This document shows, piece by piece, positions 1-64,000 of a stretch of 64,000 nt of DNA. Where the stretch lies: positions 1 through 64,000 of the forward strand of contig QEXW01000075.1 in the NCBI GenBank assembly GCA_003130845.1, read 5' to 3'. The notes under the pieces were generated by a model. The model was not told the DNA's origin. It was given only the letters and a program-made list of their open reading frames with translations, and made no database searches. This DNA comes from Anaerolineae bacterium (GTDB lineage Bacteria; Chloroflexota; Anaerolineae; Anaerolineales; Villigracilaceae). Each line of letters starts with the position of its first letter. Position 1 is the stretch's first letter. The position numbers and the translations under genes are program-made.

Positions 1-958
1 ACCCACCGAAGCCCCCAAGCCCACCGAAGCCCCCAAACCGACGGAAGCCCCTACCCCCACGGAGGTGCCGCCGACCCCCGTGCCGCAACTGGGAACGCCG
101 GAAAACCCCCTGATTATGGCGCTCGCGCCTTCGGCGACCACCCAGGAACTGCAAACTGGCGGTGAGGCGATTGCTGCGAAATTGAGCGAGATGACCGGCC
201 TGACCATCAAGACGGTTGTCCCGACCAACTATGCCGCGATGATTGAAGCCATGGGCGCTGGGCAGGCGCACATTGGCTGGCTGGCTCCCACACAATACGT
301 TGTGGCACATGGCAAGGGCTATGCGGATGTGGCGTTGGCGACCATCCGTAACGGTTCAGACCACTACGGCTTCCAATTTGTTGCCAATGCCGAAGCGGGC
401 TTCACCTCCTACTACGATGTCGCCACCGGCAAATCTACTGCTGATGCTGCCACTGCCCTAGCGCAGTTTGCGGATAAGAAACCCTGCTGGACCGACCCGC
501 TCTCTTCGTCTGGCTATGTATTGCCCTTTGGCCTGCTCAAATCGCTCAACATCAAGACCAAGGCCGGCGCCTGGGTTCAGGGACATCCGACTGTTATCAA
601 GTCCATCTACCTTAGCCCGAAGGGCGAAATTTGCGATTTCGGGGCAACGTTTGTAGATGCTCGTGCCAATGTCGCCAAAGACTTCCCCGATGTGAATGAC
701 AAAGTTGTCATCATCTGGGTTTCTGAGCCTTTCATCCCGAACGACAATGTCTCTTTTGCCAGCAGCGTGCCGGCTGACATTCGCGAAAAACTCAGCAAGG
801 CTTTGCTTGACCTGGCTGCGACCGAAGAAGGGCTGACCCTGTTGAAAAATGGTGGTTATAGCATCCAAGGCTTGAAGGCTGTGGACGATACCTTCTACGA
901 CGAGTATCGTGTGTACCTCGAAGCCTCCGGCATTGACCCCACCACGCTCTTTAAGTAA
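1..958 (+). CDS. phnD: PhnD-type phosphonate/phosphate ABC transporter substrate-binding protein (5' partial)
   Basis: The gene is cut by the left edge; the frame is open from base 2. The visible part begins with a Pro/Thr/Glu-rich tandem linker (repeats of PTEAPK), typical of the spacer after the lipid anchor in Chloroflexota lipoproteins. A periplasmic binding fold follows, with the PhnD-like stretches GWLAPTQYVVAHG and TDPLSSSGYVLPFG. A GTG at 65 could be mistaken for the start, but the repeat linker runs through it, so the true start lies outside the window. It should deliver a phosphonate, phosphite or phosphate-like oxyanion to the permeases encoded downstream. The ligand cannot be told from sequence. 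The order binding protein, ATPase, two permeases supports the call. Confidence 0.85.
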   Translation, partial: PTEAPKPTEAPKPTEAPTPTEVPPTPVPQLGTPENPLIMALAPSATTQELQTGGEAIAAKLSEMTGLTIKTVVPTNYAAMIEAMGAGQAHIGWLAPTQYVVAHGKGYADVALATIRNGSDHYGFQFVANAEAGFTSYYDVATGKSTADAATALAQFADKKPCWTDPLSSSGYVLPFGLLKSLNIKTKAGAWVQGHPTVIKSIYLSPKGEICDFGATFVDARANVAKDFPDVNDKVVIIWVSEPFIPNDNVSFASSVPADIREKLSKALLDLAATEEGLTLLKNGGYSIQGLKAVDDTFYDEYRVYLEASGIDPTTLFK

Positions 959-972
959 ACGTTTCCCCATCG

Positions 973-1005
973 AGAGGGAGGACAGTCTGTCCTCCCTCTT
1001 TTTTG
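973..1005 (+). terminator. intrinsic terminator between phnD and phnC
   Basis: A perfect 12-bp stem (973-984 with 988-999, three-base loop) is followed by a run of T. It lies 15 bases after the phnD stop and before phnC, so it probably lets the binding protein be made in excess over ATPase and permeases by partial termination. Confidence 0.8.
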
Positions 1006-1047
1006 CCTTGTTTCAGGCTTGTTTCGTAACCGACGCGTGAGGTTGTC

Positions 1048-1809
1048 ATGCTGAGAATCCAAAACGTTTCTAAAACGTATCCTAACGGCACCCAGGCACT
1101 TAAAAACGTTTCTTTTGATGTGGCGGATGGTGAATTTTTGGTTATCATCGGCCTCTCTGGTTCTGGAAAATCTACGCTACTGCGATGTATTAACCGATTA
1201 ATTGAACCTACCGAGGGCAAAATTATTTGGGATGATGTGGACATCACTGCCGCTTCACCTGCGGAATTGCGCAAGATTCGCCGCACGATTGGGATGGTCT
1301 TCCAACAATTCAATTTGGTCAAGCGTTCAAGTGTGCTGACGAATGTTCTCTCTGGTCGGCTTGGATATGCCAATCCCTGGACGAGTTTGCTGGGCATTTG
1401 GCCGCAAGAAGACATTGCACAGGCGATGCAGGCCTTAGAACGGGTTGGGATTGCGGAAAAGGCCCACAGCCGCGCCGATGCACTTTCGGGTGGTCAGCAG
1501 CAACGGGTAGGGATTGCCCGCGCGTTGATGCAAAACCCCAAATTGATACTCGCCGATGAACCCGTTGCTAGCTTAGACCCGGTGCTTTCGCACTCCATCT
1601 TGCAGTATCTTGAGCAATTGAATAAAGAAGGGATTACGGTGATTTGCTCTTTGCACTTTTTGGACCTGGTTCATCGTTACGCTACCCGCGTGGTTGCGCT
1701 AAAGGATGGCGTGAAGGTCTTTGAGGGTTCGGCCAAAGAGATTGACCGCGCCAAGTTCAAAGAAATCTATGGCGAAGAGGCGCAAGAGGTGCGCGCGGCT
1801 TCGCTATAA
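1048..1809 (+). CDS. phnC: phosphonate ABC transporter ATP-binding protein
   Basis: This is a 253-residue cytoplasmic ATPase that powers uptake through the two PhnE permeases. It shows Walker A GLSGSGKST (35-43), the Q-loop FQQ (85-87), signature LSGGQQQR (146-153), Walker B LILADEP (166-172) and the switch histidine near 203. Length and the opening MLRIQNVSKTYPNG match the PhnC family. No phosphonate-degrading genes are seen in the window, so the transported oxyanion is not fixed by context. Start is the ATG at 1048. Confidence 0.92.
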   Translation: MLRIQNVSKTYPNGTQALKNVSFDVADGEFLVIIGLSGSGKSTLLRCINRLIEPTEGKIIWDDVDITAASPAELRKIRRTIGMVFQQFNLVKRSSVLTNVLSGRLGYANPWTSLLGIWPQEDIAQAMQALERVGIAEKAHSRADALSGGQQQRVGIARALMQNPKLILADEPVASLDPVLSHSILQYLEQLNKEGITVICSLHFLDLVHRYATRVVALKDGVKVFEGSAKEIDRAKFKEIYGEEAQEVRAASL

Positions 1810-1819
1810 GGGTGAGAAT

Positions 1820-3187
1820 ATGTCCAAGCAAATGAGCAATGTGGTGATGTCGGCGTTTGTACCAGGGCTGGGACAATTCTTGCTTGGGGAACGGTATCGT
1901 GGACTGGGGATTTTTCTCGGCTTTCTGGCGATTGTGGCAACGACCCTTTGGTACGGTCAGCCGTTATGGTATCTTTTTCCTTTTTTGATTTGGGCGTGGA
2001 ATTTGTGGGATGTCTTTGGCCTTGCCGCAGGGCAAAAACACTCCGTCTTACTGCCGTTGGCGTTTGGACTGGCTGCTGCGTATGGCATTGGCTGGCAGGT
2101 CGTTGAAATTGATTTTAGCCGCGCCAAGGTAGAGCGTGCTGTGGCCATTTTGCGCCCGATGCTGCAACCTGATTTCATCCAACCGCGCCGTGAGCTTAAT
2201 CAAATGTGGGTGCCGGTCGAAGTCCCCTGTTCTAGTCAGCCGCCCGCTGCGCGCCGTGAAGATGCCGGGCGTGTGGCTACCGTCACGCCCGATTGTGGGC
2301 CGGTGGGGGAAACACTTCTTGTGAAAGTCACTGGTTTGTGGCCCAAGACCGAAACGAACATCTTCTGGCAAAATCCAATTGGCAACCCTTTGATGCTCGG
2401 CGAAGGCGAAATTAGAATGTTGACGCAGATGACGGACGAAGAGGGCGCTCTCACCACGGTGATTCGTGTCCCAACGACGGCGCTGGTGGCCGCCCCTGAC
2501 CCGACCCTGCCGCAGTTTCACCGCGTCTATTTCGAGCAGGCGCGCCCTATCGGCGGGTATGAACTCTCGTTCATTGGGAACGAAGTGTTGAAAGGCGCGT
2601 TAGCAACGGTTTCGATGGCGCTGATGGCGACCGGCCTGGCGGTGTTGTTTGCTGTGCCGCTCTCGTTCTTGGCAGCGCGTAATTTGATGAGCGGCAATCC
2701 GGTGACGTATGCCATTTACTTGGTTGTTCGCACGCTGTTGAATATCCTGCGTTCGATTGAATCACTGATTATTGCCATTGTGTTTGTTGTGATTGTGGGG
2801 TTAGGACCGTTTGCGGGTATGTTGGCGCTGGCTTTGCATTCGATTGCTGCGCTGGGAAAACTGTATTCGGAAGTGATTGAAGGGATTGACCCTGGCCCCA
2901 TCGAGGCCATCCGCGCTACCGGTGCGAACTGGCTGCAGGTGGTGCGTTACGCCGTTATTCCGCAAATCATCCCACCGTTCACAGCCTTCACCATTTATCG
3001 CTGGGACATTAACGTTCGTTCGGCCACAGTCATCGGGCTGGTGGGGGGCGGCGGCATTGGCTTCTTACTCATCGAACTGATTCGCGTCAACAATATGCGC
3101 GGCGTGAGCGCGGTCTTCATCGCGATTGCCGTCATCGTCATCGTTCTGGATTACATCAGCGCAAAACTGCGCGAAAGGCTGGTGTGA
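1820..3187 (+). CDS. phnE: PhnE-like ABC permease with N-terminal TM2-like segment and extra periplasmic domain
   Basis: This 455-residue protein is far longer than the usual 260-300-residue PhnE. Residues about 1-65 hold a membrane segment with the PGLGQ...GERYRGLGIFL pattern of TM2-like proteins, followed by another hydrophobic helix. Residues about 110-255 form a hydrophilic, probably extracytoplasmic beta-rich domain (DCGPVGETLLVKVTG). The permease core follows (about 260-455), with the EAA loop starting at E362 (EAIRATGA) and GLVGGGGIGFLL. The ATG at 1820, after GGTGAGAAT, is preferred over an in-frame codon at 1721 inside phnC. It sits 10 bases after phnC and one base before the next permease. 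The pair probably forms a heterodimer. Confidence 0.85.
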   Translation: MSKQMSNVVMSAFVPGLGQFLLGERYRGLGIFLGFLAIVATTLWYGQPLWYLFPFLIWAWNLWDVFGLAAGQKHSVLLPLAFGLAAAYGIGWQVVEIDFSRAKVERAVAILRPMLQPDFIQPRRELNQMWVPVEVPCSSQPPAARREDAGRVATVTPDCGPVGETLLVKVTGLWPKTETNIFWQNPIGNPLMLGEGEIRMLTQMTDEEGALTTVIRVPTTALVAAPDPTLPQFHRVYFEQARPIGGYELSFIGNEVLKGALATVSMALMATGLAVLFAVPLSFLAARNLMSGNPVTYAIYLVVRTLLNILRSIESLIIAIVFVVIVGLGPFAGMLALALHSIAALGKLYSEVIEGIDPGPIEAIRATGANWLQVVRYAVIPQIIPPFTAFTIYRWDINVRSATVIGLVGGGGIGFLLIELIRVNNMRGVSAVFIAIAVIVIVLDYISAKLRERLV

Positions 3188-3188
3188 G

Positions 3189-4322
3189 ATGCCCCTTCCG
3201 CGTCTGCTCCGTAACACGCTCATCACGGCGCTGGTGATTGCGGCCTTCGTCATCTCCTACCGCGTCACGGAAGCCGACTTCCCGCGCCTGTTTCGTGACC
3301 TGCCCAAAGGCCGCGAGCTGCTGACCGCTTTCCTGACGCCGGACGTTTTCACCCGTGACCTGGAAACGCGCACCGTTTCCATCGTCTTCCCTGTGCCTTG
3401 CGGCTCGGCCTCCGTAGAAGAAGTCTTCCCCGCCGAAGGGCCGCGCTTGGTTCCCAGCGTCAACTGCGCCGCTCCGCTGGAGAAATTTACCCTGCAAGGG
3501 TTCGACCTGCAGCCGAACTCCGAAGTGGTCATCCGTTGGCGTTTGCCGGATGAACGCACCATGACCGCTATCCGCACGCAGACCGATGCCAATGGTTATT
3601 TCAGCCAGGAAGTCCAGGCGCGCCCGATTCAGGCCAGCGTCAATGGCGTGGCCAGCCGCTTGGAAGTGGATACCCTAACGCCGGTGGGCGGGCTGAAACC
3701 CAGCCAGGCGCTAAAAGACGTGCTGGACAACATGTTCGTTACGATTTTCATGGCCTTGCTTTCCACCACGCTGGCAACACTCATCGCCGCGCCCCTCAGT
3801 TTTCTGGCCGCCAGCAACATCACCCGCAAAGGCTGTTTCGGCACGGGCGTTTACTACCTTTTCCGCTCGTTCTTTAACCTGATGCGCTCCTACGACCCGC
3901 TGGTGATGGCAACCGTGTTCGGCTTCTGGCTGAGCTTTGGGCCGTTTCCCGGCTTCCTGGCGCTGACGGTGGTGACGATTGCCTCGCTGGGCAAACTGTT
4001 TTCTGAAGCGGTGGAGAACATTGACCCCGGCCCGGTCGAAGCGCTTCAAGCCACAGGCGCGCCGCCCCTGCACACCGTGCGCTACGCTGTCGTTCCCCAA
4101 ATCGTGCCGGATTTTGTCTCGTACATTATCTACCACTGGGACATCAACGTCCGCATTTCCACCATCATCGGGTTTGTAGGCGGCGGCGGAATTGGCTATT
4201 ACCTTAACCTGAGCATCAACGATTTCAAGTGGAATCAGGCCGGAACAGCCATCTGGGCGATTGTCATTGTGGTCTGGGCGATGGATTTCCTGAGCGCCGA
4301 GGTGCGTAAACGCCTGACCTGA
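3189..4322 (+). CDS. phnE: PhnE-like ABC permease, second subunit, with embedded periplasmic domain
   Basis: This 377-residue permease is a paralogue of the preceding one. After one N-terminal helix (about 7-24) comes a soluble domain of roughly 130 residues with a likely extracytoplasmic beta fold (for example FTLQGFDLQPNSEVVIRW). The membrane core has the EAA loop starting at E284 (EALQATGAPPLHTVRYA) and GFVGGGGIGYYL. It lacks the TM2-like front of its partner. The start at 3189 lies directly after the upstream stop, so translation is probably coupled; an in-frame start at 3126 lies inside the upstream gene and is rejected. Confidence 0.85.
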   Translation: MPLPRLLRNTLITALVIAAFVISYRVTEADFPRLFRDLPKGRELLTAFLTPDVFTRDLETRTVSIVFPVPCGSASVEEVFPAEGPRLVPSVNCAAPLEKFTLQGFDLQPNSEVVIRWRLPDERTMTAIRTQTDANGYFSQEVQARPIQASVNGVASRLEVDTLTPVGGLKPSQALKDVLDNMFVTIFMALLSTTLATLIAAPLSFLAASNITRKGCFGTGVYYLFRSFFNLMRSYDPLVMATVFGFWLSFGPFPGFLALTVVTIASLGKLFSEAVENIDPGPVEALQATGAPPLHTVRYAVVPQIVPDFVSYIIYHWDINVRISTIIGFVGGGGIGYYLNLSINDFKWNQAGTAIWAIVIVVWAMDFLSAEVRKRLT

Positions 4323-4353
4323 CGTTTGACCTGCAAAAACTATGCGTTTGCTT

Positions 4354-4381
4354 AACGCCGGAGCAATCCGGCGTTCTTTTT
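4354..4381 (+). terminator. intrinsic terminator of the phn operon
   Basis: AACGCCGG (4354-4361) pairs with CCGGCGTT (4368-4375) around a six-base loop, followed by CTTTTT. It closes the transporter operon. Confidence 0.8.
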
Positions 4382-4383
4382 GG

Positions 4384-4389
4384 TACAAT
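4384..4389 (+). promoter_or_regulatory. -10 box directly upstream of the SanA-like gene
   Basis: TACAAT lies only seven bases before the ATG at 4397, so the transcript would have almost no leader. No clear -35 is visible because the region is filled by the terminator. Confidence 0.4.
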
Positions 4390-4396
4390 CGCGCCG

Positions 4397-5059
4397 ATGC
4401 TCAAAAAACTGTTCAAAACCTTTGCGCGCTTGGTGTTTTACCTGATGGTGGCTGGAATTGCGCTGCTCACCCTGCCGCGCCTGTTTGTGGGGTTGTTTGG
4501 CTGGGCGCACACCTACGCCGAATCCGAAATCCCGCCCCGCCCGGTGGTCATCGTCTTTGGGGCTGGCCTGACGCGCAGCGGCGAGGCAACCCCTGTGTTG
4601 CGTGACCGTATCCAAACCGCAGCGCGATTGTACTTTGCCGGCAAAGCCCAAAAACTGCTGATGACGGGGGATAACAGCACCATCCACTACAACGAGCCCG
4701 AAGCCATGCGCCGCTATGCTCTTTCGCTTGGCGTGCCGGCAGATGACATCGTCCTGGATTATGCCGGCCGCCGCACCTACGACTCGTGCTATCGGGCGCG
4801 TGCCATTTTCGGCGTGCGCCAGGCCATCCTGGTCACCCAGGATTTTCACCTGCCGCGTGCGTTGTATCTATGCAACATGCTCGGTGTGGATGGAGTGGGG
4901 GTGGTTGCCGATAATTTCCGCTATCGGCGCATGTCTTTACTCTTTTGGAATGTTCGTGAATTGGCTGCCACGCTTACTGCTTTAATAGATGTCCACTTTA
5001 CCCGTCCCTTGCCCATCTTGGGTGAGCCAGAGCCGATTTTTTCTCCTCAAGCGCACTAA
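4397..5059 (+). CDS. SanA/YdcF-like (DUF218) membrane-anchored protein
   Basis: This 220-residue protein has one N-terminal membrane helix (about 10-34) and a DUF218 domain (about 48-190). The family signature is VVIVFGAGLTRSGEATPVLRDRI, followed by LMTGDN, EPEAMRRYA and TQDFHLPRAL. Proteins of this type (SanA, ElyC, YdcF) act at the cell envelope; SanA mutants in E. coli become vancomycin-sensitive, but the chemistry is not settled. The domain probably faces outward. It stands alone between the phn terminator and the rhamnosidase gene. Confidence 0.8.
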   Translation: MLKKLFKTFARLVFYLMVAGIALLTLPRLFVGLFGWAHTYAESEIPPRPVVIVFGAGLTRSGEATPVLRDRIQTAARLYFAGKAQKLLMTGDNSTIHYNEPEAMRRYALSLGVPADDIVLDYAGRRTYDSCYRARAIFGVRQAILVTQDFHLPRALYLCNMLGVDGVGVVADNFRYRRMSLLFWNVRELAATLTALIDVHFTRPLPILGEPEPIFSPQAH

Positions 5060-5121
5060 AACATGCACAGAAAATTTGTATTTTGGTCTTTCGGATTGAA
5101 ACCATTAGAAAAGGACCTCCC

Positions 5122-7713
5122 ATGCACCTCGCCCACCTGCGCTGTGAATATGCCGAGCATCCCCTCGGCATAGACCTGCCCCGCCCGCGTTTCTCGTGGC
5201 AATTGCAATCTGACCGCCAAGGCGCGCGCCAAACTGCTTACCAGATTGTGACCGAGAGCGACGGCGAAACGCTTTGGGATAGCGGCAAAGTCGAATCGGA
5301 CCAATCGCACCTGGTGGAATACGCCGGGCCGCCCCTGCGCTCCGCTCAGCGCATCGCAGGGCGCGTTCGCGTTTGGGATGAAAATGACCAGCCAACCGAT
5401 TGGAGCCAGGCCGCCTGGTTTGAGATGGGTCTGCTCGACCCGGCCGACTGGCGCGCCACGTGGATTGGCTCCTTCCTGGTTGGTTCGGCGCGCGCCAGCG
5501 TCCCCGTGCCTTATCTGCGCAAAACCTTCCGCCTGGAAAAAGCGCCCGTCCGCGCCCGGCTCTACGTCACCGCGCTGGGGCTGTATGAAGCCTGGATGAA
5601 CGGCCAGCGGGTGGGCGACGCCGTGCTGACCCCCGGCTGGACCGATTACCGCATCCGCGTCCGTTACCAGACCTATGACGTGACCGACCTGCTCCGCCCC
5701 GGCGAAAACGTCCTGGGCGCGGTCCTCGGCGATGGCTGGTACTGTGGACACGTCGAATGGCGCGACCGGCAACTGTACGGCGACCGCCCCAAACTGCTGG
5801 CGCAACTGGTCATCACCGATGCGGACAAAAACGAAACCGTCATCGTCTCCGATTCTTCCTGGAAACACAACTTCGGCCCGCTGACCGAAGCCGACCTGCT
5901 CAACGGCGAACACTACGACGCGCGGCGCGAGTTCCCCGGCTGGGATACGCCCGGTTTTGATGATTCGGCTTGGTTCCCGGTTCAAACCTTCCCTCACCCC
6001 GCAGGGCTGCGCCTGGTGGCCCAGAACGGGCCGCTCGTCAAGGTGCATGAGCATCTCACGCCAATCGCCATGCGCGAAATCCGTGAATGGTCGGGCAGCC
6101 GCTATATCTTTGACCTCGGGCAGAACATGACCGGCGTTGTGCGTATCCGCTTACGCGGCGCGGCAGGCGCGACTGTGCGAATCCGCTATGCCGAAATGCT
6201 CAACCCGGATGGCACGCTCTACACCGCCAACCTGCGCACTGCGCGCGCCACCGATTATTACACCTGTAAGGGCGAAGGCGAAGAGACCTGGATGCCGCGC
6301 TTCACCTTTCACGGCTTCCGCTATGTAGAACTGGTCGGCCCCATCGAGCCGCCGACAGTCGAGTCCGTCACCGGCCTGGTCTGGCATTCCGAAAACCCCA
6401 TCACCGGCGATTTCACCTGCTCGGACCCGCTCATCAACCAACTGCATCGCAACATTTTATGGGGCTGGAAAGGCAACACGGTAGATGTGCCCACCGATTG
6501 CCCGCAGCGCGATGAACGCATGGGCTGGACCGGCGACGCGCAGGTGTTTTGCCGCACGGCCAACTTCCTAACGCAATCCGCTGCGTTTTGGGCCAAATGG
6601 CTGCAAGATTTGGAAGACGCACAAGCCGAGGATGGCAGCATCCCTCCCACCGCGCCCAGCACCAACGCCATCCGCACCGGCGATGGCGGCCCGGCCTGGG
6701 CCGACGCCGCCGTCATCGTCCCCTGGAACACCTACCTGGCCTATGGCGACCGGCGTATTCTGGCCGAGCGCTACCGCATGATGAAGCGCTTTGTCGATTC
6801 GCTCACCGCCAACGCTGTCGATGACATCCGCGTTCATCCGGCGTATGTCCCTTGGGGCGGCTTTGGCGATTGGCTGGCGCTTGATGGTTCGGGTAAGTTG
6901 GATGGCGGCACGCCCAAAGACCTGATTGGCACGGCTTTCTACGCTTACAGCGCGCGCCTGCTTGCGCAGATTGCTGAAGCGCTGGGCTACGCCGAAGACT
7001 CCGCCGCTTACGCCGCCCTCTCGGAGCGTGTCCGCGTTGCCTTCCAGCGCCGCTACGTCACGCCGGATGGCTTCGTGAGCGGCAACACCCAAACCTCTTA
7101 CGTCCTGGCGTTAGCCTTCGACCTGCTGCCCGAAAACGCCATCCCGACTGCGCTCGACTGGCTGAAACGGGACATCCTGCAGCGCGATACCCACCTCAGC
7201 ACCGGCTTTGTGGGGACTTCGTACCTGCCGTTTGTTCTCTCCCGCTATGGCCTGACCGACTTGGCCTATGCCTTGCTCTTTCAAAAGACCTGGCCTTCCT
7301 GGCTGTATGCTGTCACGCAAGGCGCAACCACCATCTGGGAGCGCTGGGACGGCTGGACGCACGACAAGGGCTTTCAGGACCCCGGTATGAACTCGTTCAA
7401 CCACTACGCCTACGGCGCAATTGGCGACTGGCTATACCGCGTTGTTGCTGGCATTGACACCGACCCGCGCCAACCCGGCTACAAGCACATCCTGCTCCAT
7501 CCGCACCCCGGCCCCGGCCTGACGCACGTCCGCGCCGCACTGCAATCGCCCTATGGACTCATCGTCAGCGCATGGCGCATCGAAAACGGACGCTTCGAAT
7601 GGGACGTGACCATCCCGCCCAACGCCCACGCCACGCTCACTCTGCCCGGCAGTGGCGAAAGGCATGAACTCGTGGCCGGGACGTATCACTTCTCCGAGCC
7701 ATACAATCCTTGA
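5122..7713 (+). CDS. alpha-L-rhamnosidase, glycoside hydrolase family 78
   Basis: This 863-residue enzyme should release terminal alpha-L-rhamnose from pectic polysaccharides or plant glycosides. The N-terminus (LRCEYAEHPLGIDLPRPRFSWQL) is the usual start of bacterial GH78 enzymes. Beta-sandwich domains follow (about 20-400), then the (alpha/alpha)6 barrel with the conserved stretch DCPQRDERMGWTGD at 459-472, which carries acidic catalytic residues, and a C-terminal beta domain. No signal peptide is seen, so it probably works inside the cell on imported oligosaccharides. The ATG at 5122 has AAGGACC just upstream and is chosen over an in-frame codon at 5083. Confidence 0.9.
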   Translation: MHLAHLRCEYAEHPLGIDLPRPRFSWQLQSDRQGARQTAYQIVTESDGETLWDSGKVESDQSHLVEYAGPPLRSAQRIAGRVRVWDENDQPTDWSQAAWFEMGLLDPADWRATWIGSFLVGSARASVPVPYLRKTFRLEKAPVRARLYVTALGLYEAWMNGQRVGDAVLTPGWTDYRIRVRYQTYDVTDLLRPGENVLGAVLGDGWYCGHVEWRDRQLYGDRPKLLAQLVITDADKNETVIVSDSSWKHNFGPLTEADLLNGEHYDARREFPGWDTPGFDDSAWFPVQTFPHPAGLRLVAQNGPLVKVHEHLTPIAMREIREWSGSRYIFDLGQNMTGVVRIRLRGAAGATVRIRYAEMLNPDGTLYTANLRTARATDYYTCKGEGEETWMPRFTFHGFRYVELVGPIEPPTVESVTGLVWHSENPITGDFTCSDPLINQLHRNILWGWKGNTVDVPTDCPQRDERMGWTGDAQVFCRTANFLTQSAAFWAKWLQDLEDAQAEDGSIPPTAPSTNAIRTGDGGPAWADAAVIVPWNTYLAYGDRRILAERYRMMKRFVDSLTANAVDDIRVHPAYVPWGGFGDWLALDGSGKLDGGTPKDLIGTAFYAYSARLLAQIAEALGYAEDSAAYAALSERVRVAFQRRYVTPDGFVSGNTQTSYVLALAFDLLPENAIPTALDWLKRDILQRDTHLSTGFVGTSYLPFVLSRYGLTDLAYALLFQKTWPSWLYAVTQGATTIWERWDGWTHDKGFQDPGMNSFNHYAYGAIGDWLYRVVAGIDTDPRQPGYKHILLHPHPGPGLTHVRAALQSPYGLIVSAWRIENGRFEWDVTIPPNAHATLTLPGSGERHELVAGTYHFSEPYNP

Positions 7714-7719
7714 GAAAAC

Positions 7720-7749
7720 GGAGTCCAAAGTCGGCAGGCTTTGGACTCC
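7720..7749. repeat. perfect inverted repeat between rhamnosidase and epimerase genes
   Basis: GGAGTCCAAAG (7720-7730) and CTTTGGACTCC (7739-7749) form an 11-bp stem with an eight-base loop. There is no T run, so it may be an RNA processing or stability hairpin rather than a terminator. It ends 18 bases before the epimerase start. Confidence 0.6.
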
Positions 7750-7767
7750 ATCGTTTACGGAGACCCT

Positions 7768-8775
7768 ATGACCAAGGTTCTTCTCATCGGCGGCCCCGGC
7801 AACATCTCGCGCGGTACGCTGGATTATTTGCTGGAACGCGGCTATGACCTGGCGGTGTACACCCGCGGCGCGGCGGCCAAACAACAAACCTATCCCGATG
7901 TTGCGTTCTACGAAGGCGACCGCCGCGACGCTGAAGCGCTTCGGCGCGCCTTCGTGGATTTCCGCGCCGAACTGGTGATAGATACCATCTGCTTTGAGTT
8001 GGCGGAAGCCAAAGCGCTCTATGAAATCCTGCGCGGCAGAATCCGTCACCTGCTCTTCCTCAGCACGGTGGATGTGTACGGCTACCCGCTTGCCCGCATT
8101 CCCTTCCGCGAAAGCGACGCATTTCGCCCGGCAATCGGCGAGTACGCCCAAAAGAAACGCGCCATTGAACTTTTTTACGAGGACAAGTGGCACAAGGAAG
8201 GTTTCCCTGTGACGATTGGCAGGCCTTCGCTTTCGATTGGGCCGGATTTCTGCCCCATGCTGTTTCGGGATTGGGGCTTGCGCACCGTGCCGAAGATGAA
8301 AGCCAACCTGCCGATTCTCGTCCCCGGCGATGGCAACGGTCTCATGCACGTTGGCTGGGGCTATGACGTGGGGCGCATGGCCGGGCGCATCATCGGGGAT
8401 GAAAAAGCCCCCGGAAAGGGCTACACCCTCAGCGCCGAAACCTGCCTGACGCGCGATGAATACCTCTCGCTCTTCACCGAAGCGCTGGGCGTGAACCCGG
8501 AGCGGGTTTACATCCCGCCGGAATACATCGAACGCTTCCCCGGCGTGCAAGCCATGGGGACGATTTACCACCTCTACCGCGTCAACATGGCCTTTTCGCT
8601 GGAAGCCTTCCAAAAAGATTTCCCCGATTACCGCTGGCTGCCCCTGCGCCAGGGCGTGGAGGAGTTCATCACGGTCAACGAGCAGCGCGGCGCCTTCCCC
8701 TCGCCCGAGGTCGAAATTCTCGAAGACCACCTGATTCGCGCCTGGCAAGCGCATCTAATCAACTGGCCAGATTAA
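7768..8775 (+). CDS. NAD-dependent epimerase/dehydratase (extended SDR family)
   Basis: This 335-residue cytoplasmic protein has an N-terminal Rossmann motif (LLIGGPGNISRGTLDYLL, about 5-22), the segment LFLSTVDVYGYP and a YAQKK motif fitting the SDR Tyr/Lys pair. The pattern resembles CSP41-like or sugar-nucleotide epimerases, but the substrate is not evident. The ATG at 7768, eight bases after an ACGGAG ribosome site, is preferred to 7741. It lies 54 bases after the rhamnosidase gene, so a role in deoxysugar handling is possible but only inferred. Confidence 0.75.
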   Translation: MTKVLLIGGPGNISRGTLDYLLERGYDLAVYTRGAAAKQQTYPDVAFYEGDRRDAEALRRAFVDFRAELVIDTICFELAEAKALYEILRGRIRHLLFLSTVDVYGYPLARIPFRESDAFRPAIGEYAQKKRAIELFYEDKWHKEGFPVTIGRPSLSIGPDFCPMLFRDWGLRTVPKMKANLPILVPGDGNGLMHVGWGYDVGRMAGRIIGDEKAPGKGYTLSAETCLTRDEYLSLFTEALGVNPERVYIPPEYIERFPGVQAMGTIYHLYRVNMAFSLEAFQKDFPDYRWLPLRQGVEEFITVNEQRGAFPSPEVEILEDHLIRAWQAHLINWPD

Positions 8776-8782
8776 GCCTTTG

Positions 8783-8796
8783 AAGAACTAGTTCTT
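8783..8796. promoter_or_regulatory. palindromic operator-like site upstream of first Nramp-like gene
   Basis: AAGAACTAGTTCTT is a perfect 14-bp palindrome 51 bases upstream of the -35 box. Thirteen bases of it recur at 13952-13964 upstream of the second Nramp-like gene. Confidence 0.6.
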
Positions 8797-8847
8797 TTCC
8801 TGGGATTTTCATTCTAAAATCATTCGTCTTTTCCCCTCGCCGAGGAA

Positions 8848-8877
8848 TTGGAATGTGGAATAAAAGCTTGTTACGAT
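8848..8877 (+). promoter_or_regulatory. predicted promoter of first Nramp-like gene
   Basis: -35 TTGGAA (8848-8853), 18-base spacer, -10 TACGAT (8872-8877). A CCCCTCGCCG block lies just upstream. The second Nramp-like gene has the same -35, a matching C-rich block and a 17-base spacer. Confidence 0.6.
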
Positions 8878-8886
8878 AGGTCAACG

Positions 8887-8933
8887 AAAGGTGCTCATGC
8901 TCTGGTCACCTTATAACCAAAAAGGTGCTATGC
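8887..8933 (+). promoter_or_regulatory. leader with two mutually exclusive hairpins
   Basis: Two copies of AAAGGTGCT(C)ATGC (8887-8900 and 8921-8933) flank CACCTT (8907-8912). CACCTT can pair with the AAGGTG of either copy, so the leader can fold in two ways ahead of the start at 9006. Confidence 0.35.
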
Positions 8934-9005
8934 GCAAGAGAACCGTTCGTTGGTCGCTTTGCTTTTCCTGTTTTCCAGCATCCCAAATTCCCCGGAGGAG
9001 ACAAA

Positions 9006-10514
9006 ATGGCAAAAGAAGAATTGCAAATCGGCGTCAGCCGGCCGGCTCTGCCACTGGATGATTTGCCCACCCCTGAAGAAGTCTTCCATGCGCCTGTGCT
9101 AGATTGGAAGAACGTTATCAAGTATGTGCTTGGGCCGAGCATGATTGCCCTGGGCGTTTCCATTGGAAGCGGCGAATGGTTGTTGGGGCCGTTGGCGTTT
9201 GCCAAATACGGCTTTATGGGCATTGGTTGGCTCATTACCATCTCCGCCATCTTGCAAACCATCTACAACATCGAAGTTGCCCGTTTTACAGTCGCCACCG
9301 GTGAAGTTCCCTCGGTGGCGTTTATGCGTCTGCCGCCTGGCAAAGCGCTTTGGGTGCCGCTCACCTTGCTCATCATCTACTTAGGTTGGATTTGGGGCGG
9401 ATGGGCCTCCTCGGCGGGACAGAGCCTGTATGCTCTCTTGGCTGGTCAGCCTGCCAACATGAAAGACCCCACTCAATTGGAGACCGTGCGCATCATCGGC
9501 ATCGGATTGATGATTCTCTCGTTTGTCATGTACATGTTTGGCAAGAAAATTGAACGCACGCTAGAAGTCTTCAATACTTTTGCGGTGTGGTTCGTTCTGG
9601 GTTTTGTTGTTGTCATGGCGATTGCTGTTGTGCCGCTTACCAAGTGGGGAACGGCACTGGCTTCGGCGGTCATTCCGGCGCCAATTCCACAAGGGATGGA
9701 CATTACCTTACTAGGTGCCATCATTGGTTATACCGGTTTTGGTGCGGGCTTCAACTTTATGTTGATTAACTACTACCGTGATAAAGGTTACGGCATGGGG
9801 CATCGCGTCGGCTTCATCAGCGGGCTGATTGGCGGTGAAAAATCCGAAGTGAAGACCTCGGGCGTTACTTTCCGTGAGAATGAAAAGAACGCCCAACTCT
9901 GGAATCGCTGGTGGCGCTTCTTGCAGCTTGACCAATGGGGTGTGTTCTTCATTGGCGCCTTGCTTGGCATGTTCATTCCCAGCTTGCTTGTGGCGCACCT
10001 AGCGACTTCCCCCGGTGCGGCAGAAGCCACAACCGCGAACATGCCGGTGTACGCCGCCACCGAGTTGGGACGCCTGTATGGCTCCTGGCTATTCTACTTG
10101 ACGCTGGCCGTGGGGGCCTTCACCCTTTTCAAGACCCAGGCTACCATTTTGGAAATGCTCATCCGCAACACCGCGGATTCGGCCTATAGCATGTTTCCCC
10201 AGCTGCATGAGTGGACCGGCGGCGATGTGCGTAAATTCTACTATCCGGTAGCGCTGGCCTTCATCATCATCATTGGCATCATCATTCACCTGGCCTTGCC
10301 CACCGAGCTACTCAAAATCTCAGCCAACATGGCGAACTTTGCGGCCATCATCTTCCCGGCAGCCATGATTTACCTGAACTCGAAACTCCCTAAGCCGGCC
10401 AAAGCACCCTGGTGGAGCACCGTGGCGTTGGTGATTAACATCTTGTTCTTTGGGTTTTTCTTCATCAATTTCCTGAGCGTTTTCCTCACCGGCAACCCGC
10501 TGGTCAAATTCTAG
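9006..10514 (+). CDS. Nramp-like transporter (first copy)
   Basis: This 502-residue inner-membrane protein has about eleven hydrophobic segments and the general Nramp (SLC11) layout. In the first helix, where metal-transporting Nramp proteins carry DPGN, it has GVSIGSGEW (GSGEW at 54-58). The MPH motif expected in helix 6 is absent; the region reads GFNFMLINYYRDKGYGMG. It therefore belongs to the divergent Nramp-related group, and manganese or iron transport cannot be assumed. The ATG at 9006 follows a strong GGAGGA site. It is monocistronic, with its own promoter and terminator. Confidence 0.8.
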   Translation: MAKEELQIGVSRPALPLDDLPTPEEVFHAPVLDWKNVIKYVLGPSMIALGVSIGSGEWLLGPLAFAKYGFMGIGWLITISAILQTIYNIEVARFTVATGEVPSVAFMRLPPGKALWVPLTLLIIYLGWIWGGWASSAGQSLYALLAGQPANMKDPTQLETVRIIGIGLMILSFVMYMFGKKIERTLEVFNTFAVWFVLGFVVVMAIAVVPLTKWGTALASAVIPAPIPQGMDITLLGAIIGYTGFGAGFNFMLINYYRDKGYGMGHRVGFISGLIGGEKSEVKTSGVTFRENEKNAQLWNRWWRFLQLDQWGVFFIGALLGMFIPSLLVAHLATSPGAAEATTANMPVYAATELGRLYGSWLFYLTLAVGAFTLFKTQATILEMLIRNTADSAYSMFPQLHEWTGGDVRKFYYPVALAFIIIIGIIIHLALPTELLKISANMANFAAIIFPAAMIYLNSKLPKPAKAPWWSTVALVINILFFGFFFINFLSVFLTGNPLVKF

Positions 10515-10536
10515 ACCCTTTCTGCCTCAGGCTTGT

Positions 10537-10564
10537 CCCCTCTTCCATTGGGAGAGGGGTTTTT
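10537..10564 (+). terminator. terminator of first Nramp-like gene, part of a C/G-rich repeat
   Basis: CCCCTCTTCC (10537-10546) pairs with GGGAGAGGGG (10550-10559, one G-T pair) around ATT and is followed by TTTTT. A further C-rich arm (10572-10586) shows it belongs to the nested repeat family also found at 33.2, 39.4 and 40.6 kb. Confidence 0.7.
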
Positions 10565-10650
10565 CAATGCAACCCCTCTCTCTCCCAGAACGAGAGAAAA
10601 TAGAACCACCAAAAATCGTCTTTTTAACCATGCGCGAAATTTGTAAAACA

Positions 10651-10659
10651 TGCTATAGT
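10651..10659 (+). promoter_or_regulatory. extended -10 promoter of the DJ-1/PfpI gene
   Basis: TGCTATAGT fits an extended -10 (TGn plus TATAGT at 10654-10659). No -35 at good spacing is visible. Confidence 0.45.
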
Positions 10660-10716
10660 GTTTAAGTCCCAAATTTTTTCGCCTAAGTTTTTCATTCAAC
10701 CGACAGGAGGCAAAGC

Positions 10717-11295
10717 ATGTCCAAAAAAATCCTTCAATTGGTTGGCGATTTCGCCGAAGACTATGAAGTGATGGTGCCGTTTCAGGCCTTGCAAGTGGTT
10801 GGACACACCGTTCACGCCGTTTGCCCGGGCAAAAAAGCAGGAGAGAAAATCCGCACGGCCATTCACGATTTTGAGGGTGACCAGACCTACAGCGAGAAGC
10901 CGGGACACAACTTCACGCTCAATGCTACCTTTGATACGATTGACCCCGCCAATTATGATGCGTTGGTCATTTCTGGCGGGCGCGCTCCGGAATATATTCG
11001 CCTAACGCCGCGCGTGTTGGAAATCACCCGACATTTCTTCGAGGCGAACAAGCCGGTGGCGGCGATTTGTCATGGCGCGCAAGTGCTGACGGCCGCAGGC
11101 GTGGTGAAGGGGCGCAAGGTATCGGCCTACCCGGCGGTTGGGCCCGAAGTGACCATTGCCGGTGGCGAATACGCCGACATCCGTGTTGACCAGGCAGTGG
11201 TTGATGGCAATCTGGTCACCGCTCCCGCCTGGCCAGCCCACCCGGCCTGGCTCGCCAAGTTCCTGGAGGTGCTTGGCACAAAGATTTCTGATTGA
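10717..11295 (+). CDS. DJ-1/PfpI family protein
   Basis: This 192-residue cytoplasmic protein has the class-I glutamine amidotransferase-like fold of DJ-1/PfpI. The nucleophile elbow is AAICHGAQ with C118 and H119, and an N-terminal acidic pair lies at E14/E17 (EDYE). Members include deglycase or glyoxalase-like, chaperone and protease-like proteins, so the activity is open. An AGGAGG site precedes the start at a good distance. The gene stands alone between the first Nramp-like gene and the sensor kinase. Confidence 0.85.
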
Positions 11296-11351
11296 ACTGC
11301 TGCTGAGTGAAGGGATAACGGTCAATCGGCTCCCTACTTTGTACGTTCTCT

Positions 11352-11411
11352 GCCACGAATGGCGCGAAGCCAAGAGCATATCGCTGCGACCCCGCTCGCG
11401 TCATTCGTGGC
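11352..11411. repeat. long inverted repeat upstream of the sensor kinase
   Basis: GCCACGAATGGCGCGA (11352-11367) pairs with TCGCGTCATTCGTGGC (11396-11411), a 16-bp stem with one G-T pair. It lies just before TATAAA at about 11420 and the kinase start at 11433. It resembles a small palindromic repeat and may also act as a roadblock or operator. Confidence 0.55.
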
Positions 11412-11432
11412 GAGATTGTATAAACCCCAACC

Positions 11433-13304
11433 ATGCCCGCTGCGCGTATCATTCGCCGTCTGTTTGTTTTTCTGCGTAATCTGATTCCTGCTGGAGCGGT
11501 ACGGACTCGGATTGGATTAATTTTTTTTGGCGGCATCTCTCTTCTAGTGGTCAGTACCCTCGCCGCCGCGGCCTGGATGAACCGCAGCGCAGAGCTGGCG
11601 CTGGCACAAGTTCAAGCCTTGCAACCGCTGCGTAACGAAGCCCTACCCTCGCCGCGTGCTGCGCAGGTTGTACGTGCACTCTTACAGGGTGGTCAACTTA
11701 ACCTCGACCCAAATCGGCTGTTCGTGTTCCCGGCTGAAAGCGACCCCAAGACCGTTGCCTTACTACAGCAAATGCTTGACTTGGCCGAAACGGGAAATCA
11801 GCAAACACGCTTCGATTCCATCTTGTCAGAACTCATCGCATATCTCACTGTGCGCCGGGCCGACCAGTTAGGGATGGTGCGTGGTTTGTTTGCCGCTTTG
11901 TTCATCAGCACAACGGCTTTTTTGCTGATTGGGCTGTGGTTCACCGAAGAACTGGTTGCCAAACCACTGGAAGAATTCATTCAAGTCACCTCGCGCATTG
12001 CCTCCGGTGACTTAGATACCCCCATCCGTTTGCGCGAAAGCCACGATTACCAAGACGCTGCGCGCAGTTTTGAAGAGATGCGCTTGGAATTGCGTGCTGC
12101 CCGTGAACGCTCTGCCAACTATACCCGCGAATTGGAACAGCGCGTTGCCGGGCGTACTCGGCAGATTACGGCGCTATCGCGGGTGGTCGCCGCTGCTGGA
12201 AGTGCCCAGAACCTGACCGAAATGTTGTTTACCGCACTTGATCAAGCCTTACAAACCGTTGGCGCAGAGTGCGGAGGCTTGTGGCTGACGGACGAATCGG
12301 CACAAACGCTTACGTTGGCCGTCTCCTTTGGTTTGAGTGATGAATTTCGCCGTGCCATCAGTGTTTTGGCCAAAGGGGAGGGCATGACTGGACAGGCATT
12401 ACTACGCGGAGAAATGATGGTCATTGAAGATATACAACAAGAACCGGAACGGGTTAAGCAAGCTGCTCTGCAGGAAGGAATTCGCAGCCTGGTGGCTGTT
12501 CCTATCGAAGCCCATGCTTCGATTGTGGGTGTGCTGGATGTGATGACAACCGAAAAACGCACCTTTACCGCTGAGGAATTGACCGTTCTGACCGCATTGG
12601 GCCAACAAATTGGCATCGGAATTGAAAATGCCCGCCTGATTGCTGAAATTCGGCGCCAAGCCGAACAGATGGCTGCTTTGCAGGAGCGTAGTTGGATTGG
12701 TGCTGGCCTGCACGATGGCTTACTTCAAACCCTAGGCTATCTTTATCTCAAAGCAGACCAATTGGAAGCCCAAGCCCTTGCTCAGGGATTGCCTAGAATG
12801 GCGCAAGAACTTGCCCATCAACGCGAAGTATTGGAACACGCCTCGCGCGAAATTCGAACCTTTATCTCTGAACTGCGCGAAACCCCTTCCCCCTCCCGCT
12901 CTTTGCGGGTATCGCTAGAAGAGATGCTGGCTGAAATTTTGCCCCAGAACAAATTACAGATTCTCTTTCAATCTCCTCAAGAAGCGGAGATACGTCTGAA
13001 GGCGGATGCGGTGGCCCATGTGACCCGCATTGCACGTGAAGCCTTGCTCAACGCCGCACGACATGGTCAGGCACAACATGCCTGGCTCTTATGTACTCGC
13101 TGCGATAACCATCTGGTATTAACGGTGCGTGATGACGGTATCGGATTTTGGCCCCAAGCCCTGCCTCAAGAAAGCAGCGAGCATTTTGGCCTGAGCATTA
13201 TGCGAGCTCGTGCAGCACGGATTGGTGGAGAAGTGAATATTCAATCTTCCCCTGGACAGGGAACTTTAGTGACCCTGACTTGGCCGTTGGAGCAGCCCGC
13301 ATGA
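11433..13304 (+). CDS. sensor histidine kinase, NarL/DesK type, with HAMP and GAF domains
   Basis: This 623-residue membrane kinase has helices at about 27-47 and 150-170 enclosing a short extracytoplasmic sensor part. A HAMP domain (about 171-225), a GAF domain (about 262-405) and a HisKA_3 dimerisation domain follow; the phospho-acceptor is H427 in LHDGLLQTLG. The ATPase domain has the N-box (E536-N540) and DDGIGF (567-572). It phosphorylates the LuxR-type regulator encoded next, with which it overlaps by four bases (ATGA). The stimulus is unknown. Its place between two Nramp-like genes that share a promoter palindrome suggests it controls them. Confidence 0.9.
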   Translation: MPAARIIRRLFVFLRNLIPAGAVRTRIGLIFFGGISLLVVSTLAAAAWMNRSAELALAQVQALQPLRNEALPSPRAAQVVRALLQGGQLNLDPNRLFVFPAESDPKTVALLQQMLDLAETGNQQTRFDSILSELIAYLTVRRADQLGMVRGLFAALFISTTAFLLIGLWFTEELVAKPLEEFIQVTSRIASGDLDTPIRLRESHDYQDAARSFEEMRLELRAARERSANYTRELEQRVAGRTRQITALSRVVAAAGSAQNLTEMLFTALDQALQTVGAECGGLWLTDESAQTLTLAVSFGLSDEFRRAISVLAKGEGMTGQALLRGEMMVIEDIQQEPERVKQAALQEGIRSLVAVPIEAHASIVGVLDVMTTEKRTFTAEELTVLTALGQQIGIGIENARLIAEIRRQAEQMAALQERSWIGAGLHDGLLQTLGYLYLKADQLEAQALAQGLPRMAQELAHQREVLEHASREIRTFISELRETPSPSRSLRVSLEEMLAEILPQNKLQILFQSPQEAEIRLKADAVAHVTRIAREALLNAARHGQAQHAWLLCTRCDNHLVLTVRDDGIGFWPQALPQESSEHFGLSIMRARAARIGGEVNIQSSPGQGTLVTLTWPLEQPA

Positions 13305-13960
13305 ACAAAATTCGCATTTTGCTCGTAGATGACCATGCCTTATTTCGAGAGGGCATTGCCAGTGTGCTTAACAGCCAATCGGATATGGAAGTGGTCGGCG
13401 AAGCGAGCGATGGGCTGGAAGCAGTCGTCATGGCACGCAAACTACATCCTGATGTGATTCTGATGGATGTCAGCATGCCTGGCACCAACGGACTAGAAGC
13501 CACTCGCCAAATCAAACAAGACCTACCTGAAGCTCGGATTGTCATGCTCACTGTGCATGACGAAGATGAAAAATTATTCGATGCTGTGCGTTATGGTGCG
13601 CAAGGCTACCTGCTTAAAACCATCCGCACGGCACAGCTTATCGAGATGATTCATGCTGCCTATCAAGGTGAAGCGGCTATTAATCCTTTGCTGGCCTCGC
13701 GCATTCTGGAAGAGTTTCGCCGTTTAGCACCCTCTGAGACTCTCTCCGAGACAGGTGTTTCGGATGAACTGCTCACTCCGCGTGAACGCGAAGTGCTGAC
13801 TCTAGTGGCACGCGGCTTGATTGACCGTGAAATTGCCCGCCAACTTACAGTGAGTGTTTATACTGTCAAATCACACGTGCGTTCCATTTTGCAAAAGCTG
13901 CATGTTGCCACACGACACGAAGCCGCCCGTCTGGCGCGCCAGAAGAGCAGCAAGAACTAG
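13301..13960 (+). CDS. NarL/LuxR-family response regulator
   Basis: This 219-residue regulator has a receiver domain (about 4-120) with acidic residues D10/D11 and phospho-acceptor D56 (VILMDVSMPG). A LuxR-type helix-turn-helix follows (about 150-210; LTPREREVLTLVARGLIDREIA). The start at 13301 overlaps the kinase stop (ATGA), and in-frame codons upstream lie inside the kinase gene. Its own stop codon lies inside the palindrome AGAACTAGTTCT, which recurs before the first Nramp-like gene. It is a good candidate to bind that palindrome, but this is inference. Confidence 0.92.
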   Translation: MNKIRILLVDDHALFREGIASVLNSQSDMEVVGEASDGLEAVVMARKLHPDVILMDVSMPGTNGLEATRQIKQDLPEARIVMLTVHDEDEKLFDAVRYGAQGYLLKTIRTAQLIEMIHAAYQGEAAINPLLASRILEEFRRLAPSETLSETGVSDELLTPREREVLTLVARGLIDREIARQLTVSVYTVKSHVRSILQKLHVATRHEAARLARQKSSKN

Positions 13961-13964
13961 TTCT
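13953..13964. promoter_or_regulatory. palindromic operator-like site upstream of second Nramp-like gene
   Basis: AGAACTAGTTCT is a perfect 12-bp palindrome overlapping the end of the response-regulator gene, 44 bases upstream of the -35 box. It matches the site at 8783-8796. Confidence 0.6.
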
Positions 13965-14008
13965 CAGCAGTGTCTAAATATCGTTCCCAAATTCATCCCC
14001 ACGCCGAA

Positions 14009-14037
14009 TTGGAAGTCCTTGCGCCTCGTGCTACACT
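14009..14037 (+). promoter_or_regulatory. predicted promoter of second Nramp-like gene
   Basis: -35 TTGGAA (14009-14014), 17-base spacer, -10 TACACT (14032-14037), with CCCCACGCCG just upstream. The arrangement mirrors that of the first Nramp-like gene. Confidence 0.6.
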
Positions 14038-14127
14038 CCAAATTAACGTTTTGACGCACACAAGCGGACTGATTTCGCAGCTTTATCCCTTTCCTGCCGG
14101 CTATTCACCGCTTTTTGCTCTGCTGCT

Positions 14128-15651
14128 ATGTCATCCTCTCCCGAAACCCGCACCGGCCTGGCTGCCTGGCAAACTGCTGATTTGCCATCCCCACCCGTGC
14201 TTAATGCGTGGAATATCTTCAGTGCTTTAGGACCTGGCGTAGTCATCCTCGGTGTTTCTATTGGGAGCGGCGAATGGCTTCTAGGGCCGGCGGTCTTCGT
14301 TAAGTATGGCCTGACCCTGTTGTGGGTTACACTAGTTGCCATCTTTCTGCAAACGGTTCTCAACACCGAACTTATCCGCTACACCCTCTATACCGGTGAA
14401 CCTGCGCTGACCGGCTTTATGCGCACCTGGCCCTCTTCCAACTTTTGGGCCGTCCTTTACGCCTTGTTCTATTTTGTTCAAGTCGGTTGGCCGGGTTGGG
14501 CAGGAACTTCCGCCGGTGCCATCTTCTACCTGTTTATGGGGCGCATGGCCGGCCCGGGCGATAGCGAAACCATTTACTGGCTGGGGACAGCCACTTTTCT
14601 GGCTTGCATCATGATTTTGATGGTGGGCCAACGTATTGAACGTACCCTTGAAATCTTAAACTGGATTCTTGTTACGTTCATCCTATTCGGGCTGCTGGTC
14701 TTGTGCTTGTTCTTGCTTGCGCCAACCCATTGGGCCGAAGCAGCGTTAGGCTTCTTTGGCTATGACATCAGCGCCCGACAATTTGTTTTTTTGCCTACCG
14801 GCGCCGATTGGTTCCTTCTCAGTGCCTTTGCTGCCTATTCCGGCGCAGGCGGTATGGTCAACCTGATGGTCTCGAATTGGGCGCGTGATAAAGGGTTGGG
14901 CATGGCGGGCATCACAGGCTTTATTCCGGCTGCATTCGGGGGTCGTAAAGTACAGTTGGCGCACAGCGGCAGTGTCTTCCCCCTTACCATCGAAAACCTG
15001 CGACGTTGGAAAGCCTGGTGGCGCATTGCCTCAATTGACCAATGGGCCGTGTTTTTTGCCGGTGGATTGCTCGGCATGATGTTACCTGCCTTGCTCTACC
15101 GCGCCTTCCTGCCGCACGGGGCCGATATTCGCAGCACGGCCATTGCTGCGGAACTGGCTTATGCCTTTCAAACACGCGGTGAACCCATCTTAGCTTTTTT
15201 GTTGGCCTTGATGGGGGCCTGGGTCTTGTTCAAAACCCAACTAGACATCTTAGAAGGCTTGGTGCGCGCCGTGACAGACATCCTGTGGACAGGCAGTCGG
15301 CGCATGCGCCTGTGGCAACGGAACGATGTGCGCTTTGTATATTACGGCATTCTAACGGTAGCGGTCATCTGGGGATTGATTGCCCTGCGCCTGACCGAAC
15401 CGATTATCCTGCTGCAACTCGGCGCGAACATGGCTGGTATTGCTGCCGCATTGACCTCTTTACACATTCTGTACGTCAACACGACCCTGCTGCCCTCTGC
15501 CTTACGGCCTCCGCTCTGGCGGAGATTGACCCTCGTGAGCATGGCGTTATTCTACGGCTTCTTTGTCTATCTCTGGTTAGCCGGTGGTCTAACACCCGAT
15601 CCGACCAAAGGCTTCTTCTTCAACATCTCACGGTATTTATTTGGTAACTGA
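14128..15651 (+). CDS. Nramp-like transporter (second copy)
   Basis: This 507-residue membrane protein is a diverged paralogue of the 9006-10514 product. It shares GVSIGSGEWLLGP in the first helix (GSGEW at 46-50), QRIERTLE, the helix-6 region without MPH, and LFKTQ near the C-terminus. As in the first copy, the DPGN and MPH metal-binding motifs are missing. It is followed by the glycolate oxidase and glycerate kinase genes on the same strand, so a link to small hydroxy-acid metabolism or to its cofactor supply is possible. No good ribosome site is seen before the ATG. Confidence 0.8.
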   Translation: MSSSPETRTGLAAWQTADLPSPPVLNAWNIFSALGPGVVILGVSIGSGEWLLGPAVFVKYGLTLLWVTLVAIFLQTVLNTELIRYTLYTGEPALTGFMRTWPSSNFWAVLYALFYFVQVGWPGWAGTSAGAIFYLFMGRMAGPGDSETIYWLGTATFLACIMILMVGQRIERTLEILNWILVTFILFGLLVLCLFLLAPTHWAEAALGFFGYDISARQFVFLPTGADWFLLSAFAAYSGAGGMVNLMVSNWARDKGLGMAGITGFIPAAFGGRKVQLAHSGSVFPLTIENLRRWKAWWRIASIDQWAVFFAGGLLGMMLPALLYRAFLPHGADIRSTAIAAELAYAFQTRGEPILAFLLALMGAWVLFKTQLDILEGLVRAVTDILWTGSRRMRLWQRNDVRFVYYGILTVAVIWGLIALRLTEPIILLQLGANMAGIAAALTSLHILYVNTTLLPSALRPPLWRRLTLVSMALFYGFFVYLWLAGGLTPDPTKGFFFNISRYLFGN

Positions 15652-15679
15652 AACCGAAATCTGCTGTGTTCAATGTTTT

Positions 15680-15818
15680 GGCCACCCGACACTTTGTTTT
15701 TTGGACGCGAATTCACCTGCAAAACACGAATTTTTCTGTGCTTTCTTGCAACAACACGCTCATTGTCCGCCTTCCTCGGTGGATAGTCTGCGTCTAATCT
15801 TAAAACTGCATGATGGCC
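15680..15818. repeat. small element with terminal inverted repeats (copy A)
   Basis: This 139-bp stretch begins GGCCACCCGACAC and ends in the imperfect inverse (revcomp GGCCATCATGCAG). The start and the GTCTAAT...AAACTG...GATGGC end are shared with copy B at 46550-46648. It separates the second Nramp-like gene from glcF. Confidence 0.55.
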
Positions 15819-15867
15819 AATCAATTTTTGTTTGTACGGGCTGCCCGTCACTGATAGGAGATTGCCC

Positions 15868-17160
15868 ATGATTCGAAACCTGGATTTGTTGCGCACTCCC
15901 AATTACCAAAAGAAACTCTCCCAGTGCATCCATTGTGGTCTCTGCCTGCAAGCCTGTCCTACCTACGCTGTCTTCGGTGTGGAAATGGATGCGCCACGCG
16001 GCAGAATTGCGCTGATGAAAGCCGCCTCCGAAGGCCGCCTGGAGACAGAAGAATTCCGTGAAACCTTCACACAGCACATCTCGCTCTGCTTGGCCTGCCG
16101 CGCCTGCGAAACGGCCTGCCCATCCGGCGTGCAATATGGCGCTTTAGTGGAAGAAGCCCGCCTCGTGGTCGAGCGCAACCGACAGCCTGGCCTAGCCGAG
16201 CGCTTCTTGCGCTGGCTGGGAACAAAGCAACTGATGGTCAAACCGGGCTTACTCAAGGGTCTCGCGTACCTGATGTGGCTCTATGAAAAACTGCGCCTAC
16301 AACACCTGATACGCACACTCAACTTCTTACCCAAAACGCTCAAAGCCATGGAAGCCATCTTGCCGCCTATTCAACTCAAATTCACGCCGCTCGGGCGGCT
16401 TCTCCCAGCGCGTCAGAACCCTCATGGACGCATTCTATTCTTCACCGGCTGCATTCAAGAAGGCTTCCTCTCCGCTGTCAACGCTGCCACCATCCGCGTC
16501 TTACAGCACAACGGCTACGAAGTCCTAGCCCCACCCAACCAGACCTGTTGCGGCGCAGCCCAATTGCACCTGGGTGACAAAGAATTTGCCCGTCAACTCG
16601 CTCGCCAAAACATAGACGTCTTCCTCGCCGTCGGAGAATGCGAGGCCATCCTCAACAATGCCGGCGGCTGCGGCGTCTCTCTCAAAGAATACCCTCATCT
16701 GCTGGCGGATGACCCCCTCTATGCCGAACGCGCCCGCCAATTCTCGGCCAAAGTGCGCGATGTCAACGAATTTCTGGCCGCCAACTTGCGCGTTCCACCC
16801 CGAGGCCGCATCGAAGCCCGCGCCACCTACTCCGATTCTTGTCACTTGCGGCACGGACAAAAAGTCATCCGCCAACCGCGCGACTTGCTCAAAATGGTCC
16901 CCGGACTACAACTTATCGAACTCTCGGCCCCCGACCGTTGCTGCGGCAGCGCGGGCGTCTACAACATTGCCCAGGTGGATACCGCCAATGCCATCCTCGA
17001 TGCCAAAATGGAAGACATCGCCGCCACCGGTGCCGACCTGATTGTCACTTCCAATACCGGCTGCTACATGCAACTCATTGCTGGTGTGCGCCGCGCCGGG
17101 CTGAAGGCCCGCGTTCGCCACGTCGTCGAAGTCCTGGACGAAAGTTACGCCGCCGACTAA
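15868..17160 (+). CDS. glcF: glycolate oxidase iron-sulfur subunit
   Basis: This 430-residue subunit carries electrons from the flavin subunit of glycolate (or lactate) oxidase to the quinone pool. It has two 4Fe-4S binding motifs (C20, C23, C26, C30 and C74, C77, C80, C84) and two C-terminal CCG domains (TCCGAAQLHLG and RCCGSAGVYN). The ATG at 15868 has AGGAG eight bases upstream, better than an in-frame codon at 15832. The fused GlcD-GlcE protein follows after 28 bases. Confidence 0.9.
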   Translation: MIRNLDLLRTPNYQKKLSQCIHCGLCLQACPTYAVFGVEMDAPRGRIALMKAASEGRLETEEFRETFTQHISLCLACRACETACPSGVQYGALVEEARLVVERNRQPGLAERFLRWLGTKQLMVKPGLLKGLAYLMWLYEKLRLQHLIRTLNFLPKTLKAMEAILPPIQLKFTPLGRLLPARQNPHGRILFFTGCIQEGFLSAVNAATIRVLQHNGYEVLAPPNQTCCGAAQLHLGDKEFARQLARQNIDVFLAVGECEAILNNAGGCGVSLKEYPHLLADDPLYAERARQFSAKVRDVNEFLAANLRVPPRGRIEARATYSDSCHLRHGQKVIRQPRDLLKMVPGLQLIELSAPDRCCGSAGVYNIAQVDTANAILDAKMEDIAATGADLIVTSNTGCYMQLIAGVRRAGLKARVRHVVEVLDESYAAD

Positions 17161-17188
17161 GTCGTGTTCCCTACAAACTGGAGTTCCT

Positions 17189-19744
17189 ATGCTCGCATCC
17201 TTCTCCCAAGCATTTCCCCCTGGTCAGCTCCTCACCCGGCCGGTTGAACTCCTCACGTACGAAGTAGATGCCGCCAACGACCGCGGCACCCCCCATGCCG
17301 TCCTGCTCATCCGCTCTGTTGAAGATGTCCAGAAAGCCATCCGTCTGGCGGCAGAACATGGCCTACCCATCGTCGCGCGTGGAGCCGGCACCGGTCTTTC
17401 AGGCGGTGCGGTGGCGCACCAGGGCGGAATCATCCTCGAATTTTCACAGTTCAACCGCCTGCTCGAATTCGACCCTGCCGGGCGCAGCGTCATCGTCCAA
17501 CCGGGCATGGTCAATCTCAAACTGGATGAATTCGTCAAAAAAAGCGGCCTGTACTTTCCCCCCGACCCCGCCAGCGGACGCTCTGCCACCATCGGCGGCA
17601 ACCTGGCCGAAAATGCGGGTGGTCCGCATTGCTTCAAATACGGCGTCACCACCAACTACGTCACCGGTCTGCAAGTCGTCTTAGCCGATGGTCGCCTCAT
17701 CCAACTCGGCGGGCGCGCCCTTGATTACCCCGAATACGACTTCTGTGGCCTGCTCACCGGCAGCGAAGGCACGTTGGGCATTATCACTCAAGCCAGCTTT
17801 CGCCTGCTGCGTAACCCGCCTGCCGTCAAAACCATGATGGCCGCCTTCGACACCATCGCCGATGCCGGCAACGCCGTCTCGGCTATCATCGCGCGCGGCC
17901 TCACCCCCGCCACCATGGAATTTATGGACCAGAGCATGATGGGCATTATCGAATCCTATGCCCATGCTGGTTTGCCCACCGAAGCCGGCGCTGCGCTCAT
18001 CATCGAGGTAGATGGCTACCCTGCCAGCCTCGACCCGCAAATGGAGGAAATCGTCGGCATTGTGCAGGGCTTCACGCGCCGCGAAATCCGCGTGGCCCAA
18101 AGCGCCGAAGAACGCGACCGCATCTGGTATGGACGCAAAAGCGCCGCCGGCGCTATGGCGCGCCTTTCCCCGGCCTATTACTTACTGGATGGCACCGTTC
18201 CACGCAGCCAATTGGCCGATGCCCTGCAAGCCATCAACGCCGTATGTCATTCCCTGGGCCTGCGTGTTGCCTACGTCTTCCATGCCGGTGATGGCAACCT
18301 GCACCCTTTCATCCTTATCGAAAACCCATCCGACCCCACTCTCATGGAACGAGTTCACCAGGCCGGACGGCAAGTCATGGAAATCTGCGTTGGGCGGGGC
18401 GGCAGCATCACCGGCGAGCATGGCGTGGGCATTGAAAAACGCGCCTTCATGCCCCTCATGTACAGCCCGCTCGAATTACAAGTAATGCAGGACATTAAAA
18501 ACGTCTTCGACCCGCAAAACATCCTCAACCCAGGCAAAATCTTACCCGCTGAGGGCATGCGCCCCGCGCTCGAACCGGCCTCCCCCGCCCCAAACCTTTC
18601 TCTGCCCTCTGACCTAGCCCCTGCCACGACCGAAGAAGCCGCTGAACTCTTGCGCGCGCTCACTTCTCAACCGGCCACACTGCGCATTCGGGGCGCCGGC
18701 ACCAAATCCACCAGCCTTCCCCCTGCCGTCCGAACCCTCGCAACCCACCACTTGCGTGGAATTTACAAATACGCTCTCGAAGACCTCTACATCACCGTCG
18801 GCGCCGGTCAACCGCTCCAAGAACTTCAGGCCGAACTAGCCCGCGACAACATGTGGCTCCCACTCATTTCCCCTTGGCCGCAATCCACCCTGGGCGGCAT
18901 CACCGCCACCAACTACAATGCCCCTCTCCGCATGCGCTACGGTGGCCTGCGCGACTTGCTATTAGCAGCCACCGTCATCCTGCCGGATGGCCGGCTCATC
19001 CGCGCCGGGCGCCCGGTGGTTAAAAACGTCGCCGGCTATGACCTGCCCAAACTCTTCGTCGGCTCATTTGGCACGCTGGGCTTGCTCACCGACCTAACGT
19101 TCAAACTTGCGCCCCTGCCGCGTGCCCGCCGAACCCTGGCAATTCCCTTCGAGAGCCTGCCACTTGCAATAGAAATGGGGCGTGCCTTGCTCCAAATCGC
19201 CCTGAATGCCTCGGCCTTGCTCCTGTGTCACAACATCACTGGACTTTCAACCGCCCCTTGGCATCTCGTCTACTCCGTTGAAGGCCTTCCGCAAGATGTC
19301 ACAGCCGAAATCGAACAAGTGCACACCATCTTGCGAGAACACAACGCCCCCGCGCCCCTGCCCGAATCGGCTACGCCGCTAGGCAATGACCTATGGGCCG
19401 CCTGGATGCGCACGCAAACCCAAATCGCCCAAAACAACCCCGCCGAACGCCTCTTGCGCCTAGGACTGGCTCCCAAAGACTTGCCTGCCTTCCTCCAAAA
19501 CGGCTCGACCGGCACGCAGCCTTACATGGCCGACCTCGCCAGCGGCCTACTCTACCTATCCTGGCAAACCGCTCTCACCCCCCTTGTGGCCCGCGCGCGT
19601 GAACTTGGGGGCTACCTGCTGCCCCTCGCTGGCGAGTTCCCCAGCGAACCACTCTACCAGCCCGAATCGCTTCACTTGATGCGCCGCCTGAAGGCCGCTT
19701 GGGATGCAAGCCTGCGCTTTAACCCAGTTCCCTTCTTGCTCTAG
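17189..19744 (+). CDS. glcD: fused glycolate oxidase subunits GlcD-GlcE
   Basis: This 851-residue protein joins two FAD-linked oxidase subunits that are separate in E. coli. Residues about 1-450 are GlcD: PCMH-type FAD domain (RGAGTGLSGGAV, GGNLAENAGGPHC) and C-terminal domain (HAGDGNLHP, GSITGEHGVG). After a Pro/Ala-rich linker (about 452-480), residues about 480-851 are GlcE (LRIRGAGTKS, VGAGQPLQEL, VKNVAGYDLPKLFVGSFGTLG). It oxidises glycolate to glyoxylate and passes electrons to GlcF. The glycerate kinase starts two bases after its stop. Confidence 0.9.
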   Translation: MLASFSQAFPPGQLLTRPVELLTYEVDAANDRGTPHAVLLIRSVEDVQKAIRLAAEHGLPIVARGAGTGLSGGAVAHQGGIILEFSQFNRLLEFDPAGRSVIVQPGMVNLKLDEFVKKSGLYFPPDPASGRSATIGGNLAENAGGPHCFKYGVTTNYVTGLQVVLADGRLIQLGGRALDYPEYDFCGLLTGSEGTLGIITQASFRLLRNPPAVKTMMAAFDTIADAGNAVSAIIARGLTPATMEFMDQSMMGIIESYAHAGLPTEAGAALIIEVDGYPASLDPQMEEIVGIVQGFTRREIRVAQSAEERDRIWYGRKSAAGAMARLSPAYYLLDGTVPRSQLADALQAINAVCHSLGLRVAYVFHAGDGNLHPFILIENPSDPTLMERVHQAGRQVMEICVGRGGSITGEHGVGIEKRAFMPLMYSPLELQVMQDIKNVFDPQNILNPGKILPAEGMRPALEPASPAPNLSLPSDLAPATTEEAAELLRALTSQPATLRIRGAGTKSTSLPPAVRTLATHHLRGIYKYALEDLYITVGAGQPLQELQAELARDNMWLPLISPWPQSTLGGITATNYNAPLRMRYGGLRDLLLAATVILPDGRLIRAGRPVVKNVAGYDLPKLFVGSFGTLGLLTDLTFKLAPLPRARRTLAIPFESLPLAIEMGRALLQIALNASALLLCHNITGLSTAPWHLVYSVEGLPQDVTAEIEQVHTILREHNAPAPLPESATPLGNDLWAAWMRTQTQIAQNNPAERLLRLGLAPKDLPAFLQNGSTGTQPYMADLASGLLYLSWQTALTPLVARARELGGYLLPLAGEFPSEPLYQPESLHLMRRLKAAWDASLRFNPVPFLL

Positions 19745-19746
19745 CC

Positions 19747-21093
19747 ATGCTCACGCCCGCTGCCTTTCAAACCCATACCCTGCGCCATCATCCACAGGGC
19801 GATGCCATTCAGCGCATTCTCGCTGCGGCCATCCAAGCCGTCGCACCGCAATCAGCCGTCCGGCGCTTCGTCCGGCGCGAGGGAGAGACGCTCTGGGTTG
19901 CCGACCGGCCTTACGACCTGACCAAAATTGGCGAGATTCGCCTGTTAGGGCTGGGCAAAGCCGCCTTGGGCATGGCCCTACCCCTGCTGGAGTTACTCTC
20001 CGACCGCGCGCCCCACACTCTGCTCATCCCCAAAACCTTTTCTGAAGAACAAACCCGCCACTTGCCCCCCAACGTCATCCTTCAGCCCGGTGGGCATCCC
20101 GTTCCCAACCAAAACAGCTTGCTGGCCGGGCAAAAAGCTCGCACGTTCGTCTCTGGCCTGAAAGAAAATGACCTATTGATTTGTCTCATCTCCGGTGGCG
20201 GCTCCGCCCTGATGAGCGCCCCGCGCCCCGGCCTGACACTCGATGACCTGCAACAACTCACTGCCTCGCTGCTGGCCTGTGGTGCGCGCATTGATGAAAT
20301 CAACACCCTGCGCCGCCATCTCGATGAATTAAAGGGGGGCGGGGTGGCGCGCCTGGCAGAACCGGCGCAGGTTGTTAGCCTGATTCTCTCCGATGTGGTT
20401 GGCAACCTGCTCGAAACCATTGCCTCCGGCCCCACCGCTCCCGACCCCTCCACCCGTGCAGATGCACTGTCTGTTTTACACAAATACCAATTGCTTGAAA
20501 CAACTCCCCCGGCCATTTTGCACATCCTGCAGACCGCGCCCGAAACCCCCAAACCCGGTGAGCCACTCTTTGAGCGCGTACAAAACGTCATTGTTGGCAG
20601 CAACCGCTTGGCAGCCGAGGCCGCGCTTGCTCAAGCCGTTCGTGAAGGTTTTCAGCCCCGCTTTTTGGGGGATACCTGGCAGGGAGAAGCTCGCCAGGTC
20701 GCTCAGCAATTATGCGACCATCTTGCGGAAGAAGACCTTTCGCCTCCCTTCTGTCTGATTGCAGGCGGCGAAACCACCGTCACCCTGCGCGGCAGCGGAC
20801 GAGGCGGACGCAACCAGGAACTGGCCCTCGCCGCCGTTTCATCCCTGAGCGCGCAGCCTGGCGCGTTGCTTGTCACCCTGGCCACCGATGGCGAAGACGG
20901 GCCCACCGATGCGGCAGGTGCAGTTGTCAGCCCAGAAACTCTCTCGCGCGGCCTGGCCCTTGGCCTGGACCCTGCTTCTTTTCTCAACAACAATGATGCC
21001 TATTCGTACTTCTCTGCCCTCGGCGATTTACTCTTGCCCGGCCCGACCGGTACAAACGTTAACGATTTGATTTTCATCTTTAAGACGTCATAG
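19747..21093 (+). CDS. glycerate 2-kinase, GckA/MOFRL type
   Basis: This 448-residue cytoplasmic kinase phosphorylates D-glycerate, usually to 2-phosphoglycerate. It has the DUF4147 N-terminal domain with LLGLGKAALGM and LISGGGSALMSAPRPGLTL, and a C-terminal MOFRL domain with CLIAGGETTVTL, GRGGRNQELAL and TDGEDGPTDAAGA. Placement two bases after the fused glycolate oxidase gene points to a route from glycolate through glyoxylate and glycerate into glycolysis. The glyoxylate-to-glycerate enzymes are not in this window. Confidence 0.9.
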   Translation: MLTPAAFQTHTLRHHPQGDAIQRILAAAIQAVAPQSAVRRFVRREGETLWVADRPYDLTKIGEIRLLGLGKAALGMALPLLELLSDRAPHTLLIPKTFSEEQTRHLPPNVILQPGGHPVPNQNSLLAGQKARTFVSGLKENDLLICLISGGGSALMSAPRPGLTLDDLQQLTASLLACGARIDEINTLRRHLDELKGGGVARLAEPAQVVSLILSDVVGNLLETIASGPTAPDPSTRADALSVLHKYQLLETTPPAILHILQTAPETPKPGEPLFERVQNVIVGSNRLAAEAALAQAVREGFQPRFLGDTWQGEARQVAQQLCDHLAEEDLSPPFCLIAGGETTVTLRGSGRGGRNQELALAAVSSLSAQPGALLVTLATDGEDGPTDAAGAVVSPETLSRGLALGLDPASFLNNNDAYSYFSALGDLLLPGPTGTNVNDLIFIFKTS

Positions 21094-21270
21094 GCAGCAG
21101 GGGATGAAACCCGATGCATCGGTTGTAAAATTATGCATGCTTTTGTTAGTGTCCATCATCGGCACATTCCATAATGCAGATGAACGCGCACAAAAAGCGT
21201 GTTTTCCGCTTGAATCTGTGTCTAAAACAAAGTATTGGGTGACCAGCGTAGAGTGCAGAGCGAGGAAAAT

Positions 21271-22626
21271 ATGCGCATTCTTCTTCCTTCTGTCGTGGGC
21301 GGTTTGTTCAGTGCCGTGCTTGCGCGAATGTGGATAGCCATAAACCTGGCAACCTGGAACTTGCCCGGCGTGGTATCCTGGTTGAATATTCCAGACACGC
21401 AACGCGTATGGCTTGAACTCGGCATAATGCTAGCGATTGCTCTCATTATTTTCACTGCCGGCTGGGTGGCGGCGCGTTGGTCATGGGCCACAGGGAAAAA
21501 TGCTAGCTTCATCAAGGGCGCGCTGTGTGGTTTGAGCATTGGTGCGATTCTGTATCTCTATCCTCTTCAGTTTTGGCTTACGCTTCAGGCACAGCGCTTT
21601 GTTCTTGAAACGGCAACGCAATCCCTAACCGAGCCAGAAGGCGTTTGGGCCATCTACTTCATCGCTGCACTGACTTGGGCTGGCATTTTGCAGTGGTTAG
21701 GGCTTTGTCTTTTTTGGCCAGCGCTAATCGGTGGATTGGGTGGTTGGTTTTCGTCTGTTCTCGACCAGGAAGGTTGGGGAACCGAACCGGAACCGCAGGG
21801 TTGGAGAAACCGCTTGCCAGCTTATGCTTTGACCCTCAACGGTGCGTTGCTTACTGCCTGGGCCTTGTCCTTCATGCCATCCTTTGCAGAAATCTTTTAC
21901 AGTCAAGTCAGCAGAGTGAACTTTGCGCAAGATGAGTCTGCGTTTGCTCTCTTGGTCACTCAGTCGGCGAACTTAAATTTGGCAATCGCTTTCCGCCTAA
22001 ATCTTATTTATCTGATTACTTTGGTTCTCTGGGCTATTCCACTAATGGTGACCTTGGGCTGGCTATTGCGCCGGGTAGGCCGCTATCAACCGCTTCACTG
22101 GGCGGGGTGGATACTCTGGTTTGCAGCATGGGGACTATTTGCTTTCTTGTTTGCTTGGCCTGTGCTGGAACAAATCATGAATATCGGCCCCTGGCAACCA
22201 ACTGACAACTTCTCTTTGCCGGTTGAAGGATTGGCCTGGACTTTTTTGATAGGGTTTTCTGCGCTTGCGTTGTTGATGGGCTTGCTGGGCGCGCCAGAAA
22301 TCCAAAAAGGGATAAGAATTGAGGAAACAGCCGAGGCCAAGTGGGGGGCTGCTTTGACCTTTTCTATCTTGGCAACAGCCCAATCGTTTGCAGGCTTTCT
22401 AACCTTTGCCATCGTGGAGCGTGGACAAATTGATTGGCTAATCGGCCATTTGCTGCAGGGTGAGCCTTTCGTGGGGGTTGCTTTCTACATCCGGCAGCTT
22501 GAACGGACTTTTCTCATAGCGACCGGGATTGTACTCTTCCTACACTTGATTGGCTTTGGGACATTGGCCGGTTTGACCGGCGGGGCGCGCGCTGTGGGCA
22601 GATGGTTGTTGCCATCGCAAGATTAA
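21271..22626 (+). CDS. hypothetical multi-spanning membrane protein
   Basis: This 451-residue protein is not recognised. It has about ten to eleven hydrophobic segments and short, mostly uncharged loops; there are no nucleotide-binding, transporter or sugar-transfer motifs I can name. The ATG at 21271 follows GAGGAAAAT; the in-frame codon at 21235 has no ribosome site. A weak promoter, TTGAAT (21210-21215) then TATTGG (21233-21238) with 17 bases between, may drive it. It converges with the GH30-like gene, with only eight bases between stops and no terminator visible. Confidence 0.65.
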   Translation: MRILLPSVVGGLFSAVLARMWIAINLATWNLPGVVSWLNIPDTQRVWLELGIMLAIALIIFTAGWVAARWSWATGKNASFIKGALCGLSIGAILYLYPLQFWLTLQAQRFVLETATQSLTEPEGVWAIYFIAALTWAGILQWLGLCLFWPALIGGLGGWFSSVLDQEGWGTEPEPQGWRNRLPAYALTLNGALLTAWALSFMPSFAEIFYSQVSRVNFAQDESAFALLVTQSANLNLAIAFRLNLIYLITLVLWAIPLMVTLGWLLRRVGRYQPLHWAGWILWFAAWGLFAFLFAWPVLEQIMNIGPWQPTDNFSLPVEGLAWTFLIGFSALALLMGLLGAPEIQKGIRIEETAEAKWGAALTFSILATAQSFAGFLTFAIVERGQIDWLIGHLLQGEPFVGVAFYIRQLERTFLIATGIVLFLHLIGFGTLAGLTGGARAVGRWLLPSQD

Positions 22627-22634
22627 TCTCACGG

Positions 22635-25600
22635 TCACGGCCCGCAGACCAGCGTCAGCACCGCATCGGCAGGCAGGAGCACCCCGTTGGGGCTGCGCTG
22701 CGCCGGGCGGCTGAGCAAACCCTCGTGCGAGAACCAGGCTTGGGACACAACGCTTGTTGAGGGGCAGGTGACCAGGCGGGCTTTGCCTTTGTTATACATC
22801 ACCAGGACAATCGAGCCGTCGGGATTTTCAAAGGCCAGCGCCAGCAAGTCAGCCGGGGCGGTCACCCCAATGCGCACTGCGCCGGGCTGGATGGCGCGGT
22901 AGAAGTGCCGTGACACCGCGTAGCGCGCCGTCGGCTGGTTATCTACCACCAATCCAAACTGCGCGTTGCCGGAAGTCTCCGCCAGAGTCCACCACACCCA
23001 GGCCGAGGCATTGCCATAGGCCAGAGCGTTGTAGATGTTGCCAAAGAGCAGGGTCGCGCCCGACCAGGTATTCGGGTGGCCGCTGGTTTCGGTCATCCAC
23101 ATCCGGCGCGGGCGGGTGGCATTCGCCCAGGCGTACATATCAGCCCATTCTTGCGCTCCGGCCCCGCCCACGTTGATTCCATCCGAATCGTAGTTGTGAA
23201 TGGCGATGATGTCGGTCCCCTGGCTGGCTTCGGCCAGGCGGTCTATCTCAGCGATGTAATCGTCAATCCCTTTTTGCTGGGGCAAGGCTTCGGGGGCGAA
23301 GAGTTTCGTCCGCAGGCCCTCGGCTTGGAAGCGGCGCGAGACCACCGCCAGCACCTGCGCCATTTTATCCGCCGGGAGCAGGGCTGAAGCATACGGCTCG
23401 TTGAACTGCGGCTCGTTTTGCACGGAAATGGCATACAGTTCAATCCCGGTCTCCTCTTTTACGATTTGTACAATCGCCGCCAGGAACTCGGCGTATTCCT
23501 CGTAGTAGCGTTCTTCCACAAAATTCTCGCCCGACCCGCTGATAGCGGCCCGCGTGCGGCCTTTTTTCATCCAATCCGGCGGACTCCAGACGGTGAGAAT
23601 GTACTTGTCTATGGCGCTTTCGGCCTTCAGGCGGCGCATCCAATCGAGCGGCAGGGCGCGGCGGTCGAAGGCATCGAAATCGGTGACGTAGGGGTTGGCG
23701 TTGTCGTTGCGCGGCTCGAAGTCGGTATCAATGATTCCAAAACGGGCAACCGTGATGTTCAGGTCTTGCACGAAGGGCAGGTTCAGGTCTTGCTTATCGC
23801 GCGGCCAAACGCCCGAACCGAGAAACGCGCCGAAGCCGTCTATCACTTGGTAGCGGGTGGCGCGGTCGAGGGTCAGGGTCTCGGCGGGGGGCAGGTCGGG
23901 GACGATGACATCCACGAATTTTTCGGCGCGGCGGCCATCGCGGGCTTGGACGGTCACTTTCAGGCGGGTGAAGCCGGTTTTCGCGGCGGCAGTTTGGAGC
24001 GTGAGCAGAAAGCGCCCCTCGCCTTGCGGAATCAGGCGGGCTTGGGTCAACAGGCCGGGCGCAGCGTCGGTCAATTCGACCGTTTCCTCGCCCAACAGGC
24101 CGGAAATGCTCACCGTTTCTGTGGCGGCACTGCCCGGCAGCAGGGTGAGACGCGGCGGGGCTTGGATGGTGAGCGCAGGCGGCGCGGCGCGGACGGCGGC
24201 CTGGCTGCCAACGCGCATGTCATCCAGCCAGAGCGTGCCGCGGTGCATTTGGCCCGGCGCAAAGTTGAACAGGAGCGCTTTTAGGCGCGAGAAATCCACC
24301 ACGCGGCCTTCGGCGTCTAGATTTTTGCCGGAAAAATCGAGCGTGTATTCCTTCCAGTCGGTATCCACAATCACGGTGGCGGTGCCGGCGGTGTTGTAGC
24401 GGTCGTCGGCGTCCCACAGGAAGATGAGCATGGCGGTTGGGCGGTCGGCTTTCATGCGCAGGGTGATGACCGGGTTGGCGCTCAGGTCGAGCAAGCCGGG
24501 CGGGGTGTACCACAGGCCTGCCCAGCGGTTGTTGGTGGCGTATTTATCCACATCCACCCGCAGGGCGCCGTCTTCGATGGCGAGGGTGTGCGCGCCTTCG
24601 CCGCTGCCGGCTAGCGAGGCTGGCACTTGCGGGCCGTCAAAGGGGTCGCGAAAGCCGGTCAACGCATTTTGGAGCAGGCGCACGGTCACTTCGCGGCTGA
24701 TGGCGGCGTTGCCCTGGTTGCGCGGGCTGCCGCCGTTGTCGGTGGCGGTCAGGGTCAGGCGGGCTTCGCCCGTCAGGGATGGGTCGGCGCGCAGGACGAG
24801 CGTATTGCTTTCGATGGAAACCGTCAGGCCGGGGGTGTCGGTTTGTGCGGTAAAGGTCACGCGCTGGCCCGGCTCCCCGGCGGAGAGGTTGGCGATGGGC
24901 TGGCGCAGTTCGCCGTCGGCGGGCAGGGAGAGCAGGGCGGGCAAGTCGAAGGACGGCGGGCGGTTGAGTTCGGGGTACACTGTGACGGCAAAGGTTTGGG
25001 AGAGGCTCCCGCCGCGTTCATCGCTCAAGGTGAGGGTGATTTGCGTTGTTCCGGCGGCTTTGGCGCTCAGGGCCAGGTTTGCCCAGCGGCTGCGGCCATC
25101 GTGTTCCAGGCCGGCAACCTCCACGATGGCCGGGTCGGCGCTGGCGGCGCGCAGGTTGATGGCTTGCGCTGCGGCCGGGTCGCCGTCATCCAGGCCGGTC
25201 AGGCGCAGGGCCAGGGTTTCGCCCACTGCCAGGGTTTGGTCAGCGGTTGGGGGCAGGCGGGGCGGCTGGTTTTCGGAGACGGTCAGGTTGAAGGCGAGGT
25301 GGACCCTTTTGCCGTCTTTTTCACCCACCAATCGGATGGTGCCGCGCCCGGCTTGGCCGGTGAGGGTGTAAACGAATTGCCCCTCCCGAAACGTGCCTGA
25401 AGCCACCAGGTTGGGGGGGAAGATGGCGCGCCAGGTTTGGGCGGTGTCATCGCGGCTGAGGGGGAAGGGGACGACCGGCAGTGGGGTATCGCCAAGCACG
25501 ACTTCCACATCGGGCAGGGGGGCGTAGGCCAGGGAACGGGCGGCCTCTGCGCCCAGGTGAATTTCGGTGAGGAGAAAATTGGCGCGGCAGGAGGGGCCGC

Positions 25601-26273
25601 CGCGGTTGCAGGCAATGCGCACGGCACTGACGCGGCTCAGGTCAATTTTGGCGCCGGAGAAGTCGAAACTGTGCGTGAGCGGGTGCGCCCCGTGCGCCAT
25701 CTCGCGGTTGGCGTAGTTGCCAATCAGCCAGGCTTCTTGGCCCTTGGCGTCCACCAGCCCAAGCGTGATGTTGGCAGAAATATCGGAGAGTGCCGTCAGG
25801 CTGGCGTAGGGCGCGGCGCGCAGGTCGAGCGGGGGAAAGACGGCTTCCAGGTAGGCGTTGGCGCTGATTTTGTTGGCCTGCACGCGCAGAGCGCCGTTTT
25901 CCACCGTCAGCAGGTAATCGCCGCCACCCTGCCAGAGCGTTGGGTCGGCCAGGCCGTCCCACGAGGGGGGAATCTGCGTGGCAGTGGGAGCAGAAGTCGG
26001 CGGGGCGGAGGGGCTGGGGCTGGGACTGGGAGCAGGTTCGGGCGCGGGGGAACAGGCCGCGAGCAGGAGAAGGCCAAGCGTCAAAAAACTAAACACAAAG
26101 GATGCAAAGGGGGCTTCCGTATCGCGCACTTTTTGTACACGGAAAACACGGAAGACACGGAGAAACGCGGAAAAATGATTGTCTGAAATGCTTTTTCCGT
26201 GCGTTTCTGTCCATTCTGTGTGTTCCGCGGACGGGCTTTGCAAACAAATTCTAGAGAAGCGTAAGCGTCTCAT
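22635..26273 (-). CDS. GH30-like secreted glycoside hydrolase with Ig-like domains
   Basis: The translated protein is 1212 residues from the ATG at 26273, which overlaps the GH2 stop (ATGA). A lipoprotein-type signal with lipobox LLAAC is followed by an Ala/Pro/Ser linker, so it is probably anchored outside. The middle holds carbohydrate-binding-like regions and cadherin/Ig-like repeats (LNRPPSFDLP, LTATDNGG). The C-terminal third is a GH30-type barrel (YQVIDGFGAFLGSG) with predicted acid/base E954 (VQNEPQ) and nucleophile E1062 (MTETSGH). GH30 includes xylanases and glucosidases. The first 50 or so residues come from a palindromic repeat, so the real start may be GTG at 26129 or 26096. Confidence 0.75.
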   Translation of the reverse strand: MRRLRFSRICLQSPSAEHTEWTETHGKSISDNHFSAFLRVFRVFRVQKVRDTEAPFASFVFSFLTLGLLLLAACSPAPEPAPSPSPSPSAPPTSAPTATQIPPSWDGLADPTLWQGGGDYLLTVENGALRVQANKISANAYLEAVFPPLDLRAAPYASLTALSDISANITLGLVDAKGQEAWLIGNYANREMAHGAHPLTHSFDFSGAKIDLSRVSAVRIACNRGGPSCRANFLLTEIHLGAEAARSLAYAPLPDVEVVLGDTPLPVVPFPLSRDDTAQTWRAIFPPNLVASGTFREGQFVYTLTGQAGRGTIRLVGEKDGKRVHLAFNLTVSENQPPRLPPTADQTLAVGETLALRLTGLDDGDPAAAQAINLRAASADPAIVEVAGLEHDGRSRWANLALSAKAAGTTQITLTLSDERGGSLSQTFAVTVYPELNRPPSFDLPALLSLPADGELRQPIANLSAGEPGQRVTFTAQTDTPGLTVSIESNTLVLRADPSLTGEARLTLTATDNGGSPRNQGNAAISREVTVRLLQNALTGFRDPFDGPQVPASLAGSGEGAHTLAIEDGALRVDVDKYATNNRWAGLWYTPPGLLDLSANPVITLRMKADRPTAMLIFLWDADDRYNTAGTATVIVDTDWKEYTLDFSGKNLDAEGRVVDFSRLKALLFNFAPGQMHRGTLWLDDMRVGSQAAVRAAPPALTIQAPPRLTLLPGSAATETVSISGLLGEETVELTDAAPGLLTQARLIPQGEGRFLLTLQTAAAKTGFTRLKVTVQARDGRRAEKFVDVIVPDLPPAETLTLDRATRYQVIDGFGAFLGSGVWPRDKQDLNLPFVQDLNITVARFGIIDTDFEPRNDNANPYVTDFDAFDRRALPLDWMRRLKAESAIDKYILTVWSPPDWMKKGRTRAAISGSGENFVEERYYEEYAEFLAAIVQIVKEETGIELYAISVQNEPQFNEPYASALLPADKMAQVLAVVSRRFQAEGLRTKLFAPEALPQQKGIDDYIAEIDRLAEASQGTDIIAIHNYDSDGINVGGAGAQEWADMYAWANATRPRRMWMTETSGHPNTWSGATLLFGNIYNALAYGNASAWVWWTLAETSGNAQFGLVVDNQPTARYAVSRHFYRAIQPGAVRIGVTAPADLLALAFENPDGSIVLVMYNKGKARLVTCPSTSVVSQAWFSHEGLLSRPAQRSPNGVLLPADAVLTLVCGP
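26139..26230. repeat. long imperfect palindromic repeat at the 5' end of the GH30-like gene
   Basis: Two arms of about 37 bases, rich in ACGGA(A/G)A motifs and their inverse, flank a spacer of about 16 bases. It looks like an intergenic repeat that happens to be open in the reading frame of the GH30-like gene (giving FLRVFRVFRVQK). Confidence 0.6.
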
Positions 26274-28504
26274 GGCCGGTAATGGAAGATGTAGGCCGTT
26301 TCCCATTCGGGGCGCGCCGGGTCGCGCAGGACGAGCGAGAAGCGGTCGAAGGCCAGGGCGGGCAGGGTGAACTCCAGCACCGGGCCGGGCTGGTTTTGCC
26401 CGGCAGGTGCGCCGGGGTGCAGCCAGGTGCCCATCAGAAACTCGCTTTCGCCGAAGACCAGCGTGGCTTGGGCTTCTCCGGCGGGCAGGTCGGTGAGCGA
26501 ATCGTTGAGCAAGAAGAGCTCGGCGCGGAAAATTTCGCCAGGCCGCCAGGAGAACTTCGGCACGCGCGCCGAGAGCAGAGACGGGCGCAGGGCCGCCGCC
26601 ACCGCCCGCAGCGCCGGTTTGGGGCGCGCCGGCCATCTGACCAGGCTGCCGTTGACCGCCGCCGGCCAGGGTTCGTTGAAACACCAGTTGAGCGCCAACG
26701 AGCAGACCGGCTTTTGTCGCCGGGCTTCCTCGAAGACGAAGCGCAACCCCTCGGCTTGCAGCCATTGACCTTGCGCCACCATTTGCTCTAGGCTCTCTGC
26801 CGGACCAAAGTACGATTCCTGGCGGTCCAGTTGCAGCCAAGCGTCTTTGCCCCAGGCGTCAAAGCCGTGCCGCACCTCCCAATGCGTGCCAGGGCGTGGC
26901 GGGAAGAGTTCCTGTGGCGGAATCAGTTGTCGGATGGTTTCCGAATCGGCCAGGCCCGGCACGCCGAATTCGGTGTAGGCCATGTAGCGCGCTTCGGCGA
27001 AATACTGAAAGACCTCGCGCCCATCCTCCAGTTTGAAGGTGTAACCGCCATGCGCCCAACCGCACAAGGGCGAAGTCGGCCAGAAGGGGCGGCCGGGGTC
27101 GAGGTCAAAGCAATTTCGGTCAAGCAGGCGCAGGGCCAAATCTTGGTCGGTCATGCGCGACCAGTTGTTGAACAGCTCGTTGCCGCCACACCACCAGGCC
27201 AGGCTGGCGCGGTGACGCAGGCGGCGGATGATGGAGCGCGATTCTTGGTCGAGAATTTCCAGGTAATGCGGGTCGTTTTCGTAGCGGGCGCAAGCCAGCG
27301 GGAACTCTTGCCAGACCATCAGCCCGCGCTCATCGCACAGGTCATAAAATTCATCCGGCGGTGTGACCGCCCCGCCCCACACGCGAATCAGGTTAAAGTG
27401 CGACTCTTGCGCCAGGTCGAGCAGCGGGCGGTAGGATTCGACGCTTAGCCGTCCGGGGAAAATATCCGGGCTGACCAGGTTCGAGCCTTTGCCGAAGACC
27501 ATCCGCCCGTTGACTTCCAGCGTCAGCGGCGGTTTGTGGCGGCTTTTGGGGAAGACTTCCAGTTCGGGGTCTTCCCACTGACCGGGGTACGTCGTTAGTC
27601 GAATGCGCCGGAAGCCGATGCGCGCTTCGGACTGACCCTGCGCCTGCCCCCGTTCATCGAGCAATTCCACCCGGCTGCGGTAGAGCGCCGCCGGGCCAAA
27701 GCCGTTCGGCCACCACAGTTCGGGCTGGTCGAGCGCGGCCTTCAGGGTCAGACGCACCTCGGAGCAGGGGGCTTCCTGTTGCAGGACAGGCTGTCCCTGT
27801 GGGTCGAAGAGCGTCCAGCGGATGAATCCATCGCCTGGCTGGCTGAGTTCCACATCTACAGAGATTTCGGCGTGGCGCAGGTCCTCGCTCAAGCGATAAA
27901 GCGTCTCGGCAGAACGCAGGTGACAGGCCGGGCGAATCTCCAGATACGTCTCGCGCCAAATGCCGAGCGGCACCAGGCGCGGGTGAAAATCCCAGCCGTA
28001 ACTGACCAGCGGCTTGGCGAACGTCACCACTTTGACCGGCTGAGAAACTTGCCACTGCGGCGCGGGGTGGACGAGAATCTCCAATGGCGCGCCGGGGCGG
28101 GCGGCTTCGGTTAAATCCAGTTCGATGGGCGTAAACATGCCCTCCTGGGTGTGGAGCGTGCGCCCATCCAGGCGGATTTCGCATTGGTAATCCACCCCGC
28201 TACACACCAAGAACAGGCGTTCGCCGGGCGCGAGGGGCGGGAAATCGAGCGCGGCGCGGTAGAGCCAGAAGGAATGCTCCATCCAGGCGTAATCGCGCGC
28301 CAGGACGATGCCGCCCTGGGCGCTGAAATGCGCTTCTTCACCCGCTTCCGTGCGGAGATATTCAACCGGCGGCCAGCCCTGGGCGCGCGCCCAGTCCAGT
28401 TGCACCGCGCCTGGCACTTCGGCAGGGACGAACGTTTCAGGCAGGCGGGCGGCTTCGGGGGTCGGGCCGACCTGAAAGGAGAGCGGGATGCGGCGTGGGG
28501 GCAT
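26270..28504 (-). CDS. beta-mannosidase-like glycoside hydrolase family 2
   Basis: This 744-residue protein has the GH2 order: sugar-binding jelly roll (about 1-170), Ig-like domain (about 180-290) and TIM barrel. The motif IRVWGGAVTPPDEFYDLCDERGLMVWQEF is typical of the beta-mannosidase branch. Acid/base is E443 (CGGNELFNNW), nucleophile E512 (YTEFGVPG). No signal peptide is seen, so it should trim mannosides in the cytoplasm. It follows the LacI gene after six bases and overlaps the GH30-like gene, forming one operon. Beta-galactosidase or glucuronidase activity is less likely. Confidence 0.85.
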   Translation of the reverse strand: MPPRRIPLSFQVGPTPEAARLPETFVPAEVPGAVQLDWARAQGWPPVEYLRTEAGEEAHFSAQGGIVLARDYAWMEHSFWLYRAALDFPPLAPGERLFLVCSGVDYQCEIRLDGRTLHTQEGMFTPIELDLTEAARPGAPLEILVHPAPQWQVSQPVKVVTFAKPLVSYGWDFHPRLVPLGIWRETYLEIRPACHLRSAETLYRLSEDLRHAEISVDVELSQPGDGFIRWTLFDPQGQPVLQQEAPCSEVRLTLKAALDQPELWWPNGFGPAALYRSRVELLDERGQAQGQSEARIGFRRIRLTTYPGQWEDPELEVFPKSRHKPPLTLEVNGRMVFGKGSNLVSPDIFPGRLSVESYRPLLDLAQESHFNLIRVWGGAVTPPDEFYDLCDERGLMVWQEFPLACARYENDPHYLEILDQESRSIIRRLRHRASLAWWCGGNELFNNWSRMTDQDLALRLLDRNCFDLDPGRPFWPTSPLCGWAHGGYTFKLEDGREVFQYFAEARYMAYTEFGVPGLADSETIRQLIPPQELFPPRPGTHWEVRHGFDAWGKDAWLQLDRQESYFGPAESLEQMVAQGQWLQAEGLRFVFEEARRQKPVCSLALNWCFNEPWPAAVNGSLVRWPARPKPALRAVAAALRPSLLSARVPKFSWRPGEIFRAELFLLNDSLTDLPAGEAQATLVFGESEFLMGTWLHPGAPAGQNQPGPVLEFTLPALAFDRFSLVLRDPARPEWETAYIFHYRP

Positions 28505-28510
28505 GCAGAC

Positions 28511-29545
28511 TCACTTTGCGGGGGGCGGGGCGGTGCTTTCGCGCACCATCAGTTTGGGGAAGATGATGCGCTGATGCGGGGCCTGCCGTGAATTTTCGAT
28601 GAGCGAGAGCAGATGCTGAACGGCGTTGGTGCCGAGCGCGTAGTAATCTTGCTGGACGGTGGTCAGCGGCGGGGTGCAATGCCGGGCAAAATCCAAGTCA
28701 TCGAAACCGGTCACGGAAATATCCTGCGGCACGCGCAACCCGGCCTCGTGAATGGCATGGATAGCGCCCAGCGCGGTTTCGTCGTTAGCGCACACCAAGG
28801 CGGTGAAGGGGGCTTTGGCGCGCTCAGCCAACATGCGGCGGGTGATTTCGTAGCCAACATCCATCGTGAAGTTGCCGCTCTCGCTCAGCAGGGGCTGCAG
28901 GCCCTGCGCGCCGAGCAGTTCGCGCAAGGTTTCGTGGCGGATACGGGCGTCTTCGTATTTATCAATCGTGCCGCTGATTTCGGCAAAATGGCGGTGTCCT
29001 ACATCGAGCAAGTGTTTCACAACCTGACGCATGCCGTATTCCTGGTCTATCAGCACCGAGTTGGTCTCGTAGCCCATGCTGCAGCCGACAATCACGACCG
29101 GTGTGCCGGAGACGATTTTGAGCAGTTCGGCGTACGACATTCCGCGCCAGGGCATGACCAGCAGCAAGCCATCCACCTGGCTGGCGATGATTTCGCTCAA
29201 CTTTTGGCGCAGTTCTGGCACGGAGTAGGTCTCGTGCAGGGTGGTCAGCCGCAATTGATAGCCGGCGGTGTAGGCGGCTTCTTCCATGGAGGGAATCATG
29301 CGCACGTTGTATTTATCGCACACTAGCACATGCACCGCGTGCGAGCGGCCGGTCACCAGGCTGCGCGCGGCGCGGTTGGGGCGGTAGTTGAGTTCTTCGA
29401 TGGCTTTCCGCACCTTTTCCAGCGTGTGCGGGGCCACGTTGGGCATGTTGTTGATGACGCGCGAGACAGTTTGATACGAAACGCCGGCGCGTCGGGCAAC
29501 GTCTTCGAGGGTGGGGGGAGCGGAATCGGGTTTAGGAGGCATCAT
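28511..29545 (-). CDS. LacI-family transcriptional repressor
   Basis: This 344-residue regulator has an N-terminal LacI helix-turn-helix (about 10-55; LEDVARRAGVSYQTVSRVIN, then the NYRPN hinge) and a periplasmic-binding-like effector domain. It should respond to a sugar released by the hydrolases around it. Its promoter on the minus strand is TTGTCA (29615-29620), 17 bases, TATACT (29592-29597), and one operator-like site (29577-29588) covers the predicted transcription start, so autorepression is likely. Two adjacent ATGs follow AGGAAGAA; the first, at 29545, is used. Confidence 0.92.
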   Translation of the reverse strand: MMPPKPDSAPPTLEDVARRAGVSYQTVSRVINNMPNVAPHTLEKVRKAIEELNYRPNRAARSLVTGRSHAVHVLVCDKYNVRMIPSMEEAAYTAGYQLRLTTLHETYSVPELRQKLSEIIASQVDGLLLVMPWRGMSYAELLKIVSGTPVVIVGCSMGYETNSVLIDQEYGMRQVVKHLLDVGHRHFAEISGTIDKYEDARIRHETLRELLGAQGLQPLLSESGNFTMDVGYEITRRMLAERAKAPFTALVCANDETALGAIHAIHEAGLRVPQDISVTGFDDLDFARHCTPPLTTVQQDYYALGTNAVQHLLSLIENSRQAPHQRIIFPKLMVRESTAPPPAK

Positions 29546-29576
29546 TTCTTCCTGTTTTAGAATGAAAAAAACATAA

Positions 29577-29588
29577 GAGCGTTCACAC
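29577..29588. promoter_or_regulatory. LacI-type operator 1 (over lacI-family start site)
   Basis: GAGCGTTCACAC contains the near-palindrome TGAA CG CTCA (read on the minus strand) with the central CG usual for LacI-family sites. It lies just downstream of the -10 box of the regulator gene. An identical 12-mer occurs at 29715-29726. Confidence 0.6.
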
Positions 29589-29591
29589 AAT

Positions 29592-29620
29592 AGTATAGTA
29601 CAATTCACATAGAATGACAA
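29592..29620 (-). promoter_or_regulatory. promoter of the LacI-family gene
   Basis: On the minus strand: -35 TTGTCA (29620-29615), 17-base spacer, -10 TATACT (29597-29592). Confidence 0.7.
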
Positions 29621-29714
29621 ATTTTTATTCTTTATGTCGTCAAAATTGGTTAATTCTACCCAAATCTGGCGTATTTTTTAGAGAATTTAGATGGTAGTGC
29701 TTAAAAAAGCTGAT

Positions 29715-29726
29715 GAGCGTTCACAC
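29715..29726. promoter_or_regulatory. LacI-type operator 2 (upstream of GH3 gene)
   Basis: This is the second exact copy of GAGCGTTCACAC, 138 bases from the first and about 35 bases upstream of a possible -10 TATACT (29760-29765) for the GH3 gene. The spacing is close to 13 helical turns, so DNA looping is possible. Confidence 0.6.
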
Positions 29727-29810
29727 CCTTTCTAAATCCTTCTCGGATGTGCGCCCCAATATACTACGGTTTATAGCACCCTTTCAATCTTTTTCTTTGC
29801 AGGAGTTTGC

Positions 29811-32066
29811 ATGTCTCATCCTTGGCCCTATCTTGACCCAAATCTACCGGTCGAAGAGCGCATCGCCGATTTGCTGGCGCGCATGACGCTGGCCGAAAAA
29901 TGCGCCCAACTGCATAGCGATTTTGGCTTGGAAATGCCCGGCAATCAACCCTTGCTGAACCGCTTGCGCCAGAATTTTCCGCATGGGGTGGGAATTGTCA
30001 ATTCGTATCATCGCGGGTTGGATACCCGTCAGAGCGTGCGGTTTGTCAATGAAGTGCAGCGTTATTTGCGAGAAGAAACCCGCCTGGGCATTCCGGCCTT
30101 GATGTTTGGCGAAGGGTTGCATGGTTACATGGCAAACGAAGCGACCAGTTTTCCGCAGGCCATTGGGCTGGCTTCGGCTTGGGACCCGGCGTTGCACGAG
30201 CGCATTTTCAGCGCGGTAGCGCGCGAAATGCGGGCGCGCGGGGCGCATTACGTCCTTTCGCCCGTGCTGGATGTGGCCCGCGACCCACGCTGGGGGCGCA
30301 CCGAGGAAACCTACGGCGAAGACCCTTATCTCATCGCGCGGCTGGGCGTGGCGGCGGTGCGCGGCTTTCAGGGGGAACGCTTCAGCGGCGCGCCCGATAA
30401 GGTGCTGGCGACCGCCAAGCACTTCTGCGCACACGGCCAACCCGAAGGCGGCACGAACTGCGCCCCGGCCAATTACGCCGAGCGCACCCTGCGCGAGGAA
30501 CTCTTCGCGCCCTTCGAGGCGGTCGTGCGCCAGGCGAACATCGGGGCGGTGATGGCTTCGTACAACGAAATCAACGGCATCCCCTCGCACGTCAACCACT
30601 GGCTGCTCAAAGACCTGTTGCGCGGCGAATGGGGCTTTGAAGGCTTCGTCATCTCCGATGGCTGGGGCGTGGACGACCTGTACCGCCTGCACTTTGTGGC
30701 CGCCGATGCCGCCGAAGCGGCGCAAAAAGCCATGCTGAGCGGCGTGGATGCCGAACTGGGGCAGTGTTTCCGAACGCTGGAGCAGGCGGTCGAGGCGGGC
30801 AAATTCCCGCTCGAACGGCTAGATGCGGCCGTGGCAAACATCCTGCGCGTCAAGTTCCTGCTGGGGCTGTTCGAGCATCCTTTTGTGGACGAAGAAACCG
30901 CCGTCCGCATCACCAACTGTCCCGAACACCGCGCTCTGGCGCTGGAGGCCGCTCGCAAGTCCATTGTCTTGCTCAAGAACCAGGGCGGCTTGCTTCCCCT
31001 CGATAAGTCGAAACTGCGCTCGCTGGCTGTCATTGGGCCAAATGCCGCGGCGGTGCGGCTGGGCGGCTACAGCGGCAACCCGCTGCAGCCGGTTTCGGTG
31101 CTGGATGGAATCCGCCAAAAAGCAGGCGACAGCCTCGAAATCCTGTACGCCGAAGGCTGCGGCCTGACCCAAGCCGCCGGTACGGCCGCAGAACTGTGGG
31201 TGAAGGATGAAGTCCTGCCCGTCGACCCGGCGCGGGACGCGGAACTGATTGCCTCAGCCGTGCAGACCGCCCAAAAAGCGGATGTCGTCCTGCTCGTGCT
31301 GGGCGACAACGAACAAACCTGCCGCGAGGGCTGGTCAGTCAATCACCTGGGCGACCGTGACAGCCTAGACCTGCCCGGCAGGCAGGAGGAACTGCTGCGG
31401 GCGGTCTATGCCACCGGCAAGCCGGTCATTCTCTTGCTCATCAACGGGCGCCCCGCCAGCATCAACTTTGCCGCCGAACACGTTCCGGCCATTCTCGAAG
31501 GCTGGTATCTTGGGCAGGAGGGCGGTCATGCGGTTGCTGAAGTTTTATTTGGCGAGACCAACCCCGGCGGCAAACTGCCCATCACTTTTCCGCGTTCGGT
31601 GGGGCAAATCCCGGCCTATTACTATCACAAACCCTCGGCGCGGCGCGGCTACCTGTTCAGCGAGATACAACCGCTCTTCCCCTTTGGGCATGGGCTGAGT
31701 TACACCACCTTCGCCTATGGCGAACCGCGCCTGGATAAAGCCACTCTCCGCCCCGGCGAAACCGCCACCCTGACGGTGGAAGTGACCAACACGGGAGAGC
31801 GCGCCGGCGATGAAGTCGTGCAACTCTACATTCGGGATGTCTTAAGCGAGCGCGTCACCCGTCCGGTGAAACTGCTCAAAGGCTTCCAGCGCATCACGCT
31901 CCAGCCAGGCGAGACCCGCGCGGTATCCTTCCCGGTCGGCCCGGAACAGTTGCAATTCCTGGGCGAAGACATGCGCCCGGTGGTCGAACCCGGCGAGTTT
32001 CTCTTGATGGTCGGTGGCAGTTCTGAAACGGTCTGCCAGGTTGCTCTGCATGTGATTGCTGGCTGA
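29811..32066 (+). CDS. glycoside hydrolase family 3 beta-glucosidase/beta-xylosidase
   Basis: This 751-residue enzyme has the full GH3 set: TIM barrel (about 1-340), alpha/beta sandwich (about 370-600) and a C-terminal fibronectin type III-like domain (about 650-740). The nucleophile is D283 in VISDGWGVDDL; KHFCAHG and the catalytic-region stretch LGDNEQTCREGW also fit. There is no signal peptide, so it probably hydrolyses imported beta-linked oligosaccharides. The start follows AGGAG closely. It is divergent from the LacI gene, with operators between. Confidence 0.9.
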   Translation: MSHPWPYLDPNLPVEERIADLLARMTLAEKCAQLHSDFGLEMPGNQPLLNRLRQNFPHGVGIVNSYHRGLDTRQSVRFVNEVQRYLREETRLGIPALMFGEGLHGYMANEATSFPQAIGLASAWDPALHERIFSAVAREMRARGAHYVLSPVLDVARDPRWGRTEETYGEDPYLIARLGVAAVRGFQGERFSGAPDKVLATAKHFCAHGQPEGGTNCAPANYAERTLREELFAPFEAVVRQANIGAVMASYNEINGIPSHVNHWLLKDLLRGEWGFEGFVISDGWGVDDLYRLHFVAADAAEAAQKAMLSGVDAELGQCFRTLEQAVEAGKFPLERLDAAVANILRVKFLLGLFEHPFVDEETAVRITNCPEHRALALEAARKSIVLLKNQGGLLPLDKSKLRSLAVIGPNAAAVRLGGYSGNPLQPVSVLDGIRQKAGDSLEILYAEGCGLTQAAGTAAELWVKDEVLPVDPARDAELIASAVQTAQKADVVLLVLGDNEQTCREGWSVNHLGDRDSLDLPGRQEELLRAVYATGKPVILLLINGRPASINFAAEHVPAILEGWYLGQEGGHAVAEVLFGETNPGGKLPITFPRSVGQIPAYYYHKPSARRGYLFSEIQPLFPFGHGLSYTTFAYGEPRLDKATLRPGETATLTVEVTNTGERAGDEVVQLYIRDVLSERVTRPVKLLKGFQRITLQPGETRAVSFPVGPEQLQFLGEDMRPVVEPGEFLLMVGGSSETVCQVALHVIAG

Positions 32067-32207
32067 TTCGCGATGAACCGCCCATTTGTGCTGGCTTTGG
32101 CCGATACCGCGCCAGCCCGACCGAAAGTATTCTCTGTCCTGCTATGTACGACCTGGCCGGAGAGAAAACGCACATTTGTAACATGACCTCTCTATTCAGA
32201 ACATAAC

Positions 32208-33212
32208 ATGACCTACTACGGCTTCAACTTCCTATGGATGTTCTCCTCCTGGCGCGGCAGGCCTGCCCAGCCGCCCGATGAGCGCGCCCTCGACTTCCTG
32301 GCTGCCTTTGGATTCAACTTCGTGCGCATTCCCACCGATTACCGCTTCTGGACGCGCGATTTCGACTACTTCCACCCCGACGAATCGGTCTGGGAGAAAA
32401 TCGATTCTTACCTGACCGCCTGCCGTGCGCGCGGCTTGCACATGAGCCTGAACTTTCACCGCGCGCCCGGCTACTGCATTAACGGGAACAACCTTGAAAA
32501 GCACAACCTGTGGACGGATGAACTGGCCCAAGACGCCTTCGTCTTCCTGTGGGAATGCTTTGCCCGCCGCTACCGGGATGTTCCGGCCTCCGATTTGAGT
32601 TTTGACCTGCTCAACGAACCGCCCAACCCCGGTCAATACGGCCTGACGCGCGAAAATCACGCCGCCCTCATGCGCCGCACGGTGGCCGCCATCCGCGCCA
32701 TCAGTCCACACCGCCCGATTCAGATTGACGGCCTGGGCGGCGGTCACCTGGCTATGCCCGAATTGGCCGACCTGGACGTGATTCACAGCGGACGCGGCTA
32801 CCAGCCGATGAACCTGAGCCATTGGGGCGCACGCTGGTGGCGAGGCTGGCAGGTCTGCCCCGCGCCGCCCACCTACCCCGGCGCCGTGTGGGACGGCAAA
32901 ACCTGGAACCGTGACACGCTGCGCGAGTTCTACCAACCCTGGCGCGAAGTGCAAGCCGCCGGGCGCCCGATTCACATCGGCGAGTTCGGCTGCTACAACA
33001 ACATCGAAAACGACATCGCCCTGGCCTGGTTTGCCGATTTGCTCAGCCTATATCGCGAGTTTGGCTGGGGCTACAGTTTGTGGACCTTTGAAGGCGCCTT
33101 TGGCATTGTTCATCACGGACGCCCCGGCACCACCTACGAAAAAGTGGGCGGCTACCGCCACGTGGACCGCCGCCTGCTCGATTTGCTCCTCGAAAACCGT
33201 ATTCAGAACTGA
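32208..33212 (+). CDS. glycoside hydrolase family 5 (cellulase-like) enzyme
   Basis: This 334-residue TIM-barrel enzyme has predicted acid/base E137 (DLLNEPPN) and nucleophile E259 (IGEFGC). The FNFVRIPTDYRFW stretch is typical of GH5. There is no signal peptide. It should cleave beta-1,4-linked glucan or mannan oligosaccharides, but GH5 is broad. It starts 142 bases after the GH3 gene, and the ribosome site is weak, so it may be read from the GH3 transcript. Confidence 0.88.
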   Translation: MTYYGFNFLWMFSSWRGRPAQPPDERALDFLAAFGFNFVRIPTDYRFWTRDFDYFHPDESVWEKIDSYLTACRARGLHMSLNFHRAPGYCINGNNLEKHNLWTDELAQDAFVFLWECFARRYRDVPASDLSFDLLNEPPNPGQYGLTRENHAALMRRTVAAIRAISPHRPIQIDGLGGGHLAMPELADLDVIHSGRGYQPMNLSHWGARWWRGWQVCPAPPTYPGAVWDGKTWNRDTLREFYQPWREVQAAGRPIHIGEFGCYNNIENDIALAWFADLLSLYREFGWGYSLWTFEGAFGIVHHGRPGTTYEKVGGYRHVDRRLLDLLLENRIQN

Positions 33213-33219
33213 TTCCTTG

Positions 33220-33290
33220 CTCTCTCTTGCCCCTCTCCTAGCGGGACGCGTGCCACACAGTGGTAAAGGGGCAGGGATGAGGGAAACCAC
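33220..33290. repeat. degenerate nested C-rich/G-rich repeat
   Basis: TTGCCCCTCTCC is followed after about 35 bases by GGGGCAGGGATGAGGG. The arms are partly complementary and match the repeat family seen at 10.5, 39.4 and 40.6 kb. It fills most of the gap between the GH5 and epimerase genes and supplies the GAGGGA before the next start. Confidence 0.5.
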
Positions 33291-33295
33291 TCGCT

Positions 33296-34492
33296 ATGAA
33301 CTACTTCCATGACCTTTCCCCCCGTCTGCGCGCCGAACTGACCGAGAACATCCTCCCGTTTTGGATGAAACACGCCCCAGACCCTGAACACGGCGGCTTT
33401 CACGGCGCCATCGCCAACGACCTGCGCGTTTTCCCAGAAGCGCCGCGCTCGGCCATCTTGTGCGCCCGCATTCTATGGACTTTTTCCGCCGCCTATCGGC
33501 ATTTTGGCGCGCCGGAATATCGCCAGATGGCCGATTACGCCTACCAAACCCTAACCGGCCCCTTCTGGGACCTGGAATGCGGCGGCGTCTATTGGAGCCT
33601 GAAGCCGGATGGCACGCCGCTCGACCCGCGAAAACACCATTACGCCCAGGCCTTTGCCATTTACGGGTTGAGCGAATACGTCCGCGCTACGCAAAGCGCA
33701 CAGGCCAAAGCGCTGGCTTGCGAACTGTTTGACCTGCTGGAAACTCACGCCTTCGACCCCGTTCACGGCGGCTACACCGAAGGCAGCAGCCGCGAGTGGG
33801 GCGCGCTGGCCGATATGCGCCTGAGCGCCAAAGACCTGAACAGCCGCAAATCCATGAACACCCTCTTGCACATCCTAGAAGCCTACACCAACCTGCTGCG
33901 CATTTGGGATGAGCCGCGCCTGAGACATGCGCACCGCGCCCTGCTCGAAACCTTTGCCGAAAAAGTCTATGACTCCCAAACCGGCCACCTGCGCCTGTTC
34001 TTCGATGACGCCTGGAACTCGCTCCTGCCGCTCGATTCCTATGGCCACGACATCGAGGCTTCCTGGCTGATGTGGGAGGCCGCCACAATGCACCTCGACC
34101 CGGCCCTGCACGAGCGCATTCGCCCTGCAGTGCTGGGCTTGGCCGAAAGCGTGTACCGCGAAGGCCGCGATTCGGATGGCAGCCTGCTCTACGAAGGACT
34201 TCCCGGCAAAATTCACGATGATAGCAAGCAATGGTGGGCGCAAGTCGAAGCGCTGGTCGGGTTCGCCAACGCGTACGAGTTGACCGGTGACTCAAAATTT
34301 GCCGCCGCCGTCGAGCAGGTCTGGCGCTTCATCGAAACCCATCTCATAGACCGCGTTCACGGCGACTGGTTCAAAGAGACCGACCGCGCCGGGCGGGTCA
34401 ACCCCCGTCACATGAAAGCCGGTTTTTGGGATTGCCCCTACCATCACAGCCGCGCCTGTTTCGAGTTAATCGAACGCGGCGCGAATCTCTGA
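33296..34492 (+). CDS. AGE-family epimerase (cellobiose 2-epimerase-like)
   Basis: This 398-residue (alpha/alpha)6-barrel protein belongs to the N-acylglucosamine 2-epimerase superfamily. The opening ([28 protein letters not shown]), [12 protein letters not shown] and the late segment [17 protein letters not shown] are characteristic of cellobiose 2-epimerases, which turn the reducing glucose of beta-1,4 disaccharides into mannose. Neighbouring GH5, GH3 and GH2 genes fit processing of gluco- or mannodisaccharides. Mannose isomerase activity is the alternative. Confidence 0.85.
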
Positions 34493-34523
34493 TTTGTTAC
34501 AGACCCCGAAAGGAACTCATCCC

Positions 34524-35867
34524 ATGTCCTCCCTCCCCCGCATCCGCGTCTCTGAAAACCGCCGTTTCCTCGTCACCGAGACGGGCGAACCCTTCTTCTG
34601 GCTGGGCGATACCGCCTGGGAACTCTTCCACCGCCTGACCATGCCGGAAGCCGAACACTACCTGGAAGTGCGCCGTCAGCAAGGCTTCAACGTCATCCAG
34701 GCCGTCATCCTGGCCGAACATGATGGCCTGCGCACGCCCAACGCCAACGGCCACATCCCTCTGCTGGGCGACGACCCCACCCGCCCCAACGAGTTCTACT
34801 TCCGCCATGTGGACGCGGTCATCCGCCTGGCTGCCCAAAAAGGACTGTACATCGGCCTGCTGCCCACCTGGGGAGATAAAGTCTGCGGCGAATACTGGGG
34901 CACCGGGCCAGCCGTCTTCAACCTTGAGAATGCCCGCATTTATGGCAAATTTCTGGGAGAACGCTATCGGAACGATACCAACATCCTATGGATTTTGGGC
35001 GGCGACCGCCCCGCCGAGGGCTATGAAGACATTTGGGCGGCGATGGCAGAGGGGATTACTGAAGGACTGGGCTTTAAGCCTTTCATGACCTACCACCCGC
35101 GCGGTGGAGCCAGTTCCTCCGCCTGGCTGCACCAGGCCGAATGGCTGGATATGAACATGCTGCAATCCGGCCACTGCCTGGTGGACGCGCCCAACTGGGA
35201 CATGATTCGCGCCGACTACGAGCGCCAACCCGTCAAACCGGTGCTGGACGGCGAACCGAATTATGAACATCACCCGATTGACCCCTACATCCGCCCCTGG
35301 AAGCCCGAATATGGCCGCTACACCGATTACGATGTGCGCAAGCAGGCCTACCGCGCCGTCTTTGCGGGCGCCTGCGGTCACACCTACGGCAGTCACTCCA
35401 TCTGGCAGATGTACGCGCCGCGCTACGCTCCGACTACCTTTGCCTCGCCCTATTGGGATGAAGCCATTTATGGGCCGGGCGCGCGCCAGATGGTTCACCT
35501 GAAGAATCTCATGCTCTCGCGCCCGTATCTCACCCGCATCCCGGCCCCCGACCTGCTGCCAAACGTCACCCCGCCGCCCCCGCCCGCCGACCTGACTCAG
35601 CAAGATGACCGGGTCAACCCCCTGCGGGCCGCTTACCCCGTCGCCACCCGCGATAGCGAAAGCCGCTATGGGCTGGTTTATTTCCCGTTGGCGGGACAAA
35701 GCCTCGAGGTGGATTTACGTCTGCTGGCCGGGCCGGTCAAAGCCCAATGGTTCGACCCGCGCGAGGGCAGGTATCACTTCGCGGGTGAACATCCCCAAGA
35801 AATTGTCACTTTCACCTCCCCGCTCGGCGGCCCCGATTGGGTGCTGGTGTTGGATGTGCAGCCATGA
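34524..35867 (+). CDS. GH140-like (DUF4038) apiosidase-like glycoside hydrolase
   Basis: This 447-residue protein has the DUF4038 barrel (about 15-350), with [26 protein letters not shown] and [14 protein letters not shown] small beta domain at the C-terminus resembles the putative collagen-binding domain that usually follows it (about 355-447). The founding GH140 enzyme cleaves apiose from rhamnogalacturonan II, so a pectin side-chain role is plausible, but many relatives are untested. The ATG at 34524 follows AAAGGAAC. Its stop overlaps the next start (ATGA). Confidence 0.8.
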
Positions 35868-36766
35868 GCAAAATCCCGGTCATCCTCGATACCGACATCG
35901 GCACGGACATTGACGACACCTGGGCGCTGACCATGCTCCTGAACTGCCCGGAGCTTGACCTGCGGTTGATTAACACCGTCAGCGGCGACACAACCTATCG
36001 CGCGCATCTCACCGCCAAATTCCTGCAAGCCGCCGGGCGGACGGAGATTCCCATCGGCATTGGCCTTGGCAGCCCTGAAGGTTCGCTCAACTTCCAACAG
36101 CCCTGGCTGGATGGATTTGACGTTGATTCCTACCCAGGCACGATTTACCCGGATGGGGTGCAGGCCATGCTGGAGGTGATTGCCGCCTCCCCGCAGCCGG
36201 TGACCGTTATCTCGATTGGCGTCGCCACCAACATTGCCCGCGCGCTGGAACGGAATCCTGATATTGCCAGCAAGTGCCGCTTTGTGGGCATGCACGGCAG
36301 CGTTCACCTGGGCTATGGCGGCGCGCCGGGGGCTGTGCCAGAAGCCAACGTGCGCTACGATGTCCAGGCGCTGCGCAATGTGTTCGCCGCGCCCTGGCTG
36401 GAGAAAATCATCACCCCGCTCGATACCTGCGGCCTGGTCGTGCTGGAGGGTGAACGCTACCAGAAGGTGTACCGCTCTCAAAATCCGGCGCTGCGCGCGC
36501 TCATCGAAAACTACGAAATCTGGTCAAAGTTGGTCACGTGGATGACGGTGGATTACACCGACTCGAAATCCTCCACCCTGTTCGACACGGTCGCCATCTA
36601 CCTGGCCTACAGTTTCGACCTGCTCGAAATGGAAAACATCCGCCTGCGCATCACCGATGACGGCCTGACCCTGCCCGACCCCGCCGGTGACGAAGTGCTG
36701 GCCGCCCTGCGTTGGCGCGACCTGGACGCCTTCTACGACCACCTGCTCGAAAGGCTGAAGCCATGA
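35864..36766 (+). CDS. nucleoside hydrolase family protein
   Basis: This 300-residue protein has the calcium-binding family signature [10 protein letters not shown] near the N-terminus (about 8-17) and the usual overall length. Classical members split the N-glycosidic bond of nucleosides. It overlaps both neighbours by four bases (ATGA on each side), sitting between a GH140-like and a GH28 gene. That tight coupling suggests it acts on a polysaccharide-derived glycoside or ribosyl-like sugar rather than in nucleotide salvage; this is inference. Confidence 0.82.
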
Positions 36767-38142
36767 GCCTGCACAACCCTCTTGATTTTGGCGCCGTTGG
36801 CGATGGCAAAACCGACGACACCGCCGCCCTGCAAGCCGCCATAGATACCTGCTCGGCCGGCGGTGGCGGGCGCGTGCTGCTCGCGGCGGGCAAGACCTTC
36901 CGCGCCGGGTCGCTGGTGATGAAATCAAACGTCGAACTGCATCTCGAAGCGGGCGCGGTGTTACAGGCCAGCCCGAACCCGGCCGATTACCCGCGCAAAC
37001 TGTATGCCGGGGCGCTGACCGGCGGCGCGGTGGACGAAACGCACCCCGGCGAAAGCCTCTTCATCACTGCCGAAGGCGCGGAAAACATCGCCTTCACCGG
37101 CCTGGGCGTGATTGATGGCGGCGGGCGTTTCTTCGTGCAGGAAGACCTGGGCTACATCTACAAGATGAAACCGCAGCGGCCTTTCACCTTCTGCCTGTTC
37201 GGCTGCCGCAACGTCACCTTCCGCGACCTGACCATCCGCGACGGCGCGCTGTGGACGGTGCGCCTTTCGGGCTGTGACGACATTCTGATTGACGGAATCC
37301 GCATCCTGAACGACCTGAAACTACCCAACAGTGACGGCATTGACTTGGACCGCTGCCGCAACGCGCGCCTCAGCAACTGCCACATCATCAGCGGCGATGA
37401 CTGCATTGTGCTGAAAACCTGCCAAGAAACGGCGGCTTGGGGTGATACCTGCGAGAACATCGTGGTCAGCAACTGCACCCTCATGTCCACCTCGATTGCC
37501 TTGTGCGTCGGCGTGGAATGCCGCGCCCCCATGCGCGACATTATCTTCGACTCGTGCGTCATCCGGGGCAGTCATCGCGGGGTGGCGGTGCGCCTGGGCG
37601 AAGGAAGTGACGTGGAAAATGTGATTTTCTCGAACATGGTCATCGAAACACGCCGCTTTCACCCGGCCTGGTGGGGCAGCGGCGAACCGATTTGCGTCAG
37701 CGCCGTCCCCTGGGACAGCGAGCGCGGCATCGGGCGGGTACGCAACATCCGCTTCGTCAATCTCCTATGCCGGGGCGAGACCGGAGTCTATCTCGAAGGC
37801 TGGACTCCCGACCGCGTGCAGGACATCTTGTTTGAGAACGTGCAAATCGAACTGGCGCGGCATTCCAAGTGGCCGGGCGCGCGCTACGACCGGCGTCCCT
37901 GCCCGGCGGATTGGGCAAACGACCTCGAAGCGGGCTTCCTGCTCCAACCAACCGATGGTTTCTGCCTACGCAACGCCCAAAACGTCACCCTGCGCAACTG
38001 CGCGGTACGCTGGGGCAAGAACCCTGCCCAAGAATACCGGCACGCTCTCTCCAGCCGGGGCGTGAGCGGCTTGGAACTGGAAAATTTCCGGGGTCAGGCG
38101 GCCTTCCCGGAGCAGTACCAGGCGATATTCACTCAGGACTAG
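36763..38142 (+). CDS. polygalacturonase-like glycoside hydrolase family 28
   Basis: This 459-residue right-handed beta-helix enzyme begins with the pectinase opening FGAVGDGKTDDTAALQAAID. Catalytic features are NSDGID (189-194), GDDC (211-214) with the paired aspartates, and H271 in GSHRGVAVR. It should hydrolyse alpha-1,4-galacturonan or rhamnogalacturonan. There is no signal peptide, so an exo-acting cytoplasmic enzyme on imported oligomers is likely. Its ATG overlaps the nucleoside hydrolase stop. Confidence 0.88.
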   Translation: MSLHNPLDFGAVGDGKTDDTAALQAAIDTCSAGGGGRVLLAAGKTFRAGSLVMKSNVELHLEAGAVLQASPNPADYPRKLYAGALTGGAVDETHPGESLFITAEGAENIAFTGLGVIDGGGRFFVQEDLGYIYKMKPQRPFTFCLFGCRNVTFRDLTIRDGALWTVRLSGCDDILIDGIRILNDLKLPNSDGIDLDRCRNARLSNCHIISGDDCIVLKTCQETAAWGDTCENIVVSNCTLMSTSIALCVGVECRAPMRDIIFDSCVIRGSHRGVAVRLGEGSDVENVIFSNMVIETRRFHPAWWGSGEPICVSAVPWDSERGIGRVRNIRFVNLLCRGETGVYLEGWTPDRVQDILFENVQIELARHSKWPGARYDRRPCPADWANDLEAGFLLQPTDGFCLRNAQNVTLRNCAVRWGKNPAQEYRHALSSRGVSGLELENFRGQAAFPEQYQAIFTQD

Positions 38143-38210
38143 AATACCCTAACCTGCTTTGCCCCGAAACCATCCACCTCGTTGCCTGATTCGTTAGCGG
38201 AGCATACCCG

Positions 38211-40412
38211 ATGAAAACCCCCTTTGACCTTGAACTGGCTTTTACCGAAACCTACCAGCGTTATCTGCGCGATGACCCTGCCCTGCGCGAAGCGCACTGC
38301 CTGTGGGTGCTTCTGCCACCGCTCTTTGACCCGCCCCAGCCCGGTGACCTGTTCGCGGGGCGAATGCATTACCCAGCGGTCGGATTCAGCCTGGAACTGG
38401 CCTCCGGCGGGCCGCTGTATTACTGCCACGCCGAGCGGATTCTCCCCCATCTCGATGCACTCCACCCCGAAGAACGCGCCCGCGTCCAGGCCATGCTCGA
38501 CTTTTGGAAACGAGAAGCCACCATCGAAGGCCACCTGCTCAGCCGCCTGCCGGAAGAAACCCGCCGCGCCACCTCCAATCACGTGGCCGAAATGGGCGGA
38601 CGCCTGGCCGGTACGCTGCTGGATTTTGAAAAACTCGTCCGCTTGGGCATTCCGGGCCTGCGCGCCGAACTCGCCAAAGCCCGCCGCGCCAACGGCGACT
38701 TGCCGCTCTACCGGGGCATGGACCTGGCGCTCGACCTGTTCGTGGAGATTATCCGCATGTACGCTGTGCAGACGGGCGGCGAAATGCGCCAGGTGCTGGA
38801 AAATATCGCCGTTCGCGCGCCGGAGACCTTCCGCGAGGCCGCGCAACTGGCCTGGCTGTACGCCCTCGTCTCCGGCACGGTCAACTACGGGCGCATGGAC
38901 GTGTACCTGGGCGATTTCTATGCCGCCGACCTCGACTCGGGGCGCCTCAGCGAAGCCGAAGCCCTGGCGCTCACCCAATCGCTCTGGCGGCTGATTGCCG
39001 CCCGCCAAACAGTCTTCAACGGGCGAGTTTACCTGGGTGGGCGCGAACGCCCCAACGAAGCCAACGCCGACCGTTTCGCGCTGGTCGCCATGGAAGCCAC
39101 GCGCACCGTCATCGAGGTCGAGCCGCAACTGACCCTGCGCTTTTACGAAGGCCAAAACCCGGCCCTGATGGAAAAAGCGCTGCAAGTCATCGGCGAGGGG
39201 CGCACCTTCCCCATGCTTTACAACGATGATGTGAACATCCCGGCGGTAGCAAATGCCTTTCGCGTGCCAACCGTAGAAGCCGAACACTACCTGCCCTACG
39301 GCTGCGGCGAATACGCCCTCGACCATCGCAGCGTCGGCTCACCCAACTGCTCGCTCAACCTGCTCAAAAATCTGGAAGTTGTGCTGCACAATGGGCGCGA
39401 TATGCAGACGGGAGAAGTGATCGGGTTTTCCTTCACCCCCAACCCGTCAAATTCCCCTCTCCCACAGGGGGAGGGGCTAGGGGTGAGGGGCGAAAGCGCG
39501 TTCCCCACGTTCGACTCCCTCTGGTCTGCCTACGCTCGTCAACTGGAATATTACATCGAAAAACTGGCCGAGCGTCACCGCCTGGAAGTGGACACCGAAG
39601 CCGAACAGGCCGCCTTCCTCTTTTGTTCCATGCTCTACGATGATTGCCTTGCGCGCGGCAAATCCCTGCTGGGCGGGGGCGCGCGTTACCGGGGCGGACT
39701 GATCGAAACCTATGGCATGGTCAACGCCGCTGACAGCCTGACCGCCATCAAACGCCTGGTCTATGACCGTAAACTGCTCTCCCTGGAAGAGTTGGTCGCC
39801 GCGCTGGACGCCGATTTCGAGGGCTATGAGCGTGAACGCCGCCTGATGTTGGCTTGCCCCAAATTCGGCAACGATGACCCCGAAGCCGATGAGATGCTCT
39901 GCCGCGTCTCTGACCATGTTGCGCTTGCTACCCTGCGCCAGGCGGAGCGCGTTGGGCTGGATTATTTCCTGATTGTCAACATCAACAACTACATGAACGT
40001 CACCCTGGGCGGGCAAACCATCGCCTCGGCGGAGGGGCGCCGGGCGGGCAAGCCGCTTGCCAACGGTAACACCCCCACCGCCGGCAATGACACCCAAGGC
40101 GTGACCGCCATGCTCAACTCGCTGGTAAAGGCCGACCCGTCCGTCCACGCCGGATACACCCAGAACATGAAATTCAGCAAATCCTTGTTCCGCGAGCAGT
40201 TACACAAAGTGCAGGCCCTGCTTCAAACCTACTTCCAGAACGGCGGCGCGCAGGCTATGATTACCGTCGTCGGGCGCGGCGACCTGGAAAACGCGCTCCG
40301 AGACCCCGCTTCGCATCGCAATCTCATCGTCCGGGTGGGCGGCTTCAGCGCGCGCTTTGTGGAACTGGCCCCGGAAATTCAGCAGGATTTGTTGATGCGG
40401 ACGCTGTATTAG
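38211..40412 (+). CDS. glycyl radical enzyme of the pyruvate formate-lyase superfamily, unassigned
   Basis: This 733-residue enzyme has the glycyl radical loop RVGGFSARF near the C-terminus (radical on G711) and the thiyl cysteine C365 in YGCGEYALDH, with E367 two residues later. The Cys-x-Glu spacing matches diol dehydratases and related eliminases, not pyruvate formate-lyase, which has Cys-Cys; but the usual GCVE is GCGE here. The substrate is unknown. Residues about 407-428 (SPLPQGEGLGVRGES) are encoded by a repeat element and look inserted. The activase gene starts directly after the stop. It is oxygen-sensitive by family, pointing to anaerobic fermentation of a sugar product. Confidence 0.85.
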   Translation: MKTPFDLELAFTETYQRYLRDDPALREAHCLWVLLPPLFDPPQPGDLFAGRMHYPAVGFSLELASGGPLYYCHAERILPHLDALHPEERARVQAMLDFWKREATIEGHLLSRLPEETRRATSNHVAEMGGRLAGTLLDFEKLVRLGIPGLRAELAKARRANGDLPLYRGMDLALDLFVEIIRMYAVQTGGEMRQVLENIAVRAPETFREAAQLAWLYALVSGTVNYGRMDVYLGDFYAADLDSGRLSEAEALALTQSLWRLIAARQTVFNGRVYLGGRERPNEANADRFALVAMEATRTVIEVEPQLTLRFYEGQNPALMEKALQVIGEGRTFPMLYNDDVNIPAVANAFRVPTVEAEHYLPYGCGEYALDHRSVGSPNCSLNLLKNLEVVLHNGRDMQTGEVIGFSFTPNPSNSPLPQGEGLGVRGESAFPTFDSLWSAYARQLEYYIEKLAERHRLEVDTEAEQAAFLFCSMLYDDCLARGKSLLGGGARYRGGLIETYGMVNAADSLTAIKRLVYDRKLLSLEELVAALDADFEGYERERRLMLACPKFGNDDPEADEMLCRVSDHVALATLRQAERVGLDYFLIVNINNYMNVTLGGQTIASAEGRRAGKPLANGNTPTAGNDTQGVTAMLNSLVKADPSVHAGYTQNMKFSKSLFREQLHKVQALLQTYFQNGGAQAMITVVGRGDLENALRDPASHRNLIVRVGGFSARFVELAPEIQQDLLMRTLY
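39429..39492. repeat. nested inverted repeat inside the glycyl radical enzyme gene
   Basis: Inner arms CCCCTCTCCC and GGGGGAGGGG (about 39454-39475) lie inside outer arms CTTCACCCCC and GGGGTGAGGGG. The translation reads SPLPQGEGLGVRGES, the familiar peptide of a widespread repeat type. It keeps the reading frame. Confidence 0.75.
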
Positions 40413-41336
40413 ATGATTTTCGACCTCCAGCGCACCTCCCTGCACGATGGCCCTGGCATTCGCACGGCAGTCTTCCTGAAAGGCTGTCCGCTGCGTTGTT
40501 TGTGGTGTCACAACCCCGAATCGCAATCGCGCGAGCGCGAGATTTCCTTCCGCCCCAAACTCTGCGCCTTGTGTGGGGAGTGCGTGCGCGTGTGCGAGCA
40601 GGGAGCGCATGAAATCTTGCCCTCTCCCTGCGCCCTTTCCCTGGGAGAGAGGGAACTTCACCGCTATCACCGCTCGCTCTGCCAGCAATGCGGTCGTTGC
40701 GTGGATGCGTGCCTATTCGACGCGCTCAAAGTGGCCGGGACGGAGATGAGCGCCGAGCAGGTGATGGCCGAAGTGCGCAAAGACCGCCGCTTTTACGAAT
40801 CCTCCGGCGGTGGGCTGACCATCACCGGCGGCGAACCCATGCTTCAGTTGGAATTCACCCTCGAACTGCTCAAAGCCACCCAAGCGGAGGGGATTCACAC
40901 CTGCCTGGAGACTTGCGGCTGGGCTAGCCAACGCGCCTACCAGAGCGTGCTTCCGTTTGTAGACCTGTTCCTGTTCGATTACAAAGCCACCGACCCCGTC
41001 ACGCACCGCCGCCTGACCGGCGTGGATAACGCCCTAATTCTTGCCAACCTGGATTTTCTCTACCAAAACGGCGCGTCCATCCTCTTGCGTTGCCCGCTCA
41101 TCCCCGGCGTCAACGACGACCCCGGCCACCTAGCTGGAATTGCGGCCCTCGCCCAAAAGTATCCCAACCTGGCGGGCATCGAACTTCTGCCCTATCACAA
41201 CATCGGCAATTCCAAATACGAGCGCTATGGCCTGGTCAATCCCCTGCCCGGGCTGGAAACCGCCAGTGAAACGGTCAAACAAGCCTGGCTGAGCGCGCTG
41301 CGCGGCCTGGGCTGCCAAAAAGCGCGCCTCGGATAA
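40413..41336 (+). CDS. glycyl radical enzyme activase (radical SAM)
   Basis: This 307-residue activase makes the glycyl radical on the enzyme encoded immediately upstream (no bases between). It has the radical SAM motif C25, C29, C32 (GCPLRCLWC) and the SAM-binding TITGGEPM. An inserted pair of ferredoxin clusters (C51, C54, C57, C61 and C90, C93, C96, C100) is usual for activases of dehydratase-type radical enzymes and absent from PflA, which supports a non-PFL reaction. The linker between the clusters (about 69-84, SPCALSLGEREL) is encoded by the same repeat family that sits inside the partner gene. Confidence 0.9.
   Translation: MIFDLQRTSLHDGPGIRTAVFLKGCPLRCLWCHNPESQSREREISFRPKLCALCGECVRVCEQGAHEILPSPCALSLGERELHRYHRSLCQQCGRCVDACLFDALKVAGTEMSAEQVMAEVRKDRRFYESSGGGLTITGGEPMLQLEFTLELLKATQAEGIHTCLETCGWASQRAYQSVLPFVDLFLFDYKATDPVTHRRLTGVDNALILANLDFLYQNGASILLRCPLIPGVNDDPGHLAGIAALAQKYPNLAGIELLPYHNIGNSKYERYGLVNPLPGLETASETVKQAWLSALRGLGCQKARLG
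40612..40662. repeat. nested repeat inside the activase gene
   Basis: CCCTCTCCC (40620-40628) faces GGGAGAGAGGG (about 40643-40653), the pattern of the copies at 10.5, 33.2 and 39.4 kb. It encodes the linker between the two ferredoxin motifs. Confidence 0.65.
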
Positions 41337-41348
41337 GGCAATTTTTGG

Positions 41349-41378
41349 TTGCATAGCAACCCGATTCTGTGCTTTAAT
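41349..41378 (+). promoter_or_regulatory. promoter of the hisS transcription unit
   Basis: -35 TTGCAT (41349-41354), 18-base spacer, extended -10 TGC plus TTTAAT (41373-41378). Confidence 0.5.
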
Positions 41379-41404
41379 TGGGCGACGAATAGGAGGCACG
41401 TTTC

Positions 41405-41605
41405 ATGTGGACTGAATATATCAATGCGGACAGCATCGTGCAGGTCACGCACATCTTGGCCCAAAAAGGCCGCGCCGGGGTCGAAACTGTCTTTGAAATC
41501 AGCCATATCCCCAGCCTGAATAGCCTCAGCCTAGATGAGACCGGTGGTCTTCGTCAAGTTATGGGTAAAGATGGCATATTCGGCTGGCTGGGGTTGGGGA
41601 GTTGA
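41405..41605 (+). pseudogene. 66-codon gene resembling an internally deleted molybdenum-hydroxylase FAD subunit
   Basis: The start has a strong AGGAGG site. The first 22 or so residues (MWTEYINADSIVQVTHILAQ) resemble the N-terminus of CoxM/XdhB-type FAD subunits, and ISHIPSLNSLSLDETGGLR resembles a later part of that domain. The FAD-binding GGTDL region expected between them is missing. I read it as a shrunken remnant, perhaps retained as a small protein or a leader cistron, three bases before hisS. It could also be an unrelated small protein; the match is from memory of the family, not a search. Confidence 0.5.
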
Positions 41606-41608
41606 CCT

Positions 41609-42892
41609 ATGGCCTCGAAATCTTTGATTCAATCTGTCAAAGGGACACGTGAGTTTTATCCCGAAGAAATGGCGCAGCGCAACTTCATCTACGAAAAGGC
41701 GCGGCAGGCCTCGCAGATGTTTGGCTATCAGGAATGGGATGCACCCTTTTTGGAGACAATCGAACTGTATGCTGCCAAATCGGGCGAGGAATTGGTCAAA
41801 GAGCAATCCTTCGTCTTTCCAGACCGGGGTGGTGACCTGATTACCCTGCGGCCAGAATTGACGCCCTCGCTCGCGCGTATGATTGCCCAAAAACAAAACG
41901 AATTGGCTTTTCCGGTGCGCTGGTGGTCCTTTGGCCCGTTTTGGCGCTATGAGCGCCCGCAGCGCGGACGCACACGCGAGTTTTTCCAGTGGAATGTGGA
42001 TATGCTGGGCGTTAACTCGCCTGAAGCCGATGCGGAACTGGTCGCAATCGCGGCTACCTTTTTGCGTTTGGTGGGGCTGACGCCACAGCAGGCTGCCATT
42101 TTTGTCAACAATCGCCGGCTCATGGATGCCCAGTTTGATGCTCTCGGCATTCCGCCCGAAAAACGATTGGATGTTTCCAATGCGGTAGACCGCCGCTCGA
42201 AAATGGAACCTGCCAAATGGGATGAATACGCTCTAGAACTTGGTCTATCCCCGTCGCAACTGACCGGTCTCAAACAGATTCTCGCCGATTATGATTTGTG
42301 GCAAAAATCCGATGAATTGGTGCGTCTCTTCCGTGCGCTCGAGGCGCTCGGTGTCAAAGACTATGTCCAGTTTGACCCGAATATTATGCGCGGCTTGCTC
42401 TACTACACCGGCACGGTCTTCGAGGCGTTCGATGTCTCTGGCTCGGTGCGGCGTGCCATTTTGGGTGGCGGCCGTTATGACAATCTCTTACGTGATGTGG
42501 GCGGTGACCCGCTTTCTGGCGTCGGCTTTGCCATGGGAGATGTGGTGGTGGGCATTTTGCTCAAAGAAAAAGGACTCATTCCGCCCTTTGTGCCGAGCCC
42601 GGCGCCGGTGCTGGTCACCGTTTTCGATGACTCCCTCTGGATGCAAAGTTATGCCTTGGCCGCCGAATTGCGTGCCGCTGGCATGAACGTTATCACATAC
42701 CCTGAGCCGGCAAAGTTGCCCAAACAGTTCAAGTTTGCAGACCGGATGGGTGTCAAAATTACTCTTGTCCTGGGTCCTGATGAAGCCTTGGCCGGAAAGG
42801 TAACCATTAAACATTTGGTAACAGCCACGCAAGAGACTGTCTCCCGTGCGCAAGTGGTTCAAGCGGTGCAGCGTCTTTTACACAGTACCTGA
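41609..42892 (+). CDS. hisS: histidyl-tRNA synthetase
   Basis: This 427-residue class II synthetase charges tRNA-His. It begins KGTREFYPEE, motif 2 is RYERPQRGRTREFFQWNVDMLG (split by position, near 110-135), the histidine loops are GLLYYTGTVFEAF and GGGRYDNL, and the C-terminal anticodon-binding domain (about 330-427) contains PVLVTVF. Length is normal. It shares a promoter with the short remnant gene upstream and ends in a strong terminator. Confidence 0.95.
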   Translation: MASKSLIQSVKGTREFYPEEMAQRNFIYEKARQASQMFGYQEWDAPFLETIELYAAKSGEELVKEQSFVFPDRGGDLITLRPELTPSLARMIAQKQNELAFPVRWWSFGPFWRYERPQRGRTREFFQWNVDMLGVNSPEADAELVAIAATFLRLVGLTPQQAAIFVNNRRLMDAQFDALGIPPEKRLDVSNAVDRRSKMEPAKWDEYALELGLSPSQLTGLKQILADYDLWQKSDELVRLFRALEALGVKDYVQFDPNIMRGLLYYTGTVFEAFDVSGSVRRAILGGGRYDNLLRDVGGDPLSGVGFAMGDVVVGILLKEKGLIPPFVPSPAPVLVTVFDDSLWMQSYALAAELRAAGMNVITYPEPAKLPKQFKFADRMGVKITLVLGPDEALAGKVTIKHLVTATQETVSRAQVVQAVQRLLHST

Positions 42893-42903
42893 AAATTCAA
42901 AAA

Positions 42904-42936
42904 GCCGCCCCTGCGGATGAAAGGGGTGGCTTTTTT
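42904..42936 (+). terminator. intrinsic terminator of hisS
   Basis: GCCGCCCCT (42904-42912) pairs with AGGGGTGGC (42922-42930) with one G-T pair, followed by six T. Confidence 0.85.
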
Positions 42937-42960
42937 ATCCAATTTCGGAGTAAAAGGTCA

Positions 42961-42990
42961 TAATATATCCGTGACGATGGTCACTTGTGA
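42961..42990. promoter_or_regulatory. -10 box and overlapping inverted repeats before the Rrf2 gene
   Basis: TAATAT (42961-42966) is followed at once by GTGAC-GATG-GTCAC (42971-42984) and the overlapping TCAC-TT-GTGA (42981-42990). The position over the probable start site suits autorepression by the Rrf2 protein. Confidence 0.4.
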
Positions 42991-43056
42991 AAAGGGTCAT
43001 CTTCCCTGAAAATATGGTATATCCAGGTGAAATTTACCTTTTTTGGAGAAGACACT

Positions 43057-43461
43057 ATGCAAATTACTCGCCAGGCCGATTACGCCATCCGTGCTGTTTT
43101 ATACGTTGCGAAGTTGGGGCCCAATCAACGTGCTGCGACCAGCCAGATTGCGCAAGAACAACATATTCCCCCCTCGTTCCTGGCGAAAATCATCTCGCAG
43201 CTTTCGATTGCTGGCTTGCTTCAAACCTCGCGTGGTGCGCGCGGAGGGGTCATGCTTGCCAAGCCAGCCGAGGAAATTACTCTGCTGGAAGTGGTAGAGG
43301 CAATTGATGGCCCGATTGCGCTGAATGAGTGTGTGAATGACCAGGGCGCTTGTACTTTTGGAGAAGAATGTCCATTGCGTCCCATCTGGTGCGAAGCACA
43401 GGAAGACCTGGTGAAACGGCTGAAAGCTACGAACTTTGCCCAATTTGCCAGTATGAACTGA
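43057..43461 (+). CDS. Rrf2-family transcriptional regulator
   Basis: This 134-residue DNA-binding protein has the Rrf2 winged helix (MQITRQADYAIRAVLYVA, then SFLAKIISQLSIAGLL) and the cluster cysteines C92, C99 and C105, plus C112. The cysteine spacing resembles IscR/NsrR, so it probably binds an iron-sulfur cluster and senses redox state, nitric oxide or cluster supply. The ATG at 43057 follows TTTGGAGAA. It is upstream of hutU and far from the suf operon at 59.7-64 kb, so its targets are open. Confidence 0.88.
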   Translation: MQITRQADYAIRAVLYVAKLGPNQRAATSQIAQEQHIPPSFLAKIISQLSIAGLLQTSRGARGGVMLAKPAEEITLLEVVEAIDGPIALNECVNDQGACTFGEECPLRPIWCEAQEDLVKRLKATNFAQFASMN

Positions 43462-43491
43462 CCGGTTTGTCTTGAGGGAGACACCGCCGAA

Positions 43492-43527
43492 CAATCACCC
43501 CCTGGCCGCGAGCACAGGGGGTGGTTG
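43492..43527 (+). terminator. terminator-like hairpin after the Rrf2 gene
   Basis: CAATCACCCCCT (43492-43503) pairs with AGGGGGTGGTTG (43516-43527) with one G-T pair. The T-rich stretch comes only about 13 bases later, so termination may be inefficient. Confidence 0.45.
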
Positions 43528-43578
43528 CTTAAAAGGCTATTCTTTTTTGAGTGACCAACATTGCTGATATTCCTGGCG

Positions 43579-43584
43579 TATAAT
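43579..43584 (+). promoter_or_regulatory. -10 box of hutU
   Basis: TATAAT matches the consensus and lies 54 bases before the hutU start. No convincing -35 is seen at normal spacing. Confidence 0.45.
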
Positions 43585-43637
43585 TGCACTGTTGGTGTTG
43601 TTCTATTCCCCACCACTATTCAAAAAGGAGAGATGGT

Positions 43638-45290
43638 ATGGCCGGTCCTCGCGTGGTTCGCGCACCGCGTGGTACACAACTGACTTGCAAGAACTGGCTC
43701 AGTGAAGCCGCTTATCGCATGATTCAGAATAACCTTGACCCGGAAGTGGCTGAGAAACCCGAAGATTTGGTCGTATATGGTGGGCGTGGGCAGGCGGCCC
43801 GTTCCTGGGAGGCGTTCGATGCAATTTTGGAGAGCCTGAAAAATTTGGAAGAAGACGAAACGCTGCTTGTGCAATCGGGCAAACCGGTGGTCATCTTCAA
43901 GACTCATGTTGACGCCCCGCGCGTTTTGATTGCCAATTCTAACTTGGTGCCACGTTGGGCCACGTGGGAACATTTTGATGAATTGGCACGCAAAGGACTC
44001 ATCATGTACGGTCAGATGACCGCCGGCTCGTGGATTTACATCGGCACGCAGGGCATTTTACAAGGAACGTATGAAACCTTTGGCGCTTTGGCCAAACAAA
44101 AAGGCTGGGGTTCGCTCAAAGGTAAGTTTTGTCTCACGGCTGGGCTAGGCGGCATGGGAGGGGCGCAGCCATTGGCAATTACCCTGAATGAAGGGGTGGG
44201 CCTTATAGTAGAAGTAGACCGCGAACGCGCTGAGCGCCGCCGTGCCATCGGCTATGTGGATCGGGTGGTGGACGACTTGGAAGAGGCGATGACGCTGGTG
44301 GAGGAGCATCGCTCAGCGCACAAGCCGATTTCCATCGGGTTGATTGGCAATGCTGCGGATGTTTATAGCGAGCTGGCAGCCAAGGGCGTTATTCCTGATG
44401 TCGTCACCGACCAGACCTCGGCGCACGAGGCGCTGATGTACATCCCCTCTGGCCTGACGGTGGAAGCCGCCAATCAACTACGGGTGAGTGACCCGGCGCA
44501 ATATAAGCAACGGGCGATGGCTTCGATGGCGCGTCATGTGCAAGCCATGCTTGAGTTTCAGCGCCGCGGGGCAGAAGTCTTTGACTACGGTAACAACATT
44601 CGTCAGCAGGCGTATGATTACGGTGTAAAAGATGCCTTTGAGTTCCCTGGTTTTGTTCCGGCGTATATCCGTCCGTTGTTTTGCCAGGGCAAAGGGCCGT
44701 TCCGCTGGGTGGCGCTTTCCGGCGATCCTGAAGATATTTACACGACCGACCAGGCGATTATGGACTTGTTCCCTGAAGATGAGCATTTGCGTCGCTGGCT
44801 TGTCATGGCGCGCGAGAAAGTGCCGTTCCAGGGATTACCAGCGCGTATTTGTTGGTTAGGCTATGGGGAACGTGTAAAGGCTGGGTTGAAATTCAACGAG
44901 CTTGTAGCAAGTGGCCGAGTGAAAGCCCCCATTGTCATTGGTCGTGACCATTTAGATAGTGGTTCGGTCGCTTCGCCCAATCGCGAAACCGAAGCAATGC
45001 AGGATGGTTCAGATGCGATTTCGGATTGGGCGATTCTCAACGCTCTGATTAATGCTGTCGGCGGCGCTACTTGGGTCTCTTTCCATCATGGTGGCGGGGT
45101 TGGCATGGGCTACTCGCAACACGCCGGACAAGTGATTGTGGCCGATGGCACACCTGCGGCAGCTCGTCGCCTAGAGCGGGTATTGACTACTGACCCTGGC
45201 ATGGGTGTTGTGCGACACGCTGACGCGGGCTATCAAATTGCCATCGAAACCGCCAAACGACACGGGCTCAAAATACCGATGCTGAAGTGA
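43638..45290 (+). CDS. hutU: urocanate hydratase
   Basis: This 550-residue cytoplasmic enzyme converts urocanate to 4-imidazolone-5-propionate with tightly bound NAD. Family blocks are clear: [70 protein letters not shown] and [15 protein letters not shown]. Length is normal. The ATG at 43638 follows AAGGAGAG. No histidine ammonia-lyase, imidazolonepropionase or formiminoglutamate gene lies nearby, so the rest of the pathway must be elsewhere. Confidence 0.95.
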
Positions 45291-45302
45291 AACTTTCGTT
45301 TC

Positions 45303-45330
45303 GCCCGCAGACCTTCTGCGGGCGCAGTTT
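45303..45330 (+). terminator. hairpin after hutU
   Basis: GCCCGCAG (45303-45310) pairs perfectly with CTGCGGGC (45316-45323) around a five-base loop, followed by GCAGTTTT. It ends about 15 bases before the next start, so it may act as a partial terminator. Confidence 0.6.
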
Positions 45331-45344
45331 TGAAGGAGTGCAGG

Positions 45345-46490
45345 ATGAAAACCGACCAGAAACCACATATTTTGTTTTTGTTCTCTGATACCGGCGGAGG
45401 GCATCGCTCGGCAGCCGAAGCGATTATTGAGGCCTTGAATTTGGAATTCGGCGATGCGGTGACGACTGAAATGGTAGATTTTTTGAAAGAACACATGCCC
45501 TTGCCGATTAATCGCCTGCCTCAGTGGTATCCGTATATGGTGAAAGTGCCGCAATTATGGGGAGCCAGTTTTCGCATCAGCGATGGGCGTGCCCGTGCCC
45601 GTGCGATTACCGCAACCCTCTGGCCAGCGGTGAGCCGCTTTGCGCGCGGTATTGTTAACCGTCATCCGAGCGATTTGATTGTCTCTGTGCATCCACTGGC
45701 TACTTCGTTTATCTTGCGCGCTTTGGGCAAAAACCGGCCTCCGTTTGTGACGGTGGTGACCGACATGGTGACGACACATGCCTTGTGGTTTGACCAGCGC
45801 GCTGACTTGATTTGTGTGCCAACCGACATTGCCCGTTTTCGCGCCATTGAATACGGCATGGAACCAGAGCAGGTCGTCACGGTTGGACAGCCCATTGCTG
45901 CCCGCTATTGTGTGCCGGTGGGCGATAAAACCGAATTGCGCCGAAAACTGGGTTGGCCGGTAGATAAATTCACGGCTGTGCTGGTGGGTGGCGGCGAGGG
46001 GATGGGGCCGCTGGCACAAACCGCGCGTGCCATCAATGAATCGGGTTTAGATTTGTTCTTGGCAGTTGTCGCCGGACGGAACGAGCGGTTGAAGCACAGT
46101 TTGGAAGAATATTTTTGGAATATTCCCGCCCGAATCTATGGGTTTACGCGCGATATGCCTGATTTTATGCGCGCGGCCGATGTGCTGATTACCAAAGCCG
46201 GCCCAGGAACTATCGCTGAGGCGCTTAACGCACACTTGCCAATCATTTTGTATGCCAAATTACCCGGGCAGGAAGATGGAAATGTGACTTACGTGCGTGA
46301 GACCGGCACCGGCGTGTGGGCGCCAACTCCCCAGCGTGTTGTTAGCACGCTGCAAGAGTGGATAGAACAACCTGAAAAACGAAAGAAGTTCGTAGAAGCT
46401 TGTAAAAAGGCAGCGCGCCCGGATTCATCTCGTACCATTGCCCGCCTGATTGGAGAGAAATTGGGTTTAAAGGTGGAACAAGAGGGCTAA
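45345..46490 (+). CDS. MGDG synthase/UgtP-like glycosyltransferase (GT28 type)
   Basis: This 381-residue GT-B enzyme has the N-terminal acceptor domain of monogalactosyldiacylglycerol synthases (LFLFSDTGGGHRSAAEAI, about 10-28) and a C-terminal donor domain with VGGGEGMGPL and ITKAGPGTIAEAL. It probably adds glucose or galactose to diacylglycerol at the inner face of the membrane. The ATG at 45345 follows GGAGTGCAGG. It could be co-transcribed with hutU, but the hairpin between them argues for partial separation. Confidence 0.85.
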   Translation: MKTDQKPHILFLFSDTGGGHRSAAEAIIEALNLEFGDAVTTEMVDFLKEHMPLPINRLPQWYPYMVKVPQLWGASFRISDGRARARAITATLWPAVSRFARGIVNRHPSDLIVSVHPLATSFILRALGKNRPPFVTVVTDMVTTHALWFDQRADLICVPTDIARFRAIEYGMEPEQVVTVGQPIAARYCVPVGDKTELRRKLGWPVDKFTAVLVGGGEGMGPLAQTARAINESGLDLFLAVVAGRNERLKHSLEEYFWNIPARIYGFTRDMPDFMRAADVLITKAGPGTIAEALNAHLPIILYAKLPGQEDGNVTYVRETGTGVWAPTPQRVVSTLQEWIEQPEKRKKFVEACKKAARPDSSRTIARLIGEKLGLKVEQEG

Positions 46491-46549
46491 ACATATCCAC
46501 CTTCACATACTGAGAGGCATAAGCGTGCGTTAGCCGTTATGTTCACTTC

Positions 46550-46648
46550 CTAGCCACCCGACACTTGGTTTTTTGGAAGCGGAAAACACGCCTTTTGTTC
46601 GCATTTATTTGTGTTGATTTACGTCTAATGAAACTGTACGATGGCTAG
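46550..46648. repeat. small element with terminal inverted repeats (copy B)
   Basis: CTAGCCACCCGACAC at the left end faces the inverse at the right end (CTAGCCATCGTACAG on the other strand), 99 bp in all. Left end, GTTTTTTGGA and the GTCTAAT right part match copy A at 15680-15818. The outermost bases differ between copies, but each copy is self-complementary. Confidence 0.55.
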
Positions 46649-46649
46649 C

Positions 46650-47570
46650 TCACTTCTGTTCGTGGCTTTCGATTTGGCTTACGTGGGAGGCGGGCAAAAC
46701 AGTTGCTGGTTGTGCCGAGCGTGCCAGTTGCTCATCTTTGATGATACGGGCCAGATGCTTAACCATGACTGCCTGGCGCGGTCTGGCTGTTGCCCCTAAG
46801 TCTTCTAGCACAGGTTCTAGCCAGGCCTGATAGGAACGCACACACAGGTACACCGGGCGGTTGCGTCGGTTGGCAAGGTGGCTCAATAAATCAGCAACCT
46901 TTTCGGCCACCGCCAAAGTTTCTGGGTGAATGAGCGGTGTTAGTAAAATACCATACACCCCCGAAGTCACGTTAACGTAACACCGCCCCCCTTCCGGGCA
47001 AATCCAACCGTTGGCGCGACGCGGGACCGGCTCGATCGGTTGTAACAGTGGCGGGACGATTTGGTGGTGAAGCGCTTGCACCGCAACGAAATCCGAAGCA
47101 GAAGCTTGTCGCCAGACCTTGGAAAAGGCTTGGTTGGCAATTCCGCTCAAATCCCAAATTCGCTGCCAGGCGTATACCGAAAATCCGCTGGCTCGCAACG
47201 CAGGAAAGGCCTCGCTCTGTTCATCTACTTCGGCTAGGATGTGAAAACTGCCCCACTCGGCGGCTTCCAGTGCCAAGTGTTCAATCAGCAGCGGTAGTGC
47301 AACATGTGCCAACTGACCCGCCGGAGCCAGATAGAGCAGTTTGGCGAATGTGTCTCCATTGCTTTGGCTAATTCCACCTAACAGGGTGATGCCACCGCTG
47401 CTGGCGACGGCGGAATACAGATGCCGCTCTGGGTTGAGATAGGCCATCAACCCAATCGCACCTAAAGGATTGCCACGTGTCAGCAGGCGGGTGGTATCCA
47501 GGCTGAGTACATCAGCGCGATAGCGGTAGAGCGTGGGTAAATCCAGCAAGTCGAGGGGACGGATGTTCAT
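46650..47570 (-). CDS. GNAT-like hypothetical protein
   Basis: This 306-residue protein is only loosely recognisable. The opening (MNIRPLDLLDLPTLYRYR) and the layout resemble two weak acetyltransferase folds, but a clear acetyl-CoA pocket (Q/RxxGxG/A) is not visible, so it may be inactive or bind something else. A perfect palindrome AGTTGGCCAACT (47578-47589) lies eight bases upstream of its ATG and may be an operator. It is downstream of pdxT on the same strand, with a hairpin between. Confidence 0.6.
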   Translation of the reverse strand: MNIRPLDLLDLPTLYRYRADVLSLDTTRLLTRGNPLGAIGLMAYLNPERHLYSAVASSGGITLLGGISQSNGDTFAKLLYLAPAGQLAHVALPLLIEHLALEAAEWGSFHILAEVDEQSEAFPALRASGFSVYAWQRIWDLSGIANQAFSKVWRQASASDFVAVQALHHQIVPPLLQPIEPVPRRANGWICPEGGRCYVNVTSGVYGILLTPLIHPETLAVAEKVADLLSHLANRRNRPVYLCVRSYQAWLEPVLEDLGATARPRQAVMVKHLARIIKDEQLARSAQPATVLPASHVSQIESHEQK

Positions 47571-47577
47571 CTTGGTT

Positions 47578-47589
47578 AGTTGGCCAACT
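47578..47589. promoter_or_regulatory. perfect 12-bp palindrome before the GNAT-like gene
   Basis: AGTTGGCCAACT lies eight bases from the start codon, where a bound protein would block transcription or where the RNA could fold over the ribosome site. Confidence 0.35.
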
Positions 47590-47597
47590 TAAAATTC

Positions 47598-47637
47598 ACC
47601 GGTTGCCCAGGAATCGTACCACAACTGGGCAACCGGT
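47598..47637 (-). terminator. perfect hairpin downstream of pdxT
   Basis: ACCGGTTGCCCAG (47598-47610) and CTGGGCAACCGGT (47625-47637) form a 13-bp stem with a 14-base loop. The following bases on the minus strand (GAATTTTAAG) give only a short T run, so it may be a terminator or a stability hairpin. Confidence 0.5.
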
Positions 47638-47680
47638 CAACCATCTTGCCGAATCGAGCGTGAACCGATAATCAGGGCGA

Positions 47681-48259
47681 TTAACGCACTAAGGAAAGGA
47701 AGTATTCATGAAAGCGTGTATCCGGCGTTAGTTCGGGGTGAAACGCCGTGGCCAGCAACTTTCCTTGTTGGGCAGCCACAATCCGACCATCCGGCAGAGC
47801 AGCAAGGATTTTTGCCGTACCAGAGACCGATTCAATCAATGGTGCGCGGATAAACACGGCATGGTAAGGCGTATCGGTGTGTGTGGCTGCTTTAAGCTCC
47901 GGAATGTCCAGGTCTACCTCGAACGAATCGACCTGTCGGCCAAAAGCGTTGCGCTGCACGGTGATGTCCATCAACCCCAGCAGGGGCTGGTCTCGTTTGG
48001 CATCTTTGGAGAGAAAAATGGCCCCGGCACAAGTACCCCAAATCGCTTTTTCGCGCCCAAAGTCGCGCAGGGGCTCCATCAGCCCAAAGGCGATGGCGAG
48101 TTTGGCAATGGTAGTGGACTCGCCGCCGGGGATGATGAGTCCATCCAGGCCATCGAGATGCCCCGGCAGACGCACTTCAGTGGTCTCTACGCCGAGCCGC
48201 TGGAGGGTGTGGATATGTTCGGCGAAATCGCCTTGGAGTGCAAGGACACCAATTTTCAT
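47681..48259 (-). CDS. pdxT: pyridoxal 5'-phosphate synthase glutaminase subunit
   Basis: This 192-residue class-I glutaminase supplies ammonia to PdxS. It begins IGVLALQGDFAEH, has the oxyanion stretch LIIPGGESTT (41-50) and the nucleophile C77 in GTCAGAIFL; the catalytic His/Glu lie near the C-terminus (FHPELT). It is 20 bases downstream of pdxS. Together they make vitamin B6 by the deoxyxylulose-5-phosphate-independent route. Confidence 0.95.
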   Translation of the reverse strand: MKIGVLALQGDFAEHIHTLQRLGVETTEVRLPGHLDGLDGLIIPGGESTTIAKLAIAFGLMEPLRDFGREKAIWGTCAGAIFLSKDAKRDQPLLGLMDITVQRNAFGRQVDSFEVDLDIPELKAATHTDTPYHAVFIRAPLIESVSGTAKILAALPDGRIVAAQQGKLLATAFHPELTPDTRFHEYFLSLVR

Positions 48260-48279
48260 AGTTCAACCCAGTTCTCTGT

Positions 48280-49167
48280 TCACCAGCCCCGCCCGGCAAT
48301 GCGTTCGAGTTCAGGCATGGTGGAAACATTACGGCCTACCATTGGCTCACCGAGGTTGCGGCTCACTTCGGCCAAGATGACGGGGTCGTTGTAGTGTGTG
48401 ACTGCCTTGACGATGGCCGCGGCGCGTTTGGCCGGGTCGCCGCTTTTGAAGATGCCAGAACCCACAAAGACCCCATCCATACCGAGTTGCATCATCAGTG
48501 CCGCGTCGGCCGGGGTAGCCACACCGCCGGCGGCAAAGTTAACTACAGGCAGGCGGCCGAGTTGTTTCACCTCGCGTACCAGTTCAATCGGCGCGCCGAT
48601 TTCTTTAGCATAGGTGAACAGTTCCTCTTCCGCCATGGTTTGAACACGCCGAATCTCGCCCATCACAGCCCGGGCGTGTTTGACCGCCTCCACCACGTCA
48701 CCGGTGCCGGCCTCGCCTTTGGTGCGAATCATCGCCGCCCCTTCGGCAATCCGTCGTAGGGCTTCGCCTAGGTTGCGTGCGCCGCACACAAACGGTACTT
48801 TGAACTTGTGCTTATCCACGTGATGTGCGTCATCGGCGGGGGTCAACACTTCCGATTCGTCAATATAATCCACGCCAATCGCTTCCAGAATTTGCGCTTC
48901 AACGAAGTGTCCAATCCGGCACTTGGCCATCACTGGAATGGTGACGGCTTTCATGATTTCTTCAATGAGACCAGGGTCACTCATGCGCGCCACGCCACCG
49001 GTTGCGCGAATATCGGCCGGCACACGCTCCAGCGCCATCACCGCGCAGGCACCTGCATCTTCGGCAATTTTGGCATGTTCTGGCGTCACCACATCCATAA
49101 TGACGCCGCCTTTAAGCATCTGCGCTAAACCTTTCTTCACTGCGAAACTGCCGGTAATTGATTCCAT
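48280..49167 (-). CDS. pdxS: pyridoxal 5'-phosphate synthase lyase subunit
   Basis: This 295-residue TIM-barrel enzyme builds pyridoxal phosphate from ribose 5-phosphate, glyceraldehyde 3-phosphate and ammonia from PdxT. It has the near-invariant [21 protein letters not shown]82 ([10 protein letters not shown]) and [16 protein letters not shown]. An AAGGAG site precedes the ATG. It faces the divergent MocR-type regulator gene, with repeated TTGGCT boxes across its promoter. Confidence 0.96.
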
Positions 49168-49210
49168 AGAACGAATCTCCTTGGGGGTTGGTTTGGTTTT
49201 CTATGGTTGA

Positions 49211-49238
49211 ATTCTAGTCTAAAATTGGCTTGTGTAAA
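49211..49238 (-). promoter_or_regulatory. pdxS promoter
   Basis: On the minus strand: -35 TTTACA (49238-49233), 16-base spacer, -10 TAGAAT (49216-49211). The short spacer and overlapping boxes suit control by an activator. Confidence 0.5.
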
Positions 49239-49307
49239 GAGCCAATAATCTCGAATATGAACCAGGCCAATTTTGTTTTTTTTCTTGTTTTTTGTGTGAA
49301 TTGGCTC
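49221..49307. promoter_or_regulatory. four repeated boxes between pdxS and the pdxR-type gene
   Basis: Boxes close to AAATTGGCTC lie at 49221-49232 (+), 49238-49246 (-), 49265-49275 (-) and 49298-49307 (+), forming two inverted pairs. The first pair covers the pdxS promoter; the second lies upstream of the regulator's own -10 (TATATT, 49330-49335). MocR-type PdxR proteins bind repeated sites of this kind. Confidence 0.55.
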
Positions 49308-49385
49308 GATTTTCTCTCAAAAATAGTGATATATTCAGCCCGGCCATTTTTTTCGTTTGCCTTCTCGTGTATCCGCTTGGTATGT

Positions 49386-50867
49386 ATGCGCTTCCCTCTT
49401 GACCGTGCTTCTTCGTCACCGCTCTATGAGCAAATTGCATATCACTTGCGTCAGAGTATCCTTTCAGGGAACTTGGCGCCTGGTACGCGCTTGCCTGCCA
49501 GCCGAGTCCTGGCACGTGATTTGGGCGTGAACCGGATTACGGTGGAAAGTGCCTATGCTGCCCTAGAAGCCGAAGGGTTGGTCGCTGCGCGCGTGGGCAG
49601 TGGTACTTATGTTCTTTCTCCGCCGGCCTTACCTGTGCTGCCTGCCAAAAGTCCAGAAACGGTTTGGCCGCTGTGGCAGCAAAACCTGCCCGTGCGCAGC
49701 CTGGGCGCGCGTGCTGCGGTTGAGCAACTGCGGCGGAATGCTGCGCATGCTGACCTGATTAGCTTTGCGGGTGGCATTGGTGATTCGCACCTCTTTCCGG
49801 CCGAAGAGTTTCGCAAAGTGTTGCAAGCGGTCATGCGGCGTGATGGCAATCAAGCCTTGGAATATGGCGACCGACGTGGCTATGCCCCGTTACGAGAGAC
49901 GATTGCGCATGTTCTGACAACCCAGGGATTACACACCAGCCCAGAGCAGGTTCTCGTAACCGCTGGGTCGCAGCAGGCGTTGGCGCTGGTTTCCCAGGTG
50001 GTGCTTGCCCCAGGGGATACCCTGCTTGTTGAAAATCCAACCTATTATGGAGCGCTTGACCTATTCCGTGCGTTGAATTTTCGTCTTATCGGTGTGCCGC
50101 TCGATGCGCATGGGATGCGGGTAGATTTGCTGGAGAAACAATTACAACAGCATCACCCCAAGTTAATCTACACCATTCCGAATTTTCATAACCCAACCGG
50201 CACTTGCCTGACCGAAGCGCGGCGTCGTGCGCTTATCCTGTTGGCTGACCGCTATAACGTTCCTATTTTGGAGGATGATTTTGTTGGCGATTTGCGTTAT
50301 GAAGGCCGCGCGCAACCGGCGCTCAAGGCGCTTGACCCAGGCGGGCGGGTGATTCACGTCAGCACTTTCTCCAAGATGCTTATGCCGGGCTTGCGCGTAG
50401 GATTCATTGTGGCCGACGGACCGATTTATGATGCCCTGGTGCGTTTTAAGCGAGTCAACGACCTGGCAACCTCCAGTCTCATTCAACGAGCGCTGCATGA
50501 TTACGTCACAGTGGGTCGCTACCAAGCACATTTGCGCCGTTCGATGCAAATTTTCCGTAAACGGCGTGATGCCATGCTGGCAGCGTTGCGGCGTTACTTG
50601 CCGCCTGGTTGGCTGGCCGAAATCCCACAAGGTGGCCTATTTTTGTGGCTAAAACTACCGCCGGGTCTTTTGGCGGGTGAATTGCTCTCACTTTCTGTTC
50701 GTCATGGCGTGGATTTTATGCCGGGTCATGCGTTTTTTCTGCATGCTTCTGAAGGACAAGATTGGATACGGTTAAATTTTGTGGTGCAGGACGAACGCAG
50801 AATCGAAGCGGGGATTCAGCGGCTGGGTCAGGCGATGAGAGCGCTGGCTTCTACTTCGAGCGGATGA
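49386..50867 (+). CDS. pdxR: PdxR-like MocR-family transcriptional regulator
   Basis: This 493-residue protein fuses a GntR winged helix (about 1-70; SSPLYEQIAYHLRQSILSGNLAPGTRLPASR) to a fold-type I aminotransferase domain (about 115-490) with the PLP lysine K330 (STFSKMLMPGLRVG). Divergent placement next to pdxS-pdxT is the classical PdxR arrangement: it senses PLP and activates pyridoxal phosphate synthesis when PLP is scarce. The ATG at 49386 starts right at the GntR domain; the in-frame stretch upstream from 49230 is AT-rich regulatory DNA. Confidence 0.9.
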   Translation: MRFPLDRASSSPLYEQIAYHLRQSILSGNLAPGTRLPASRVLARDLGVNRITVESAYAALEAEGLVAARVGSGTYVLSPPALPVLPAKSPETVWPLWQQNLPVRSLGARAAVEQLRRNAAHADLISFAGGIGDSHLFPAEEFRKVLQAVMRRDGNQALEYGDRRGYAPLRETIAHVLTTQGLHTSPEQVLVTAGSQQALALVSQVVLAPGDTLLVENPTYYGALDLFRALNFRLIGVPLDAHGMRVDLLEKQLQQHHPKLIYTIPNFHNPTGTCLTEARRRALILLADRYNVPILEDDFVGDLRYEGRAQPALKALDPGGRVIHVSTFSKMLMPGLRVGFIVADGPIYDALVRFKRVNDLATSSLIQRALHDYVTVGRYQAHLRRSMQIFRKRRDAMLAALRRYLPPGWLAEIPQGGLFLWLKLPPGLLAGELLSLSVRHGVDFMPGHAFFLHASEGQDWIRLNFVVQDERRIEAGIQRLGQAMRALASTSSG

Positions 50868-50870
50868 ATC

Positions 50871-51821
50871 TCATTGGCCAATCCCATGCCCGAAGGGGTC
50901 GCGCTCGTCTATCAGCAAGTCACCCTCGGCCATCACCCATGCTTCGCCGGTGATGGTGGGAATTAAGTTGCCTTGCTCGAATTGAATTGACCCTTCGAAA
51001 ATGCTGCCAATGACCGATTGCTGGCGCCAGACTTGTCCTTCTCGCAATCGGCCATCTGCCACCAGGCAGGCAAGTTTTGCGCTTGTGCCGGTTCCGCAGG
51101 GCGAACGGTCGTACGCTCGTCCTGGACATAGCACAAAACTGCGGCTATCTGCCTGGGTGGAAGGGCCGAATAATTCCACATGGTCAATTTCGTGTCCATC
51201 GGGCGCGGTTAAGCCCAGACGGTTGTAGGCTTCGCGCACGCGCCAGGCAAAATCGGTGAGCTGCTCCAGGTTGTGCGGCGAAATCTCCAACTGATGGTCA
51301 TGGCATAGAAAGAACCAATTACCGCCCCACGCCACATCTCCGTGAATCGTGCGCCCATCTACTTCGATTGCCACATCTTTCAGCAGGCGGTACGCCGGCA
51401 CATTACGCACCGAGACTCGGTTAGGATAGGCACCGCTTAATGCTGGATGGAGTGTTGCCTGAACAATGCCAACCGGCGTTTCCAGGCGATATGTGCCGGG
51501 TTCGATTTGGCCGCGATACGCCAGGGAGGCCATTAGGCCAATTGTGCCGTGTCCACACATCCCTAAATAGCCAACGTTGTTGAAAAAGATGACTCCCAGC
51601 TGACAAGTCGGGTCAGCAGGCTGGACCAGATAGGCGCCAACCAAGACATCCGAGCCGCGTGGTTCGTTAAGAATGGCCGTGCGGAAGTGGTCAAATTCCT
51701 GTTGCAGTTGAGTCAACTGTTCCGAAACGGGCGCAGGTGCCAGGGTGAATGGCAGTTTTTCAATCAACCGTGTGGGCTCTCCGCCCGTGTGCGAATCAAG
51801 AAAAGGGATACGGTTTATCAT
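50871..51821 (-). CDS. 4-hydroxyproline 2-epimerase / proline racemase family
   Basis: This 316-residue enzyme has the start RIPFLDSHTGGEPTR, the first catalytic cysteine C89 in MCGHGTIG and the second, C242, in DRSPCGTGTSAK. Two cysteines favour proline racemase or 4-hydroxyproline 2-epimerase over the Cys/Thr dehydratases; the HTGGEPTR opening fits the epimerases. It inverts the alpha-carbon of the imino acid. ATGs at 51830 and 51821 are both possible; the latter sits where the family usually starts and has GGAG just upstream. It converges with the regulator gene, three bases between stops. Confidence 0.88.
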   Translation of the reverse strand: MINRIPFLDSHTGGEPTRLIEKLPFTLAPAPVSEQLTQLQQEFDHFRTAILNEPRGSDVLVGAYLVQPADPTCQLGVIFFNNVGYLGMCGHGTIGLMASLAYRGQIEPGTYRLETPVGIVQATLHPALSGAYPNRVSVRNVPAYRLLKDVAIEVDGRTIHGDVAWGGNWFFLCHDHQLEISPHNLEQLTDFAWRVREAYNRLGLTAPDGHEIDHVELFGPSTQADSRSFVLCPGRAYDRSPCGTGTSAKLACLVADGRLREGQVWRQQSVIGSIFEGSIQFEQGNLIPTITGEAWVMAEGDLLIDERDPFGHGIGQ

Positions 51822-52002
51822 TTTCTCCATCCAAACAAGGCTGAACCAGGCGAGATACGAACAACTGATTTTAGCACGAAGAAAATACACGCACTGTAAG
51901 ATGGTAAAATGTTAAAAATTATAGAGCCTGGTTTTTCAATGAGCTTGGTTGCCTGGCTTATTCTGTAACTGAAATGCACTTTTTACATCATCTATGCCTC
52001 GT

Positions 52003-52008
52003 TATACT
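52003..52008 (+). promoter_or_regulatory. -10 box just upstream of the kinase gene
   Basis: TATACT lies seven bases before the ATG at 52016, so the transcript is probably leaderless. A possible -35 TTTACA (51982-51987) is at a short 15-base spacing. Confidence 0.45.
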
Positions 52009-52015
52009 GGACATT

Positions 52016-54091
52016 ATGCAACCAGAGAAGTTCAGCCGTTATGAAATTATCCGTGAACTTGGCCGAGGGGGAATGGCTACAGTTTACCTTGCGTACGATC
52101 CGCTTTTTGAACGTGAGGTAGCGCTCAAGCTCTTAAAACGGGAGTTGCTTGACGACCCTCAGGTGCGCGAACGCTTTGAGCGTGAGACCAAAATTATTGC
52201 CAAACTGGAACATCCGGCCATTGTGCCTGTGCATGACGTGGGCAAAGATAACGACCAGATGTTTTATGTCATGCGTTACATGACGGGTGGGTCACTCTCT
52301 GACCGGATGTCCAATCATCTCTCACTCGAAGAATCTGTGCGCATCATCCAGCGCATTGCTAGCGCGCTGGATTATGCCCATGCGCGGGGGGTGATTCACC
52401 GCGACTTGAAACCAGGCAATATCTTGTTCGATGATGATGGCAATGCCTTCATCTCCGATTTTGGGATTGCCAAATTGGCTTCGGGACAGACGCGCCTGAC
52501 CTCTTCGGGCATTATTGGTACGCCCTCCTACATGAGCCCAGAACAAGCGGTAGGAGAAAATGTAGACGGGCGCAGCGATATTTATTCTCTGGGGATTATT
52601 TTGTTTGAGATGCTGAGCGGGAAACTGCCTTACGAAGCCACGACACCGCTCGCAATGGTCATCAAACACACCAACGAACCGATTCCACACATTCTGGACA
52701 TTAATCCCAACTTGCCGGCAGGCATCGAAGATATATTGGAAAAGGCGATGGCCAAAAACCGCACCTTGCGCTATGCAACGGCCTCGGCCATGGTGGCTGA
52801 CTTGGTCAAACTGCTTCCTGAAAACAATCCACCGACGACCGAATATACGGTTCCGGTCCGCAGACGTGTCTCAACACAAGCCTCAACCGTTGCTGTTGCC
52901 GATGATGAACACAAGGTTACTTTACGGCCTTGGCTGGTTGGCTCGCTTCTACTCATGGTGATTGTGCTTGCGCTAGCGGGTTGGCAATGGTTAACTGCTC
53001 GTTCCGTTCCACCCCCTCTACCAACGTTGACTCTTACCGTGGCTGTCACCCAGCCCGTTATCGCGCCCTCCGCCTCCATCCCGCAGGAAGCAACCTCTCC
53101 AACACACACGGCTGAACCGTCTCCTACGGTTGCACCAACGTTTACCTCTACGCCGGTGCTGGGTGTGGGCGGGGCCGACAAAATTGCCCTCGTTACCAAC
53201 AAAGATATTTGGGTGATGGATGTCAATGGAAGCAATTTGCTGCAGGTGACGAACAGCGACCAGCCCAAATTTGATGTTCAGTGGTTACCAGGCGGCAAAG
53301 AAATTTTATACGGGGAAGGGAAGTGTATCAAAACGGTCAATATCGAGACGTTTGAAATTCGCAACCTGACCTGTCTCGAGGCTGCCAACTTCACCGGATT
53401 TCGCATCTCACCCGATGCGAGGCGCGTGGCACTCACCGTCCAGCGCCGCGTGATTGTCATTCCCTTTGACCAAGAAGCACTGGCGCGTGCCAAAAATCCG
53501 TTTGAGTTGCAAACGTTGCCGGAAGCTTGCCTAGATTACACGGGCGTTACCGCTAAATTTGCCCTTTGGTCTGCCGATGGCCGGAAACTGGCCGTCTTGC
53601 ATCAAGATATTCGTGGCCAAACCTTTGCAGATATGGTGCGCGTACTGGACATCAGCCGGTGTAAATCGGCTGACCCATTGGCTTTAGATGAATTTCCAAA
53701 CAGAAATTTCGTTCCTGATGGCTACCAGACCTATCCGGTGATTCCGGCTTACGATTGGGATGGCCGCGATTTGTTCCTGTTAAACACCTTCGTGCGCAAC
53801 GGCGGCTATGGCGATTTATACCTTTACAACACGAGCACCGGCGAGGCGCGTTTGCTCAACCCGGTAGAAAACACCTGCTGTTATCGCGATGCCCGCTTTA
53901 GCCCCGATGGGACGCACATCGTATTCGCTTTTCAGGACTTTCGTCAAGGCGCACAAAGCGAAACGTTGCTGTATTACATCCCCGTTGACCAGATAGGCAC
54001 AGGGGCTAGGTTCCGTCCTATCAAATTGCCGCCACTCTTTTTCCCGAATGTGCGCGAAGTGATTATGCCCGTCTTGCGTCCGGCGCAATAG
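52016..54091 (+). CDS. Ser/Thr protein kinase with C-terminal TolB-like propeller
   Basis: This 691-residue membrane kinase has a PknB-type kinase domain (about 8-270): glycine loop GRGGMATVYLA, K38, HRDLKPGN and SDFGIAKL. After a low-complexity linker comes one membrane helix (about 306-326), a Pro/Thr-rich stalk and a propeller-like domain outside (KIALVTNKDIWVMDVNG, then QVTNSDQPKFDVQW, and DARFSPDGTHIVF), built of TolB/WD40-like repeats. The outer part may sense or bind something. It is monocistronic; no phosphatase gene is close. Confidence 0.9.
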   Translation: MQPEKFSRYEIIRELGRGGMATVYLAYDPLFEREVALKLLKRELLDDPQVRERFERETKIIAKLEHPAIVPVHDVGKDNDQMFYVMRYMTGGSLSDRMSNHLSLEESVRIIQRIASALDYAHARGVIHRDLKPGNILFDDDGNAFISDFGIAKLASGQTRLTSSGIIGTPSYMSPEQAVGENVDGRSDIYSLGIILFEMLSGKLPYEATTPLAMVIKHTNEPIPHILDINPNLPAGIEDILEKAMAKNRTLRYATASAMVADLVKLLPENNPPTTEYTVPVRRRVSTQASTVAVADDEHKVTLRPWLVGSLLLMVIVLALAGWQWLTARSVPPPLPTLTLTVAVTQPVIAPSASIPQEATSPTHTAEPSPTVAPTFTSTPVLGVGGADKIALVTNKDIWVMDVNGSNLLQVTNSDQPKFDVQWLPGGKEILYGEGKCIKTVNIETFEIRNLTCLEAANFTGFRISPDARRVALTVQRRVIVIPFDQEALARAKNPFELQTLPEACLDYTGVTAKFALWSADGRKLAVLHQDIRGQTFADMVRVLDISRCKSADPLALDEFPNRNFVPDGYQTYPVIPAYDWDGRDLFLLNTFVRNGGYGDLYLYNTSTGEARLLNPVENTCCYRDARFSPDGTHIVFAFQDFRQGAQSETLLYYIPVDQIGTGARFRPIKLPPLFFPNVREVIMPVLRPAQ

Positions 54092-54098
54092 TTTTACC

Positions 54099-55868
54099 TT
54101 ATGGACAGCCTGTCAGCCGAAACAAGTTGGTTCCTGGCAAGGCAAGTTCAAGTGTATACCATTCCGGCTTGCTCTGTAATGCGCTCAGGTCAAATCGTTC
54201 TGCTGTGCTACCCACATAAATGTGTGTAATGCCGCGCTCACACAGGCGGTAAAAAAGAGGCGGAGACCGAAAATCAAAACTCAGATGTTCTAAAGAGACC
54301 TTGCGGCCTGTAAACAATGGCAGCCACACCCCGCCATCGGCCCCGCGCAATTCGGCCGAATCTGGGACATCGAAGACATTCAGGGTATTTCCGGCGATTA
54401 AAATGTGCGCATCGGGCGCAAGGTGTTTCTGTATCCAGTCGAAAGCCACTGCGTCATCGGCTTGGAACAAGATGCAGCAGGGGGAGGCCGAAAACGGATA
54501 CCCTCGTCCGATGGAGATAATCGCTGCACACAGAATAGCCCCGCTGACTAGGGCGGTTTGCCAGCCTGGAAAGGCTTCTTTTCGTAACCCGGCTAGCCCC
54601 AAACCGGCCAAGATGGCCAACGGCAGGTAGAGCGTCATTTGCACGAACGGTCGGTCTAACACGGTCTGAAATGACTCGCTCGGAATAGGCAAAAGCAGAG
54701 CGACCAGTAACCCCAAAATGACCAGCAAGCAAGTTATGGTAAGCAGCCTAAAATGCCGCACCGCAAACAGCAGAAGCGCCCCCACCAGGGCGGTAATCCA
54801 TACCCCAACGCGCAAATACGGGTCGAAGACCAGCCGCAAAATAGGTCGTGTCTCAATATATGCTGTTATAGCGATAATACCACTTACAAGCACAGCCAAG
54901 CCAACCCACACCCACGCTTGGGGCTGTTTTTCCAGGAAGCGGGCCATCAAAAAGCTGAGAATAGCAATCAGAATGAGTACCACAGCCCGCGAGTGAATCA
55001 ATGTAGCAACCAGCGTGCTTGTCACCCCAAGAACCAGCAAAGTCAACTTTGCGCGGCGTGTCACCAAGCCGACCGCTGTAAAGGCGAGTGTCAGCACGAA
55101 CTGGGCCGCTAGTAACCCGAGTACTGCTGGGTATTTACCCCAGTTGAGAGCATGCGCTGGCATATCCCAGCCCCAACCCGCCAGTAATAAGGCGAAAATG
55201 GCTGCCACGGTTGAACCGGTTGCGCGGCGAACAAACAGCCACACAGGGAATGGCACAAGCGCCAGCACGAACGCCCCTAACAGAAGAATCACCTGAATCA
55301 CATCTTGATTTGTTACAAAGGCAAATGCAGCCGTCAATAGATGAAAACCGATGTGATAGTAGCCACTAACCGGTGCAGAAGACATCTCCCAAGGCCATTG
55401 ACGAAAATTTTGAAGGAGAACCTTGCTGATTTGATAATGTAGGACGCCATCGAAATACGCAGGCACCAACAAACCCGATAAAGACGCCAGACGAGTAAAC
55501 AGGGAAAGCAGGAAGATGCCAAAGCAGGCTGCTATGAATAGGGGGGAAATCAAACCAAACGGTGCAGGCATCTTTTTCCATTGCGTAATGAGCATAATGC
55601 CCAGGAGTGAAAAGACAAAAATTGCCCACTCTGTTCCAAATTCTAGCCAGCGATTGATGAAAAAACCCAACACCGCCGAAACAATCCAAAAGAACGGCCA
55701 GCCGATTAGGGATAGGACAAAGGTCTCGTTGGGATTCAGCACTTCCCCCAAGGTTTGCCGCAACAGCCCAAACATGAGCCAGCCCCCAATGCTCGCTGCG
55801 GTTAGGATGAGCAACAGGCCGCTCCCTTGTTCGCCCAGTACACTCAGGGAATCTCGTATCCAGGGCAT
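54099..55868 (-). CDS. large hypothetical membrane protein
   Basis: This 589-residue protein has about fourteen hydrophobic segments and a soluble C-terminal part of about 130 residues (ends LALPGTNLFRLTGCP). The layout recalls polytopic glycosyltransferase-like (PMT/DUF6541-like) proteins, but no catalytic acidic loop can be named with confidence. The ATG at 55868 is preferred to a TTG six bases upstream. It follows the anchored protein by seven bases and ends seven bases from the kinase gene's stop. Confidence 0.65.
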   Translation of the reverse strand: MPWIRDSLSVLGEQGSGLLLILTAASIGGWLMFGLLRQTLGEVLNPNETFVLSLIGWPFFWIVSAVLGFFINRWLEFGTEWAIFVFSLLGIMLITQWKKMPAPFGLISPLFIAACFGIFLLSLFTRLASLSGLLVPAYFDGVLHYQISKVLLQNFRQWPWEMSSAPVSGYYHIGFHLLTAAFAFVTNQDVIQVILLLGAFVLALVPFPVWLFVRRATGSTVAAIFALLLAGWGWDMPAHALNWGKYPAVLGLLAAQFVLTLAFTAVGLVTRRAKLTLLVLGVTSTLVATLIHSRAVVLILIAILSFLMARFLEKQPQAWVWVGLAVLVSGIIAITAYIETRPILRLVFDPYLRVGVWITALVGALLLFAVRHFRLLTITCLLVILGLLVALLLPIPSESFQTVLDRPFVQMTLYLPLAILAGLGLAGLRKEAFPGWQTALVSGAILCAAIISIGRGYPFSASPCCILFQADDAVAFDWIQKHLAPDAHILIAGNTLNVFDVPDSAELRGADGGVWLPLFTGRKVSLEHLSFDFRSPPLFYRLCERGITHIYVGSTAERFDLSALQSKPEWYTLELALPGTNLFRLTGCP

Positions 55869-55875
55869 ATACAAC

Positions 55876-56469
55876 TTACGGATAAGATGGGTACGATGGA
55901 TAGGATGGGTAACTGGCAGGGGTTCTCACCGGGGAGGGAACTTGTGTTGCTATTGGCAGAGCCATTGTGGAGGCGGGCGGCACAGTGGTTGTGGCACGCG
56001 GCAGCAGCGACAGGGCGGATGGCACCAGCAAACCCGAAGCCAATAGGTCGCCGGTTTCGGCCTGATAGAGTTCTACATTAACAGCGGCCACGTTCCCTTC
56101 AAAAGGTCCCAGGCAATACACCAGGCGGGGCGAATTTTCTACGACTTGGCAATCGAACCCAATCTCTGTTTTTCCCTCTCGCAAAATGGCGTACACTGCA
56201 GGCACAGGCTGAAGCGCAACTTTTAAGCTGATGAGCAGATTGCCCTGTGCGTCATAACCGGTGGAAAGAACGCAGATTTTTTCCGGGCTTTCTTCGCAAA
56301 CTGCCAGGGGAATGACCGGCGCAGGCGAAGTGCCTGGCGGAGTGGCTGCTTCGGCGGTGGGTGCCTTGGCTCGATTTGCTAAACCAAAATACCCGATCAC
56401 CCCCAGGGCTGCCAGCAGGGCGATATAGAAAGCAATTGGGAGAATCTTTTCGGCTGAGAACTTCTGCAT
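55876..56469 (-). CDS. hypothetical membrane-anchored protein with C-terminal YPS repeats
   Basis: This 197-residue protein has one N-terminal helix (about 10-30), an Ala/Pro linker, a compact extracytoplasmic domain with four cysteines (including CEESPEKICVL and DCQVVEN...VYCLG) that could form two disulfides, and a Pro/Thr-rich tail ending in four YPS units. The tail is encoded by a short tandem repeat (55877-55910). It is not recognised. It lies three bases after the oxidoreductase gene in the same operon. Confidence 0.6.
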   Translation of the reverse strand: MQKFSAEKILPIAFYIALLAALGVIGYFGLANRAKAPTAEAATPPGTSPAPVIPLAVCEESPEKICVLSTGYDAQGNLLISLKVALQPVPAVYAILREGKTEIGFDCQVVENSPRLVYCLGPFEGNVAAVNVELYQAETGDLLASGLLVPSALSLLPRATTTVPPASTMALPIATQVPSPVRTPASYPSYPSYPSYP

Positions 56470-56472
56470 ACG

Positions 56473-57468
56473 TTAGGTGCGCGCTGCGAGTGCCAGCTCT
56501 AGGGCGCGAATCCCGTCATGCAATGTGCAGAGTGGCTCGGCCTCTCCAGCCGCTACTTGCAAAAAATGACGAGTTTGTGCCAGAAACAGGTCGTTTCGCT
56601 CGAATCCGCTTGGAGGGGCATAGCGAGTTTCGACCGGTGGGGTGGGATGGGAATAAATGCCGCCAAACGAATCCGGTATGTGCAAATGAATCAGAACGCC
56701 ATCGGCATTGTCCCACCGCAAGGTGCCATTGGTGCCGACAATTTCTAGCCGGTGGACGGTCGGGCGTTGAAAATAGTTCAGGTGCAAGCCGCCAATTGCG
56801 CCGTTGTGGAACTTGAGCCCAATTTCAGCCACATCTTCGACTGCCGTCAGTTCCAGCGGGGAGATATGCCCATGCAATGATTGAAGTGTTTCAATCTCAC
56901 CGAGCAAGTAGCGCAGATAGTCGAGCGGGTGCGTTAGGGTGCGAATTACCCCACCGCCTAAATCCTCGCGTGCGGCATACCCGGCGCGGTAATCTTCCCA
57001 GGGGTGCCAGTTGGGCAGATATTCTCCCCAATGGGCATGCACCGTCAGAACCTTTCCCAAGGCGCCGGACTGAATCAACGTTCTGGCTTGGTTGAGGGTC
57101 GGGTGATAGCGGAACTGAAATCCAACCAGAATGCGGCTGCCGCTCATTTCGGCGGCGCGGCGTAGTTCGTTGACGCGCGAAAGGTCTTCAGCGATGGGCT
57201 TTTCTAGCAGGATGGCACAGCCCGCCTGAGCCGCCGGGATGGCAACTTGCATGTGAATGGAGGTCGGGTTGGCGACAACAACTGCCTGTGGACGGTGCTT
57301 GTGCAACGCTTCGTGCAAATCCGTTTCAATCGGATACCCTGCCAGCTCATCTTCGGGCAGGGTGGCTTTATGGGTGCGGTATAGGATGATGTCGCGCTCG
57401 CCGAGGGCAACGAGATTACGAAAGTGTCGGCGTCCAATCGAGCCGAGTCCGGCAATTAGAATTTTCAT
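56473..57468 (-). CDS. Gfo/Idh/MocA-family oxidoreductase
   Basis: This 331-residue NAD(P)-dependent dehydrogenase has the Rossmann motif AGLGSIGRRH (about 6-15), the family motif EKPIAED and the C-terminal beta-sheet domain with GGGVIRTLTHPLDYLRYL. Members oxidise or reduce sugars and inositols, often for surface polysaccharides. A -10 TACAAT on the minus strand (57480-57475) lies six bases before the ATG, suggesting a leaderless message. It is the first gene of a three-gene operon. Confidence 0.85.
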   Translation of the reverse strand: MKILIAGLGSIGRRHFRNLVALGERDIILYRTHKATLPEDELAGYPIETDLHEALHKHRPQAVVVANPTSIHMQVAIPAAQAGCAILLEKPIAEDLSRVNELRRAAEMSGSRILVGFQFRYHPTLNQARTLIQSGALGKVLTVHAHWGEYLPNWHPWEDYRAGYAAREDLGGGVIRTLTHPLDYLRYLLGEIETLQSLHGHISPLELTAVEDVAEIGLKFHNGAIGGLHLNYFQRPTVHRLEIVGTNGTLRWDNADGVLIHLHIPDSFGGIYSHPTPPVETRYAPPSGFERNDLFLAQTRHFLQVAAGEAEPLCTLHDGIRALELALAART

Positions 57469-57482
57469 GGTTGTATTGTATC

Positions 57483-57520
57483 AAAAGACCTCCGCGTTCT
57501 ACAGAGAACGGGAGGTCTTT
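57483..57520 (-). terminator. terminator of the cold-shock gene
   Basis: AAAGACCTCC and GGAGGTCTTT (57484-57493 and 57511-57520) enclose a second stem (GTTCT/AGAAC), and the minus strand continues with T residues. It separates the csp gene from the oxidoreductase operon. Confidence 0.75.
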
Positions 57521-57547
57521 CTTGCTTAAGGTTTGTGAGAAAAAAGG

Positions 57548-57760
57548 TTAGCGCACGACGACCACTTTGCTGGCCTGCAGACCTTTGGGGCCGCGCTCTA
57601 CCGAAAATTCGACCTTTTGGCCTTCATCGAGGTTGCGGAAGCCATCGCCTTGAATAGCGGAAAAATGCACGAAGACATCTTCGCCGCCCTGGCGGGAGAT
57701 GAAGCCATAGCCTTTGCTCCCGTTGAACCATTTGACTGTGCCGGTGATACGTTCAGACAT
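57548..57760 (-). CDS. cspA: cold-shock protein (CspA family)
   Basis: This 70-residue single cold-shock domain has both RNA-binding motifs, KGYGFI and VFVHFSAI, and the opening [12 protein letters not shown]. It acts as an RNA chaperone. The ATG at 57760 follows AAGGAG; in-frame codons further upstream lie in the leader. The gene has a strong sigma-70-like promoter about 140 bases upstream and a long leader with an internal terminator. Confidence 0.95.
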
Positions 57761-57894
57761 TAGATTTGCTCCTTGTTGCAAAAAAACAGAAATCGGTTTG
57801 GGATGCCGGGTTTGTTCGAGAAGAGAAAGAAAAAAGCCCACGGAGTTCAACCGTGAGCCACATCTGTACAACGCGAACCAACTGGTATCCTTCG
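57761..57894 (-). promoter_or_regulatory. leader of the cold-shock gene with an intrinsic terminator
   Basis: The predicted leader is about 134 bases. Inside it, GCTCACGG and CCGTGGGC (minus strand; 57858-57851 and 57843-57836) form an eight-bp stem with one G-T pair and a seven-base loop, followed by six T (57835-57830). This should stop transcription about 65 bases after the start unless overridden, or define a short RNA of that length. Confidence 0.6.
57830..57858 (-). terminator. terminator within the csp leader
   Basis: Stem 57836-57843 with 57851-57858, loop AGTTCAA (plus strand), T run on the minus strand. It lies 70 bases before the csp start codon. Confidence 0.6.
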
Positions 57895-57900
57895 CCGCTT

Positions 57901-57929
57901 ATAATACCACAGGGGGTAGGATACGTCAA
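57901..57929 (-). promoter_or_regulatory. csp promoter
   Basis: On the minus strand: -35 TTGACG (57929-57924), 17-base spacer, -10 TATTAT (57906-57901). Confidence 0.7.
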
Positions 57930-57978
57930 GGCGTTTGGTTTTGTTTCGTTGGGTTTGCTTGTCTTCAAAATTCAGCCG

Positions 57979-58007
57979 TTGAATTTTGGTTAGGGATTGG
58001 GTATAAT
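57979..58007 (+). promoter_or_regulatory. methyltransferase promoter
   Basis: -35 TTGAAT (57979-57984), 17-base spacer, -10 TATAAT (58002-58007). It diverges from the csp promoter. The 347-base gap between the two genes holds these two promoters and their leaders; nothing else was seen. Confidence 0.75.
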
Positions 58008-58107
58008 CACCAACGTTTATATTCTGCTGGGTTTGCCTGTAAGCCGACGGGTGAGCCACGTAACATCAAAATATGGCTATAACATGAGACGAAGGAGAGA
58101 GCAAACG

Positions 58108-58911
58108 ATGGAAATTAATTATCAGGAAACCAGCAAGGACTTGTTGATGCGCATTTACATTCACGAAACATACGGTGCGCGTAACATTGACCGATGGAAT
58201 ATTGAAGTCTTAAATCCACAAGCGGGGCAGAAGATTCTCGATGTCGGTTGTGGCACGGGGAAGCAATGTTTCTTGTACAGTGACCACACCAACGGTCAGG
58301 CTGAAATTATTGGGGGCGATTTTTCGGAAGATTTGCTAGAAAAAGCCCGCGCCAAACAAGCCGAACGCGGTGATAAGAACATTACCTTCCAATTTTTAGA
58401 TTTTAACAAGCCGTTCGCATTTGCCGATAACACGTTTGATATTGTTTCGAGCGCTTTTGCGATTTACTACGCGGCCGATTTGAAGTTTACCTTTGGTGAG
58501 GCGCATCGTGTGATTAAACCGGGAGGGCGATTGTTCGTCACCGGTCCGCTGCCTGAGAACAAGAAAATGTTCTACGATATTATCAAAGAAGCAACCGGCA
58601 AGCCGATTCCACCCATGCCCGGTTCTAGCCGCTTCAAAGGCGAAATTTTCGATACGATTAACAGCTTGTTTGCCCAGACAGAACTGCTTGTTTTTGAGAA
58701 TCCCCTGACCTTCCCCGAAGTCAGCCCGTTTATGGATTATGTGCGTGCTTCACTGAGCGAAGACCGCAAATTATGGACGAGTATGTTTAGTACACGTGAA
58801 GAATATGAGGAAATTTTGCGTAACATCGAGGCGGTCGCTACTCGCTGGTTTGAGCGTGATGGCAAGCTGGTGATGACTAAAGTGGTGGGTGGCATTTTGG
58901 CAACCAAATAG
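58108..58911 (+). CDS. class I SAM-dependent methyltransferase
   Basis: This 267-residue protein has the SAM-binding motif ILDVGCGTG (43-51), motif II near GGDFSEDLLEKAR, and HRVIKPGGRLFVTG. The substrate is not evident; the fold is close to ubiE/UbiG-like enzymes. The ATG at 58108 follows AAGGAGAG; in-frame codons upstream fall in the leader. A repeat element separates it from the deacetylase gene. Confidence 0.85.
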   Translation: MEINYQETSKDLLMRIYIHETYGARNIDRWNIEVLNPQAGQKILDVGCGTGKQCFLYSDHTNGQAEIIGGDFSEDLLEKARAKQAERGDKNITFQFLDFNKPFAFADNTFDIVSSAFAIYYAADLKFTFGEAHRVIKPGGRLFVTGPLPENKKMFYDIIKEATGKPIPPMPGSSRFKGEIFDTINSLFAQTELLVFENPLTFPEVSPFMDYVRASLSEDRKLWTSMFSTREEYEEILRNIEAVATRWFERDGKLVMTKVVGGILATK

Positions 58912-58919
58912 CGCTATTT

Positions 58920-59014
58920 GTCATTGCGAGTCGGTTATTCTACGACGAAGCAATCGGTCTTGAAGAGGAGATTGCTTTGAGCTGATGGAACTCGAACCAG
59001 GCTCTCGCAATGAC
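58920..59014. repeat. palindromic repeat with GTCATTGCGAG ends
   Basis: GTCATTGCGAG (58920-58930) and CTCGCAATGAC (59004-59014) are perfect 11-bp terminal inverted repeats. An inner pair, GAAGCAATC and GATTGCTTT, is also present. The pattern matches a repeat type seen in many bacterial genomes. Confidence 0.75.
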
Positions 59015-59036
59015 TCTCTTTTTATTAAGGTGTTTT

Positions 59037-59672
59037 ATGAATTTTTACGGCAAACGAGTTCTCTTTATTGGTGCACATCCGGACGATATTGAACTGGGCT
59101 GTGGAGCGCTGATTCATCAAATCGTCCGCAAGACGGACATCTTGTGCGTTACGCTCTCTGATAATCAGAAAAACCCGCTCTTGACCAACCTGGTGCAAGA
59201 GCATTATCGCAGTATGAGTGTGTTGGGTGTGCCACGTGAACAAGTTGTTTTGGGGCCGTTTACTACCCGTATCTTCCCCGATTCACGCCAGGAAATTTTG
59301 GAATATTTTCTTAAACTCCGTCGTGATTTCGCCCCCGACCTGATTTTTGTCCATTCTCGTGCCGATGTGCATCAGGACCATAATACTATCACGGAAGAGG
59401 CCCTGCGTGCGTTTCGTGGAATTACTGTGCTTGGCTATGATGTCGTGCGCTCCTCCTATGGTTTCTTCCCTCATTTTATTGTCGAAGTGAGTGAGGAGGA
59501 TGTGAACAAAAAAATCGAGGCTCTGGCGCAGTATGAAACGTATCGTGATAAATATTATTTCAATCGGGAACTAACCCGCTCCATTATGATACGACATGGT
59601 GCTTTAGGCGAAGTGCCGTTTGCCGAGGGGTTCGATATTTTGCGGATTGTGGGTACGTTTGGGCTGGAATGA
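59037..59672 (+). CDS. PIG-L/LmbE-family deacetylase
   Basis: This 211-residue zinc enzyme has the motif GAHPDDIELG (H14, D16, D17) and a later zinc ligand in VHQDHNT. Members remove acetyl groups from N-acetylglucosamine in lipid-linked or small-molecule glycosides. The ATG at 59037 follows AAGG; the codon at 59010 lies inside the repeat. The preceding methyltransferase hints at a shared natural-product or glycolipid pathway, but the repeat between them weakens the operon case. Confidence 0.85.
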   Translation: MNFYGKRVLFIGAHPDDIELGCGALIHQIVRKTDILCVTLSDNQKNPLLTNLVQEHYRSMSVLGVPREQVVLGPFTTRIFPDSRQEILEYFLKLRRDFAPDLIFVHSRADVHQDHNTITEEALRAFRGITVLGYDVVRSSYGFFPHFIVEVSEEDVNKKIEALAQYETYRDKYYFNRELTRSIMIRHGALGEVPFAEGFDILRIVGTFGLE

Positions 59673-59691
59673 GGCCAGCCGATGAAATCAA

Positions 59692-59735
59692 CGACCGGAG
59701 AACGAAGGCTGTGGCACTCGTTCTCCGGTCGTTTT
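59692..59735. terminator. bidirectional terminator
   Basis: CGACCGGAGAACGA (59692-59705) and TCGTTCTCCGGTCG (59718-59731) form a perfect 14-bp stem, followed by TTTT on the plus strand. It sits between the convergent deacetylase and Rieske genes. Confidence 0.8.
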
Positions 59736-59749
59736 CGGTGAGTGGATGT

Positions 59750-60094
59750 TTATTCTTTCGGAATTCCGATGAGCAGTTTGCCGTCTTGTACGCGCACCGG
59801 GTAAGCAGGGATATCTACCACGGCAGGCATGCTCATCACTTTGCCGGTGCGCACGTCAAATTCTGCGCCATGTCTGGGGCAGACGATGTTGTAACCTTCC
59901 AGGTCGCCATCGCCTAGCGGGCCGTCATCGTGGGTGCAGAGGTCGCCAATCGCAAAGTATTGTCCAGCAATGTTGAAGACCACAATCGGGCGTTCGCCAA
60001 TTTCTACGAATAACCGTTCTCCGTTCGGCAAGTCGGCTGGACCAATTTCGTAAAACTCTGCCTGAGATGGGTCAAAGGCGGTGTAGTTGAACAC
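59750..60094 (-). CDS. Rieske-type 2Fe-2S ferredoxin
   Basis: This 114-residue soluble protein has the Rieske ligands C53-x-H55 (CTHDDGPL) and C72-x2-H75 (CPRHGAEFD). It resembles the NirD/BphA3-like electron carriers. The start is a GTG at 60094. It is last in the suf operon, six bases after sufU, so it may deliver electrons for cluster assembly or be a client protein. Confidence 0.88.
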   Translation of the reverse strand: MFNYTAFDPSQAEFYEIGPADLPNGERLFVEIGERPIVVFNIAGQYFAIGDLCTHDDGPLGDGDLEGYNIVCPRHGAEFDVRTGKVMSMPAVVDIPAYPVRVQDGKLLIGIPKE

Positions 60095-60100
60095 AGGCTA

Positions 60101-60496
60101 TCACTCCACAAGCGAATCAGGGGCTTCGCCCAGGCCATATACCCCCGCTTTTAGCACTTTGAGAGAGAGCAGGGCGCATTTTAGTCGTACGGGGCCGAGG
60201 TCTAGGCCAAGCAAGTCAAGGACATAGTCTTTATCGAGATGTTTGACTTCTTCGAGTGGTTTCCCAATAATCGATTCGAGCAGTAAATCGGCTGAGGCTT
60301 GCGAAATGGCGCATCCATGCCCTTGAAAAGCGGCCTGGCTGATGCGATTTTGGTCATCTACGCGCAGGGTGATTTCGATATGGTCGCCGCATAAGGGGTT
60401 GCTATCGGCAAAAGCGTAATCGTGTGGGTCTAGGTAACCCCGGTAGGAGGGGTTTTTGTAGTGTTCGATAATGACTTCGCGGTAGAGGTCGTCCAT
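60101..60496 (-). CDS. sufU: SufU zinc-dependent sulfur transfer protein
   Basis: This 131-residue protein accepts sulfur from SufS and passes it to SufBCD. The zinc and transfer ligands are C36 and D38 (CGDHIEI), C62 (GCAISQASA) and C107 (LKCALL). The SufU-type spacing and its place 15 bases after sufS distinguish it from the IscU scaffold. Confidence 0.92.
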   Translation of the reverse strand: MDDLYREVIIEHYKNPSYRGYLDPHDYAFADSNPLCGDHIEITLRVDDQNRISQAAFQGHGCAISQASADLLLESIIGKPLEEVKHLDKDYVLDLLGLDLGPVRLKCALLSLKVLKAGVYGLGEAPDSLVE

Positions 60497-60511
60497 GTCA
60501 ATTCGATGTAT

Positions 60512-61738
60512 TTAGCCAAAGTATTTTTTGACTTTGTAGATGCCATCTACAAGGCGGTCTACTTCTTCTTTGGTGGAGTAGAGGTAGAAAGAAGCGCGCG
60601 AGGTGGCGGGGATGTGGAATTTTTCGTGCAAGGGTTGGGCGCAATGGTGTCCGGCGCGAACAGCGATGCCGTCTTGGTCTAAAATTTGTGCTACATCGTG
60701 AGGATGAACACCTTCCAGCGTGAAGGCAGCCACGCCGCCTTTATGTTCTGCGCTTGGCCCAAATAATTTTACCCCAGGAATTTCTTCCAGACGCTCTAGG
60801 GTGTATTGGGTGATTTCGTGTTCATGCGCAGCGATGTTTTTCATGCCGACGCGGCTGAGGTAATCTATGGCTGCACCAAACCCAATGGCTTCGGCGATAG
60901 CGGGTGTGCCGGCTTCAAATTTGTGTGGCAGGGCATTGGGTTTAAATGAGCGTAGTTTGACCTCCCGAATCATGTCACCACCGCCTAGGAAGGGTGGCAT
61001 GGCTTCGAGCAGGTCGGCTTTGCCATACAGGACGCCAATTCCCGTTGGGCCGCACATTTTGTGTGCGGAAAAGGCCAAGAAGTCTACTTCCAGCGCTTGA
61101 ACATCCACTGCAAAGTGCGGAACAGATTGCGCCCCATCCAGCAAGGTGACTGCGCCGGCTTGATGTGCCAGCCGGATGATTTCTGCCGCCGGGTTGATGG
61201 TGCCAAGCACATTCGACATGTGGGTAAACGCCACCAGTTTGGGGGTTTGTTCCAAGAGTTTGTGATAGGCTTCTAGGTCGAGCAGCCCGTTTTCGGTGAC
61301 TGGGATAAATTCCAGCCGAATGTCTCGTTCCATGGCCAGCATGTGCCAGGGAACCAGGTTGCTGTGATGTTCCATTTCGGTCAAAATGACCAGATCGCCA
61401 GGTTGGAGATTGGCGCGTGCCCAGCTGTATGCGACTAGGTTAATCGATTCGGTAGTGTTGCGGGTGTAGATAATCTGCCGAGCGGAGGGGGCATTGATGA
61501 AGCGGGCAATTTTCTCTCGCGCTTGCTCGTAGAGTGCGGTGGCTTCCTCAGCCAGGGTGTGAACTCCGCGATGAATGTTGGCATTGGAGCGACGGTAGTA
61601 ATCGTCCATCGCCTGAATCACCGCCAGCGGTTTTTGGGCTGTGGCCGTGGAATCGAGATAAACGACCGGCACGCCGGGGCGCACTTCACGCTGTAGGATG
61701 GGGAAATCGGCGCGGATTTGGGTAACGTCGAAGGTCAT
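60512..61738 (-). CDS. sufS: cysteine desulfurase SufS
   Basis: This 408-residue PLP enzyme takes sulfur from cysteine. It has the PLP lysine K227 (SAHKMCGPTGIG), the persulfide cysteine C366 (RAGHHCAQPL) and the class II desulfurase pattern, including a short active-site loop. It works with SufU encoded downstream. The start ATG at 61738 is taken from the family N-terminus (FDVTQIRADFPILQ); the ribosome site is weak. Confidence 0.95.
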   Translation of the reverse strand: MTFDVTQIRADFPILQREVRPGVPVVYLDSTATAQKPLAVIQAMDDYYRRSNANIHRGVHTLAEEATALYEQAREKIARFINAPSARQIIYTRNTTESINLVAYSWARANLQPGDLVILTEMEHHSNLVPWHMLAMERDIRLEFIPVTENGLLDLEAYHKLLEQTPKLVAFTHMSNVLGTINPAAEIIRLAHQAGAVTLLDGAQSVPHFAVDVQALEVDFLAFSAHKMCGPTGIGVLYGKADLLEAMPPFLGGGDMIREVKLRSFKPNALPHKFEAGTPAIAEAIGFGAAIDYLSRVGMKNIAAHEHEITQYTLERLEEIPGVKLFGPSAEHKGGVAAFTLEGVHPHDVAQILDQDGIAVRAGHHCAQPLHEKFHIPATSRASFYLYSTKEEVDRLVDGIYKVKKYFG

Positions 61739-61780
61739 AAGGAGGGGCGAGGGGCTAGCAGGGAGGTCTCAGGGGAGCGG

Positions 61781-62170
61781 TTAGTAATCTGGAATATCGT
61801 CTTTGGGCAGGCTTTTCTTGATGATGGGTGGAGTTTTTTTGCCGGTGCCTGCTGGGCGAATTTGGTCTGAGTTGACGGGATACCAAAGGATGCGGTCAGG
61901 AACCATCCAGCCGTCGGTCAGGAAGACGTTGGTGCGAAATTGCACTGCCACCATTTTGTTGTCAATCTGCACCACGATCCCTTTCAGCCAGCCACGCACG
62001 CGGTCATTGCCTTTTTCGTGGTCGCAAAGTGCTTCGACAACGTCGCCGACCTCGAAGGTGTATTGTGTTGCTGGGGAGCGCATGTACGAAAAGGCCGAAG
62101 AAGCGCCGCGCAACGGGCGCTTCAGCTCGCCGGTTTTTGGCACGACGGGTGGACGAATGGGTTGTTTCAT
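61781..62170 (-). CDS. hypothetical protein in the suf operon
   Basis: This 129-residue protein is not recognised. The middle (EVGDVVEALCDHEKG..VRGWLKGIVVQID..MVAVQF) looks like a small beta-barrel of the Tudor/KOW or agenet type. Both ends are basic and disordered (KKTPPIIKKSLPKDD). One cysteine is present. The ATG at 62170 is chosen as the first after the promoter at 62228-62257. It lies between sufD and sufS. Confidence 0.65.
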   Translation of the reverse strand: MKQPIRPPVVPKTGELKRPLRGASSAFSYMRSPATQYTFEVGDVVEALCDHEKGNDRVRGWLKGIVVQIDNKMVAVQFRTNVFLTDGWMVPDRILWYPVNSDQIRPAGTGKKTPPIIKKSLPKDDIPDY

Positions 62171-62227
62171 AAACTTCTGCCTCGACTTAGGTGAACTTGA
62201 CTTTCGCGGTAGGGCGAAAATCATATT

Positions 62228-62257
62228 ATTTTACATCAAATTGGTAGGCAGATTCAA
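62228..62257 (-). promoter_or_regulatory. internal promoter in the suf operon
   Basis: On the minus strand: -35 TTGAAT (62257-62252), 18-base spacer, -10 TAAAAT (62233-62228), upstream of the hypothetical gene, sufS, sufU and the Rieske gene. Confidence 0.5.
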
Positions 62258-62267
62258 TTTTCTTAAG

Positions 62268-62298
62268 AAGGTGCGCCACGCCAGCGCGGCGCACCCTT
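62268..62298 (-). terminator. hairpin downstream of sufD
   Basis: AAGGTGCGCC (62268-62277) pairs with GGCGCACCCTT (62288-62298) with one bulge. The minus strand continues CTTCTTAAG, a weak T tract. It probably reduces read-through from sufB-sufD into the downstream genes, which have their own promoter. Confidence 0.55.
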
Positions 62299-62308
62299 AA
62301 GCCAAAAT

Positions 62309-63649
62309 TTACTCAGCCATTTTGGCAGCGATGTATTCCTGAAAGCGTTCGCGCACACCTTCAAAGGGGATGCGCTGGAAGATGGGGTCGAAGAAGCCCT
62401 CTACAACCAGTTTTTCAGCCTCGGCTTGCGGAATGCCGCGTGATTTGATGTAGAAGAGCGGTTCTTGTTCCAGTTTGCCAACGGTGGCGCCGTGTGTACA
62501 ACGCACGTCATCAGCGCAGATTTCCAAGCCGGGGATGCTATCTGCGCGGGCGCGTTCATCCAGGACCAGGTTGCGATTGGCTTGGTAGCCATCGGTCTTC
62601 TGTGCCCCAGGGGCGACATAAATCATGCCTTGCCATACAGAACGGCTCTTGCCTTTGAGGGCACCCTTGAAGAGCAGGTCGCTGGTGGTGTTGGGTGCCA
62701 AGTGATTTTGCTGGGTGTCGTGGTCGAGATGTTGCGTGCCATCTGTAAAGTAGAAGCCCGACATGCGTCCTTGGGCGCCTTGGCCGGCTAGGTCTAGCTC
62801 TGAAAAGTTCTTGGTCAGGCGTGAGCCAATGGCGCCGAAAATCCAATCCAGTTGTGCATCGCGCTCGACGCGGACGCGTTCATGGCTGAAGTTCCAGACG
62901 TGTTTGCCCCACGATTGTAGTTCGACAAAGCGCAGGGATGCGCCTTGTAAGACTTGGATTTCCACCAATCCGGCGTGTAGGGTGTTTGAGCCGGGCTCGT
63001 CGGGGGAGGCTGCCTCATGAACGTAGGTGACAGATGCGCCTTCATCTACTAACACCAGGAGGTGAGAAATATGCGCAAAGGCGCCTGGTCCCCACAAGAT
63101 GCTATGGAGAGGGGCTTCAATTTGTAAGCCTTTGGGAACGTAAAGCAGCACGCCGTTTTGGGCAAAGGCGCCTGCTAAGGCGGCAAATTTTCCTTCTTCG
63201 GGGTTGACGACGCTTCCCATCAGGCGGGCCAGTAGTTCGGGATGCTCGCGTTCGGCAGTCAGCAGGTCTGTGAAGATAACGCCTTGTTGCGCCAGCGTTG
63301 GGTCTAGCTCGACTTTGGCGCCGCCCGGCAGCAGGACGATTTGCCCGCCGTGTTGGCCATCGGCCAAGGGGCGCAACAGGTCTTCACGCACGGGGGGTAG
63401 GTCTTCGTAGGCGTTGGGTTGGGGCAGGGTGAAGGTATCGGCGGGTAGCTGGTGAATGTCGGTGCGTCGCCAAGCCTCCAGCGAGGTATCGGGCAGGGGC
63501 TGTTTTTGGAATAGATTCCAGGCGCGTAGGCGGTATTCGCTCAGTGCAGCCGGGGTGCGTACATCGCTTTGTGAAAAGGGGAATTCTTTGGCGATGACCT
63601 CGCTGCGGCGGGAGCGGGAGGATACGATGATTTTGGGTTTTTCTTCCAT
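62309..63649 (-). CDS. sufD: Fe-S cluster assembly protein SufD
   Basis: This 446-residue scaffold subunit pairs with SufB and the ATPase SufC. The beta-helix core has ILWGPGAFAHISHLLVLVDEGASVTYVHE and the family C-terminal block DDVRCTHGATVGKLEQEPLFYIKSRGIPQAEAEKLVVEGF, with the conserved histidine in THGAT. The ATG at 63649 has GGAG ten bases upstream and is preferred to 63679, which lies in the inverted repeat. Confidence 0.93.
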   Translation of the reverse strand: MEEKPKIIVSSRSRRSEVIAKEFPFSQSDVRTPAALSEYRLRAWNLFQKQPLPDTSLEAWRRTDIHQLPADTFTLPQPNAYEDLPPVREDLLRPLADGQHGGQIVLLPGGAKVELDPTLAQQGVIFTDLLTAEREHPELLARLMGSVVNPEEGKFAALAGAFAQNGVLLYVPKGLQIEAPLHSILWGPGAFAHISHLLVLVDEGASVTYVHEAASPDEPGSNTLHAGLVEIQVLQGASLRFVELQSWGKHVWNFSHERVRVERDAQLDWIFGAIGSRLTKNFSELDLAGQGAQGRMSGFYFTDGTQHLDHDTQQNHLAPNTTSDLLFKGALKGKSRSVWQGMIYVAPGAQKTDGYQANRNLVLDERARADSIPGLEICADDVRCTHGATVGKLEQEPLFYIKSRGIPQAEAEKLVVEGFFDPIFQRIPFEGVRERFQEYIAAKMAE

Positions 63650-63661
63650 AACGTGTACTCC

Positions 63662-63689
63662 GTAGGACAAGTTGGTCAACTTGTCTTAC
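63662..63689. repeat. inverted repeat between sufB and sufD
   Basis: GTAGGACAAGTTG (63662-63674) faces CAACTTGTCTTAC (63677-63689), 13-bp arms with one G-T pair and a two-base centre. It fills the gap between the sufB stop and the sufD start. Confidence 0.5.
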
Positions 63690-64000
63690 CCAATGCTCCC
63701 TTCCATCTGGAGTTGAATGAGGCGGTTCATTTCGACGGCATATTCCATCGGCAGTTCTTTGACAAGGGGTTCAATAAAGCCGGAGACGACCATCGTCGTA
63801 GCTTCTTCCTCGCTTAGGCCGCGCGACATCAGGTAGAAGAGCTGTTCCTCGCCTACCTTGCTGACGGAGGCTTCATGTCCAATGGTCACATCGTCCTCAT
63901 CAATTTCGATGTAGGGGTAGGTATCTGAGCGACTCTGTGGGTCGAGCAGCAGAGCATCGCAGACAACGTTGGATTTGACGCCCTTGGCGCCTTTGTAGAC
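63686..64000 (-). CDS. sufB: Fe-S cluster assembly protein SufB (5' part outside the window)
   Basis: The visible part is the C-terminal 104 residues; the frame is open to the right edge. It shows the SufB end: [56 protein letters not shown] and [19 protein letters not shown]. SufB is the main scaffold on which the cluster forms. sufC is not seen and would be expected upstream, outside the window. Confidence 0.93.

Follow-up and report, generated by a model that had tools for sequence, protein, structure and literature searches.

The window (the whole 64,000-nucleotide stretch of Anaerolineae DNA that was analyzed) carries a glycyl radical enzyme gene followed by a radical-SAM activase gene, with the activase reading frame beginning immediately past the stop codon of the enzyme (Table 1). 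The enzyme exceeds the Pfam cut-offs for both the PFL-like domain (PF02901, 288.9 bits) and the Gly_radical domain (PF01228, 69.2 bits), and it is the sole PF02901 match in its own genome. Its thiyl Cys365 lies within GCGEY (residues 364 to 368) and its radical Gly711 within RVGGFS (residues 708 to 713). The activase scores 337.7 bits against TIGR02494 (cut-off 174.35) and contains a CxxxCxxC motif at residues 25, 29, and 32 along with two CxxCxxCxxxC motifs at residues 51/54/57/61 and 90/93/96/100. An earlier note on this DNA had pointed to Gly711, Cys365 and its Cys-x-Glu pair, a GCGEY rather than a GCVE motif, and the extra ferredoxin clusters of dehydratase-type activases, and each of these is present in the translations. 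Judged from these scores and motifs, the pair is confirmed as a genuine glycyl radical enzyme and its cognate radical-SAM activase.

Table 1. Features of the glycyl radical enzyme locus (positions in the window)
Feature	Position	Strand	Evidence
GH3	29811..32066	+	PF00933/PF01915
GH5	32208..33212	+	PF00150
AGE-type (N-acylglucosamine/cellobiose) 2-epimerase	33296..34492	+	PF07221
Apiosidase-like (GH140-like)	34494..35867	+	PF13204, 408 bits
Nucleoside hydrolase family	35837..36766	+	PF01156
GH28 polygalacturonase-like, directly upstream of enzyme	36712..38142	+	Pfam
Glycyl radical enzyme, GC[GT]E[FYM] subfamily, 733 aa	38211..40412	+	ORF, Pfam, motifs, clade, AF2 model
Arg131 to Gly134 codons	38601..38612	+	Subfamily residue conservation
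Cys365-Gly366-Glu367 codons (thiyl Cys and presumed general base)	39303..39311	+	
In-frame dispersed palindromic repeat copy, variable loop, residues ~415-430	39453..39500	+	Pattern match 39457-39489
Radical Gly711 codon	40341..40343	+	Motif, row conservation
Radical-SAM activase, two extra 4Fe-4S motifs, 307 aa	40413..41336	+	TIGR02494, Cys positions

The enzyme falls short of all full-length NCBIfam equivalogs by more than 790 bits. It reaches 187.1 bits for CutC (cut-off 1050), 209.8 and 186.9 bits for HpsG and HpfG (cut-off 1000 for each), 184.5 bits for PflD (NF007437, cut-off 1109), 168.5 bits for indoleacetate decarboxylase (cut-off 1100), and 150.4 bits for HPAD (cut-off 1150), while the score against TIGR01774, the formate C-acetyltransferase/glycerol dehydratase subfamily, is 283.9 bits, under the cut-off of 678.2. 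HypD has the eliminase fold in common with the window enzyme but was rejected as its identity, as the score of 212.7 bits is far under the NF043068 cut-off of 1100. Pyruvate formate-lyase was likewise rejected given a single Cys with Glu at +2, a TIGR01255 score of 65.4 bits (cut-off 994.2), and a structural Z score of ~23. The IslA and benzylsuccinate synthase types, which none of the curated models represents, were compared through PDB entries (Z 27.9 to 29.3). The relatives often carry HypD-like enzymes, with GCVETG or GCVEVG as the motif.

Phylogenetically, the enzyme belongs to a clade of 41 rows, the window included, with 100/100 support and members in five phyla, in a tree that has long branches and in which just three enzymes have an assigned type (YbiW and PflD of E. 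coli, plus L005, which scores above the HypD cut-off); family rows shorter than 700 residues, such as L053, L066, L071, and L088, were excluded from the tree and alignment. The earlier note had described the enzyme as an orphan, which cannot be maintained given a clade of this breadth. Its failure to match the enzyme to a characterized class is borne out for the curated classes tested, as neither the NCBIfam cut-offs nor the tree placed it within a known characterized subgroup. All 41 relatives of at least 700 residues, including the window enzyme, carry GC[GT]E with F, Y, or M as the next residue, and GCGEY is thus no chance oddity. Cys365 and Glu367 are invariant (40/40 rows), and the radical Gly is found in 40 of 41 rows, with a gap in the remaining one. 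Arg131 is present in 41/41 family rows and in 0/17 other enzymes, and Gly134, also found in 41/41 family rows, occupies a position at which 14 of the 17 other enzymes have His. In glycerol dehydratase (1r8w), the His at chain position 164 aligns with this Gly, and the His281-Ser282 segment corresponds to a gap; we take His164 and His281, so numbered, to be active-site residues of that enzyme. Loss of the His at position 164 could reflect a leaving group other than water. Collectively, these comparisons show the enzyme to be a member of a glycyl radical enzyme subfamily that is unassigned in NCBIfam, with the Cys-x-Glu of eliminases and a remodeled active site. In this site the motif is Cys-Gly/Thr-Glu, the common His gives way to Gly134, Arg131 is present throughout, and the active-site loops are shortened.

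The subfamily is a widespread branch of the family and apparently an uncharacterized one. In the order surrounding an Erysipelotrichaceae genome, 28 of 148 genomes contain clade members, and on two annotated plasmid records the member is labeled "pyruvate formate lyase family protein." The genome scan relied on brief peptide patterns and gives an incomplete picture, having missed Erysipelotrichales members that were found otherwise. Among 44 pattern matches on viral contigs there was no relative, and no DNA match to the Citrobacter gene was found in E. coli genomes.

The AF2 model of the enzyme (pLDDT 81.4, pTM 0.85) has glycerol dehydratase 1r8w as its best PDB match, with a Z score of 31.3 across 682 residues at 25% identity. 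Z scores range from 27.9 to 31.3 against eliminases, with glycerol and propanediol dehydratase first, other eliminases close behind, and decarboxylases and succinate synthases (27.7 to 29.3) nearly as close, and fall to ~23 for pyruvate formate-lyase and ~19 for class III RNR. The predicted structure therefore does not sharply split eliminases from decarboxylases and succinate synthases, and this counts against the elimination chemistry favored below. Glycerol dehydratase and 1,2-propanediol dehydratase (5i2g, 9rco) have the barrel fold, Cys-x-Glu, radical Gly, and extra-cluster activase in common with the window pair, whereas the window enzyme has Gly for His164, GCGE instead of GCVE, and 733 rather than 786 to 796 residues, and no microcompartment genes were noticed. 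CutC, HpsG/HpfG, and IslA also have the eliminase fold and activase type in common with it, yet the CutC and HpsG/HpfG models are missed by the margin given above; IslA was compared by sequence and structure only.

One feature of the window copy is an in-frame repeat within a loop whose usual length is 12 residues (38 of 41 rows); one row has 11, the window copy has 29, and G088 has 34. The repeat pattern occurs at 7 sites in the genome, the enzyme copy included, allowing up to 3 mismatches, and a reversed control pattern at 0. An insertion in so constant a loop might have damaged the window copy and left it inactive, and the copy in G457, which ends ahead of the radical Gly and has lost the glycyl loop, provides a precedent for degeneration. 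We consider this very improbable, as the window copy keeps an open reading frame together with its catalytic residues and those typical of the subfamily, the G088 frame (open across two joined contigs) has a longer loop of its own, and the pLDDT below 50 at residues 410 to 428 is what a flexible loop would be predicted to give.

The genes upstream of the pair form an operon-like run on the same strand, and the order given in the earlier note, with the pair following GH28, nucleoside hydrolase, and GH140-like genes, was reproduced by Pfam. That note had proposed a diol, polyol, or sugar acid derived from pectin or hemicellulose, possibly from galacturonate, apiose, or rhamnose, as the substrate. 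A congener (G009) likewise has GH3, GH5, and AGE genes by the pair, in the order GH3, enzyme, activase, GH5, and the start of AGE, where the contig stops; a GH106 rhamnosidase lies ~8.6 kb from the Geminisphaera copy, a GH2-like gene is directly downstream of the Persicobacter activase with GH20 and sulfatase genes nearby, and a GH1 gene is near the copy in one Erysipelotrichales genome. However, in the G009 stretches examined (up to the contig end at AGE) the pair has no GH28, GH140-like, or nucleoside hydrolase gene next to it, and the hydrolase families vary from locus to locus. At most enteric, Vibrio, and Bacillota loci, it is PTS, NanE-like, and DeoC genes that recur, and no carbohydrate hydrolases were seen by eye. 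The proposed linkage to polysaccharide genes thus stands in part, in that hydrolases recur within the window's own branch, but not in any constant family. Pectin as the source was not upheld, the loci do not establish galacturonate, apiose, or rhamnose as the source, the nucleoside hydrolase was dropped as a clue to ribose on the same G009 evidence, and we regard the pectin/hemicellulose substrate as improbable. A role for the enzyme in carbohydrate metabolism is likely, as far as gene context can indicate.

Across the other bacteria, the recurring set combines the enzyme with a PTS permease or ROK kinase and with a sugar-phosphate enzyme of the TIM-barrel type, either DeoC or NanE-like. These neighbor counts cover 42 of 44 loci (L053 and L122, in which no family gene was called, were left out), keep near-identical loci separate, and are lower bounds, as longest-ORF gene calling missed, for example, the L066 ROK kinase found in the ORF list. 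Within 10 kb of the enzyme, a NanE-like gene is found in 23/42 loci (within 300 bases in 12), DeoC in 11/42, and a fructose-family PTS in 10/42 (8 of these within 300 bases); all 7 of the DeoC proteins scanned pass the deoC cut-off. On one Anaerolineae contig, DeoC (407-1102), a ROK kinase (1108-2064), and the enzyme (2083-) all run in the same orientation, separated by 5 and 18 bases, on another Chloroflexota contig DeoC is 13 bases upstream of the enzyme, in Parabacteroides the order is ROK-NanE-enzyme-activase, and in G088 a Zn alcohol dehydrogenase gene is directly upstream of the enzyme. A divergent DeoC (at least 63% identity) is encoded by 10 of 150 relatives, including 3/3 of those with the enzyme (Fisher P 2.2e-4, with genomes that are not independent), and it lies near a ribokinase scoring above the TIGR02152 cut-off in the window genome and on the Persicobacter plasmid. 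This DeoC must also have other uses, as 7 of the 10 relatives that hold it lack the enzyme.

The gene associations suggest that enzymes of this subfamily remove a hydroxyl or open an ether on a sugar-like molecule, after which an aldolase splits the product. The reading that we tentatively prefer, without considering it probable, is that the enzyme is an eliminase whose substrate is a polyol or anhydro-alditol, with phosphorylation either preceding or following the radical step, and that DeoC splits the deoxy-sugar product to acetaldehyde. The activase would generate the Gly711 radical, which would abstract hydrogen from Cys365; the resulting thiyl would take the carbinol C-H hydrogen of a substrate that we envisage as a polyhydroxylated alcohol or anhydro-alditol, while Glu367 would take the proton of that hydroxyl. 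The adjacent C-O bond would then be cleaved by a spin-center shift, and Cys365 would give the hydrogen back to leave a carbonyl beside a deoxygenated carbon. Phosphorylation ahead of this step (by PTS or ROK kinase) or afterward (by a ribokinase-like kinase) would give a 2-deoxy-sugar phosphate, and DeoC would cleave it to acetaldehyde, an electron sink via alcohol dehydrogenase, and an aldose phosphate that would enter glycolysis. Whether the substrate is free or phosphorylated may differ between clades. The aldolase and kinase roles in the window organism would fall to its second, divergent DeoC and to the ribokinase encoded with it on another contig (G000:C28). As in the DeoC deoxyribose pathway, DeoC and a ribokinase-like kinase are presumed to act downstream, but here the deoxy sugar would come from a radical enzyme rather than from DNA. 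Several observations count against a DeoC-dependent scheme: the window operon itself lacks DeoC as well as any kinase or transporter for polyols, DeoC was not found within 10 kb in 31/42 loci (28/42 span at least 8 kb on both flanks), 5 of the 11 DeoC-positive loci represent one common Erysipelotrichaceae arrangement, at L109 DeoC adjoins a second, different radical enzyme, and the NanE-like epimerase, the commoner partner, has no evident role in it.

A functional parallel is provided by E. coli YbiW and PflD, the 1,5-anhydroglucitol/anhydromannitol 6-phosphate lyases (reviewed in PMC12441222), and the subfamily might similarly open the ring of anhydro-sugar (6-)phosphates, with another anhydro-alditol as the substrate. 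The fold is the same (8id7 and 8id0, Z ~30), and the fructose-family PTS near the enzyme parallels frwBC beside E. coli pflD. At L117, and by eye at L123, a Cof-type HAD phosphatase and a glycerol dehydrogenase are encoded near the enzyme, the L117 phosphatase paralleling the YbiV sugar phosphatase beside ybiW. Furthermore, a PhyH-type oxygenase, 56.7% identical across phyla, adjoins the enzyme in Vibrio and Persicobacter, and E. coli ybiU, which presumably encodes an oxygenase-like protein, is near ybiW; hydroxylating the ether carbon with O2 would be an aerobic alternative to the radical route. On the other hand, the window enzyme is only 26% identical to YbiW and 25% to PflD, the subfamily forms its own fully supported clade and lacks the His that both retain, and its usual partner is DeoC or NanE-like rather than fructose-6-phosphate aldolase, for which a tblastn search of the loci stretches and the window with two FSA proteins found a single locus (L115), beside a PflD-type enzyme. 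We therefore consider a YbiW/PflD-like activity unlikely, albeit the strongest competitor to the DeoC-coupled eliminase.

Another reading, which draws on the frequency of NanE-like neighbors, has the enzyme act in amino-sugar catabolism, where its substrate would be a HexNAc phosphate or the corresponding alditol and NanE would provide the appropriate 2-epimer. The linked NanE proteins of Parabacteroides and an Erysipelotrichales genome are 75.7% identical, as if co-transferred across phyla, the Erysipelotrichaceae cluster includes an amidohydrolase (Amidohydro_1) that by eye resembles NagA as well as a SIS-domain gene, and the AGE-family 2-epimerase of the window operon and the GH20 near the Persicobacter copy fit the same theme. 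Against this, NanE was not found in the enteric, Vibrio, Maledivibacter, Geminisphaera, Persicobacter, or Chloroflexota stretches examined, and its identity is established at the family level only (above the NF002231 cut-off). To our knowledge, cleavage of an acetamide C-N bond would be new for glycyl radical enzymes. An amino-sugar substrate is accordingly doubtful, and about equally doubtful is a narrower form of the preferred eliminase scheme, in which a pentitol or pentitol-5-phosphate dehydratase would make 2-deoxyribose or its 5-phosphate from a sugar alcohol for DeoC to convert to acetaldehyde and glyceraldehyde-3-phosphate. If true, the latter would constitute an anaerobic polyol route via deoxyribose that requires neither DNA, ribonucleotide reductase, nor B12, with leaving-group chemistry that proceeds without the usual active-site His.

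The combination of one residue signature and a repeated set of partners implies that the substrate could be sought by testing a small panel of compounds in an assay coupled to DeoC. Should catalysis truly proceed without the usual His, the subfamily would also test what radical elimination requires. No paper on the subfamily was found, nor any joining glycyl radical enzymes with N-acetylmannosamine-6-phosphate, which is weak evidence given that subscription papers were mostly outside the search, and the literature that pairs a glycyl radical enzyme with deoxyribose-phosphate aldolase includes work on microcompartments. Subfamily members are found in environmental bacteria and also in a Parabacteroides distasonis record, Citrobacter, and Erysipelotrichaceae, which are gut-associated lineages. 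Many abundant gut glycyl radical enzymes are without a known function (PMC11574389).

ORF calling returned the two genes that the earlier note had read from the DNA, and the pairing of a radical enzyme with its activase is confirmed: Cys365 (the named thiyl residue), Glu367 of the Cys-x-Glu pair and radical Gly711 are all present, and the activase has, besides the cysteine triad of its SAM cluster, two four-cysteine motifs matching the extra clusters ascribed to it. Pfam and NCBIfam place the enzyme, the one PF02901 match in the window genome, in the PFL-like/Gly_radical superfamily and the activase in subfamily TIGR02494. To this extent the class assignment proposed earlier holds; no curated NCBIfam class was reached, every full-length equivalog among the matches lying more than 790 bits short of its cut-off (closest, the HypD model, 212.7 bits vs 1100) and the short spare-glycyl-domain models likewise staying below theirs. 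Judged from its sequence, the enzyme falls outside the curated NCBIfam classes compared. Its top PDB sequence match is 8iof (E 1.2e-59, 205.9 bits), whose entry title names a hydroxyproline-type dehydratase, with eliminases at 140-206 bits; for a relative (L060), glycerol dehydratase ranks first.

The enzyme is not the orphan it had been taken for. A tree of 58 rows unites the 41 family rows in a single clade (support 100/100), set off by a branch of 2.24 changes per column, and within it the window enzyme groups with Chloroflexota rows; the tree holds only three named-type enzymes and its branches are long, and we claim no deep order from it. Among 150 relatives, copies of at least 66% identity occur in three genomes, the window genome included; a class sample of 396 gave one further copy (G457, 60% identity), and a phylum sample of 400 at E 1e-70 no additional one. 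A pattern scan of 84,980 species genomes yielded 22 loci, from Chloroflexota, Geminisphaera, Citrobacter, Pluralibacter, Buttiauxella, Vibrio, Maledivibacter, Erysipelotrichaceae and unclassified Firmicutes, to which plasmid-collection records added Bacteroidota (Parabacteroides distasonis, 52.8%, and Persicobacter, 41.8% to the Citrobacter protein). Of 148 genomes in the order to which one Erysipelotrichaceae genome belongs, 28 carry a member.

The family motif is GCGEF in 26 rows, GCGEY in 10, GCTEF in 4 and GCGEM in 1. In glycerol dehydratase, His164 and His281 act in the active site, the former presumably serving the leaving hydroxyl. In the PDB alignment, His164 corresponds to residue 134 of the window enzyme, which is His in 14 of 17 other radical enzymes (the remaining three being the ACWEF group), whereas all 41 family rows have Gly there; in all 41 the counterpart of the loop with His281 is shortened to 15 residues (19-23 in 15 of the 17 others, 15 in two GCSQ rows). 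The next loop has 16-17 residues in the family (24-30 in 12 of the others, 9-17 in five). Arg131 is found in 41/41 family rows and 0/17 others, and polar residues that nearly all family rows share (39-40 of 40) and few of the others have (at most 3 of 17) include Asn225, Tyr226, Asn270, Arg272, Asp287, Gln306, Thr308, Asn342, Asn379 and Asn593. An AlphaFold model (21-row alignment, pLDDT 81.4, pTM 0.85) has the radical enzyme fold and best matches glycerol dehydratase (Z 31.3, rmsd 3.1, 682 aligned); because the Z ranges of eliminases (27.9-31.3) and of decarboxylases and succinate synthases (27.7-29.3) overlap, structure alone leaves the reaction unfixed.

Other variants were seen alongside. 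The ACWEF enzymes, another unassigned group in Chloroflexota, have that motif where GCVE would stand and a radical Gly set in RVWGWS, and they also lack the counterpart of His164; L029 is one like that of L028, with masked bases. GCSQ enzymes have Gln for the general-base Glu and join the family in the tree, possibly a long-branch artefact. GCNW enzymes have no Glu at +2, and in Geminisphaera one lies only a few genes from a GCGEY copy, whose activase as called (236 residues) seems to lack the ferredoxin-like insert.

Neighbour counts are lower bounds across 42 loci, 28 of which span at least 8 kb on both sides: an activase within 300 bases in at least 34, a NanE-like gene within 10 kb in at least 23, and at least 14 with a GntR regulator, 11 with DeoC, 10 each with a fructose-family PTS and a DeoR regulator, and 8 with a ManA-like gene. 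The DeoC genes scanned, 7 of the 11 (L051, L066, L060, L109, L115, L119, L124), all exceed the TIGR00126 cut-off. The clearest case is the Anaerolineae contig L066, where DeoC, a ROK-family kinase (top match the ROK glucokinase family, 210.3 vs cut-off 260.35, below it) and the enzyme follow one another. Parabacteroides has the order ROK kinase, NanE, enzyme, activase, with a NanE that shares 75.7% identity with the one from an Erysipelotrichales genome; in enteric bacteria, genes for a GntR regulator and PTS EIIABC are oriented divergently to the pair, and in both Vibrio and Persicobacter a PhyH-type gene adjoins the enzyme. One Erysipelotrichaceae stretch (L105), about 25-30 kb from that genome's own cluster, has a second enzyme-linked-type NanE (64% to L113) and another DeoC.

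Coordinates of the gene pair, partner genes and further features
Feature	Sequence	Positions
Glycyl radical enzyme (+)	window	38211-40412
Activase (+)	window	40413-41336
Palindromic repeat	window	39457-39489
Other repeat copies	G000:C28	9100-9132, 10045-10077
G457 enzyme copy	L043 (also L052)	1612-3861 (L043)
DeoC	L066	407-1102
ROK-family kinase	L066	1108-2064
Enzyme	L066	from 2083
DeoC	L051	282-1001
Enzyme	L051	from 1015
ACWEF enzymes	L026; L027; L028	3080-5194; 105-2219; 9595-11790
GCSQ enzymes	L044; L045	9278-11545; 1244-3577
GCNW enzymes	L030; L055	9504-11654; 5258-7552
Geminisphaera activase	L055	12233-12940
PflD-type enzyme, FSA-like aldolase, second NanE-like gene	L115	14080-19474
3-Hexulose-6-phosphate synthase, 6-phospho-3-hexuloisomerase	L119	3728-4920
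Second NanE, another DeoC	L105 (G864:C11)	115000-130318

The enzyme probably works by eliminase chemistry, in which, according to PMC6386719, an alpha-hydroxyalkyl radical forms and a neighbouring group is then lost by spin-centre shift; the family retains the residues for the first half. With the His at 134 lost, its leaving-group role would fall to Arg131 or another of the special residues, or the leaving group would differ. The partner genes suggest a sugar phosphate as substrate or product and, for some members, a next step by an aldolase that acts on 2-deoxy-aldose phosphates. A pentitol (phosphate) would yield exactly 2-deoxyribose (5-phosphate), a narrower prediction that is quite improbable. 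The precedent of YbiW and PflD (PMC12441222) makes a ring-opening variant the main rival, itself rather unlikely. FSA is the partner of those E. coli enzymes, fsaA lying near ybiW; in the family loci, within the stretches covered, an FSA occurs only in L115. In this Erysipelotrichales genome, near a GCGEF copy, the FSA-like aldolase accompanies a PflD-type enzyme (NF007437, above cut-off), and in L119 both hexulose-phosphate enzymes exceed their cut-offs near DeoC and the enzyme. The sugar-phosphate function suggested for the pair is testable and unproven.

Two DeoC genes occur in the window genome. The divergent one shares 71% identity with its counterpart on the Chloroflexota contig L051 and is found on a separate contig, together with GH5, zinc alcohol dehydrogenase-type and Gfo/Idh genes and those for a CelD_N-containing protein and a ribokinase (TIGR02152, 324.4 bits vs 299.65, above cut-off). 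This DeoC type (at least 63% identity) occurs in 10 of 150 relatives, including all three enzyme-bearing ones and seven without the enzyme. Three enzyme-bearing genomes outside that set (G860, G861, G866) have a DeoC of the same group (65%, the query itself and 47%), and the Persicobacter plasmid carries adjoining DeoC and ribokinase genes at a distance of 14.8 kb from its enzyme gene.

In the window, genes for GH3, GH5, an AGE-type epimerase, a GH140-like protein, a nucleoside hydrolase and GH28 lead up to the pair on the same strand, and the pair closes this run. In the congener G009 (~86% DNA identity), the enzyme comes directly after GH3, and the activase is followed by GH5 and the beginning of AGE, at which the contig ends; any GH140-like, nucleoside hydrolase and GH28 genes after AGE would fall beyond that end. 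Within the genus, GH3, GH5 and AGE thus stay with the pair in a changed order. Farther off, the families differ: Persicobacter has a GH2-like gene immediately downstream of the activase and GH20 and a sulfatase nearby, and Geminisphaera GH106 about 8.6 kb from its copy; a GH1 gene occurs in L126 and, within 3 kb, a 3-keto-disaccharide hydrolase gene in Parabacteroides. In enteric and Vibrio loci no carbohydrate hydrolases were seen by eye, the scans covering part of the neighbours. Of the pectin/hemicellulose setting suggested earlier, the hydrolase neighbours stand and the pectin source is unsupported; what the loci have in common is carbohydrate use rather than pectin, and a carbohydrate setting for the enzyme is likely.

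The enzyme gene itself carries, in frame, a dispersed palindromic repeat, other copies of which lie inside and beside DeoC-cluster genes. G088 and G009 have other extra sequence within the same loop, in which the G009 gene is broken by the contig end. The G457 copy ends just short of the glycyl loop, with a DDE transposase gene immediately downstream, an arrangement that resembles disruption by an insertion.
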